Assembly (NCBI GenBank): GCA_026392825.1
Contig: JAPLBF010000019.1
Coordinates: forward strand, 1-35,585
Direction of reading: 5' to 3'
DNA: 35,585 nucleotides
Origin: Actinomycetota bacterium
Lineage (GTDB): Bacteria > Actinomycetota > Actinomycetes > Nanopelagicales > Nanopelagicaceae
Shown: positions 1 to 35,585 of the stretch, piece by piece
Numbering within the stretch: the stretch's first letter is position 1
Layout of the letters: the number at the start of each line of letters is the position of its first letter
Notes under the pieces: model-generated
What the model was told of the DNA's origin: nothing
What the model saw: the letters and a program-made list of their open reading frames with translations, nothing else
The model's database searches: none
Position numbers and translations under genes: made by a program

Positions 1-93
1 CGACGCTTCTTTGGTGCTGCTTTCTTAGCTGCGGCCACGTACTTCTCCTATCGGAATGGTTCGGATCCGTCACCCAAACCTGTTCGTGGATAA
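1..93 (+). CDS. C-terminal end of an unknown protein (partial)
   Basis: Frame 1 is open from the window edge to a TAA at 91-93 and would encode the last 30 residues of a protein. The piece begins with a hydrophobic, alanine-rich stretch (FFGAAFLAAATYF) followed by a polar tail rich in proline, serine and basic residues (SDPSPKPVRG). That pattern would suit the last membrane segment and cytoplasmic tail of a small membrane protein, but too little is present to name a family. It converges on the MFS gene, and a putative terminator hairpin lies about 105 bases downstream. It could also be a chance open frame. Confidence 0.35.
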   Translation, partial: RRFFGAAFLAAATYFSYRNGSDPSPKPVRG

Positions 94-198
94 GTGTGAC
101 GGAAATGTAAAAATATTGCTAGTACATAGTGAGAAAAAACGGAGTGCGTGTCGCAATTTATTTTTTAAATATTTTGTGCATTTAAGAAAAATTTAACG

Positions 199-215
199 AT
201 TTCGGTTACCGAAAT
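199..215. terminator. Putative bidirectional terminator hairpin
   Basis: ATTTCGG-TTA-CCGAAAT is a perfect 7-bp stem with a 3-nt loop (8-1-8 if read as a palindrome), lying between two convergent genes. On the plus strand it is followed by ACCGATTTTTT, and on the minus strand by CGTTAAATTTTTC, so each direction has a U-rich tail. The stem is A/T-rich and weak, so this is a plausible rather than certain Rho-independent terminator. The bases 94-198 and 216-262 around it are A/T-rich with no gene visible. Confidence 0.45.
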
Positions 216-262
216 ACCGATTTTTTCCGCCAAAATTTCGGTCCAAACTCTCAATTTCGGAT

Positions 263-1585
263 TTACTTTTGCGAATTTGGACGATTTTCTGGTGAATTTT
301 CATTTTCGGCGCGAATTTTTCGCATGGCAACGGCATATTCGTTGGTTTCGGCATCATATTTTCGCATTTTCGGCAGGAATAGGGCCAAAATTGCCACCGA
401 AACTATGCAGAGAACCCCTCCGAAAGTTACTGAGAAGTTCAATGTAGTAACCGCCGCCATTGATGCGGCACGCATCTGTCCGGCCAGTGGTCCAATCGAA
501 TATGAAAGCAGTTCGATACCGGCAAGCCTTCCGCGATATCCATCTGGGATTGTTTGATTCCAAATAACGCCCCGGAAAAGTGCGCTGACCATATCTGCCG
601 CCCCGGCCATGGCAAGAAATAGCAGAACCAGAATCAAAGAGTTAGATAGTCCAGCAAATGCGATCGCAGCTCCCCAACCAATCGCTGCCCAAATTACCGC
701 CCGCCCATGAAAGCGATAGGTGCGAGTCCAGCCACTTGTCAGAGTTACTGCAACTGAGCCAACAGTTCCGGCGGCATAGAGAAGTCCAAGGGCCCAAGGT
801 GCACCAAGTTGGTCGGCCCAAAAAGGAAAGAGTGCAATCGGCATTGCAAAGAACATCGCCGCTAAATCAACTAGATAAGTTCCGAGTAAATCTTGGCGAC
901 TAAATGCATATCGCACACCCTCAATTAACCCTGCCAGAGATGGCTTTTGCGCCTCTGGATTGGCAGGCACGCTTTTTACTCTGGACAAGAAAGCAAGTGA
1001 AATAAAGAAGGTTGCGATGTCTGCAATGTAACCAACCGAAATTGAGTAAGTAGCAATTAATACCCCACCAATTGTGGGACCGATGATGACTCCAAGTTGC
1101 CAGCGCAGAGACATCAGCGCACTTGCCGCCGGTAGATCTGCATGGCCGACCAATCGCGGCAAGATGGCATCGGCACTTGGACGTTGCAGTCCATTGACTG
1201 CGGCAAAAAGCCCGATGACTACATAGATAAGAATTAGATTTGGATTGGGTGAAAGCGAGTTGACCAGCAAAATTGCGACTAAGGCTAAGGATGCAAACTC
1301 GGTAACCCAGATCATCTTTTTGCGATCCACATAATCAGCTAAGACCCCACCGTAGAGTCCAAAGAGAATTAAAGGGACGATCTCAACTAGGCCAGAAATT
1401 CCAACTGCGATGTATGAGTTGGTCATTTCTTTGATCTGAAAGGGCACAGCGACGTAGGTGATCATTGATCCGAGATAGGTAATTAGCCCAGAGGCCCACA
1501 AATTTCGAAAATCTGGGTACTTTTTAAGCGGCGTTATATCTATTGCAAAGCGGGTGCGCTTATTTTCTGGCTTGGGTTCAGACAC
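263..1585 (-). CDS. MFS transporter, EntS/MFS_3-like exporter
   Basis: A 440-residue major facilitator with about twelve hydrophobic segments. The loop after TM2 carries motif A, GGVLADYVDRKK, at residues 79-90, and the segment LQRPSADAILPRLV around residue 132 is characteristic of the MFS_3 group that includes enterobactin exporter EntS and many drug or metabolite exporters. The substrate cannot be read from sequence. The start is a GTG five bases after the panB stop codon, with no clear Shine-Dalgarno sequence, so it is probably translated from the panB transcript. The C-terminal tail is hydrophilic and rich in Asn and Glu. An export role for a pantothenate-related compound is possible from context but is only a guess. 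Confidence 0.85.
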   Translation of the reverse strand: MSEPKPENKRTRFAIDITPLKKYPDFRNLWASGLITYLGSMITYVAVPFQIKEMTNSYIAVGISGLVEIVPLILFGLYGGVLADYVDRKKMIWVTEFASLALVAILLVNSLSPNPNLILIYVVIGLFAAVNGLQRPSADAILPRLVGHADLPAASALMSLRWQLGVIIGPTIGGVLIATYSISVGYIADIATFFISLAFLSRVKSVPANPEAQKPSLAGLIEGVRYAFSRQDLLGTYLVDLAAMFFAMPIALFPFWADQLGAPWALGLLYAAGTVGSVAVTLTSGWTRTYRFHGRAVIWAAIGWGAAIAFAGLSNSLILVLLFLAMAGAADMVSALFRGVIWNQTIPDGYRGRLAGIELLSYSIGPLAGQMRAASMAAVTTLNFSVTFGGVLCIVSVAILALFLPKMRKYDAETNEYAVAMRKIRAENENSPENRPNSQK

Positions 1586-1590
1586 GTCGC

Positions 1591-2409
1591 TTAGTTAAAG
1601 GTATTTTCGGTGCCAGGGAAAGTTCCCCCACGCACTTCGGCGGCAAATTCTTGCACCGCACCTGTGATCTCCTGGCGCAAGTTGCGATATGCCTTCGCCA
1701 ATTTCGGTGGCTTGGCAGTTAACCCAACTAAATCCGTCCAAACCAAAATCTGTGCATCGCAATTAACACCGGCTCCAATTCCGACAGTCGGAATAGAAAG
1801 CGCCGCAGTAATTCGGGCAGCAAGTTCGGCAGGAACTAACTCCAAAACAATGGCAAAAGCGCCAGCCTTTTCCAGGGCAAGAGCCGCCTCCAAAATGGCA
1901 TCACCATCATTGCGACCCTGCACCCGATATCCACCAAGTTGATGAAGTGATTGCGGGGTAAGGCCGAGATGGCCCATCACTGGGATTCCGGCGGCGGTCA
2001 GTTTTTCAACGGTTGCAATGTGGGCGCCTTCTAATTTCACGGCCATCGCCCCGGCCTCTTTAAAGAAGCGAGTTGAAGTTGCCAGCGCTTGCTCCGGTGA
2101 ATTTTCGTACGAACCAAAGGGGAGATCAGCGATCACCATGGCGCGCTTTGATGCGCGAACAACGGCGCGGGTAAGAGGCATTAATTCATCGACAGTTACG
2201 GCGATGGTGTTTTCACCGCCCAGGAAATTATTGCCTGCGCTATCGCCAACTAAAAGGACGGGGATGCCGGCTTGATCAAATATCTCAGCGGTCATCTGCT
2301 CGTAAGAAGTAAGCGCCGCCCATTTTTCGCCAGCGACTTTTGCTGCCTTGAGATCGACAATGGTTACGCGACGATGGGCCGCGCCGCCATAAAGGGTCGT
2401 TGTACTCAT
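1591..2409 (-). CDS. panB: 3-Methyl-2-oxobutanoate hydroxymethyltransferase
   Basis: PanB (272 aa, the usual length) transfers a hydroxymethyl group from 5,10-methylene-tetrahydrofolate to 2-oxoisovalerate, giving ketopantoate, the first step of pantothenate and CoA synthesis, in the cytoplasm. The sequence shows the family motifs: TSYEQMTAEIFDQAG near residue 34, the Mg-binding aspartates D56 (in VGDSAGN) and D95 (in ADLPFGSY), K125 in AVKLEG, GHLGLTPQS at 146-154 and the catalytic glutamate E190 in VLELVP. The ATG is preceded by a strong Shine-Dalgarno sequence, GGAGGAAC, two bases away. It is divergent from nadE across 89 bases. No panC or panD is in the window. Confidence 0.96.
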   Translation of the reverse strand: MSTTTLYGGAAHRRVTIVDLKAAKVAGEKWAALTSYEQMTAEIFDQAGIPVLLVGDSAGNNFLGGENTIAVTVDELMPLTRAVVRASKRAMVIADLPFGSYENSPEQALATSTRFFKEAGAMAVKLEGAHIATVEKLTAAGIPVMGHLGLTPQSLHQLGGYRVQGRNDGDAILEAALALEKAGAFAIVLELVPAELAARITAALSIPTVGIGAGVNCDAQILVWTDLVGLTAKPPKLAKAYRNLRQEITGAVQEFAAEVRGGTFPGTENTFN

Positions 2410-2473
2410 CTGTTCCTCCAGCCTCGAAGCTTCGCGAGAAGTCCCCGGGTAATTTAATTGAGGGTATTGAGAT

Positions 2474-2493
2474 AAGAGTAATCCATTACTCTT
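2474..2493. promoter_or_regulatory. Palindrome with embedded -10 box, nadE promoter/operator
   Basis: AAGAGTAATCCATTACTCTT is a perfect 9-2-9 inverted repeat ending five bases before the nadE ATG. The hexamer TACTCT (2487-2492) in its right arm sits exactly 6 nt from the ATG, matching the TANNNT-N6-ATG arrangement seen at many genes in this window, so it is probably the -10 box of a leaderless promoter. A protein bound to the palindrome would block that promoter. A symmetric TACTCT also faces panB, whose ATG lies about 65 bases away. Confidence 0.55.
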
Positions 2494-2498
2494 GAAGT

Positions 2499-4169
2499 AT
2501 GAAGTTGCGCATAGCGCTCGCGCAGGTCAACCCGACCGTAGGTGACCTGGCGGCCAATGCTGCGCTGGTGCGTCAGAACGTTGCCGCTGCGCAATCCGCG
2601 GGTGCACACATCGTCGTCTTTCCCGAGATGGTTTTAACTGGATACCCAGTAGAAGATTTAGCGCTGCGGCCATCATTTCAAAGCGCCAGCCAAGGTGCGA
2701 TTGCTGAACTGGCCAGTGAGTTAAACGGTGAAATCGTCGCAATCGTTGGCTATCTAGATCAAGTAAATGGTGCGCCTCAAAATATGGTTGCGGTCATTTC
2801 TGGTGGCGAGATCAAAGCGCGTTATGCCAAGTGCCATCTGCCGAATTACGGCGTATTTGATGAGTACCGCAATTTTGTGCCGGGGGATAAGACCTTGGTG
2901 GTTCGCATCCACGGCGTTGATGTCGGCATTGCAATTTGTGAAGACCTTTGGATCGATGGCGGAATCACTGCGCAATTAGCCGCCCGCAAACCTGGCTTAA
3001 TTATTGTTCCGAACGGGTCTCCATATGAACGCGCTAAAGATGATGTGCGATTGGCTCTGGTTACCAAGCGCGCTCGCCAAGCCGCGGCCCCACTTGTCTA
3101 TGTAAATATGACTGGCGGCCAAGATGATCTGGTCTTTGATGGCGACAGCATTGTTGTCGATAAGGAAGGTGCAGTCATTGCGCGCTCCCCACAATTTGCC
3201 GATGATTTAAGAGTTGTTGATATTGATGTTGCAACTCAAACCAGCGAGCCCGATGTCGTTATCTCCGCCGAAGCCGCAGCGATTGCGCAGCCTTTAACTC
3301 CTGAAATTGCGCCGGGGCTAAATGATCTAGAAGAGATCTGGCAGGCGCTGGTAATTGGTTTACGAGATTACGTGGAAAAGAATGGTTTCCGTAGCGTCGT
3401 AGTTGGCTTATCTGGTGGAATCGATTCGGCGTTGGTTGCTGCAATTGCGATCGATGCCTTGGGTGCTAAGCGGGTAAATGGCGTTGCCATGCCAAGTAAA
3501 TATTCTTCGGATCATTCGATTTCAGATGCACAGGCTTTGGCCGATGCCACGGGGATTCATTTTCGAACCGTCGCAATTGCGCCGATGGTCGATGCCTACA
3601 TGAACAACTTGGTTTTAAAGGGTTTAGCCGAAGAGAATTTGCAAGCGCGCGTGCGTGGCACAACTCTGATGGGGATTTCTAATCAAGAAGGACATCTCGT
3701 TTTAGCAACTGGCAATAAGTCAGAGCTTGCCGTTGGTTATTCAACTTTGTACGGCGATGCAGTCGGTGGCTTTGCTCCGATAAAGGATATTTACAAGACT
3801 GATGTTTGGGCGCTGGCACGTTGGCGAAATGAGGTTGCGGGTAAACGCGGTGAGGCTGCACCGATTCCAGCTAACTCAATTGAGAAAGAACCAAGTGCCG
3901 AACTGCGCCCCGACCAGAAAGATTCAGATTCACTTCCCGATTACTTATTACTCGATCGAGTGTTAACGGCTTACGTTGATGACGATCAGGGGTCGACCGA
4001 GTTAATTGCCGCGGGCTTTGATGAGGCGTTGGTCCGTAGAGTGATCGCAATGGTCGATAAGGCTGAGTACAAGCGGCGCCAATATCCGCCGGGCACAAAG
4101 GTTTCCAAGCGTGCTTTCGGTAAGGATCGACGCTTGCCAATGACTAGTAGATGGCAAGAAGGCATTTAA
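2499..4169 (+). CDS. nadE: Glutamine-dependent NAD+ synthetase
   Basis: A 556-residue two-domain NadE. It converts deamido-NAD to NAD with ATP, taking ammonia from glutamine. The N-terminal nitrilase/CN-hydrolase amidase domain (about 1-260) has the Glu-Lys-Cys triad E43 (FPEMVLTGYP), K111 (YAKCHLPNYG) and C147 (AICEDLW). The C-terminal synthetase domain (about 280-556) has the PP-loop SGGIDS at 305-310 and the later conserved block KSELAVGYSTLYGDAVGG. Both halves look complete, so it should use glutamine directly, as in mycobacteria. The ATG chosen is 6 nt after a TACTCT -10 candidate that lies within a palindrome. Nitrogen context follows: glnA begins 56 bases downstream. Confidence 0.96.
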   Translation: MKLRIALAQVNPTVGDLAANAALVRQNVAAAQSAGAHIVVFPEMVLTGYPVEDLALRPSFQSASQGAIAELASELNGEIVAIVGYLDQVNGAPQNMVAVISGGEIKARYAKCHLPNYGVFDEYRNFVPGDKTLVVRIHGVDVGIAICEDLWIDGGITAQLAARKPGLIIVPNGSPYERAKDDVRLALVTKRARQAAAPLVYVNMTGGQDDLVFDGDSIVVDKEGAVIARSPQFADDLRVVDIDVATQTSEPDVVISAEAAAIAQPLTPEIAPGLNDLEEIWQALVIGLRDYVEKNGFRSVVVGLSGGIDSALVAAIAIDALGAKRVNGVAMPSKYSSDHSISDAQALADATGIHFRTVAIAPMVDAYMNNLVLKGLAEENLQARVRGTTLMGISNQEGHLVLATGNKSELAVGYSTLYGDAVGGFAPIKDIYKTDVWALARWRNEVAGKRGEAAPIPANSIEKEPSAELRPDQKDSDSLPDYLLLDRVLTAYVDDDQGSTELIAAGFDEALVRRVIAMVDKAEYKRRQYPPGTKVSKRAFGKDRRLPMTSRWQEGI

Positions 4170-4225
4170 CACAGCCGTAACTTGGCCTTGGCAAGATGTG
4201 GGCTATGTCCGCCAACGATTCACAG

Positions 4226-5521
4226 ATGAGCAAGCAGCAGGAGTTTGTGCTGCGCACAATCGAAGAGCGCAATATTCGTTTTATCCGGTTGTGGTTTACC
4301 GATGTTTTGGGTTATTTAAAATCTGTTGCGATCGCACCAGCTGAATTAGTAAATGCCTTTGAAGAAGGTATCGGTTTTGATGGATCTGCAATTGAAGGAT
4401 TTGCGCGAGTTACTGAATCAGATATGTTGGCAAAGCCAGATCCCGCAACATTTTCAATTTTGCCTTGGCGCACTGAATCACCAGGTGCAGCGCGTATGTT
4501 CTGCGATATCACCATGCCAGATGGATCTCCATCGCATGCCGATCCACGCAATGTTCTGCGTCGCACGTTAAATAAGGCGGCGCAGATGGGTTACACCTGT
4601 TACACACACCCTGAGATTGAATTCTTCTTATTTAAATCCAATCCAGTAAAGGGTGAACAACCAATCCCAGTTGATCAAGGCGGCTACTTTGATCACACAC
4701 CAGCGGTTGTGGGCCATGACTTCCGTCGCCAAGCGATCACGATGCTGGAAGCAATGGGAATCTCAGTTGAATTTAGCCATCACGAAGGCGCGCCTGGTCA
4801 GCAAGAAATCGATCTGCGTTATGCCGATGCTTTAAGCACCGCAGATAACATCATGACTTTCCGCCACGTGATTAAGGAAGTTGCCCTCGAACAAGGTTTC
4901 TACGCCTCATTTATGCCAAAGCCATTTACCGATCATCCTGGCAGCGGAATGCATACCCACGTCTCGCTCTTTGAAGGCGAGAAAAATGCTTTCTATGATG
5001 CATCGGCGGAATTTAATTTATCGAAAGTCGCACGTTCATTTATCGCAGGAATCTTGAAGCACTCATCTGAAATAACTGCGGTCACAAATCAGTGGGTCAA
5101 TTCTTATAAGCGTTTGCAAGGCGGGGGAGAAGCGCCATCGCTGATTAGTTGGGGCCACAACAATCGCAGTGCTTTGGTGCGTATTCCGATGTATAAACCA
5201 AATAAAGAGAATTCGACTCGTATCGAATTTCGTTCCCCAGATTCTGCCTGCAATCCTTATTTGGCCTACGCGGTTATGTTGGCTGCTGGGCTTAAAGGTA
5301 TTGAAGAAAAGTACGAGTTAGTTGATAACCCCGCTGTTCCTGCTTCCTTGCCGGCCAATCTAAATGAAGCGATCGCGGTTATGGAAAAAAGCGAACTGGT
5401 TCGTGAGACTTTGGGCGAGCATGTCTTCGAATACGTTCTGCGCAATAAGCGCGCTGAATGGCAGGATTATCGCCGCCAGGTGAGCGCATACGAGCTAGAT
5501 CGTTATTTACCCGTTCTTTAA
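4226..5521 (+). CDS. glnA: Glutamine synthetase, GlnA2-like
   Basis: Glutamine synthetase type I (ATP + glutamate + ammonia to glutamine). The protein aligns closely with my memory of Mycobacterium GlnA2: EFVLRTIEERNIRF at the N-terminus, VLGYLKSVAIAPAEL, IGFDGSAIEGFARV, the metal-binding HPEIEFFLF, SHHEGAPGQQEIDLRYADAL, NQWVNSYKRL, and the NRSALVRIPMY active-site block. In-frame ATGs also exist at 4196 and 4205; I prefer 4226 because homologues begin there and an AACGAT -10-like hexamer lies 6 nt upstream. Compared with GlnA2 it is about 16 residues shorter near the C-terminus, and the NLYDLPPEE loop that carries the adenylylated tyrosine in GlnA1 is absent, so it is unlikely to be controlled by GlnE. 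The heliorhodopsin gene follows after 46 bases. Confidence 0.95.
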   Translation: MSKQQEFVLRTIEERNIRFIRLWFTDVLGYLKSVAIAPAELVNAFEEGIGFDGSAIEGFARVTESDMLAKPDPATFSILPWRTESPGAARMFCDITMPDGSPSHADPRNVLRRTLNKAAQMGYTCYTHPEIEFFLFKSNPVKGEQPIPVDQGGYFDHTPAVVGHDFRRQAITMLEAMGISVEFSHHEGAPGQQEIDLRYADALSTADNIMTFRHVIKEVALEQGFYASFMPKPFTDHPGSGMHTHVSLFEGEKNAFYDASAEFNLSKVARSFIAGILKHSSEITAVTNQWVNSYKRLQGGGEAPSLISWGHNNRSALVRIPMYKPNKENSTRIEFRSPDSACNPYLAYAVMLAAGLKGIEEKYELVDNPAVPASLPANLNEAIAVMEKSELVRETLGEHVFEYVLRNKRAEWQDYRRQVSAYELDRYLPVL

Positions 5522-5555
5522 CCCGCAATAACGCCAGAATTCAACTTTTGGCTGT

Positions 5556-5561
5556 TACTTT
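5556..5561 (+). promoter_or_regulatory. -10 box of putative leaderless heliorhodopsin promoter
   Basis: TACTTT lies exactly 6 nt before the heliorhodopsin ATG, with no Shine-Dalgarno sequence in between. The same hexamer at the same distance precedes the DoxX-Rieske gene at 18634. No convincing -35 element is seen. If real, the rhodopsin gene can be transcribed independently of glnA. Confidence 0.5.
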
Positions 5562-5567
5562 ATTGTT

Positions 5568-6332
5568 ATGACTAAAGAGATCACAGATCGCGGTTTACGC
5601 CGCATCAACTTATTTGCCGGCGTTCTTCACTTTGCACAGATGGTGGCGGTTCTTGCGCTTTCATCTGACTTCACGCTACCAATCACTGCGCGATATATGT
5701 CGGGTCCTCCGGGAAGCACCTACGGCGATCTAATTGTCTTGTACAACGCACCACTTGCAATCGGTGTTGCCATCTTCTTGGGACTTTCATCCCTTGCTCA
5801 TTTTATTGTTATTAGCCCGAAATTCTTTCCGCGATATATCGCAGGCCTTGCCGCCCACCGAAACTTCTTCCGCTGGGTTGAATATTCAATTAGCTCATCG
5901 GTGATGATCGTTTTGATCGCACAAGTAACTGGAATTTCAGAGGTCACTGCGCTGATTTCAATCTTCGGGGTCAACGCTTCCATGATTTTATTTGGCTGGC
6001 TCCAAGAAAAGTATGAAGAGCCAGGTAACGGCGGCTGGATTCCATTTATCTTCGGCTGTATCGCCGGCGTAGTGCCGTGGCTTGCGCTAGTCTTCTATGT
6101 CTTTGCAATTGGCGGTGCTGGTGAAAATAAAGCGCCAACTTTTGTTTACTTCATCGTCTTTACAATTTTCGCACTATTTAACTCATTTGCCCTTGTGCAA
6201 TATCTTCAATACAAGAAGGTCGGCAAGTGGTCTGATTATCTGCGGGGAGAGCGGACTTACATAACGCTATCCCTTGTTGCGAAATCACTACTTGCTTGGC
6301 AGATATTCGCCAATACACTTATTCCAGTTTAA
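5568..6332 (+). CDS. Heliorhodopsin
   Basis: A 254-residue seven-helix retinal protein of the heliorhodopsin family, not a type-1 pump. It closely resembles the original 48C12 heliorhodopsin: helix C has FRWVEYSISSSVMIVLI with the Schiff-base counterion E105, helix G has YITLSLVAKSLLAWQIF with the retinal-binding lysine K239, and H21 and H78 match the histidines near the Schiff base. FGVNASMILFGWLQEKYEE and FNSFALVQYLQYK are further family hallmarks. Heliorhodopsins sit with the N-terminus in the cytoplasm, have slow photocycles and transport no ions by most reports; their function is unsettled. The gene follows glnA by 46 bases and precedes a Gfo/Idh gene by 27 bases. A published study reported binding between an actinobacterial heliorhodopsin and glutamine synthetase, which makes this neighbour notable. 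Confidence 0.97.
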   Translation: MTKEITDRGLRRINLFAGVLHFAQMVAVLALSSDFTLPITARYMSGPPGSTYGDLIVLYNAPLAIGVAIFLGLSSLAHFIVISPKFFPRYIAGLAAHRNFFRWVEYSISSSVMIVLIAQVTGISEVTALISIFGVNASMILFGWLQEKYEEPGNGGWIPFIFGCIAGVVPWLALVFYVFAIGGAGENKAPTFVYFIVFTIFALFNSFALVQYLQYKKVGKWSDYLRGERTYITLSLVAKSLLAWQIFANTLIPV

Positions 6333-6359
6333 ATAATTGATTTAATTTTTGGAGGATAA

Positions 6360-7313
6360 GTGGCACTTCGTTGGGGTTATCTAGGCGCGGGCGGAATCGC
6401 CGACATCATTGCAACTGACTTCGGCCACGCTGGCTTGAAGATCCAAGCCGTTGCAACTCGCGATCTAGCGCGCACCAACGCCTTCGCCGATAAGTTCAAT
6501 ATTCCCAATCGCCATCCAGATTACGCGGCGCTTGTGGCCGATCCCGAAGTAGATGTTATTTACATTTCAACGGTTCAGACCCTGCACCGAGATCACGCAC
6601 TTCTTGCGATCAAGGCCGGCAAGCACGTTCTGCTGGAAAAGCCATTCACCATGAACGCAGCCGATGCCCATGAAATTTATGCTGCGGCAAAACGTAAAAA
6701 TGTATTTGTCATGGAAGCTATGTGGACTCGTTTCTTGCCAACGATGACAGCCGTTTTTGCTGCAATAGAAGCAGATGAAATTGGAACGCCACATTTTGTT
6801 TACGCCGACCACAGCCAATTTTTGCCAATCAAACGAGCACCGCGCCTTTGGAATCGCGAACAAGGCGGCGGCGCACACTATGACCTAGGAATTTATCCCG
6901 TGCATATGGCGATACGCACCCTGGGTATCCCAGATTCGGTAAGTGGAAAATCAATAATGACTGATACCGGCGTTGATTCAGCAACTTCTGCTGTTCTGCA
7001 ATACAACAACGGCAGCCTGGCACTAATTAACTCTTGTATGACTATGGCCGGAACAATCACTGCAGCGATACACGGCACAAAAGGTCGTATCGATATTGAT
7101 GGTTGGTTCTTTGAGCAGACCACTTTCAGTATCTATGACAACCATCATAAATTGGTTCGCAAATATGAAGAAAAAATCCAGGGCCGCGGAATGCAATATC
7201 AGGCAGTGCATGTTGAAGAGTGCATCGCCAAAGGCCTTACCGAAAGCCCAATTTTGAGCCTTGCTGAAACAGTGAAAATAATGGAAGTAATGGAGCAGAT
7301 ACACGTCTTTTAA
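6360..7313 (+). CDS. Gfo/Idh/MocA family oxidoreductase
   Basis: A 317-residue NAD(P)-dependent dehydrogenase. The N-terminal Rossmann fold starts with WGYLGAGGIADIIA (residues 5-18), the EKP motif carrying the catalytic lysine is at 93-95, and GGGAHYDLGIYPVHMA supplies the C-terminal-domain Asp/His region. The order VMEAMWTRFLP after EKP is typical of the dihydrodiol dehydrogenase / aldose oxidoreductase subgroup, so a sugar or polyol is the likely substrate; which one cannot be told. The GTG start is supported by a strong Shine-Dalgarno sequence, GGAGG at 6351-6355. No terminator separates it from heliorhodopsin, so the two may share a transcript. It resembles the gene at 25150. Confidence 0.88.
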   Translation: MALRWGYLGAGGIADIIATDFGHAGLKIQAVATRDLARTNAFADKFNIPNRHPDYAALVADPEVDVIYISTVQTLHRDHALLAIKAGKHVLLEKPFTMNAADAHEIYAAAKRKNVFVMEAMWTRFLPTMTAVFAAIEADEIGTPHFVYADHSQFLPIKRAPRLWNREQGGGAHYDLGIYPVHMAIRTLGIPDSVSGKSIMTDTGVDSATSAVLQYNNGSLALINSCMTMAGTITAAIHGTKGRIDIDGWFFEQTTFSIYDNHHKLVRKYEEKIQGRGMQYQAVHVEECIAKGLTESPILSLAETVKIMEVMEQIHVF

Positions 7314-7331
7314 ACCGGCGTTATCGAATAC

Positions 7332-7361
7332 TTGCTCATACGTAACGCTGCGCGTTACTAT
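7332..7361 (+). promoter_or_regulatory. leuA promoter with operator-like inverted repeat
   Basis: A TTGCTC -35 box (7332-7337) and a TACTAT -10 box (7356-7361) are 18 bases apart. The -10 box lies exactly 6 nt before the leader-peptide ATG at 7368, so the transcript may start on that ATG. The spacer holds a perfect inverted repeat, GTAACGC-TGC-GCGTTAC (7342-7358), which overlaps the first bases of the -10 box and could be an operator. Alternatively the repeat could act as a weak transcription stop for the upstream gene. Confidence 0.6.
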
Positions 7362-7367
7362 TTCACC

Positions 7368-7427
7368 ATGTTGTTAACCATGACACTTCGCAGCCTCCTC
7401 CTTCGCTGCCGTGGCGGGGCCAAGTAA
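7368..7427 (+). CDS. leuL: leuA leader peptide
   Basis: A 19-residue reading frame, MLLTMTLRSLLLRCRGGAK, ending in TAA 71 bases before leuA. Six of the nineteen residues are leucine, with a run of three (CTC CTC CTT, 7395-7403). Such leader peptides upstream of leuA are known from other actinobacteria, where ribosome stalling at leucine codons under leucine shortage alters folding of the leader RNA. A second in-frame ATG at 7380 would give a 15-residue version. There is no Shine-Dalgarno sequence; the -10 box six bases upstream suggests leaderless translation. Confidence 0.8.
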   Translation: MLLTMTLRSLLLRCRGGAK

Positions 7428-7478
7428 CCGGTCCCCTCGCCGCGGGGTTTGTCGCACCGGTAAAACCCGACAAAACCC
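7390..7478 (+). promoter_or_regulatory. leuA attenuator region with competing helices
   Basis: Several mutually exclusive pairings can be drawn. GCAGC 7390-7394 pairs with GCTGC 7405-7409, placing the three consecutive leucine codons in the loop. GGCGGGG 7413-7419 pairs with CCC(T)CGCC 7434-7441. CCCC 7433-7436 pairs with GGGG 7444-7447, closed outside by ACCGGT 7427-7432 and ACCGGT 7456-7461. GGGTTTGTCG 7445-7454 pairs with CGAC-AAAACCC 7468-7478 with one bulged A. The last helix ends just ahead of the leuA Shine-Dalgarno sequence (AGGAG, 7486-7490) and is not followed by a U-run, so control of translation or a non-classical terminator is possible. Confidence 0.6.
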
Positions 7479-7498
7479 AAAAATTAGGAGTTAAGTAA

Positions 7499-9226
<1,728 letters not shown>

Positions 9227-9240
9227 CTACCTTTACCTTC

Positions 9241-9972
9241 GTGAGCCTTTATCGTGACGAAGCAATTATTTTGCGCACCCAGAAGTTGGGTGAAGCAGAT
9301 CGCATCATCACGCTCTTAACGCGCGAACACGGTCGAGTTCGTGGAGTAGCTAAAGGTGTCCGTCGCACAATGTCTAAATTCGGTGCGCGCCTGGAACCTG
9401 GAAGCCACGTAGATATTCAGCTTCACAAAGGGCGCACCTTTGACACGATTACCCAAGTTGAAGCGATCAATAATTACGGTGAAGAGCTAACTGAGGATTA
9501 CCAGCGTTGGACCATCGCATCCGCCATTTTGGAGACCGCCGAAAGATTTACTTCGCAAGAGTACGAACCAGCTCTGCAAGAGTTTCAATTAGTCGTTGGC
9601 GGAATGAAGGCACTGGCGGAAAGCCGATACGACGCCTCATTAATTCTCGATGCATTTCTACTTCGCTCACTTGCGATCGGTGGTTATGCACCATCAACTT
9701 CAAATTGTTCGCGCTGTGAAAAACCAGGGCCACATCGTTACTTTTCTTTAGTTGGCGGTGGATCGGTATGTGCTGAATGTCGCCCATCAGCATGCGCGAC
9801 ACCTGCCCCTGAAACACTCGAACTATTAGGTGCGTTGTTGAGCGGTGATTGGGAAGTTGCCCAGGCAAGTGAAGCCCGCAATCGCCGCGAGGCTAGTGGA
9901 TTGGTAGTCGCTTACTTACAATGGCACCTAGAACGCGGGCTGCGCAGCCTGCCGATCGTGGAGAGAGTTTAA
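9241..9972 (+). CDS. recO: DNA repair protein RecO
   Basis: RecO (243 aa) helps RecR load RecA onto SSB-coated single-stranded DNA during gap repair. The N-terminal OB fold shows the typical opening YRDEAIILRTQKLGEADRI and the GRVRGVAKGVRR segment (residues 31-42). The C-terminal part has a four-cysteine zinc site, C156-x2-C159 and C177-x2-C180 (CSRCEKPG and CAECR). The GTG start is seven bases after a TACCTT hexamer and lies 14 bases after leuA, so it may have its own leaderless promoter. RecO next to uppS is a common actinobacterial arrangement. Confidence 0.93.
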   Translation: MSLYRDEAIILRTQKLGEADRIITLLTREHGRVRGVAKGVRRTMSKFGARLEPGSHVDIQLHKGRTFDTITQVEAINNYGEELTEDYQRWTIASAILETAERFTSQEYEPALQEFQLVVGGMKALAESRYDASLILDAFLLRSLAIGGYAPSTSNCSRCEKPGPHRYFSLVGGGSVCAECRPSACATPAPETLELLGALLSGDWEVAQASEARNRREASGLVVAYLQWHLERGLRSLPIVERV

Positions 9973-9975
9973 AAG

Positions 9976-10686
9976 TTGAGCAAAAAGATTGAAGTTCCAG
10001 AACACATTGCAATCGTGATGGATGGAAATGGACGCTGGGCGAAAGATCGCGGGTTAGCGCGAACTGCCGGACATGAGGCAGGCGAGAAAGTTCTCTTTGA
10101 TTTAGTAGAAGCGGCGATCGGTTTTGGCGTTAAAGAGTTAAGTGCCTATGCATTTTCTACAGAAAACTGGAAGCGAACCCCAGAAGAAGTTAAATTCCTG
10201 ATGGGTTATAGCCGCGATGTATTACGCCGCCGCCGCGATCGCTTAAACGAAATGGGCGTAAAGATTCAGTGGATTGGCCGTCCTCAAAGGCTATGGAAAT
10301 CTGTAATTAATGAGCTTGAAGAAGCCGAAGCTTTAACCAAGAAGAACAAGACCTTAACTTTAAATATGTGCGTTAACTACGGCGGTCGTGCCGAGATTGT
10401 TGATGCCACAGCCGCACTGGCGCGAGATGTGAAACGCGGCAAGTTAAAGCCCGATGCGATTACTGAAAAGACTATTGAGAAGTATCTTTACTCACCGAAG
10501 ATGCGCGATGTTGATTTGTTCTTGCGCTCATCAGGGGAGCAGCGCACCAGTAACTTTTTGCCTTGGCAATCGGTCTATGCCGAATTTGTGTTTATGGATG
10601 TGCTTTGGCCAGATATGACGCCAAAACAATTGTGGAAAGCGATTGAAATTTACTCGGAGAGAGATAGGCGGTTTGGAAAGGCTTAA
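9976..10686 (+). CDS. uppS: Isoprenyl transferase (cis-prenyl diphosphate synthase)
   Basis: A 236-residue cis-prenyltransferase that extends an allylic diphosphate with isopentenyl diphosphate to make the C50/C55 polyprenyl carrier for peptidoglycan and wall polymers. The family signatures are clear: [13 protein letters not shown] with the catalytic aspartate D16, [10 protein letters not shown] near residue 59, and [17 protein letters not shown] near the C-terminus. The start is TTG (9976), three bases after the recO stop, with GGAGAG ten bases upstream inside recO, so the two genes are translationally linked. Whether the product is decaprenyl or undecaprenyl length cannot be read from sequence. 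It converges on zur with only three bases between the stop codons. Confidence 0.94.
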
Positions 10687-10689
10687 GGT

Positions 10690-11055
10690 TTAACACTTAG
10701 CGCAGAGACCAAAGATCTCTGCAGTGTGTCCGACATCGCGAAATCCGTGTTCTTCAGCCATCATCTTCGCCCATTTTTCAATTGCGCCACCTTCAATTTC
10801 AACAGTATCACCACAGCCCTTGCAGACTAAGTGATGATGGTGGGCTTCTCCGCATAAACGGTAAATAGCTTCACCATCATCGCGGCGCAGAACATCAACG
10901 ATCTTGTCGTTAACCAAACTCTGCAGCGCGCGATAAACGGTGGTTAAACCGATGCTTTCGCCTTCACGTTGCATCAGTCTGTAAATTTCCTGCGCGCTGG
11001 CAAATCCGCCAGCGCGCTCAAGGGTGCTCAGAACCCTTGGATTAGATCTAGACAT
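10690..11055 (-). CDS. zur: Zinc uptake regulator Zur (Fur family)
   Basis: A 121-residue Fur-family repressor closest to mycobacterial FurB/Zur. The winged helix contains GESIGLTTVYRALQSL (residues 32-47). The metal sites match Zur rather than Fur: D59/D60, C68 in YRLCGE, the HHHH run 72-75, and the structural zinc cysteines C78-x2-C81 and C118-x2-C121. With zinc bound it would repress zinc-import genes. It starts three bases after the ZIP transporter stop codon, so they form an operon, and a perfect Zur-box palindrome lies upstream of that operon, implying autoregulation. Confidence 0.9.
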   Translation of the reverse strand: MSRSNPRVLSTLERAGGFASAQEIYRLMQREGESIGLTTVYRALQSLVNDKIVDVLRRDDGEAIYRLCGEAHHHHLVCKGCGDTVEIEGGAIEKWAKMMAEEHGFRDVGHTAEIFGLCAKC

Positions 11056-11058
11056 TAT

Positions 11059-11808
11059 TTATTCCATGCCGTGAAGGATTCCGACAAGTGCCCACATCAC
11101 AAGCACACCAATTATCGTCGCCATTATTGTGTAGCGAGATTTATGTCGTGAATGTGCTTCCGGTAAAATATGAGCCGTTGCTAGGTAGATTACAATTCCA
11201 GCAAAGAATGCAAGATAAAGTCCAACAAAGTTATCGTTGACTGCAAAAGTAGTACCGAGTGCTGCGCCGCTGATTCGAGCAATTGCATCTACGCCAAGGA
11301 GCCAGACGCCCTTCTTACTCCAAGATCCGCTCTTAATGAGGAATGAAACAGTGTTTAGTCCATCTGAAAATGCGTGGACAAGTAAAGCGATGAAAACGGC
11401 AAAGCCGAGGTTATTACTTACTGAAAATGCAACACCGAGAGCTACTCCATCAAGAAATACATGGCCGCCCATAGCAAGGGCACCGAAAGCTCCAGAGATA
11501 TTGGATGAGTGTTCGTGCTCGTGACCGTAATCTGATTCTGCTGGTTCGTGCGAACCAAAGATTTGTTCATAGAAATGAAGAAGTAAGAAACCTGCAATTA
11601 GGGCTATGGATGCAGCGGGTGCGTGCAGAAATTCTTGAGTATTGAGTTCAAAGATTTCAGGAAGTAGGTCGAAGGCGACTAAGCCGAGTAATAGACCTGC
11701 GGATAATCCGAGGACGAGATGGAGGCGATCCTTGGATTTAATGGCCAAGTACCCGCCGGTGGTTGTGGCGATCGCGGTCGATGCTGCCAAGATGATTGCT
11801 GTGTTCAT
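11059..11808 (-). CDS. ZIP family zinc transporter
   Basis: A 249-residue ZIP permease with about eight membrane helices, expected to import Zn2+ across the cytoplasmic membrane. The variable loop between TM3 and TM4 is histidine-rich (SHEPAESDYGHEHEH, residues 86-100). TM4 carries HVFLDGVALG (H116, D120) and TM5 carries HAFSDG (H145, D149), the usual metal path. The frame is open 16 codons further upstream, but those codons read across the Zur box; the ATG at 11808 is preceded by TATCTT exactly 6 nt away and gives a normal N-terminal helix. It lies upstream of zur in the same operon and behind the Zur palindrome. Confidence 0.9.
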   Translation of the reverse strand: MNTAIILAASTAIATTTGGYLAIKSKDRLHLVLGLSAGLLLGLVAFDLLPEIFELNTQEFLHAPAASIALIAGFLLLHFYEQIFGSHEPAESDYGHEHEHSSNISGAFGALAMGGHVFLDGVALGVAFSVSNNLGFAVFIALLVHAFSDGLNTVSFLIKSGSWSKKGVWLLGVDAIARISGAALGTTFAVNDNFVGLYLAFFAGIVIYLATAHILPEAHSRHKSRYTIMATIIGVLVMWALVGILHGME

Positions 11809-11814
11809 ATCGAA

Positions 11815-11820
11815 AAGATA
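11815..11820 (-). promoter_or_regulatory. -10 box of ZIP-zur operon
   Basis: On the minus strand TATCTT lies 6 nt before the ATG at 11808. The Zur box at 11825-11845 covers the spacer and the expected -35 position, so bound Zur would exclude RNA polymerase. Confidence 0.55.
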
Positions 11821-11824
11821 GCAC

Positions 11825-11845
11825 AAATGAAAATGATTTTCATTT
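11825..11845. promoter_or_regulatory. Zur box
   Basis: A perfect 10-1-10 inverted repeat, with arms AAATGAAAAT and ATTTTCATTT around a central G. The core TGAAAATGATTTTCA matches the actinobacterial Zur operator as I know it from mycobacteria. It sits just upstream of the -10 box of the ZIP-zur operon and 25 bases upstream of the TAGGCT -10 candidate of the divergent ABM-domain gene, so it could affect both directions. Confidence 0.85.
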
Positions 11846-11870
11846 CCGTATCCCATCCAAAGCGCGGCGC

Positions 11871-11876
11871 TAGGCT
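11871..11876 (+). promoter_or_regulatory. -10 box of ABM-domain gene (leaderless)
   Basis: TAGGCT is exactly 6 nt before the ATG at 11883. There is no Shine-Dalgarno sequence in between. Confidence 0.45.
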
Positions 11877-11882
11877 AAAGCC

Positions 11883-12152
11883 ATGATCGCAATCGCCCGA
11901 TTTGAGCAGGCTTTAAGCCAAGCCGTTGAATTTCGCGCTGAGCTCGAGTCGGTCAAGGCGGTTTTAGCCGAGGCTGCTGGATTTATCTCAGCCACGATCG
12001 GACAAAATCTTGATCAGCCTACGCTCTGGGTTTTAACCACCGAATGGGAGAACGTTGGCTCTTATCGCAGGGCGCTGAGTTCAACTCGCGCAAAGTTAGA
12101 GGCGATTCCAGTTCTCGCTCGCGCAATCGATGAGCCCGGAGCGTACGAGTAA
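11883..12152 (+). CDS. Antibiotic biosynthesis monooxygenase (ABM)-domain protein
   Basis: A small 89-residue protein with the dimeric alpha-beta barrel layout of the ABM/DUF family: an N-terminal strand (MIAIARFE), a helix (FRAELESVKAVLAEAAG), a strand-rich middle (PTLWVLTTEWENVGSYRRAL) and a C-terminal helix. Similar proteins of unknown role are common next to housekeeping genes in actinobacteria. The WENVGSYRRAL segment is the usual ABM signature. No substrate can be assigned. It is divergent from the zinc operon, and the Zur box lies in the shared upstream region, though its position suits the ZIP promoter better. Confidence 0.7.
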   Translation: MIAIARFEQALSQAVEFRAELESVKAVLAEAAGFISATIGQNLDQPTLWVLTTEWENVGSYRRALSSTRAKLEAIPVLARAIDEPGAYE

Positions 12153-12167
12153 ACTAAGCACACGATT

Positions 12168-12181
12168 GCAACGCCCGTTGC
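12168..12181 (+). terminator. Possible weak terminator
   Basis: GCAACG-CC-CGTTGC is a perfect 6-2-6 inverted repeat (effectively a 5-bp stem with a 4-nt loop) followed by TTTTC, located between the ABM gene and glyS. The U-run is short, so termination would be inefficient. Confidence 0.35.
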
Positions 12182-12220
12182 TTTTCGCCGACAGCCAGCC
12201 GGACGGATGGGAATCTTGAA

Positions 12221-13600
12221 ATGGCCGTAGATCGTTTAGAAAATATTGTTTCACTTGCAAAGCGACGTGGATTTGTTTATCCCTCATCAGAAATTTATGG
12301 CGGACTTCGCGCCTCTTGGGATTACGGCCCGCTTGGAGTTGAACTTAAGAACAATGTAAAGCGCCAATGGTGGAAATCCATGGTGATGGGTCGCGAAGAT
12401 GTTGTCGGTCTCGACTCTTGTGTGATCTTGGCACGTGAAGTTTGGGAAGCATCCGGACACGTTGCAACTTTTAGCGATCCGCTAACTGAATGTACTGCTT
12501 GCAATAAGCGTTATCGCGCAGATCATTTGGAAGAAGCGTACGAAGCAAAACATAAGAAGAAGCTTGAATCACTTGCCGATATGAATTGTCCGGCGTGTGG
12601 AAATAAAGGCCAGTTCACAACGCCAAAACAATTTTCAGGGCTGCTGAAAACTTTCCTCGGACCAGTAGAAGATGAATCTGGGCTTGCTTATCTTCGCCCG
12701 GAAACTGCGCAAGGAATCTTTATCAACTTTGATCAAGTAATGACGACATCACGTCGCAAGCCACCATTTGGTATCGGCCAGATCGGAAAGTCATTCCGTA
12801 ACGAAATTACGCCTGGAAACTTCATTTTCCGCACTCGTGAATTTGAGCAGATGGAAATGGAATTCTTCGTAGTACCTGGAACCGATGAAGATTGGCACCA
12901 ATATTGGATTGATACGCGTCTTGCTTGGTATAAAGATTTGGGAATCAACCCAGACCGCTTGCGTGTCTACGATCATCCAAAAGAGAAGTTGTCACATTAT
13001 TCAAAGCGCACTGCAGATATCGAGTATAAATTTGAATTCGCGGGCACTGAATGGGGCGAGCTCGAAGGTATTGCTAACCGAACCGATTTCGATCTAAAAG
13101 CCCACTCTGCGGCATCAGGAAAAGACCTTTCTTACTTTGATCAAGAGAAGAACGAACGCTGGACTCCATTTGTAATTGAGCCTGCGGCTGGCGTAGATCG
13201 TTGCGCACTAACTTTCTTAATGGATGCATTCACGGAAGATGAAGCGCCAAATGCGAAAGGCGAGATGGAAAAGCGCGCAGTACTTAAACTTGATCATCGC
13301 TTGGCTCCTGTAAAGGTTGCTGTTTTGCCGCTATCTCGAAACGCCGATCTTTCGCCAAAAGCTCGCGATCTCGCTGCACAATTACGCAAGAACTGGAATA
13401 TTGATTTTGATGATGCCGGTGCGATTGGTCGTCGCTACCGTCGCCAAGATGAAATCGGAACTCCATATTGCATCACCATTGACTTTGAAACTTTGGATGA
13501 TCAAGCGGTAACAATTCGCGATCGCGACACTATGGCGCAAGAGCGTATTGCACTCGATCAAGTAGAAGCCTGGCTTGCTCCCAAACTGCTTGGTTGCTAA
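12221..13600 (+). CDS. glyS: Glycine-tRNA ligase (alpha2 type)
   Basis: A single-chain class II glycyl-tRNA synthetase, 459 residues, the form used by actinobacteria. It begins with the conserved [15 protein letters not shown] and [16 protein letters not shown] blocks. A zinc-knuckle insertion has C91-x2-C94 and C123-x2-C126 (CTACNKRY and CPACGNK). Motif 2 includes [12 protein letters not shown] (159-170), and the C-terminal anticodon-binding domain starts around residue 360 ([12 protein letters not shown]). The ATG is ten bases after a GGATGG element, a mediocre ribosome site. A zinc-using enzyme beside a zinc regulon is probably coincidence. Confidence 0.96.
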
Positions 13601-13604
13601 TTAA

Positions 13605-14741
13605 GTGGCTTTAACTCTGCCACTTGCAAGTGGTGACCATGTAATCGATCCACCGGTAGTGCTTGCGCCGATGGCGGGAATTACCAACTCGGCTTTTCGC
13701 GCTCTTTGTCGTGAACAAGGCGCTGGTTTATTTGTCTCTGAAATGGTTACTGCGCGCGCTTTAATTGAAAGACGACCAGATACGTTGCGCATGATTGCTC
13801 CTGGCGCAGGCGAGTGGCCACGTTCAGTGCAGTTATATAGCGTTGATCCACACACAATGCGCGCCGCTGTGACAATGATTGGTAAAGAGAATTTAGCCGA
13901 TCACATCGATATGAACTTTGGTTGCCCAGTTCCGAAGGTAACGCGCAAAGGCGGGGGAGCAGCGCTTCCGTACAAACGAAAACTCTTTGCGGCGATCGTT
14001 GATGCAGCTGTGCAAGCCGCGAAACCATTTGGAATTCCCGTAACAGTAAAGATGCGTATTGGTATCGATACCGATCACCACACTTATTTAGAAGCAGCCA
14101 AGTCAGCATCTCACAGCGGCGTTGCTTGGGTTGCACTGCACGCGCGCACCGCAGAACAAATGTATGAAGGAAAAGCAGATTGGTCAGCGATAGCGCGCTT
14201 AGTCGAACATTTAAAGCCAACCGGAACGCCAGTGCTAGGCAATGGCGATATCTGGTCTGGTGGCGATGGTTTGGCGATGATGAAAGAGACGGGTTGTGCT
14301 GGCGTTGTGGTTGGTCGCGGATGTTTAGGGCGTCCGTGGTTATTTGCTGATTTGGTAGAAGCTTTTAATGGCGGTGATAAGAAAGTACTGCCGAGCCTGC
14401 ATGAAGTCCGAGAAGTTATGTATCGTCACGGTGAATTAATCGTTGATTACTTTGAATCAGAAGATCGCGGTTGTCGCGATCTGCGCAAACATATGGCGTG
14501 GTATTTAAAGGGTTTTAGAGTGCCAAGTGAGTTGCGCCGCCAATTCGGAATGCATTCATCACTAGCCGAACTTCGCACGCTCCTAGATCAGTTAACCGAT
14601 CAACCGTACCCAGTGGAAGTTGCTGAAAAGCCACGCGGACGCGTAAGTCACGGACGTCCTCCAACCTTGCCAGATGGTTGGCTTAACGATCCTGATGAGG
14701 ATGTTGCAATTGAGTTAGAAGATGCGATCTCAGGAGGATGA
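13605..14741 (+). CDS. dusB: tRNA-dihydrouridine synthase
   Basis: A flavin-dependent Dus enzyme (378 aa) reducing uridines in the tRNA D-loop. Signatures in order: LAPMAGITNSAFR (FMN site, residues 20-32), DMNFGCPVPKVTRKGGG with the catalytic cysteine C107, VKMRIG, HARTAEQMYEGKADW, GNGDIW and VVGRGCLGRPWLF. The protein is longer than E. coli DusB because of a C-terminal extension ending in an acidic tail (DPDEDVAIELEDA). The GTG start is four bases after glyS, and its stop overlaps the next gene (ATGA). The B subfamily is the usual assignment for the single actinobacterial enzyme; the exact uridine position is not determined by sequence alone. Confidence 0.92.
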   Translation: MALTLPLASGDHVIDPPVVLAPMAGITNSAFRALCREQGAGLFVSEMVTARALIERRPDTLRMIAPGAGEWPRSVQLYSVDPHTMRAAVTMIGKENLADHIDMNFGCPVPKVTRKGGGAALPYKRKLFAAIVDAAVQAAKPFGIPVTVKMRIGIDTDHHTYLEAAKSASHSGVAWVALHARTAEQMYEGKADWSAIARLVEHLKPTGTPVLGNGDIWSGGDGLAMMKETGCAGVVVGRGCLGRPWLFADLVEAFNGGDKKVLPSLHEVREVMYRHGELIVDYFESEDRGCRDLRKHMAWYLKGFRVPSELRRQFGMHSSLAELRTLLDQLTDQPYPVEVAEKPRGRVSHGRPPTLPDGWLNDPDEDVAIELEDAISGG

Positions 14742-15361
14742 TTTTCTTTAAGATTATGCGTCGAGTTATCGCGGCAATTTTGCTGGTGATAATTTCCGTG
14801 CCACTTTATGCATTTGCAGTCACTTGGCATGCAGCCAATAATCCATTGATTCGAAATGGTGATGTGATTGTTGTGTTGGGCGCTGCGCAACTAGATGGTC
14901 GACCAGGCGAAGTTTTGCAAGCGCGTCTTGATGAAGCAAAACGCATTTACGATTTAGGTTTAGCGCCTCGCATCATCACAGTTGGAGCAGGTGCTCCTGG
15001 TGATCGCACGACAGAGGCGGCGTCTGGAAAATACTGGTTAACAACCAACGGCATCAAGTCTAAAAACGTTACCGCACTTGAAGTAGGACGCGATACCTGG
15101 GTATCGACAGAAAATTATGTAAAGTTTATGAAGTTAAAGAAAATGAAAGATGTAATTATTGTTACCGACCCATTTCACTGTCGTCGCGCAATGACAATGG
15201 CCAATGATTTAGGTGTGACTGCTACTTGTTCGCCAGTCCAAACTGGGCCAAATTCACTGGAAAATTCTGGAAAGCGCTATTTAATACGTGAAGCCGGCGC
15301 TTATCTGTCTTATGTGAGCCTAGGCCGCCACGGCATTCATATCAGCGATCATTTAGGGTAG
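14738..15361 (+). CDS. DUF218 / YdcF-SanA family membrane protein
   Basis: A 207-residue protein with an N-terminal membrane anchor (about residues 8-27, VIAAILLVIISVPLYAF) and an extracytoplasmic DUF218 domain: GDVIVVLGAAQLDGRPGEVL, RIITVGAGAPGDRTTEA, VTALEVGRDTWVSTENYV, VTDPFHCRRA. SanA/YdcF relatives affect envelope barrier function, but no enzyme activity is certain. The ATG at 14738 overlaps the dus stop codon (ATGA). The Shine-Dalgarno sequence AGGAGG directly abuts this ATG (zero spacing) and is 18 bases from the next in-frame ATG at 14756, so the true start is uncertain; the 14756 start would still keep the anchor. Confidence 0.85.
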   Translation: MIFFKIMRRVIAAILLVIISVPLYAFAVTWHAANNPLIRNGDVIVVLGAAQLDGRPGEVLQARLDEAKRIYDLGLAPRIITVGAGAPGDRTTEAASGKYWLTTNGIKSKNVTALEVGRDTWVSTENYVKFMKLKKMKDVIIVTDPFHCRRAMTMANDLGVTATCSPVQTGPNSLENSGKRYLIREAGAYLSYVSLGRHGIHISDHLG

Positions 15362-15365
15362 GGCT

Positions 15366-16595
15366 ATGAGCGGGGCGAAGAATTACAGCGAAGCGGATCA
15401 AGAGCGCTTCCTATTCGAACCTGCCAAACGTGCAGGACGTACTGAATTTATGCGCGATCGTGCGCGCGTTATTCATTCAGCGGCGCTTCGTCGCTTAGCT
15501 GCAAAAACTCAAGTAGCAGTTCCTTGGGAGAATGACTTTCAACGCACACGTCTTTCACATTCACTGGAATGTGCCCAAATTGGTCGCGAACTTGGTGAAT
15601 CACTTGGCGCAGATCCCGATCTGCTTGAAACTGCCTGTCTTTCGCACGATTTAGGCCATCCACCTTTTGGACACAATGGTGAAGAAGCGTTGGCTGAAGT
15701 TGCTAAAGACTTTGGTGGCTTTGAAGGAAATGCGCAGAGCTTTCGTTTATTAACCAGAATCGAAGCAAAGACGGTAGATAAAGATGGCAAGAGCGTAGGC
15801 TTAAATCTAACTCGCGCATCTCTTGATGCAGCAACCAAATATCCATGGCCGCGCGCAATAAATCCAAGAAAATTCGGCGTCTATGACGATGATGTTGAAA
15901 TCTTTAATTGGGTGCGCGAAGGCGCTCCAGTTGATCGCAAATGCATCGAAGCGCAAATTATGGATTGGTCAGATGACTGCGCATACTCGGTTCACGATTT
16001 AGAAGATGCCATCTTCGTCGGACAAGTTAAAGTTGCAAATTTAGAGCACGACTTCGACATACTTCACAGTGAAATGCAATCCGGATATGGCTCAACTGCA
16101 ACAAAAGAAGAGGCAGCCGGTGCGCTCGAGCGATTGAAAACTCTTTCGTGCTGGCCACGTTATTACGATGGAACACACCGCTCATTAGCCAGACTTAAAG
16201 ATTCCACCTCTCAGTTAATCGGACGCTTTGTGTTAGCGGCAGAGTTAGAAACGCGTAAAGTTCATGGCGATGGGCCACTAATGCGGTATTCCGCTGATCT
16301 AGTTATTCCGCGCGAACAGCAGGTAGAAGTGGATTTCCTGAAAGCAATTGCGGGCCATTACTTAATTAACGCTGCGGCATCACAAGAGCGATATGCCAAA
16401 CAGCAGGTTTTAATTAAAGAGTTAGTTGAGATGCTCCACAAACATGCCGACACAAATTTGGATTCAATCTTCGCTAAAGATTGGGCGGTTGCCACAAACG
16501 ATACCGAGCGGATGCGTATCGTTATTGATCAGATCGCTAGCCTGACTGACCCCGGCGCATATGCCTTACATGCTCGCCTTAGCGCACTCAGATAG
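15366..16595 (+). CDS. dgt: Deoxyguanosinetriphosphate triphosphohydrolase-like protein
   Basis: An HD-domain dNTP triphosphohydrolase of 409 residues that would hydrolyse dNTPs to nucleosides and triphosphate, shaping precursor pools. The HD metal site is intact: RTRLSHSLECAQIGR with H65, then CLSHDLGHPPFGHNGE with H94-D95 and H103, and DWSDDCAYSVHDLEDA further on with the last metal-binding aspartate. The start ATG is four bases after the DUF218 stop; TAGGGT lies exactly 6 nt upstream, and AGGG can also serve as a ribosome site. dgt directly upstream of dnaG is a conserved actinobacterial order. Confidence 0.93.
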   Translation: MSGAKNYSEADQERFLFEPAKRAGRTEFMRDRARVIHSAALRRLAAKTQVAVPWENDFQRTRLSHSLECAQIGRELGESLGADPDLLETACLSHDLGHPPFGHNGEEALAEVAKDFGGFEGNAQSFRLLTRIEAKTVDKDGKSVGLNLTRASLDAATKYPWPRAINPRKFGVYDDDVEIFNWVREGAPVDRKCIEAQIMDWSDDCAYSVHDLEDAIFVGQVKVANLEHDFDILHSEMQSGYGSTATKEEAAGALERLKTLSCWPRYYDGTHRSLARLKDSTSQLIGRFVLAAELETRKVHGDGPLMRYSADLVIPREQQVEVDFLKAIAGHYLINAAASQERYAKQQVLIKELVEMLHKHADTNLDSIFAKDWAVATNDTERMRIVIDQIASLTDPGAYALHARLSALR

Positions 16596-16620
16596 CCTGA
16601 GATAGTCTGATATAGCATGT
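16591..16620 (+). repeat. Three imperfect 10-bp tandem repeats at the dnaG promoter
   Basis: GATAGCCTGA, GATAGTCTGA and TATAGCATGT follow each other without gaps. The first contains the dgt stop codon and the third contains the dnaG -10 candidate TAGCAT (16613-16618). A 10-base period puts the same face of each unit on one side of the helix. Confidence 0.55.
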
Positions 16621-16624
16621 GCTT

Positions 16625-18469
16625 ATGAGCGGACGCATTAAAGAAGAGGATGTCACTTACATCCGTGAACGCGCTCCGATAGATGAAGTTGTCGCTGATT
16701 ATGTGCAACTTAAATCAGCAGGTGGCGGACAGAAGAAGGGTCTCTGCCCTTTTCACGATGAGAAGTCTCCTTCATTCCACGTAACACCAAGTAAAGGTTT
16801 CTTCCATTGCTTTGGCTGCCAAACAAGTGGCGATGTCATCTCTTTTGTAATGAAGATGGATCACTTGAGTTTTACCGAAACGATTGAGCGTCTAGCAGAT
16901 CGAATTGGATACCAATTACGTTATGAAGAAGGTAATTTTACGCCAGCACCTGCCGGTAATCGCTCTCGCCTGATTGCCGCAAATGCATTGGCTGCAAAGT
17001 TTTATCAAGAGCAGTTAAATACTTCACCAACTGCAGCCCATGCCCGCGAGCTAATGACAAAGCGTGGCTTTGATAAAACAGCGTGCGAGAGATTCGGGGT
17101 TGGCTATGCACCAGATGAATGGGACGGCCTTACAAAATTCTTACGCGCTGAAGGTTTCACAATTGATGAACTTGAAACTGCTGGGCTTTCTAAGATGGGA
17201 CAGCGCGGACCAATTGATAAATTCCGCAATCGCCTAACTTGGCCAATCCGGGATATTTCAGGTGATGTAGTTGGTTTTGGTGCCCGTAAATTAGCTAGCG
17301 ATGAAGAAGATCAAGGACCTAAGTATTTAAATACTTCGGAGACCCCAATATATAAGAAGAGCCAAGTTTTATACGGACTTGATATGGCTAAGAAAGAGAT
17401 CGCCAAGAAGCGACAAGTAGTGATCGTAGAAGGATATACCGATGTAATGGCGGCGCAGTTAGCGGGAATTACGACCGCAGTAGCAACTTGCGGAACAGCT
17501 TTTGGAGCAGACCACATTCGAATTATTCGTCGATTACTCATGGATGACGATGCTTTCCGCGGGGAAGTTATCTTTACCTTTGATGGTGATGCCGCAGGAC
17601 AGAAGGCAGCACTGCGTGCATTTAGCGAAGACCAGAAATTTGTTACACAAACTTTCGTTGCGGTTGAACCGGATGGACTAGATCCTTGCGATTTACGTCA
17701 ACAAAAGGGCGATCTTGCGCTGCGGGATTTAATTGCTAAACGCGTTCCGCTATTTGAGTTTGCAATCCGCACCGAGCTCGGCCTACACAAACTAGATAGC
17801 GCGGAAGGACGCGTCAACGCGCTCAACGCGACTGCGCCACTTGTCGCACAAATACGCGATAAGTCGTTACGTCCGGAGTACACGCGTTTACTCGCTGGTT
17901 GGCTCGGCGTTGAAGCAGAATTAGTAACTGCTGCGGTTAATCAAGGTTTGAAGAAAGTACCAGCCAGTGCATTTAATGCGCCAACGGATGAAACTGTAAA
18001 CACTGTCCAGTGGCGCCCTAACCCACAAGAGCCACGACTTATTCTCGAGCGCGAAGTATTGAAAGCGCGGCTGCAAATGCCGACGTTAATTTCAAATTGG
18101 AACAAGATAGAAAGCAATGCATTTACTCATCCCGCCTACAGCCAATTGGCTTCAGTTATTACCGCTCTTCCAGAACAGAGTTCAGTTGAAATTTCGATTA
18201 TTGAAGATGAAAACATGCGTTCCCTTTTTACGGAGTTAAATGTTGAACCAATTCGCGCCGATGGCGAAGTAACTGGCCATTACGTTGAAAGTATCGTTGC
18301 TCGCTTACGCGAGGTTGCGATCTCGCGATCAATTGCCGAATTGAAATCTTCCTTGCAACGACTTAATCCCGTCGAAAACGAACAGGAGTACAACGCAGCA
18401 TTTGCTGCCCTGGTCGCCCTTGAAACGACCCGTCGGGGGCTACACGACCTGGCGCTTCGCTCGATTTAG
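16625..18469 (+). CDS. dnaG: DNA primase
   Basis: DnaG (614 aa) makes RNA primers at the replication fork. The N-terminal CHC2 zinc domain has C41, H44, C62 and C65 (CPFHDEKSPSF and FHCFGCQ). The TOPRIM catalytic core has VVIVEGYTDVMAA with E269 and FTFDGDAAGQKA with D320 and D322. The C-terminal helicase-interaction region (about 470-614) is divergent. A GTG at 16619 is also in frame, but the ATG at 16625 is exactly 6 nt after TAGCAT, the arrangement seen across this window, so I chose it. It follows dgt by 29 bases. Confidence 0.96.
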   Translation: MSGRIKEEDVTYIRERAPIDEVVADYVQLKSAGGGQKKGLCPFHDEKSPSFHVTPSKGFFHCFGCQTSGDVISFVMKMDHLSFTETIERLADRIGYQLRYEEGNFTPAPAGNRSRLIAANALAAKFYQEQLNTSPTAAHARELMTKRGFDKTACERFGVGYAPDEWDGLTKFLRAEGFTIDELETAGLSKMGQRGPIDKFRNRLTWPIRDISGDVVGFGARKLASDEEDQGPKYLNTSETPIYKKSQVLYGLDMAKKEIAKKRQVVIVEGYTDVMAAQLAGITTAVATCGTAFGADHIRIIRRLLMDDDAFRGEVIFTFDGDAAGQKAALRAFSEDQKFVTQTFVAVEPDGLDPCDLRQQKGDLALRDLIAKRVPLFEFAIRTELGLHKLDSAEGRVNALNATAPLVAQIRDKSLRPEYTRLLAGWLGVEAELVTAAVNQGLKKVPASAFNAPTDETVNTVQWRPNPQEPRLILEREVLKARLQMPTLISNWNKIESNAFTHPAYSQLASVITALPEQSSVEISIIEDENMRSLFTELNVEPIRADGEVTGHYVESIVARLREVAISRSIAELKSSLQRLNPVENEQEYNAAFAALVALETTRRGLHDLALRSI

Positions 18470-18524
18470 ACCCAGTGCGCCTCTTGCGCTAGAGTTTGCG
18501 CCTGCACGGCAAGTTAATAATTAA

Positions 18525-18597
18525 TGCCCCATAGCTCAGTTGGTAGAGCGCCGAACTGTTAATTCGGATGTCCCTGGATCGAGGCCAGGTGGGGCAG
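18525..18597 (+). tRNA. tRNA-Asn (anticodon GTT)
   Basis: A 73-base cloverleaf. The acceptor stem TGCCCCA/TGGGGCA is fully paired with discriminator G73, the D stem is GCTC/GAGC, and the anticodon stem CCGAA/TTCGG holds the loop CTGTTAA with anticodon GTT. U1-A72 and G73 fit tRNA-Asn. The T stem is CCTGG/CCAGG, but its loop reads ATCGAGG instead of the near-universal TTCRANN, so T54 is replaced by A. No CCA is encoded. The upstream 55 bases (18470-18524) are A/T-rich close to the gene and hold the presumed promoter. Confidence 0.95.
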
Positions 18598-18621
18598 CTC
18601 CATATTCACAGTCAAAGAGGT

Positions 18622-18627
18622 TACTTT
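18622..18627 (+). promoter_or_regulatory. -10 box of DoxX-Rieske gene (leaderless)
   Basis: TACTTT lies 6 nt before the ATG at 18634 and 25 bases after the tRNA-Asn 3' end. Hexamer and spacing are identical to those of the heliorhodopsin gene. Confidence 0.5.
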
Positions 18628-18633
18628 TTGCGT

Positions 18634-19512
18634 ATGAACTTAAAAACGTCCTGGCGAAACCAACTATGGCCAATGCGAGTAATGCGACTCTGGCTGGGAG
18701 TTACTTGGATTTACGCTGGTTGGCATAAGGCGAGTGATCCTGGCTTTCTAACTTCAGGATCAACAACTTTTATAGGAACACAACTTTCTGCCTTTGCCTT
18801 AAATTCACCAATTGGTTTTGCAATAAATAAAATGTTAGAACATTCCACACAAATTGGAATCTTTGTAATGCTCACCGAGTTTGCTATAGGCGCAGCTACC
18901 TTGCTCTGGATCGCACCGACATGGGCAGCGTTCGGTGGATTTGTGATGTCACTTGGTTTATGGCTTTCCAGTACCTGGCAAGTTCAACCTTACTTTCTAG
19001 CTAGTGATTCTGCCTACACAATTTTATGGCTTTCTTATTTCTTATTCTTATATGGCTCTCGCCGTAAGAGCAATGTTTCAGTGGATCGAAGAAGTTTCTT
19101 CAGGATTTCATCGGTTGCAGCAATTGCAGTTGCCGGTGCGGGGCTTGGGAAGTTATTTCCAACAGGTGCACCAGCCACAACTCCTTCAGCTGGTGTTGAT
19201 GCGCAATTGAAGAGTATAAAAATTGTAAAAGATGCATCTCTCAAAGTTGGTGATACAAAGACCTTTGTTTCAAAGGCCGGCACACCGGCGGTGCTATTTC
19301 GCACCAAGGCTGGCGTTTTCGCTTATTCGGCGGTCTGTACACACGAAGGGTGCACCGTTCAATTTAACTCCGCCTCAAAGAATTTACAATGCGCCTGCCA
19401 CGGCGCAGTCTTCGATCCATTCGATGGCGCAAAGGTCGTTACCGGGCCAACTAACCAGCCACTAGCGAAGATCAAGGTTGCTATAGAGGGCTCCTGGATC
19501 GTAGAAGCTTAA
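18634..19512 (+). CDS. DoxX-type membrane domain fused to a Rieske [2Fe-2S] domain
   Basis: A 292-residue fusion. Residues about 12-145 form a four-helix DoxX/DoxD-like domain (RVMRLWLGVTWIYAGWHK at the start). A twin-arginine motif, DRRSFFRIS (151-159), then precedes a fifth hydrophobic stretch (about 160-174). The C-terminal Rieske domain (about 195-292) has CTHEGC (ligands C235 and H237) and CACHG (ligands C253 and H256); C240 and C255 can form the usual disulfide. The layout predicts an external iron-sulfur domain delivered by Tat after Sec-inserted helices, as known for actinobacterial QcrA. It may pass electrons from a quinol or thiol source; the partner is unknown. The frame is open back into tRNA-Asn, but the ATG at 18634 has TACTTT 6 nt upstream. 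Its stop overlaps the first possible start of the HtrA gene. Confidence 0.88.
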   Translation: MNLKTSWRNQLWPMRVMRLWLGVTWIYAGWHKASDPGFLTSGSTTFIGTQLSAFALNSPIGFAINKMLEHSTQIGIFVMLTEFAIGAATLLWIAPTWAAFGGFVMSLGLWLSSTWQVQPYFLASDSAYTILWLSYFLFLYGSRRKSNVSVDRRSFFRISSVAAIAVAGAGLGKLFPTGAPATTPSAGVDAQLKSIKIVKDASLKVGDTKTFVSKAGTPAVLFRTKAGVFAYSAVCTHEGCTVQFNSASKNLQCACHGAVFDPFDGAKVVTGPTNQPLAKIKVAIEGSWIVEA

Positions 19513-19568
19513 TGAAAATTTCAATCAGATCACAGAAAACGCTAAGCAACACAAGGGATGATCAAAGT

Positions 19569-20684
19569 ATGAAATCAAACCGCACCCCGCTAAAAGTCAC
19601 TGTCGGATTTATTCTCGGAGCAGTTATCGCTGGCTCTGTCGCAACCGCAGCTACTAATACGGTTGTTAGCAGCGTTGTCGTATGTGCCGATAATCGCACA
19701 CAGACACTGACTTTAGCCAAAGCAGGGGTGTGTGCAACCAATAAGACTGCCATTGAAATCGGAAGCAATTCCATAAACGCAAAGTCAATTTCAGCGCTGG
19801 TGACTCCATCGGTTGTTTCAATCTCTGTCAAGGCAACAGCTGGTAGCGGAACTGGTTCGGGATCAATCTATAAAACTAACACGACCTCAAGTTTCATCAT
19901 CACTAATAACCACGTAATTGAAAGTGCGGTTACATCAGGCACTATCAAAGTGGAATTTGCTGATGGAACAGAACTTCCAGCCACAATTGTTGGTCGTGAT
20001 CGCGGGTATGACATCGCGGTTCTATCCATTCAAAAAGGCAACTTGCCAGCGATAGCCCTTGGCGACTCATCTAAAGTAAGCGTTGGTGATGAAGTGCTCG
20101 CTATCGGTTCTCCTCTTGGCCTAGCCAACACAGTTACGCAAGGAATTATCTCAGCGCTAAATCGCCCAGTTACAACTGGCACAACAGATTCCACTTCATA
20201 TGTAAATGCGATTCAAACTGATGCAGCAATTAATCCTGGAAATTCCGGAGGCGCACTTGTTGATTCACAAGGTCGAATCATTGGAGTCAACTCTGCAATT
20301 GCAACGTTAACTTCCGGTGGCACAAGCGGAAGTATCGGACTTGGTTTCTCAATTCCCATAAATGAAGCCAAACGAGTAATCGATGAAATTATTGCAACGG
20401 GTAAATCAACTCGTCCAGTATTAGGCGTAGTTTTCGCAAGTCCAACAACAGATAATCAAGCCAAAATTGCTGACTTAACTCCAGGAGAAGGTGCGCAGAA
20501 AGCGGGAATAGTTGTTGGTTCAATCATTACTTCAATTGATGGAGTAAAGATTGCAAATCGCGATGCTGCCATAGTCAAGATTCGCTCGTATGCACCTGGC
20601 GCTGTTATTACCGTTGTCCTGACTCTGCCCGATGGTTCGAGCAAGAGCTACAAGGTCACACTCGGCTCAGCACCCGCAATTTAA
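19569..20684 (+). CDS. HtrA/DegP-like serine protease with PDZ domain
   Basis: A 371-residue S1C protease exported or anchored by an N-terminal hydrophobic segment (about 9-27). The catalytic triad is H115 (ITNNHVIES), D148 (DRGYDIAVL) and S226 (NPGNSGGALV). One PDZ domain fills about 275-365 (RPVLGVVFASP, KAGIVVGSIITSIDGV). Between anchor and protease domain is a short segment with two cysteines, C39 and C55, of a kind often seen in actinobacterial surface proteins. The ATG at 19569 has AAGGGA ten bases upstream; an earlier in-frame ATG at 19512 overlaps the previous stop codon and would add 19 polar residues. Role: envelope protein quality control, perhaps for the Rieske protein encoded just upstream. 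Confidence 0.92.
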   Translation: MKSNRTPLKVTVGFILGAVIAGSVATAATNTVVSSVVVCADNRTQTLTLAKAGVCATNKTAIEIGSNSINAKSISALVTPSVVSISVKATAGSGTGSGSIYKTNTTSSFIITNNHVIESAVTSGTIKVEFADGTELPATIVGRDRGYDIAVLSIQKGNLPAIALGDSSKVSVGDEVLAIGSPLGLANTVTQGIISALNRPVTTGTTDSTSYVNAIQTDAAINPGNSGGALVDSQGRIIGVNSAIATLTSGGTSGSIGLGFSIPINEAKRVIDEIIATGKSTRPVLGVVFASPTTDNQAKIADLTPGEGAQKAGIVVGSIITSIDGVKIANRDAAIVKIRSYAPGAVITVVLTLPDGSSKSYKVTLGSAPAI

Positions 20685-20732
20685 TTAACGAATGAGGCCA
20701 GGACTCAAATGTCTTTGTTGCATCTGACAAGG

Positions 20733-20738
20733 TAACCT
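20733..20738 (+). promoter_or_regulatory. -10 box of ACT-domain gene (leaderless)
   Basis: TAACCT is exactly 6 nt before the ATG at 20745, with no Shine-Dalgarno sequence between them. Confidence 0.45.
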
Positions 20739-20744
20739 TTACCT

Positions 20745-20984
20745 ATGGCTCTCTTTCGCTTACAACTCTCTCTCCCTGATCGACCAGGGGCTTTAGGTTT
20801 GCTTGCCTCTGCCATCGGCGCAGCAGGCGGCGATATTCGAGGGCTAGTGGTTGTTAAATCTGAAGGCGGTCGCGGTTTTGATGATGTGACTGTTGCAGTG
20901 CCAGGATCTGATCCGACAGATTTGCTAGAAGTTCTGGGATCTATCGGCGGTGTTGAAGTTATCTCTGTTACAGCGGTGGAATAA
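20745..20984 (+). CDS. Small ACT-domain protein
   Basis: A 79-residue protein made of a single ACT domain: the first strand and loop FRLQLSLPDRPGALGLLASAI contain the DRPGAL motif that binds amino acids in homologues, followed by a helix and the strands IRGLVVVKS, DDVTVAV and VEVISVTAVE. Stand-alone ACT proteins usually sense an amino acid and regulate a partner enzyme; the partner is not evident here. Its last 17 bases overlap the 3' end of galT on the other strand. Confidence 0.8.
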   Translation: MALFRLQLSLPDRPGALGLLASAIGAAGGDIRGLVVVKSEGGRGFDDVTVAVPGSDPTDLLEVLGSIGGVEVISVTAVE

Positions 20985-22089
20985 CTACATCACGCAGTTG
21001 ACCAGCAGATTGTTCGGGCTTTAAATCCATAATAAATGCGCCCATCGCTGACTCACTACCCGCTAAGTACTTTAACTTTCCTGGTGCACGACGCACACTG
21101 GTGATCTGCCAATGCAGCCGCAATAAATCTCGCCCTTCGCGCACTGGCGCTTGATGCCAAGTGGCGATGTAAGCCATTTCAATTCCAAACACGCCATCGA
21201 GTCTGCGCATAACTTCAAGTGCGACTTCTGGAAAAGCATCAGATTGTTTGGGGGAGAGTTGCGCAAGATCGGCAACTGGTTGCAGCGGGGCGACATGAAT
21301 TTCAAATGGATAGCGCGCAGCATATGGAACAAACGCAACCCAATGCGCATTTTTCGCAATGATGCGATCGCCATCTTTTAACTCACGAGCGACAACGTCA
21401 TCAAAGAGAACACGACCGGTGTTTTCAAAGTGTAATTGCGCAACAGCCAACATTTTTTGTACTCGCGGTGGAAGATAAGAGTAAGCGTAAATCTGGCTGT
21501 GCGGATGAGAAAGCGTCACACCAACTTCTTCACCGCGATTTTCAAAGGGAGCGATGTGATGGATATATGGCTCTTGAGAGAGTTCTTGTACTCGATCTTT
21601 CCAAGCTTCAAGTAATACGCGAACACGCGCAGGTGTGAGTTCTGCGAAAGAACCTCCGTGGCTATCGGTAAAAGTTATAACTTCACATTTGCCTGCGGCT
21701 GAACCGGGATCCGTTTCGGTTCCGACCATATCCGGAATTGCCCAGTCACCTTCGGGGCGCTGCAATGATGGTGAGCGGTTATCAAAGACAACAACTTCAT
21801 AATTTGAATCAGGAATTTCGGTTAAGAGTTCACCCTTGGTGGGGCAGAGCGGACATAACTCTTTTGGCGGTAAGAAAACTCTGCCTTGGCGATGTGCCGC
21901 CATTACTACCCATTCATTTACCAATGGATCTAAACGAAGTTCACCGATACCGGGTTGCGCTTCAGGTGGACGTTTATCTTCTGCGTTACGCAATTGTCCT
22001 TGGGTGTCGTAGTAACGAATAGTGCGGCCATCGGCCATAGTTAAATCGGAGCGTGTGATTCCTGCGCCAATTTTCTTTGCCGGGCTCAT
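20968..22089 (-). CDS. galT: Galactose-1-phosphate uridylyltransferase
   Basis: GalT (373 aa) of the Leloir pathway exchanges UMP between UDP-glucose and galactose-1-phosphate. Seen in the sequence: LRLDPLVNEWVVMAAHRQGR, a zinc-type CPLC at 79-82, VVVFDNRSPSL, and the active-site block SHPHSQIYAY with H195-P-H197, H197 being the nucleophile that carries UMP. The C-terminal part has FPFEIHVAPLQPV and the later IATWHQAPVREGRDLLRLHWQI. The ATG has no strong ribosome site; TAGAGT lies 8 nt upstream. galK and galE are not in the window. Tail-to-tail overlap with the ACT gene shows how tightly this region is packed. Confidence 0.95.
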   Translation of the reverse strand: MSPAKKIGAGITRSDLTMADGRTIRYYDTQGQLRNAEDKRPPEAQPGIGELRLDPLVNEWVVMAAHRQGRVFLPPKELCPLCPTKGELLTEIPDSNYEVVVFDNRSPSLQRPEGDWAIPDMVGTETDPGSAAGKCEVITFTDSHGGSFAELTPARVRVLLEAWKDRVQELSQEPYIHHIAPFENRGEEVGVTLSHPHSQIYAYSYLPPRVQKMLAVAQLHFENTGRVLFDDVVARELKDGDRIIAKNAHWVAFVPYAARYPFEIHVAPLQPVADLAQLSPKQSDAFPEVALEVMRRLDGVFGIEMAYIATWHQAPVREGRDLLRLHWQITSVRRAPGKLKYLAGSESAMGAFIMDLKPEQSAGQLRDVVIPPL

Positions 22090-22142
22090 AGTGGATAACT
22101 CTACGGGTTAGGCAAGTTAAAGCGAGTATTTGCTAAGTGAAA

Positions 22143-23765
22143 TCAATTCTTTATTTGGTATTTGCAACCATCGAATGCAGGTTTTTTGCTTGGTACTGGA
22201 GTTGGTTTTGGCGTGGCTGTCGGTGAAACCGGAAGCGCTTGCCCGATTGCGAATTCGATTGGAGTTTTGCTCACAGCGTGCGTACCGGTGGCATCAACAA
22301 AACCGATATCACCTGTCCATGCACCCTCGGGAATTCCTTTAATGCTCAACTTCCAAGAACCACTAGTTGCTCGAATAACAGTCTGGATCGGCTTAGGATT
22401 TATCGGAGTTAGCGGATTTACATAGAATCGAACAGTTCCGGTTACAACCGGGCGACCGTCTGGCCGAATAACATCTACTTCTACACTCAACGGTTTATCG
22501 GCTGTAGAGAATTTCACATTTTTATATGTGATCGCTGTCGGCTCATTCTTCGGCATTTGATCCGCAACTTCTGGGACCCAACGCCCTTTTATCAAATCTA
22601 AAAATGTAGAAGGTGCACCACGAAATACATTTAAATCTAAACGAGTACCTGGAACTCCATATTTAGGTGCGATGCCACAAGAAGAGTATTGCCAGATAGT
22701 CCAAGTAGATGAGCAGTTTGCAGTTGTCCAGGAGTGCACATAGCAACCGCCATCTTTTATTCCAGGTTGTGCAAGTGGATCGGCGGGATTAATGGCATAT
22801 TGGGCTAGCCAAAGTGGATATTGGCGCAATTCCTCATCGCGCATCATCGCGCCTTCTAAGAAATTTGGATACGAATAGATAATCGGAGTGCGATCCGTTT
22901 TCTCTTTTACGATCTTTAAGAAAGTTTTCGCCCAAAGCGTTATCTGAGATTTAGGTAGATATCTTGCGCAAGTGGTTCCCGAAAGTCGGACACAGTTATT
23001 CTCTAAATCTAAGGCATATGGAAGATCGCGCTCGTTGTAGCCGCCCAATGAACCTAAGCGCCAAAGTGCTTTCTGTGCCTGGGTCTGTGCATCAACTATT
23101 ACCTGTTCGTTTGTCTTAACATCTGGCAGGACTGCATAGTGATAAAAACCGGTGTAAATCCCCGCAGCTTGAGCGGCAGAGCGGTCCATCATCACATATT
23201 TGAGCGCAAGAGCATCGGCATCATCGCGAGTATCGGACGCTTTGATGATTACAAATCTAACTCCTGCTGCATACATCTTTTCAAAATTAATTAGGGCACC
23301 GTTCGGGTGCTGCCAGCGACTGATATCTGCACCGTGAATTCTTCCTCCGGGACCAAGTTGATCAATCATCGAAAGTGAAGAAGCGTTAGAAATTTCAGGT
23401 ATAGATCTAACAGTTATCGATTTGCTGCTCGAGTAAATGTACTTACTACCTATTTTTGCTTTTGCGCGGTAGTTAACCTTTGCATTTAACGCGGTTGCGA
23501 CTGCAACTACTTGCCAAGTGCCAACGCGCGCTGTCTTAGATGAGAAACGTGTATCTTGCCACTTTCCATCCAACTGAATCTGTACAGATACCTTAACTCC
23601 TGATTTTGCTGGATTAACTGCTCCATACAAAGTCACAATTGGTTCTTCGCCACCAGGAGTTTGCTTAAGCGTCATAGTTATTTTTGAAGCAGCTGCTTCG
23701 GATGAGATAACTTGCAATGAGAAAAAGCCCATGCTCATTACTATAAAGATCACAAATTTTTTCAT
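22143..23765 (-). CDS. Secreted GH25 muramidase with Ig-like regions
   Basis: A 540-residue secreted protein. Residues 1-25 are a signal peptide (KKFVIFIVMSMGFFSLQVISSEA). About 27-120 is a beta-rich domain. The glycoside hydrolase 25 (Cellosyl/lysozyme) domain spans about 143-390: IHGADISRWQHPNG with D147, FVIIKASDT, GIYTGFYHYA, and ALDLENN with D253 and the catalytic acid E255. About 410-515 is a second beta-sandwich (PLSVEVDVIRPDGRPVVTGTVRFYV), followed by a Pro/Thr/Lys-rich tail (SPTATPKPTPVPSKKP) that may sit in the wall. It should cleave the glycan strands of peptidoglycan, for remodelling or against other bacteria. Its ATG overlaps the stop of the preceding small gene (TAATG), so the two are translated together. 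Confidence 0.9.
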   Translation of the reverse strand: MKKFVIFIVMSMGFFSLQVISSEAAASKITMTLKQTPGGEEPIVTLYGAVNPAKSGVKVSVQIQLDGKWQDTRFSSKTARVGTWQVVAVATALNAKVNYRAKAKIGSKYIYSSSKSITVRSIPEISNASSLSMIDQLGPGGRIHGADISRWQHPNGALINFEKMYAAGVRFVIIKASDTRDDADALALKYVMMDRSAAQAAGIYTGFYHYAVLPDVKTNEQVIVDAQTQAQKALWRLGSLGGYNERDLPYALDLENNCVRLSGTTCARYLPKSQITLWAKTFLKIVKEKTDRTPIIYSYPNFLEGAMMRDEELRQYPLWLAQYAINPADPLAQPGIKDGGCYVHSWTTANCSSTWTIWQYSSCGIAPKYGVPGTRLDLNVFRGAPSTFLDLIKGRWVPEVADQMPKNEPTAITYKNVKFSTADKPLSVEVDVIRPDGRPVVTGTVRFYVNPLTPINPKPIQTVIRATSGSWKLSIKGIPEGAWTGDIGFVDATGTHAVSKTPIEFAIGQALPVSPTATPKPTPVPSKKPAFDGCKYQIKN

Positions 23766-24034
23766 TAAATTTCTTCGATCTTTATATCAATATCCAAAAT
23801 GGACTTAATTGATGAAATCAAGGAGTTCTGCAACTTCTCTCTAGTCGGTGAGTACTCGTGCCCACCCGAGAATTTGCGTGCATCAGAAAAATCAAGTGAG
23901 AGTTTTACGCCATCAAAATCAGCGAGGCGAGCATCGAAGTATGCGATCCAAGCGACTCGATCTTGGCTCTCTAAATGATCAAGGACATCATTCCAGCGGC
24001 TGCGCAATTGCGGCAGGGTCAGGTGCGCATCCAT
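23765..24034 (-). CDS. Small protein resembling the C-terminal domain of DnaX (tau/gamma)
   Basis: An 89-residue protein. The pattern LPQLRSRWNDVLDHL, then RVAWIAYFDARLADFDG, KLSLDFSDARKF, and a C-terminal helix with SSIKSILDIDIKIEE follows the layout of the tail domain found in actinobacterial DNA polymerase III gamma/tau: Trp-x2-Val-Leu, Arg-Val-Ala-Trp, a short hydrophobic strand, and a final hydrophobic I-x-I-x-I strand. There is no ATPase module. The ATG at 24034 lies 7 nt after TAAAGT; a GTG at 24043 is an alternative. It lies between a response regulator gene (37 bases upstream) and the GH25 gene (overlapping). The resemblance is by eye and moderate; it could instead be an unrelated small protein. 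Confidence 0.55.
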   Translation of the reverse strand: MDAHLTLPQLRSRWNDVLDHLESQDRVAWIAYFDARLADFDGVKLSLDFSDARKFSGGHEYSPTREKLQNSLISSIKSILDIDIKIEEI

Positions 24035-24071
24035 GCCCCACACTTTACTGGGTTGATGAAACCAGAGTTGG

Positions 24072-24746
24072 CTAGTGGCGCGGTGAGCCGATCCATTTGA
24101 AATATTCAGCGGTTAAGACAACTCTCAGGTTCTGTGCTCTGTCTGGAACAACTTGTAGATGCTGTGCAATGCGGGCAACGATCTGTTCCACAGATTTCTC
24201 GCTGACAAAACGTGTCTTAGCAATTTCAGAGTTACTTAAACCTTTGGCGAGTAATCGGTAAGTTTCAATTTGAATATCAGTGAAGTCGGTAAGGATGCTA
24301 CGAAAGGCATTCTCATGCAGGGATCCGTGGCTATCTATCCAAGACATCTTCTTCTTTTCTTTTATTGCAACTAGTGAATTAGAAATCGCATAGCTTACAA
24401 CCGATAGGTCAGAGACAGATTTTTTCAATATTACTTGAGAACCTAAAGGTATTTGCTTCTCTACTAAGCCAAGTAAGCGAAGATCTGGACAAGCGGTCAT
24501 TAAGACCACACCAAGGACGGGATTTACTTTGCGAAACTTGTTCACCAAATCGAGGGCTTGTTCACCGGCAAATTGAAGATCAACCAGCACAACTTCTGGT
24601 GAAAGAAACTTATAAAGATTCTGTGCAATTCCTTCAGTGTGTGCTTCTGCAACAACATTTATAGCGTGTAAGCGAAGTGCTGCACTGAGAGTTGCTAACT
24701 CAAATGCATCATCGCTTGCAACTAAAACTGTCGGAGATTTGTTCAC
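24072..24746 (-). CDS. LuxR-family response regulator
   Basis: A 224-residue transcription regulator. The receiver domain (about 5-120) has the acidic pocket SDDAF (D12, D13), the phosphoacceptor D56 in VLVDLQF, the TAC switch and the conserved lysine in ILKKS near 108. A linker leads to a LuxR/FixJ helix-turn-helix (about 155-215): LTDFTDIQIETYRLLAKGLSNSEIA, then FVSEKSVEQIVARIAQHL. No histidine kinase gene is in the window, so it is an orphan regulator. The start is GTG; TACCTT lies 5 nt upstream. It heads a minus-strand set with the DnaX-tail-like gene and the GH25 muramidase, which are obvious candidate targets. Confidence 0.87.
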   Translation of the reverse strand: MNKSPTVLVASDDAFELATLSAALRLHAINVVAEAHTEGIAQNLYKFLSPEVVLVDLQFAGEQALDLVNKFRKVNPVLGVVLMTACPDLRLLGLVEKQIPLGSQVILKKSVSDLSVVSYAISNSLVAIKEKKKMSWIDSHGSLHENAFRSILTDFTDIQIETYRLLAKGLSNSEIAKTRFVSEKSVEQIVARIAQHLQVVPDRAQNLRVVLTAEYFKWIGSPRH

Positions 24747-24753
24747 CCCTAAA

Positions 24754-24816
24754 GGTAGCCCTGATTGCTAGCACGCGTAACTTGAAACAAATTAAAATCA
24801 AAATTAGAGGGCTACC
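24754..24816. repeat. Widely spaced inverted repeat upstream of the response regulator
   Basis: GGTAGCCCT (24754-24762) and AGGGCTACC (24808-24816) are perfect inverted copies separated by 45 bases. The left arm overlaps the TACCTT -10 candidate of the response regulator gene; the right arm lies in the 3' end of the nnrD remnant. The heptamer ACCCCTA also occurs on the plus strand beside each arm (24745 and 24814). It could be a pair of regulator-binding sites. Confidence 0.4.
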
Positions 24817-25145
24817 CCTACTTTAATATTTTTTTGTAACGCTGACGGGATAAATTCAATGATGGCGGATGCTGAAATAGGGCAATCCTTAGATATAGTT
24901 ACCGCAGCCAAGTTGTGAATGAATGAACCACTCGCAGCAACTCTTGCAAGATGATCTGGATCATTTAAAATTTCAATGTAATTAGTGGCAACAAGTGCGC
25001 CAATAATTCCCGCCAACACATCACCAGATCCTGCATTTTCAGGCCAGGGAGCCAGATTGCTCAGCATCTCAGGCACTCCAATTTTCATTCTTGTGCAGGT
25101 ATTTCGGATTTTCTTGGCGGTAGCCAATTTTGCAAGTATTGTCAC
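24804..25145 (-). pseudogene. Truncated NAD(P)H-hydrate dehydratase (nnrD/YjeF C-terminal) remnant
   Basis: This frame encodes up to 113 residues, of which the part from about residue 35 on matches the C-terminal third of ADP-dependent NAD(P)HX dehydratase: AGSGDVLAGIIGALVA carries the conserved Gly-Ser-Gly-Asp with the catalytic aspartate, then SFIHNLAAVTIS and ASAIIEFIPSAL. Complete enzymes are about 280 residues or longer. Upstream, the frame meets a stop near 25185 and no earlier nnrD sequence is visible; the region is instead the promoter and start of the Gfo/Idh gene. I therefore read it as a decayed fragment. A functional short protein cannot be excluded. Confidence 0.65.
25114..25142 (+). 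promoter_or_regulatory. Promoter of Gfo/Idh-AACS genes
   Basis: TTGGCG (25114-25119) and TATTGT (25137-25142) are 17 bases apart, and the -10 box is 7 nt before the ATG at 25150. It lies inside the 5' end of the nnrD remnant frame on the other strand, in keeping with that frame no longer being a gene. Confidence 0.5.
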
Positions 25146-25149
25146 CGAT

Positions 25150-26115
25150 ATGGAGAAAGTACGCTGGGGATTTATCGGCGCTGGTTACATTGCAAGGATC
25201 GCCCTATATCCAGCGCTACTTAATTCCGAAGTTGGCGAGACTTATGCCGTGGGATCAAAAGATCAAGAACGCGGAAAGTCTTTATCTCCCAGCGGCTTGG
25301 TTTACACAGATTACGAGCAATTGCTTGCCGACCCGAAAGTTGAAGCTATTTACATTTCGCTTCCAAACTCATTGCATATCGAATGGTCAATAAAAGCGAT
25401 GCGCGCCGGAAAACATGTTCTATGTGAAAAACCCGCTGCGATGGATGTGGCAGAACTCAATGAGGCAATTGCGGTCGCCAACGAAACTGGACTTATCTTT
25501 ATGGAAGCTAGTTGGAATCGTTGGCATCCAAGAACCTTGCGCCTAAAGGAGATTGTTGATTCAGGAGTAATCGGCGAGGTCAAAAACATTCGCACCGCAT
25601 TTACTTATGATGGACTAGATCCCAGCAATATTCGGGCGATTTATGAATTAGGCGGCGGAGGACTTTATGATCTCGGACCATATTCTGTGGCGGCCCCAAT
25701 TTGGTTGATGGATTTTGCACCAGTAAGCAATATCAAGACTGATGTTATTTGGCATCCCGGCGGATGTGATGAAACGTTAAATATCTCATTCGATATTGGC
25801 GGCGCACATGCCGAAGCGCTAACTTCTATGAATATACCGAGCACCCTTTACTTTGATGTCGTGGGCACGAAAGGCAGAGTTTCTTTGAGTGGAAACGACG
25901 CCTTTAACTCTCACAACAAGGCCAGCGCACTTGAATTAGAAGTTGATGGAAAGGTGAGCGTTGAAAACTTTGCTGCTTGCGATCCTTATCAATTGATGGC
26001 TGATTCAATGTCGCGGCGCATTCGCGGGGGAGAAGGTTGGTTAATGCCGCATTCTCAGTCAATCGCATTTGCAGAAGTCTTTGAACGTGGCTTTGAAGTA
26101 ATGGGCCGCCCCTAA
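25150..26115 (+). CDS. Gfo/Idh/MocA family oxidoreductase
   Basis: A 321-residue NAD(P)-dependent dehydrogenase. RWGFIGAGYIARIAL (residues 5-19) is the nucleotide-binding turn, EKP at 93-95 holds the catalytic lysine, and GGGGLYDLGPYSVAAPIWLM is the active-site segment in the second domain. It is of the same dihydrodiol dehydrogenase-like subgroup as the gene at 6360 (both have FMEASW/VMEAMW after EKP). The frame is open to 24985, but the ATG at 25150 gives the family start and follows a good promoter by 7 nt. It is followed directly by the acetoacetyl-CoA synthetase gene; a shared pathway is not obvious. Confidence 0.88.
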   Translation: MEKVRWGFIGAGYIARIALYPALLNSEVGETYAVGSKDQERGKSLSPSGLVYTDYEQLLADPKVEAIYISLPNSLHIEWSIKAMRAGKHVLCEKPAAMDVAELNEAIAVANETGLIFMEASWNRWHPRTLRLKEIVDSGVIGEVKNIRTAFTYDGLDPSNIRAIYELGGGGLYDLGPYSVAAPIWLMDFAPVSNIKTDVIWHPGGCDETLNISFDIGGAHAEALTSMNIPSTLYFDVVGTKGRVSLSGNDAFNSHNKASALELEVDGKVSVENFAACDPYQLMADSMSRRIRGGEGWLMPHSQSIAFAEVFERGFEVMGRP

Positions 26116-26118
26116 GTG

Positions 26119-28011
26119 ATGAAACGGTTGCTGTGGGAGCCAGAACCTTCTGAAGATCTGGCAATCGATAAGTTAAAGAGATTTGCCAAAGTGAGTGATT
26201 TCCAAAGCCTTCATAAATGGTCAATTGAAAATAAAGAAAGTTTTTGGCGCTATGTATTTGAAGATAGTGGCGTAGTCGGAACCCTTGGCGATAAGGCAAT
26301 AATTGATCGCGGCTTTCTCGACAGTCAATTCTTCCCCGATGCAAAGCTGAACATCGTAGATACCTTATTAAAGGGCAACGATGATCAAATTGTGATTACT
26401 GAGATAAGTGAATCCGGAGTCAAGAAGAGTTATTCACGCGGACAAGTACGTCACATTGCCAACCAAGTCGCCTATGGTTTACAGCAAATCGGCCTTAAGG
26501 AAGGCGATGTTGTTTCGGCAATTGTTGCCAACGTAGCAGAGACTGTTTTCATCGCACTCGGTGCCCTAAAAATTGGTGCCATTTTTTCTAGCACCTCTGC
26601 TGATTTCGGAACTGCAACCGTCTTAGATAGATTTGAACAGATTCGACCAAAGGTTCTGTTGGTCACGACTAATTACCAATATAACGGCAAAGAAATCGAT
26701 TGCTCAGAAAAAATTGCTGAAATAGTCGCACAACTGCCAACACTTCAGAAAGTCATCTCAATGGGATCGGCAAGTTCGCCACATCAAAGTTTTAGCGAGT
26801 GGATTGCAACCTGTGACCCAAAGAGCGAAATTTCAATACCTGGTGGTTTTGATCGCCCAGGTTTTATTTTGTTCTCATCTGGAACAACTGGCAAACCAAA
26901 ATGTATCGTGCACAGCGCTGCGGGAGTGTTGTTAAAAGCGCTTAGTGAGCAGAGATACCACCTTGATATAAAAGCTAATGATGAAGTTTTCTACTTCACA
27001 ACCTGTGGCTGGATGATGTGGAACTGGCTCTTTATGGTGATGGGAACAGGTGCGGCGATAGTTCTATACGACGGAAATCCCATGCACCCAACCCCTGAAC
27101 GATTATTTAATCTAGCCGATGAAAACCAATTAACTTTCCTTGGTGTTTCTGCTAAATATATAGATTCAATTCGTAAATTAAATTTGCAACCAAAAGAAAC
27201 ACATAAACTCTCTAAGTTGCGCACCATTGCCTCAACTGGATCACCACTTAGCCCAGAAGGCTTTAACTTTATTTACGAAAACGTCGCTTCCGGCGTCCAT
27301 CTCGCTTCAATCTCGGGAGGAACTGATATCTGCGGATGTTTTATGCTTGGCGCTCCCGATATGCCGGTTTATTCCGGCCAGATTCAAGTGCCAGCGCTGG
27401 GACTTGATGTCCAAGTTTTAATTGAGAATGGCGATGTTGCAGCAGTCGGAGTCAATGGCGAACTAGTTTGTAGAAATGTATTTCCTTCCGTTCCGCTCTA
27501 CTTCTGGGACGATCCAGGTAACGCTAAATTTAAGTCCGCTTACTTTGAAAGATTTGCCGACGTGTGGACCCACGGAGATTATGTTGAAAAGACTTTAGAA
27601 GGTGGCTTCATTGTGCAAGGCCGCTCAGATGCAACGCTAAATGCCAGTGGAGTGCGGATCGGTACCGCGGAGATCTATCGCATCACTGAGGAGTTTGCTG
27701 AAGTCACAGAATCTTTGGCGATTGCCCAAAAGTGGGATGGCGACACCCGAGTCATTCTTTTTGTAAAGATGGCAGAGGGAGTTGATTTAACAGAAGAGTT
27801 AATTGCTCAGATCAAATCAGCGTTGAAGAGAAAAGCGAGCCCGCGCCACGTGCCTGCTCTCATTTTGCAAGCGCCAGAATTTCCGCGAACCAAGAGCAAT
27901 AAACTCGTGGAAATCGCCGTTGCCAATGTCATAAACAAAGTAGCAAATAACAACTTAGGTGCACTTGCCAATCCAGAATCTTTAGATTGGTTTAGCGGCT
28001 TAAATCTTTAA
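26119..28011 (+). CDS. Acetoacetyl-CoA synthetase
   Basis: A 630-residue acyl-adenylate-forming ligase of the acetoacetate-CoA ligase family, activating acetoacetate (ATP to AMP) so it can enter central metabolism or polymer synthesis. Diagnostic features: the N-terminal LHKWSIENKESFWRYVFE block, the phosphate loop LFSSGTTGKPKCIVH (SSGTTGKPK at 253-261), TTCGWMMWNWL, ASISGGTDICGCFML, GRSDATLNASGVRIGTAEIYRI, and the C-terminal lysine segment FPRTKSNKLVE. The GGTDICGCF and GVRIGTAEIY forms point to acetoacetate rather than acetate as substrate. A GTG three bases earlier (26116) directly after the previous stop is another possible start. Its last 20 bases overlap the 3' end of the convergent Gfo/Idh gene. 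Confidence 0.88.
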   Translation: MKRLLWEPEPSEDLAIDKLKRFAKVSDFQSLHKWSIENKESFWRYVFEDSGVVGTLGDKAIIDRGFLDSQFFPDAKLNIVDTLLKGNDDQIVITEISESGVKKSYSRGQVRHIANQVAYGLQQIGLKEGDVVSAIVANVAETVFIALGALKIGAIFSSTSADFGTATVLDRFEQIRPKVLLVTTNYQYNGKEIDCSEKIAEIVAQLPTLQKVISMGSASSPHQSFSEWIATCDPKSEISIPGGFDRPGFILFSSGTTGKPKCIVHSAAGVLLKALSEQRYHLDIKANDEVFYFTTCGWMMWNWLFMVMGTGAAIVLYDGNPMHPTPERLFNLADENQLTFLGVSAKYIDSIRKLNLQPKETHKLSKLRTIASTGSPLSPEGFNFIYENVASGVHLASISGGTDICGCFMLGAPDMPVYSGQIQVPALGLDVQVLIENGDVAAVGVNGELVCRNVFPSVPLYFWDDPGNAKFKSAYFERFADVWTHGDYVEKTLEGGFIVQGRSDATLNASGVRIGTAEIYRITEEFAEVTESLAIAQKWDGDTRVILFVKMAEGVDLTEELIAQIKSALKRKASPRHVPALILQAPEFPRTKSNKLVEIAVANVINKVANNNLGALANPESLDWFSGLNL

Positions 28012-29161
28012 CTTGTTCCCAAGTGCGTGAGCTCCAAGAGTTAATCAAAGCTTGTTGCACACTTACGACATCGACCGCTTCTTTAAAGCTTTGGCCAAAG
28101 GCTTTGCCTTCAACGATTGATTGCATAAAGACATAATCTTCAATGGCAACCAGGTCTTCAAATCCGATGGCATTTGCTTGACCAGGAACAAATGCTCCGT
28201 GGAATGGGAAGCGATCTCCACCATAAATTGTGGTGTAACCGGTGTTAAGCGAACTTCCGAGTTCGTAATACTGCAATTCGTTTATCTTTTCTAAGTTCCA
28301 CAAAAGTGATCCCTTGGTTCCGTAAATTTCGAAGGCGTTCTGACTTTCTGGTCCAACGACAGTGCGGCTAACTTCAAATGTTCCGGTTGCGCCATTAGCG
28401 AAAGTGCAAAGCATCGAAGCGAAATCTTCATTTTCAACAGGACCTTTTGGATCACTTGCTTTGCCACGTGAGTAATGGCTGGCATTTGCGGAAGGCAATG
28501 GACGCTCTTTAATTGTTGTGTTCTGCATTCCGACAACTTCAGATATTGGTCCTACTAAAAATTGCGCCATAGAAACGCTGTGACTCAAAATATCGCTGGA
28601 TACACCGTAACCAGCATCAGCTAACTTAAAACGCCAAGTGAGCAAACCGAGTTCGTCGCTTCCATACATACTCAAGAAACGGCCACGGTAGTGCGTGATT
28701 TCTCCGAGTGCACCGCTAGCAATCAAGTTCTTTGCGTGCAGAACCAGGGGAGCCCAAACATAGTTATAGCCAACTCCAGTTGGAACACCAGCGCTCTTCG
28801 CTAATTTATAAGCCTCAACTGTTTGTTCTGGTTTTCCACCAATTGGCTTCTCGCTAAATACCGCTTTACCAGCCTTAGTTGCTGCTTCAATCATTGGAAG
28901 GTGCAACATATTTGGAGCTGTTACCCACACAGCATCTACATCTGATGCAGTCGCTGCCTCCATCCAATCACCAGTGGCGCGCGCAAATCCGTAATCTTCA
29001 ACTGCGCTCTTCTGTCGCGCTGGATCAACATCAGCACACACTTGCAAGATTGGCTGGAACCCGCGATCAGGAAATAGCGATGGAATGCGTAGCGCAGAGC
29101 GAGAGTGTGCCTGTCCCATCCAGCCGAGACCGAGAACTGCAATGCGGATATCTTTTTTCAT
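27992..29161 (-). CDS. Gfo/Idh/MocA family oxidoreductase of the inositol cluster
   Basis: A 389-residue dehydrogenase: IAVLGLGWMGQAHS (residues 7-20) binds NAD(P), EKP is at 104-106, GVGYNYVWAP follows, and YGVSSDILSHSVSM supplies the catalytic Asp/His region. The longer size and the inserted loop with the SRGKASDPKGPVENEDFAS segment are typical of the Gfo/Idh members found in actinobacterial inositol clusters, where a scyllo-inositol or inosose-related substrate is likely. The frame extends upstream to 29224, but that would overlap iolB heavily; the ATG at 29161 overlaps the iolB stop as ATGA. It is the last gene of the iolC operon. Confidence 0.85.
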   Translation of the reverse strand: MKKDIRIAVLGLGWMGQAHSRSALRIPSLFPDRGFQPILQVCADVDPARQKSAVEDYGFARATGDWMEAATASDVDAVWVTAPNMLHLPMIEAATKAGKAVFSEKPIGGKPEQTVEAYKLAKSAGVPTGVGYNYVWAPLVLHAKNLIASGALGEITHYRGRFLSMYGSDELGLLTWRFKLADAGYGVSSDILSHSVSMAQFLVGPISEVVGMQNTTIKERPLPSANASHYSRGKASDPKGPVENEDFASMLCTFANGATGTFEVSRTVVGPESQNAFEIYGTKGSLLWNLEKINELQYYELGSSLNTGYTTIYGGDRFPFHGAFVPGQANAIGFEDLVAIEDYVFMQSIVEGKAFGQSFKEAVDVVSVQQALINSWSSRTWEQVKDLSR

Positions 29162-30051
29162 TTTTTCACCTTGCCTTGGGCTGAAGTAACTGGACAACGA
29201 GGGTCTTGCACTTGATCGTTCCATGAATCTCTAATCCAGTGATGTGCTGGATCATCGCAAAAAGCCATACTGCGTTCGGCGGCAGGTCCGGCCATTACAT
29301 TTAAAAAGTACATTGGATATTCAGGGGAAGCGATTGATGGTCCGTGATAACCATGAGGCACCACATAAGTATCTTTATCGTGAATGGTCACAGTTTCATC
29401 TACAGAACCATCGACGGTATAAACGTGGAAGAAGCCAACGCCTTCGCCATCACCGTGGTCGGTTCCTTCCTTACCAATTTGGAAGTAGTAAACCTCTTCG
29501 TTAATTGTGGGACAACCCGGAAATTTATCGTGGCGGTGTGGTGGCCAAGAGGAAAGATTTCCACCTGGAGTAATAACTTCGCAGACCAAAATTTTATGAC
29601 AAGCGGTAAAACTAGTTGGCGTTGCAATGTTATTCACTTGGCGGGTTGCCTTACCTGAGCCGCGAACTTCAACGGAAACGCCTTCAGCAGGTGTGTAGCA
29701 AACTGGAAATTGCTCACTCGCTTCAGCGGTCAATAACGCTACTTCGCCAGATTTTCCAGAGAATTTAACTGATGAATTAACTGGAAGGTAGATCCAATCG
29801 GAGACCGCTGCAAAAACTCCGGTGCGACCTTTCAATGTAAAGGTCTGACCATCTACTTCCACCTTCACATCTTGAGCTGAGAGCGGAAGCAATATCGCCT
29901 CACGCCCTTTCAGTTCTACGCTAACTTCGGCGCGCTTTGCCAAGTCATAAGTATAAAAACCGCAGAATTCCCATTGCGCATCCTTTGGCGTTAATGAAAT
30001 CTCTGCATCCGCAGTGGCTAAAGTTCCAGCGGGTTTATACCAACTCATCAT
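29158..30051 (-). CDS. iolB: 5-Deoxy-glucuronate isomerase
   Basis: IolB (297 aa) isomerises 5-deoxy-D-glucuronate to 2-deoxy-5-keto-D-gluconate in myo-inositol breakdown. It has the bicupin shape with metal ligands in SSWPPHRHDKFPG and in VPHGYHGPS, plus EEVYYFQI and GFFHVYTVDGSVDETVTI between them. The C-terminal AFCDDPAHHWIRDSWNDQVQD matches the family. The ATG at 30051 overlaps the previous stop (TGATG); another ATG follows directly, and a TTG at 30054 is also in frame. It lies between the aldolase-like gene and a Gfo/Idh gene, each overlapping by one to four bases. Confidence 0.94.
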   Translation of the reverse strand: MMSWYKPAGTLATADAEISLTPKDAQWEFCGFYTYDLAKRAEVSVELKGREAILLPLSAQDVKVEVDGQTFTLKGRTGVFAAVSDWIYLPVNSSVKFSGKSGEVALLTAEASEQFPVCYTPAEGVSVEVRGSGKATRQVNNIATPTSFTACHKILVCEVITPGGNLSSWPPHRHDKFPGCPTINEEVYYFQIGKEGTDHGDGEGVGFFHVYTVDGSVDETVTIHDKDTYVVPHGYHGPSIASPEYPMYFLNVMAGPAAERSMAFCDDPAHHWIRDSWNDQVQDPRCPVTSAQGKVKK

Positions 30052-30941
30052 CAACCTTTTCTAACCATTTTTGCTGCGCGAGATACGGCAGCTTCTACAT
30101 CTAAATCTTCACCGTATAAAAGTGCGCGGCCTGGAACTAAGCCACGGATATTAGGAACAGTCAAAGCTTTCTCCCACTTGGCAAAGACTTCTTCCCAATT
30201 ACTTCCTGGATCTCCACCCAATAACAAAATTGGACAACTCGTTGCCGCCGCAACTCTTTCAGGATTTGTAGGTGCTGGAATCTTTAGCCAAGTAAATGCT
30301 GATGATGAACCAAGTGCCGATGCGATTGAGACTACCTTTATCAACTTCTCTTCCGATGGATCAAGCACTGCTCTGCCATCTGAGTTCTTCATATATGGAA
30401 GCGGTTCAATCATAGATACGAGTTCCAGGTCAGCCAGTTGTGTGGTTACTTGAGCAACCATTTCGATTGTTCTAGCAACTCCCGGGTCCGTCTCATCAAT
30501 TCGCAGCAAAGTCTTTCCGCCATCGAGCCCCATGCTCTTTATATGTTCGGCGTCGTATGCGGTTAGGCGATCATCGAGCTCCCAAGTAGCTCCGATAATT
30601 CCACCGCGATTCATAGTGCCAATTGCAACTTTTTCTTCAAGCGCGCCTAGCCAAGCAAGTTCTTCTAAGATATCCGCACTTGCCATTACGCCGTCAACGC
30701 CGGCAACGGCTAAACCACGAATTAATTTATCTAATAGAACAAAACGATCTGCGATAGCCGTCGGATTATTTCCCGCAGCAATGATTCCGCGCGCCGTGTG
30801 ATCTGCCGCCAACAACATTAATTTGCCGTCTTTACCAGCAACGCTTCTGCGCGCACGATTCTTTAAAGCCTTTTGAAGTGATGCCGGATCATTTATTCTG
30901 GCTTCAATAAGTTGGAAGTAGCGCTTACGATCGAGGTTCAT
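30051..30941 (-). CDS. Class I aldolase-like (beta/alpha)8 protein of iol clusters
   Basis: A 296-residue TIM-barrel protein of the DhnA/LacD-like aldolase group (the Cgl0158 type of corynebacterial inositol clusters). LMLLAADHTARGIIAAG (residues 41-57) is the first-strand motif, DGVMASADILEELAW and GTMNRGGI follow, SSAFTWLKIPAP carries a lysine placed as a Schiff-base former, and CPILLLGGDPGS is the late phosphate-binding turn. By position it should cleave 2-deoxy-5-keto-gluconate 6-phosphate, the product of IolC, into dihydroxyacetone phosphate and malonic semialdehyde, replacing IolJ. That function is inferred from context. Start and iolC stop overlap (TAATG). Confidence 0.8.
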   Translation of the reverse strand: MNLDRKRYFQLIEARINDPASLQKALKNRARRSVAGKDGKLMLLAADHTARGIIAAGNNPTAIADRFVLLDKLIRGLAVAGVDGVMASADILEELAWLGALEEKVAIGTMNRGGIIGATWELDDRLTAYDAEHIKSMGLDGGKTLLRIDETDPGVARTIEMVAQVTTQLADLELVSMIEPLPYMKNSDGRAVLDPSEEKLIKVVSIASALGSSSAFTWLKIPAPTNPERVAAATSCPILLLGGDPGSNWEEVFAKWEKALTVPNIRGLVPGRALLYGEDLDVEAAVSRAAKMVRKG

Positions 30942-31894
30942 TACCGCTTACCTCCTGTGCCAATAAAGTTATTGAGAACTTCAATAGTTGGCATTGCATC
31001 GGAGCACATTAACTCAGAAGCCAAATAGGCACCAGCAGCGTTGGCAAACTCACCTATTTCGTGTAATCCCCAGCCGCTTAACAAGCCATGTACTAGTGCA
31101 CCGCCAAAAGCATCTCCGGCGCCAAGTCCGCATACCAATTTGATCGGACGTGGAGCGATAACGATTCGTTCACTTTGCGTTGCAAGCAGAACACCATCTC
31201 CGCCCATCTTCACAATCGCGATACGAACCCCACGCTTTAGAAGTTCGGTCGCCGCTTCCTGCGGATCAGAGATTCCAAGTGCGACTTGGCATTCAGCAAT
31301 ATTTCCAATTGCAATCGTGCAAAGTGATATCGCCTCTTGCGCGGCAGCACGCGCTGCATCCACATTTGGCCAAAATGAAGGTCGGTAATCTAAATCGATA
31401 ATTGATTCAGCTCTGCGATCGCGAATTTGTAGCCATTTGACCGCGCTCTTTGCCGTTTCACCGGTAGATAAAGCGCACGCGCTTACCCAGAAGATTTTTG
31501 CAGCCAATATTGTTTCGGAATCGACATCGCTAACGATTACTTGCGTATCCGGAGCCGAAGGCTGGCGATGAAAGATGATCTTTGGATCTTCTGGTGGATC
31601 TTGTGAAGCAAGCACAACAGGCGTTAGACCGCTTTCAGCAACCTTCACAAAATCTGTGTTCACGCCAAATTCTTTTAATTTATTAACAACGTATTGCCCA
31701 AGAGGATCAACACCGACTTTTGTAACTATCGCACTCTTATGGCCCAATCGAGCCGCCGCAACTGCCACATTTGTCGGAGAGCCGCCGATTGATTTATGAA
31801 AAGTCTGCGGCTGACTAAAGGAAGTATTGATTTGTTCAGCAAATAAATCAACGCTGATTCGACCCACCGTGATGAGGTCGAGATCCTTAGCCAT
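30941..31894 (-). CDS. iolC: 5-Dehydro-2-deoxygluconokinase
   Basis: A PfkB-family sugar kinase of 317 residues that phosphorylates 2-deoxy-5-keto-gluconate in inositol degradation. The N-terminal sugar-binding motif is SIGGSPTNVAVAAARLG (35-51); the ATP/anion hole is GLGAGDAFGGAL (257-268) with catalytic base D261. IIDLDYRPSFWPN (165-177) is characteristic of IolC within the PfkB family. The ATG has AAGGA about seven bases upstream. It is the first gene of a four-gene minus-strand operon whose members all overlap, and it is divergent from iolG. Confidence 0.92.
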   Translation of the reverse strand: MAKDLDLITVGRISVDLFAEQINTSFSQPQTFHKSIGGSPTNVAVAAARLGHKSAIVTKVGVDPLGQYVVNKLKEFGVNTDFVKVAESGLTPVVLASQDPPEDPKIIFHRQPSAPDTQVIVSDVDSETILAAKIFWVSACALSTGETAKSAVKWLQIRDRRAESIIDLDYRPSFWPNVDAARAAAQEAISLCTIAIGNIAECQVALGISDPQEAATELLKRGVRIAIVKMGGDGVLLATQSERIVIAPRPIKLVCGLGAGDAFGGALVHGLLSGWGLHEIGEFANAAGAYLASELMCSDAMPTIEVLNNFIGTGGKR

Positions 31895-31942
31895 TGTTAT
31901 CCTTACGTGCGTAATAGGGGCACTTCATAAATCCTTCTCCAA

Positions 31943-31952
31943 ACTATATAGT
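31943..31952. promoter_or_regulatory. Shared palindromic -10 region of divergent iolC and iolG promoters
   Basis: ACTATATAGT is a perfect palindrome containing TATAGT on each strand. Toward iolG, TTCATA (31924-31929) lies 17 bases upstream of TATAGT; toward iolC, TTCGCA (minus strand, 31966-31971) lies 17 bases upstream of its TATAGT. The two promoters thus overlap. TTACG-TG-CGTAA (31903-31914) near the iolC start is a candidate operator. Confidence 0.45.
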
Positions 31953-31991
31953 GAAGGTCTATCGCTGCGAAATAAGGAGTAAATCTGCGCC

Positions 31992-32972
31992 ATGAAGATC
32001 GCAGTTATTGGTTCTGGGCGCATGGGCGCTATTCGCGCCGAAGATTTACTTGGTGATGGCGCTCAAGTAACAATATTTAATCGACGCGATTTAGCGGCTG
32101 AAGAATTGGCGAAAAAATTGGGCTGTGGCTCTGGTAAGTATTCAGAGGTTTATAGCCAAACTTTTGATGGCTATGTAGTAGCAACTGCAACCAATGCTCA
32201 CGTGGAAATTTTAAAAAGCTTATTACCTCTTGGAAAACCTATTCTCTGTGAAAAGCCAATTTCACTCACAGTTGAAGAAACTGATGAAGTCATTGCTACA
32301 GCCGATAAGTATAGAACTCAGATCCAAGTAGGGTTTCAGCGCCGCTTTGATCCGCCAATCAGCAAAGCCGCCAAGATGGTTTCCAATGGAGATGTCGGAA
32401 CTTTATACACATTACATATGTACGCCCACGACCACCAGCCTTCAACTTTAGAGTTCTTGGAAGGTAGCGGAAGTATCTATCGAGATCTACATGTTCACGA
32501 CTTTGATCTCATCCGTTGGATTACCCAAAGTGAGATTGCCAAGGTTTACGCCACTCAAGCAGTTCGCGAACACCAGCAATACGCGAAGTATGGTGATGCT
32601 GACGTTTCACTAATTTCTTTAACAACTGTCAGCGGCGTTCAAGTAGCAATTACTGGAACGCGCCACGATCCGGTCGGACACGATGTTCGCCTGGAAATTT
32701 TTGGCTCAAAAGAATCTCTCGCCGTCGGCTTAAATAAAAAGACGCCGATCCATGATGTTGAAGGCGAGATTAACTTTGCTCCAGTTAGATATAAAGGTTT
32801 TATCGAAAGATTTCGTGAGGCATTTACAAAAGAATCTCAAGCATTTCATCAACTTACTAAAGGCGAGATTTCTAATCCATGCCCACCAAAATCAGCTCGC
32901 GAATCGCTCAGAGTCGCAATCGCCTGCGAAGAATCGATCAAAACCGGAACTGCTGTAAGCATCGCGCAATAG
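31992..32972 (+). CDS. iolG: myo-Inositol 2-dehydrogenase-like oxidoreductase
   Basis: A 326-residue Gfo/Idh/MocA enzyme that best fits inositol dehydrogenase, oxidising myo-inositol to 2-keto-myo-inositol with NAD+. GSGRMG (7-12) is the nucleotide loop; EKP with K88 is at 87-89; VGFQRRFDPP follows, and RDLHVHDFDLIRW has the catalytic D165-x3-H169 pair. These features are those of IolG rather than of the dihydrodiol dehydrogenase-like relatives elsewhere in the window. AAGGAG (31974-31979) is upstream at a rather long 12-base spacing. It is divergent from iolC and converges on fhs with 15 bases between. Confidence 0.85.
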   Translation: MKIAVIGSGRMGAIRAEDLLGDGAQVTIFNRRDLAAEELAKKLGCGSGKYSEVYSQTFDGYVVATATNAHVEILKSLLPLGKPILCEKPISLTVEETDEVIATADKYRTQIQVGFQRRFDPPISKAAKMVSNGDVGTLYTLHMYAHDHQPSTLEFLEGSGSIYRDLHVHDFDLIRWITQSEIAKVYATQAVREHQQYAKYGDADVSLISLTTVSGVQVAITGTRHDPVGHDVRLEIFGSKESLAVGLNKKTPIHDVEGEINFAPVRYKGFIERFREAFTKESQAFHQLTKGEISNPCPPKSARESLRVAIACEESIKTGTAVSIAQ

Positions 32973-32987
32973 TTCAGAAGTCGCTCG

Positions 32988-34619
32988 CTAGAAGATCCCA
33001 ATTACCTTTCCGTCTACATAATCAATTCGTTCTGCCGCGGGATTTTTGGGTAGACCGGGCATGGTCATGACATCTCCACAGATCATCACGATGAACTCCG
33101 CACCTGCCGAGAGTCTTACCTCCCGAATATTTATGGTGTGATCACTTGGTGCGCCTCGAAGGCTGGAATCGGTAGTAAAGGAATATTGGGTCTTAGCTAC
33201 ACAGATCGGAAAGTGGCCATAGCCAGAAGCTTCGAACTCTTTTAATTGATTGACTACTTTGGCATCTGCAGTTACTTGCTTTGCTCCATAAATCTTTGTC
33301 GCTACAGCAGTGACTTTCTCCCACAAACTCTGACCATCCTCATAAACGAATTTCATTTGCTCTGGCTGCTCACAGAGCTCGACCACCGCGTGAGCTAGGT
33401 CTGCTGCACCACCACCGCCATCGGCCCAATGCGTTGCAAGAACAATCTTGACACCTAGAGACTCAACGCGACTTTGCAAAAGATCTATCTCTGCTTTGGT
33501 GTCACTCGTGAAGTGATTAATTGATACAACCAAAGGCAAATTGTAAACACTCGTAATATTCTTGATATGGCGCTCTAAATTGACTATGCCAGCCTCGAGC
33601 GCTGCTAAGTTTTCGGTCGTAATGTTTTTTAGATCAGCACCACCGTGATATTTGATTGCTCTAACTGTTGCAACGAGCACACAGGCAGATGGGCGGAGCC
33701 CTGACTTGCGACACTTAATGTTGATAAATTTTTCAGCACCTAGGTCGGCCCCAAAGCCAGCCTCGGTTACGACATAATCCGCTAGCTTCATAGCTGAAGT
33801 TGTTGCAACAACTGAGTTACAGCCGTGTGCGATATTTGCGAAGGGTCCACCATGGATAAAGGCTGGAGTGTTTTCCAGGCTTTGAACTAGGTTAGGTTGA
33901 AAGGCATCTTTAAGAATTACCGTCATCGCGCCTTGAGCTTTGAGATCACTCGCCAGCACCGGAGTCTTGTCACTTCTATATCCAACAACAATTCTTCCGA
34001 TTCTACCTTTCAGGTCCTCAATTGATGTAGCAAGACAGAAGATAGCCATAATCTCTGATGCAACAACTATGTCAAAGCCATCACTTCGAGGATAGCCATT
34101 ACCAACGCCGCCAAGGGATTGAATAATTTCGCGAAGAGCACGATCATTCATATCGATTACACGTTTCCAAGTCACCCGGCGAATATCAATAGCGAGTTCG
34201 TTACCGTGGTGTATGTGGTTATCAAGTAGCGCAGCAAGTAAGTTGTTTGCACAAGCTATCGCGTTAAAATCACCAGTGAAGTGAAGATTGATCTCCTCAC
34301 TCGGGACAACTTGAGCAAGCCCGCCGCCAGTTGCACCACCCTTCATTCCAAAGACTGGCCCTAGGGATGGTTCGCGCAGCGCAATCATGGCGTTTTTACC
34401 AATGTGGCGAAGCGCATCGCCCAAGCCAACGGTGGTCGTTGTCTTTCCTTCGCCCGCAGGCGTAGGACTGATTGCGGTAACGAGAATCAATTTAGAATCT
34501 TTGCGCTTCGGAAGTGCATCAAGGTACTTCAAATTTACTTTAGCTTTATATTTTCCGTAGGCCTCAAGATTCTCACTATCAATTCCAAGCGTTGCGGCAA
34601 TCTCATTGATTGGTCTCAT
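32988..34619 (-). CDS. fhs: Formate-tetrahydrofolate ligase
   Basis: FTHFS (543 aa from this start) joins formate to tetrahydrofolate with ATP, giving 10-formyl-THF. Signatures: [12 protein letters not shown] at the N-terminus, the ATP loop [18 protein letters not shown] (from residue 53), [59 protein letters not shown], and [15 protein letters not shown] at the C-terminus. An upstream TTG at 34637 is in frame, but it abuts the GGAGG ribosome site; the ATG at 34619 has GGAGG 11 bases upstream and gives the normal family start. It lies 33 bases after tRNA-Met on the same strand and may share its transcript. No folD or other C1 gene is visible here. Confidence 0.95.
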
Positions 34620-34652
34620 CGTCGGAAACACCTCCAAGAAGTTGGGCGAAAG

Positions 34653-34726
34653 TGGGACGGGTCGGACTTGAACCGACGACGACCGAATTATGAGTTCGGG
34701 GCTCTAACCAACTGAGCTACCGTCCC
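34653..34726 (-). tRNA. tRNA with anticodon CAT, elongator Met (or Ile2)
   Basis: A 74-base cloverleaf on the minus strand: acceptor GGGACGG/CCGTCCC with discriminator A73, D stem GCTC/GAGC, anticodon stem CCGAA/TTCGG with loop CTCATAA, and T stem GTCGG/CCGAC with the normal loop TTCAAGT. G1-C72 pairing and the lack of three G-C pairs in the anticodon stem rule out the initiator. Elongator tRNA-Met is more likely than the lysidine-modified tRNA-Ile2, but the two are not separable by anticodon alone. No CCA is encoded. Confidence 0.93.
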
Positions 34727-34755
34727 TGGTGGGGTTGATGCGAACTTTACTGTAC

Positions 34756-35382
34756 TCAGAGACCTGCTTTGCCAAGCAGTTGGTTTAAATGCTCAAGGTG
34801 ATGATCGGCGTGAGGTAACTCTTCACGTGTATGCGTGGTTAATACTCCGGCGACGATGCAGCCAGCGTCTTTTGCTGATGTAACTCCGCCCGGTGCATCT
34901 TCGATTGCCCAACATAATTCTGTTTGTAGACCTAAACGATCAGCACCCAAAATAAATGGTTCTGGAAATGGTTTGCCGCGAGTTACTTGATCAAAGGTAA
35001 CTGAATTAGTCGGCATTGGAATTTTGCCAGCGCGAGTGCGAGCAATTGCTAAATCCGTAGTGCAAGAAGTAACGATCGTCCAAGGAATTTCGCGATCGGT
35101 AAGTTCGGTAAGAAGTTCAATTGCGCCAGGTACGGCGTGAACACCATCGACATCGGCAATTTCTAAATCAGTTACTCGCCTGATCCATCGTTGTATTTCA
35201 GCTTCTTCGCGGCCGGCTAATACTTTTCTTAGAGTTTGTTCTGCCGGTACACCGTGATGGCCAGCAAGTGCTTCCAGTGGAATGCCTGCTTCATTAGCCA
35301 TAGTGACCCACGAGTTAACCACCGCATCTTGCGAATTGATTAAGGTGCCATCTAAATCAAAGAGAAAACCGATTTTTTTCAA
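34756..35382 (-). CDS. HAD-superfamily phosphatase
   Basis: A 208-residue haloacid dehalogenase-type phosphatase with the small alpha-helical cap seen in sugar-phosphate phosphatases and beta-phosphoglucomutase relatives. Motif I is FLFDLDGTLINS (nucleophile D9, acid/base D11), motif II is the serine/threonine in TIVTSCTT (about 101-108), motif III the lysine in RGKPFPEPF, and motif IV AIEDAPGG. The substrate is probably a sugar phosphate but is not determined. The start is TTG, overlapping the stop codon of the upstream lycopene cyclase gene (TTGA), with GGGAAG just upstream; this implies coupled translation. tRNA-Met follows after 29 bases. Confidence 0.88.
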   Translation of the reverse strand: MKKIGFLFDLDGTLINSQDAVVNSWVTMANEAGIPLEALAGHHGVPAEQTLRKVLAGREEAEIQRWIRRVTDLEIADVDGVHAVPGAIELLTELTDREIPWTIVTSCTTDLAIARTRAGKIPMPTNSVTFDQVTRGKPFPEPFILGADRLGLQTELCWAIEDAPGGVTSAKDAGCIVAGVLTTHTREELPHADHHLEHLNQLLGKAGL

Positions 35383-35585
35383 TTCTTCCCTTTATCTTTA
35401 TTCGGTCTTGGATCACGCTGCATTCCGCGGCGGCCCCAAAATTCCCACATATCCATCGTGCCCAGAATTAGCGCGAAACCAAAGAGGAGGTCTTCAGCAG
35501 GTGCGGAGAAAATTCTTAATCCAACAATGGCATCAGGGTGATAAATCACAATATTCTTTGAGGTCAGCCACCAATTGGTAAGAAA
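35379..35585 (-). CDS. C-terminal part of a lycopene cyclase domain protein (CrtYd-like)
   Basis: The minus-strand frame is open from the window edge to a TGA at 35379-35381, giving 68 residues. The sequence IVGLRIFSAPAEDLLFGFAL followed by ILGTMDMWEFWGRRG is the typical last-helix region of the heterodimeric lycopene cyclases of actinobacteria (the R-I-x3-P-x-E-D-x2-F/L-F pattern), with a basic C-terminal tail (RDPRPNKDKGKN). These membrane enzymes close the ends of lycopene to make beta-carotene, the retinal precursor. That would supply chromophore for the heliorhodopsin elsewhere in this window. The rest of the gene is outside the window. Confidence 0.72.
   Translation of the reverse strand, partial: FLTNWWLTSKNIVIYHPDAIVGLRIFSAPAEDLLFGFALILGTMDMWEFWGRRGMQRDPRPNKDKGKN

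Follow-up and report, generated by a model that had tools for sequence, protein, structure and literature searches.

Heliorhodopsin (HeR) is of unsettled function, and its pairing with glutamine synthetase (GS) is among the few functions published for it. For the AbHeR-AbGS pair of Actinobacteria bacterium IMCC26103, the available sections of PMC9529153 report HeR-GS binding by ITC (Kd of 100 μM in detergent and 6 μM in inverted vesicles), a light effect (product 1.1 times higher), a kcat/Km going from 8.01 to 12.19, a growth t1/2 of 1.58 times, and loop mutants with large errors. In the same sections, AbGS has a kcat/Km of 5.42 per M per s versus 900-28,000 and partially complements an E. coli glnA knockout. 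The pairing of HeR with glnA2 is already known, as gene order, binding, and a small light effect have been published for it (PMC9529153). In freshwater Actinobacteria, HeR, glnA, and nadE, the same three genes as in the DNA studied here, lie on class 1 transcripts, where strand-specific metatranscripts assembled from lake RNA join them by read-through (PMC8612252, in the sections available), and a later survey again predicted one promoter for nadE, glnA, and HeR (PMC11109279, likewise in part).

A second relevant system is GlnA2 of Streptomyces coelicolor (SCO2241), a gamma-glutamylpolyamine synthetase described, in the accessible part of PMC8998196, as without GS action in vivo. In the portions of the S. 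coelicolor literature at hand, GlnR bound upstream of glnA2 only when supplied in a high amount or in acetylated form; binding to this promoter was not seen in an earlier study. For acI bacteria, uptake of spermidine and putrescine has been predicted (PMC5574706, in part). In the literature searched, heliorhodopsin was not found linked with GlnA2 or with leaderless transcription.

Here we analyzed a stretch of 35,585 nucleotides from the genome of a freshwater actinobacterium, assembled in 38 contigs, hereafter the window. An initial annotation had noted a GS gene next to a HeR gene and proposed a light-to-nitrogen link.

Results

Layout of the locus

The window carries nadE, encoding a glutamine-dependent NAD+ synthetase (2499..4169, plus strand; NCBIfam NF010588, 690.3 bits), followed by glnA2, encoding a GS-like ligase without an adenylylation loop (4205..5521, plus strand; Gln-synt_N and Gln-synt_C), and, after 46 bases, by a HeR gene of 254 codons (5568..6332, plus strand; PF18761 with 312 bits against a cut-off of 26.7, spanning profile positions 1-242 of 242; NCBIfam HeR, 325.8 bits). 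Open reading frames and family matches thereby confirmed that glnA2 precedes an intact HeR gene, and nadE, said to use glutamine, does lie upstream and encodes a CN_hydrolase (glutamine-using) domain next to its NAD_synthase domain. The glnA2 frame, ending at 5521 on the plus strand, has candidate starts at 4196, 4205, and 4226; comparison makes the ATG at 4205 the likelier one, while the published AbGS numbering matches the internal ATG at 4226, from which Ala55 and Pro238 are counted below. Downstream follow a Gfo/Idh/MocA oxidoreductase gene (6360..7313, plus strand; PF01408 and PF22725), a Leu-rich leader peptide MLLTMTLRSLLLRCRGGAK (7368..7427, plus strand, with TACTAT at 7356-7361), and leuA, encoding 2-isopropylmalate synthase (7499..9226, plus strand; NCBIfam PRK03739, 880.8 bits). 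The latter forms one edge of a conserved block whose other edge is panB, encoding ketopantoate hydroxymethyltransferase (1591..2409, minus strand; Pfam PF02548, 333.1 bits; NCBIfam PRK00311 and panB). Since the same arrangement of glnA2 and HeR recurs in 53 genomes, chance or artefact is ruled out as its source; a phage origin of the pair was rejected upon finding no match in a phage collection, and no structured RNA matched Rfam between 4000 and 7700 at E values up to 1.

The glnA2 product resembles an amine-using ligase

The glnA2 product passes the NCBIfam GlnA equivalog for type I glutamate-ammonia ligase (443.6 bits, cut-off 429.15), which counts against an amine as substrate. The canonical ammonium/glutamate site of Ser53 and Asn264 is replaced by Ala55 and Pro238, whereas GlnA1 of two related single-contig genomes (G255 and G237) reads DGSS and DNGSG. 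Pro238 occurred in 152 of 163 GlnA2 rows of the order (Ala in the others) and in 18 of 18 rows outside it, a tally of rows in which some genomes enter twice. Likely orthologues with 71-74% identity were found in Microbispora, Nocardioides, and Aeromicrobium, the last with a glnE gene ~1.9 kb downstream, and together with Pro238 this neighbor suggests that the window's GlnA2 is orthologous to SCO2241. The glnA2 product may be something other than a glutamine synthetase in the strict sense. The start of a separate GlnA1 gene was located on another contig (C1) of the window's genome, and GlnA2 is probably not the main glutamine synthetase of the cell. Among 80 chosen genomes, 69 had a GlnA2-type match; in the remaining 11, three of them at least 95% complete, all matches were of GlnA1 or other types.

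A complete pathway of polyamine gamma-glutamylation in the genus was considered and rejected. The pathway known elsewhere includes a PuuD-like step, and among the matches listed no PuuD-like hydrolase appeared in 25 genomes of the genus, which leaves that pathway incomplete there; the best Peptidase_C26 match of the window's genome was partial and reached 54.4 bits, against 149-224 bits in eight genomes outside the order (again among the matches listed).

The earlier observation that the synthetase lacks the adenylylation loop was borne out, as the segment is deleted relative to related GlnA1 proteins, which keep it with its Tyr (KDLYEL) in two single-contig genomes. In five outgroup genomes, by contrast, GlnA2 retains the segment with Trp at the Tyr position. 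The further suggestion that light control through HeR stands in for GlnE was not supported, as neither a GlnE match nor the loop turned up, whether or not HeR lies near glnA2: the loop is also absent from GlnA2 in 28 of 29 genus members with HeR elsewhere or not found (one could not be parsed), and no GlnE match was obtained in 25 genus genomes (the window's and 24 others, many incomplete), a set mixing genomes with HeR beside glnA2, with HeR elsewhere, and without a HeR match.

glnA2 and HeR carry separate promoter-like elements

Upstream of glnA2 lies a GlnR-box-like site, TTAACACAGCCGTAAC (4166..4181, plus strand), which fits the GlnR boxes tabulated in the accessible part of PMC10704036. 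Of 103 genomes of the order, 95 had the pattern [GT]TAAC-N6-GTAA[CT] no farther than 120 bases ahead of glnA2, compared to a mean of 0.025 and a maximum of 1 in shuffles, while in the window's genome a loose form of the box was not enriched as such (13 matches versus 31 for the reversed pattern). GlnR would be the predicted binder of this box; the cell has five Trans_reg_C proteins as GlnR candidates, none of them identified as GlnR itself.

The start of HeR is preceded by TACTTT (5556..5561, plus strand; first base 12 before the ATG), a likely leaderless -10 element. TANNNT at -12/-13 was found in 53 of 53 glnA2-adjacent HeRs (shuffle mean 5.2, maximum 15), although under another start-choice rule one of these 53 starts lacks it, and in 74 of 93 HeRs elsewhere (shuffle mean 7.6, maximum 16), the other 19 being without. 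A similar element, TACTCT (2487..2492, plus strand), recognized by sequence pattern, precedes nadE, where TANNNT occupies -13 to -11 in 29 of the 30 HeR-adjacent loci whose nadE start could be read. These patterns point to leaderless transcription of both HeR and nadE.

With its own GlnR-like box at glnA2 and its own -10 element at HeR, the locus does not require a shared mRNA. For the proposal of a single promoter, the evidence is divided: the separate conserved elements speak against it, and the published read-through transcripts speak for it. Scans of 3900-7600 for sigma-70 promoters and terminators gave nothing above chance; a weak hairpin between glnA2 and HeR (5533..5552, plus strand) is terminator-like by pattern only, and four such patterns were found in the scanned stretch where 4.1 were expected. 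One other genome (G256) has a 13-pair terminator-like hairpin between the two genes, with five patterns versus 2.4 expected.

The oxidoreductase gene carries a Shine-Dalgarno-like motif, GGAGG (6351..6355, plus strand), as its putative ribosome-binding site. Upon comparing such genes downstream of HeR, we found this kind of motif in 15 of 15 and the -10 pattern in 0 of 15, so the oxidoreductase is probably the second cistron of the HeR mRNA.

Lysines proposed to bind GS are not specific to adjacent HeRs

As noted previously for this locus, the HeR counterion E105 and the retinal Schiff-base lysine K239 are intact, and both proved invariant in 146 HeR rows (53 glnA2-adjacent and 93 elsewhere). 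The closest solved structures are heliorhodopsins, including 48C12, and the protein is probably a light-sensing membrane protein. Its intracellular loop 3 (ICL3) carries K216, K217, and K220, which occur in 52, 52, and 51 of the 53 adjacent HeRs, respectively, versus 88, 76, and 87 of the 93 elsewhere. HeRs far from glnA2 carry the lysines published as GS-binding almost as often.

The adjacency was inherited within one genus

A HeR turned up in 185 of 296 genomes; of the matches listed, 149 loci in 148 genomes were read. A HeR was scored as elsewhere when the fetched DNA, extending more than 600 bases upstream, held no glnA2, and three loci with shorter upstream DNA (one in the genus, two outside) were left out. 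On this basis, HeR was adjacent to glnA2 in 53 of 87 decidable loci of the window's genus, Planktophila, and in 0 of 59 in other genera, again among the matches listed; the 53 include six loci with 397-961 bases between the genes and two with a broken glnA2 frame. The ORF nearest upstream of the adjacent HeR was glnA2 in 50 of 53 and another ORF in three, whereas genus HeRs located elsewhere had 20 upstream clusters across 33 loci. A HeR beside glnA2 in a single-cell genome (L242) was rejected and left uncounted, its frame breaking at ~112 aa beside unrelated neighbors on a probably chimeric contig.

On the GlnA2 tree, one change separates 45 adjacent from 29 non-adjacent genus rows; as judged from these sequences, the neighborhood is inherited by descent within one genus and does not reflect independent events. 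The proposed check of adjacency across relatives had a mixed outcome: 53 genomes share the order, yet they belong to one genus and trace to one change, so that restriction to a few close relatives, which had been named as an outcome against the link, is largely what was found. We also chose 57 glnA2 loci without known HeR adjacency, from genomes whose HeR lies elsewhere, was not found, or was not read; among these, leuA lay downstream in 55, nadE upstream in 48, and HeR beside none. That is, glnA2 keeps leuA, and mostly nadE, in the absence of HeR. Among 71 genus genomes in which both nadE and glnA2 could be seen, a count restricted to loci with nadE no more than 3 kb away, none combined a HeR in this slot with a cysK-cysE pair between nadE and glnA2, an exclusion that we read as descent.

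The slot itself changed its occupant. A tree of panB, nadE, glnA2, and leuA (covering 44 of the 53 genomes, with 10 rows less than half filled) requires four changes of HeR type where the HeR tree requires one, and these core genes reject a single clade of carriers of the window-type HeR (p-AU 2.8e-7). By these trees, the slot has held HeRs of at least two lineages, and the HeR copy has been swapped among species. One clade of all glnA2-adjacent HeRs was also rejected, the HeR tree of 149 rows showing six changes for adjacency, but only weakly (p-AU 0.033, with 53 adjacent HeRs set against 45 sampled from 85, eight divergent rows being dropped), and for this reason the swap rests on the core-gene test instead.

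Discussion

We suggest, with a probability of about 0.6, that the locus holds two neighboring, separately expressed genes: an amine-using GlnA2 under a GlnR-like promoter and a leaderless, sensory HeR. In such a scheme, glnA2 would be the actinobacterial GlnA2 orthologue, encoding a GS-like ligase and having a nitrogen-control (GlnR-like) promoter to itself. The substrate that this ligase couples to glutamate is most likely an amine that is not ammonia, such as the polyamine of the one characterized orthologue, while the separate GlnA1 would make the glutamine of the cell. HeR would bring its own leaderless promoter to whatever site it occupies in most genomes of the order; in one Planktophila lineage it would have entered an older block, with glnA2 on one side and leuA on the other, and been inherited thereafter, the slot copy later being exchanged among species. 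At the level of sequence, this scheme builds on gene identity, promoter-like elements, the one-change adjacency, and the HeR swaps, as well as on Pro238, the absent GlnE match, and the separate GlnA1, and the amine substrate is suggested by analogy with SCO2241. The stable order of glnA2 and HeR within the lineage may reflect selection or a core location only.

The published model, in which ICL3 lysines of HeR bind GS, light raises glutamine synthesis, and the genes form an operon for ammonium assimilation, appears unlikely as an account of this locus, though it is the most credible alternative. The ITC binding and the effects on activity and growth (PMC9529153, in part), the joined metatranscripts (PMC8612252, in part), and a neighborhood stable in 53 genomes argue for it; the very low GS activity of AbGS and the errors of the loop mutants (both from the same sections of PMC9529153), the lack of specificity of the lysines, the single change behind the adjacency, the promoter-like elements found at each gene, and a GlnA1 gene at another place in the genome argue against it. 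We infer that the weak published effect of HeR on GS is not the cause of the adjacency. Of the light-to-nitrogen link first proposed, the HeR-GS interaction stands, being in print for an actinobacterial pair (PMC9529153, in part), while the one-genus adjacency, the separate elements, and the lack of support for a GlnE replacement tell against the rest.

Less probable still is a version in which HeR regulates amine glutamylation by GlnA2 for polyamine use, such that light steers organic nitrogen and not ammonium assimilation. Pro238 with the S. coelicolor biochemistry (PMC8998196), the predicted acI polyamine uptake (PMC5574706; both sources in part), the GlnR-like box, and the retention of differing HeR lineages in one slot are consistent with it, against which stand the absence of a PuuD-like enzyme among the matches listed for 25 genus genomes and the lysines shared with non-adjacent HeRs; that such regulation explains why HeR stayed behind glnA2 despite repeated exchanges is doubtful. 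A functional pair of HeR and the oxidoreductase, translated from the HeR mRNA, fits the same-strand gene 27 bases after HeR with its ever-present Shine-Dalgarno motif and no -10 of its own, but is improbable, given that this gene follows HeR in only 15 of 53 adjacent loci (a leuA-like cluster is next in 25) and lies beside glnA2 without HeR in both a named record and a genome from a different genus (L219, L188).

If the partner of HeR is a GlnA2 with a different natural substrate, the weak activation in print was determined with a reaction that is not the enzyme's own, and the claim that light drives ammonium assimilation in abundant lake bacteria should be tested again; if HeR does tune GlnA2 on an amine, the use of organic nitrogen would respond to light. 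The separate promoter-like elements, and an adjacency explained by one change, also call for caution when HeR partners are deduced from gene neighborhoods.

Among known systems, 48C12 shares the family of the window's HeR (match over residues 8-253), while the GS near it is 36.64% similar to AbGS according to the available part of PMC9529153 and is therefore probably not a GlnA2 orthologue. S. coelicolor GlnA2 is, as far as the accessible text of PMC8998196 goes, GS-like without Ser53 and Asn264, as is the window's enzyme, with which it has Pro238 in common, and a gTnAc motif has been reported in its promoter where the window has the GlnR-box-like site. Closest is AbHeR-AbGS, likened to the window by named residues and gene order (QLL25365/QLL25366; PMC9529153, in part): both loci have the order panB/nadE/GS/HeR/Gfo-Idh-MocA/leuA, and of the residues named for AbHeR and AbGS, the window matches 28 of 28 in HeR and 7 of 8 in GS by letter and number (35 of 36), Pro371 of AbGS being Val. 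The one promoter placed upstream of nadE in that paper differs from the separate, conserved -10 elements of the window.

Gene order and descent of the pair

We found the window, part of a 1.38-Mb genome on 38 contigs, to carry panB (1591-2409, minus strand) and then, all on the plus strand, nadE (2499-4169), a glnA-like gene (glnA2, ending at 5521), a heliorhodopsin gene (HeR, 5568-6332), a Gfo/Idh/MocA oxidoreductase gene (6360-7313) and leuA (7499-9226), as assigned from open reading frames and family searches. The neighbours described in the initial annotation were thus borne out, including nadE upstream, an intact HeR with E105 and K239 and, by sequence comparison, a glnA-like protein lacking the adenylylation loop. 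Most likely, glnA2 and HeR are expressed independently of each other and became neighbours through a single insertion, in which HeR would have entered an older block once, between glnA2 and leuA.

A search for HeR across 296 genomes of the window's order gave matches in 185. We read 149 HeR loci from 148 genomes, of which 53 lay beside glnA2, 93 lay elsewhere and 3 were undecidable, and adjacency was seen at 53 of 87 decidable loci in the window's genus versus none of the 59 in other genera. A single change on a GlnA2 tree of 107 rows suffices to account for the 45 genus rows with adjacency and the 29 without it. We also inspected 57 glnA2 loci in genomes whose HeR lay elsewhere, was not found or was not read: leuA followed glnA2 in 55 of them, nadE preceded it in 48, and HeR was beside it in none. 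As glnA2 keeps these neighbours without HeR, the gene block predates the insertion of HeR, and this, together with the single change on the tree, makes the 53 adjacent cases one event. Conservation across relatives, proposed as a check on a light-to-nitrogen link, holds as recurrence in 53 genomes, but is confined to one genus and one change.

Upstream clusters of HeRs elsewhere in the genus were of 20 different kinds in 33 loci, while the glnA2 slot was stable; selection could explain this stability, as could a place inside a core gene block. At least two HeR lineages occupy the slot. On a core-gene tree of neighbouring genes, covering 44 of the 53 adjacent genomes (10 of the 44 less than half filled), two HeR types swap 4 times, compared with one change on the HeR tree, and monophyly of the genomes carrying the window-type HeR is rejected by the core genes (p-AU 2.8e-7). 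HeR has been swapped within the slot. Homologous recombination between the conserved flanks suffices as an explanation, and keeping HeR there for its function is the bolder interpretation.

In many relatives, cysK and cysE stand between nadE and glnA2 (L156-L198); among 71 genus genomes with nadE and glnA2 in view, 42 had HeR only, 25 cysK only, 4 neither and 0 both. Outside the glnA2 slot, HeR neighbours included a photolyase-related protein, a GSDH dehydrogenase, an S51 peptidase and a PsiE-like protein (L072, L108, L123, L102 and others). In the single-cell genome SAG AAA278-O22 (L242:6330-6665), the HeR frame behind glnA2 ends after ~112 aa and other genes follow; the contig is probably chimeric. 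The glnA2 loci of public MAG records labelled Bifidobacterium breve or Streptomyces griseus (L218, L233, L252, L255, L267) resemble those of this order, which makes the names look wrong.

Transcription signals

A TANNNT motif stood 12 or 13 bases before the HeR start in 53/53 adjacent genes (in 43 of them at 12; shuffles: mean 5.2, maximum 15), or in 52/53 when starts were chosen by another rule, and in 74/93 HeRs elsewhere (shuffles: mean 7.6, maximum 16). Shine-Dalgarno-like motifs were rare (3/53 adjacent, 7/93 elsewhere), a pattern that a leaderless mRNA transcribed from its own promoter would show. The same -10 pattern preceded nadE in 29/30, and the oxidoreductase gene after HeR had a Shine-Dalgarno motif in 15/15 and no -10, which would fit a second cistron.

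Before glnA2, a box [GT]TAAC-N6-GTAA[CT] was present in 95/103 genomes of the order (shuffle mean 0.025), 74/75 within and 21/28 outside the genus, with or without HeR. It fits the GlnR boxes tabulated for S. venezuelae and M. smegmatis (PMC10704036); whether GlnR binds the glnA2 promoter of S. coelicolor varies with conditions. The bare pattern is not enriched in the window's genome (13 matches vs 31 for a reversed control), and the evidence for the box is hence its conserved position. A similar box preceded GlnA1, a separate canonical-type glutamine synthetase (GS), in 2 of 3 genomes examined, in the window's genome as TTTAC-N6-GTAAC 115 bases before the likely start. One genome (G256) has a 13-pair terminator-like hairpin between glnA2 and HeR. 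Given separate conserved elements for nadE, glnA2 and HeR, the published single-promoter operon is not needed; read-through across the three genes is documented by lake transcripts that hold HeR together with glnA and nadE (Bulzu et al. 2021, PMC8612252).

Upstream of leuA (7356-7427), a short Leu-rich ORF, MLLTMTLRSLLLRCRGGAK, has TACTAT 12 bases before its ATG and is followed by a stable fold (z -2.5), and the region looks like a leader-peptide attenuator. By a loose rule, Leu-rich leaders occurred at 16/101 leuA loci, with an LLL-x-CR motif in 11 of 12 among the matches listed.

Enzyme identity and its control

At the glutamate/ammonium site, the window's protein has Ala55 and Pro238. Pro238 occurs in 152/163 GlnA2 rows of the order, with Ala in the remaining 11, and in 18/18 outside it, and is therefore not tied to HeR. 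A separate GlnA1 gene in the window's genome is truncated at a contig end (G000:C1:1-755), and two single-contig relatives have it complete, with Asn and the adenylylation Tyr. From its residues, the window's enzyme may be of the GlnA2 type rather than a canonical GS. S. coelicolor GlnA2 is a gamma-glutamylpolyamine synthetase that does not replace GS in vivo (PMC8998196), polyamine uptake is predicted for acI bacteria (PMC5574706), and AbGS, the published counterpart from Actinobacteria bacterium IMCC26103, has a kcat/Km for glutamate of 5.42 per M per s vs 900-28,000 for other recombinant GSs (PMC9529153). Against an amine ligase count the acceptance of the window's protein by NCBIfam as type I glutamate-ammonia ligase, the partial complementation of an E. 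coli glnA knockout by AbGS (PMC9529153) and the lack of a PuuD-like hydrolase among the matches listed for 25 genomes of the genus. At another locus (L214, G227:C23:1-5000), a third GS-like gene adjoins a 494-codon ORF that appears amino-acid/polyamine permease-like.

The lysines K216, K217 and K220, named as GS-binding (PMC9529153), occur in 52/53, 52/53 and 51/53 adjacent HeRs and in 88/93, 76/93 and 87/93 elsewhere, which suggests features of the family more than an interface specific to glnA2. The largest difference is at position 151 (E in 31/53 adjacent vs at most 1/93 elsewhere); the published E151Q mutant bound GS better, not worse (Kd 30 vs 100 uM; PMC9529153).

The suggestion that light control substitutes for GlnE is not supported, as the loop and any GlnE match are missing with or without adjacent HeR. 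GlnE had no match in 25/25 genomes of the genus, the window's included, although GlnA1 of the two single-contig relatives retains its Tyr; it was present in 15/16 genomes from the rest of the class. The loop is deleted in 43/45 adjacent and 28/29 non-adjacent genus rows (the other 3 unparsed), and in 21/28 rows of other genera (2 long, 5 unparsed). Neither loss tracks with adjacency to HeR. Outgroup GlnA2 keep the segment with Trp in the Tyr position (5/5 rows), as seen in actinobacteria outside the order (L275, L286, L287, L295).

Comparison with known systems

The arrangement is already known and was correctly recognized in the initial annotation, as was the direct HeR-GS interaction, which exists in print: Cho et al. 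2022 (PMC9529153) described the same gene order in IMCC26103, binding of its HeR (AbHeR) to AbGS, and a modest influence of light (product 1.1 times, kcat/Km 8.0 to 12.2, growth t1/2 1.58 times). A 2024 survey lists glutamine synthetase as one of ten HeR neighbour groups (PMC11109279), and our literature search found no paper that joins heliorhodopsin with GlnA2. The pair merits attention for a sharp question, whether GlnA2, given its true substrate, responds to HeR. The window's enzyme shares the Asn264-to-Pro238 change with S. coelicolor GlnA2 (PMC8998196), and the window agrees with AbHeR/AbGS in letter and number at 35 of 36 compared residues among those named by Cho et al.
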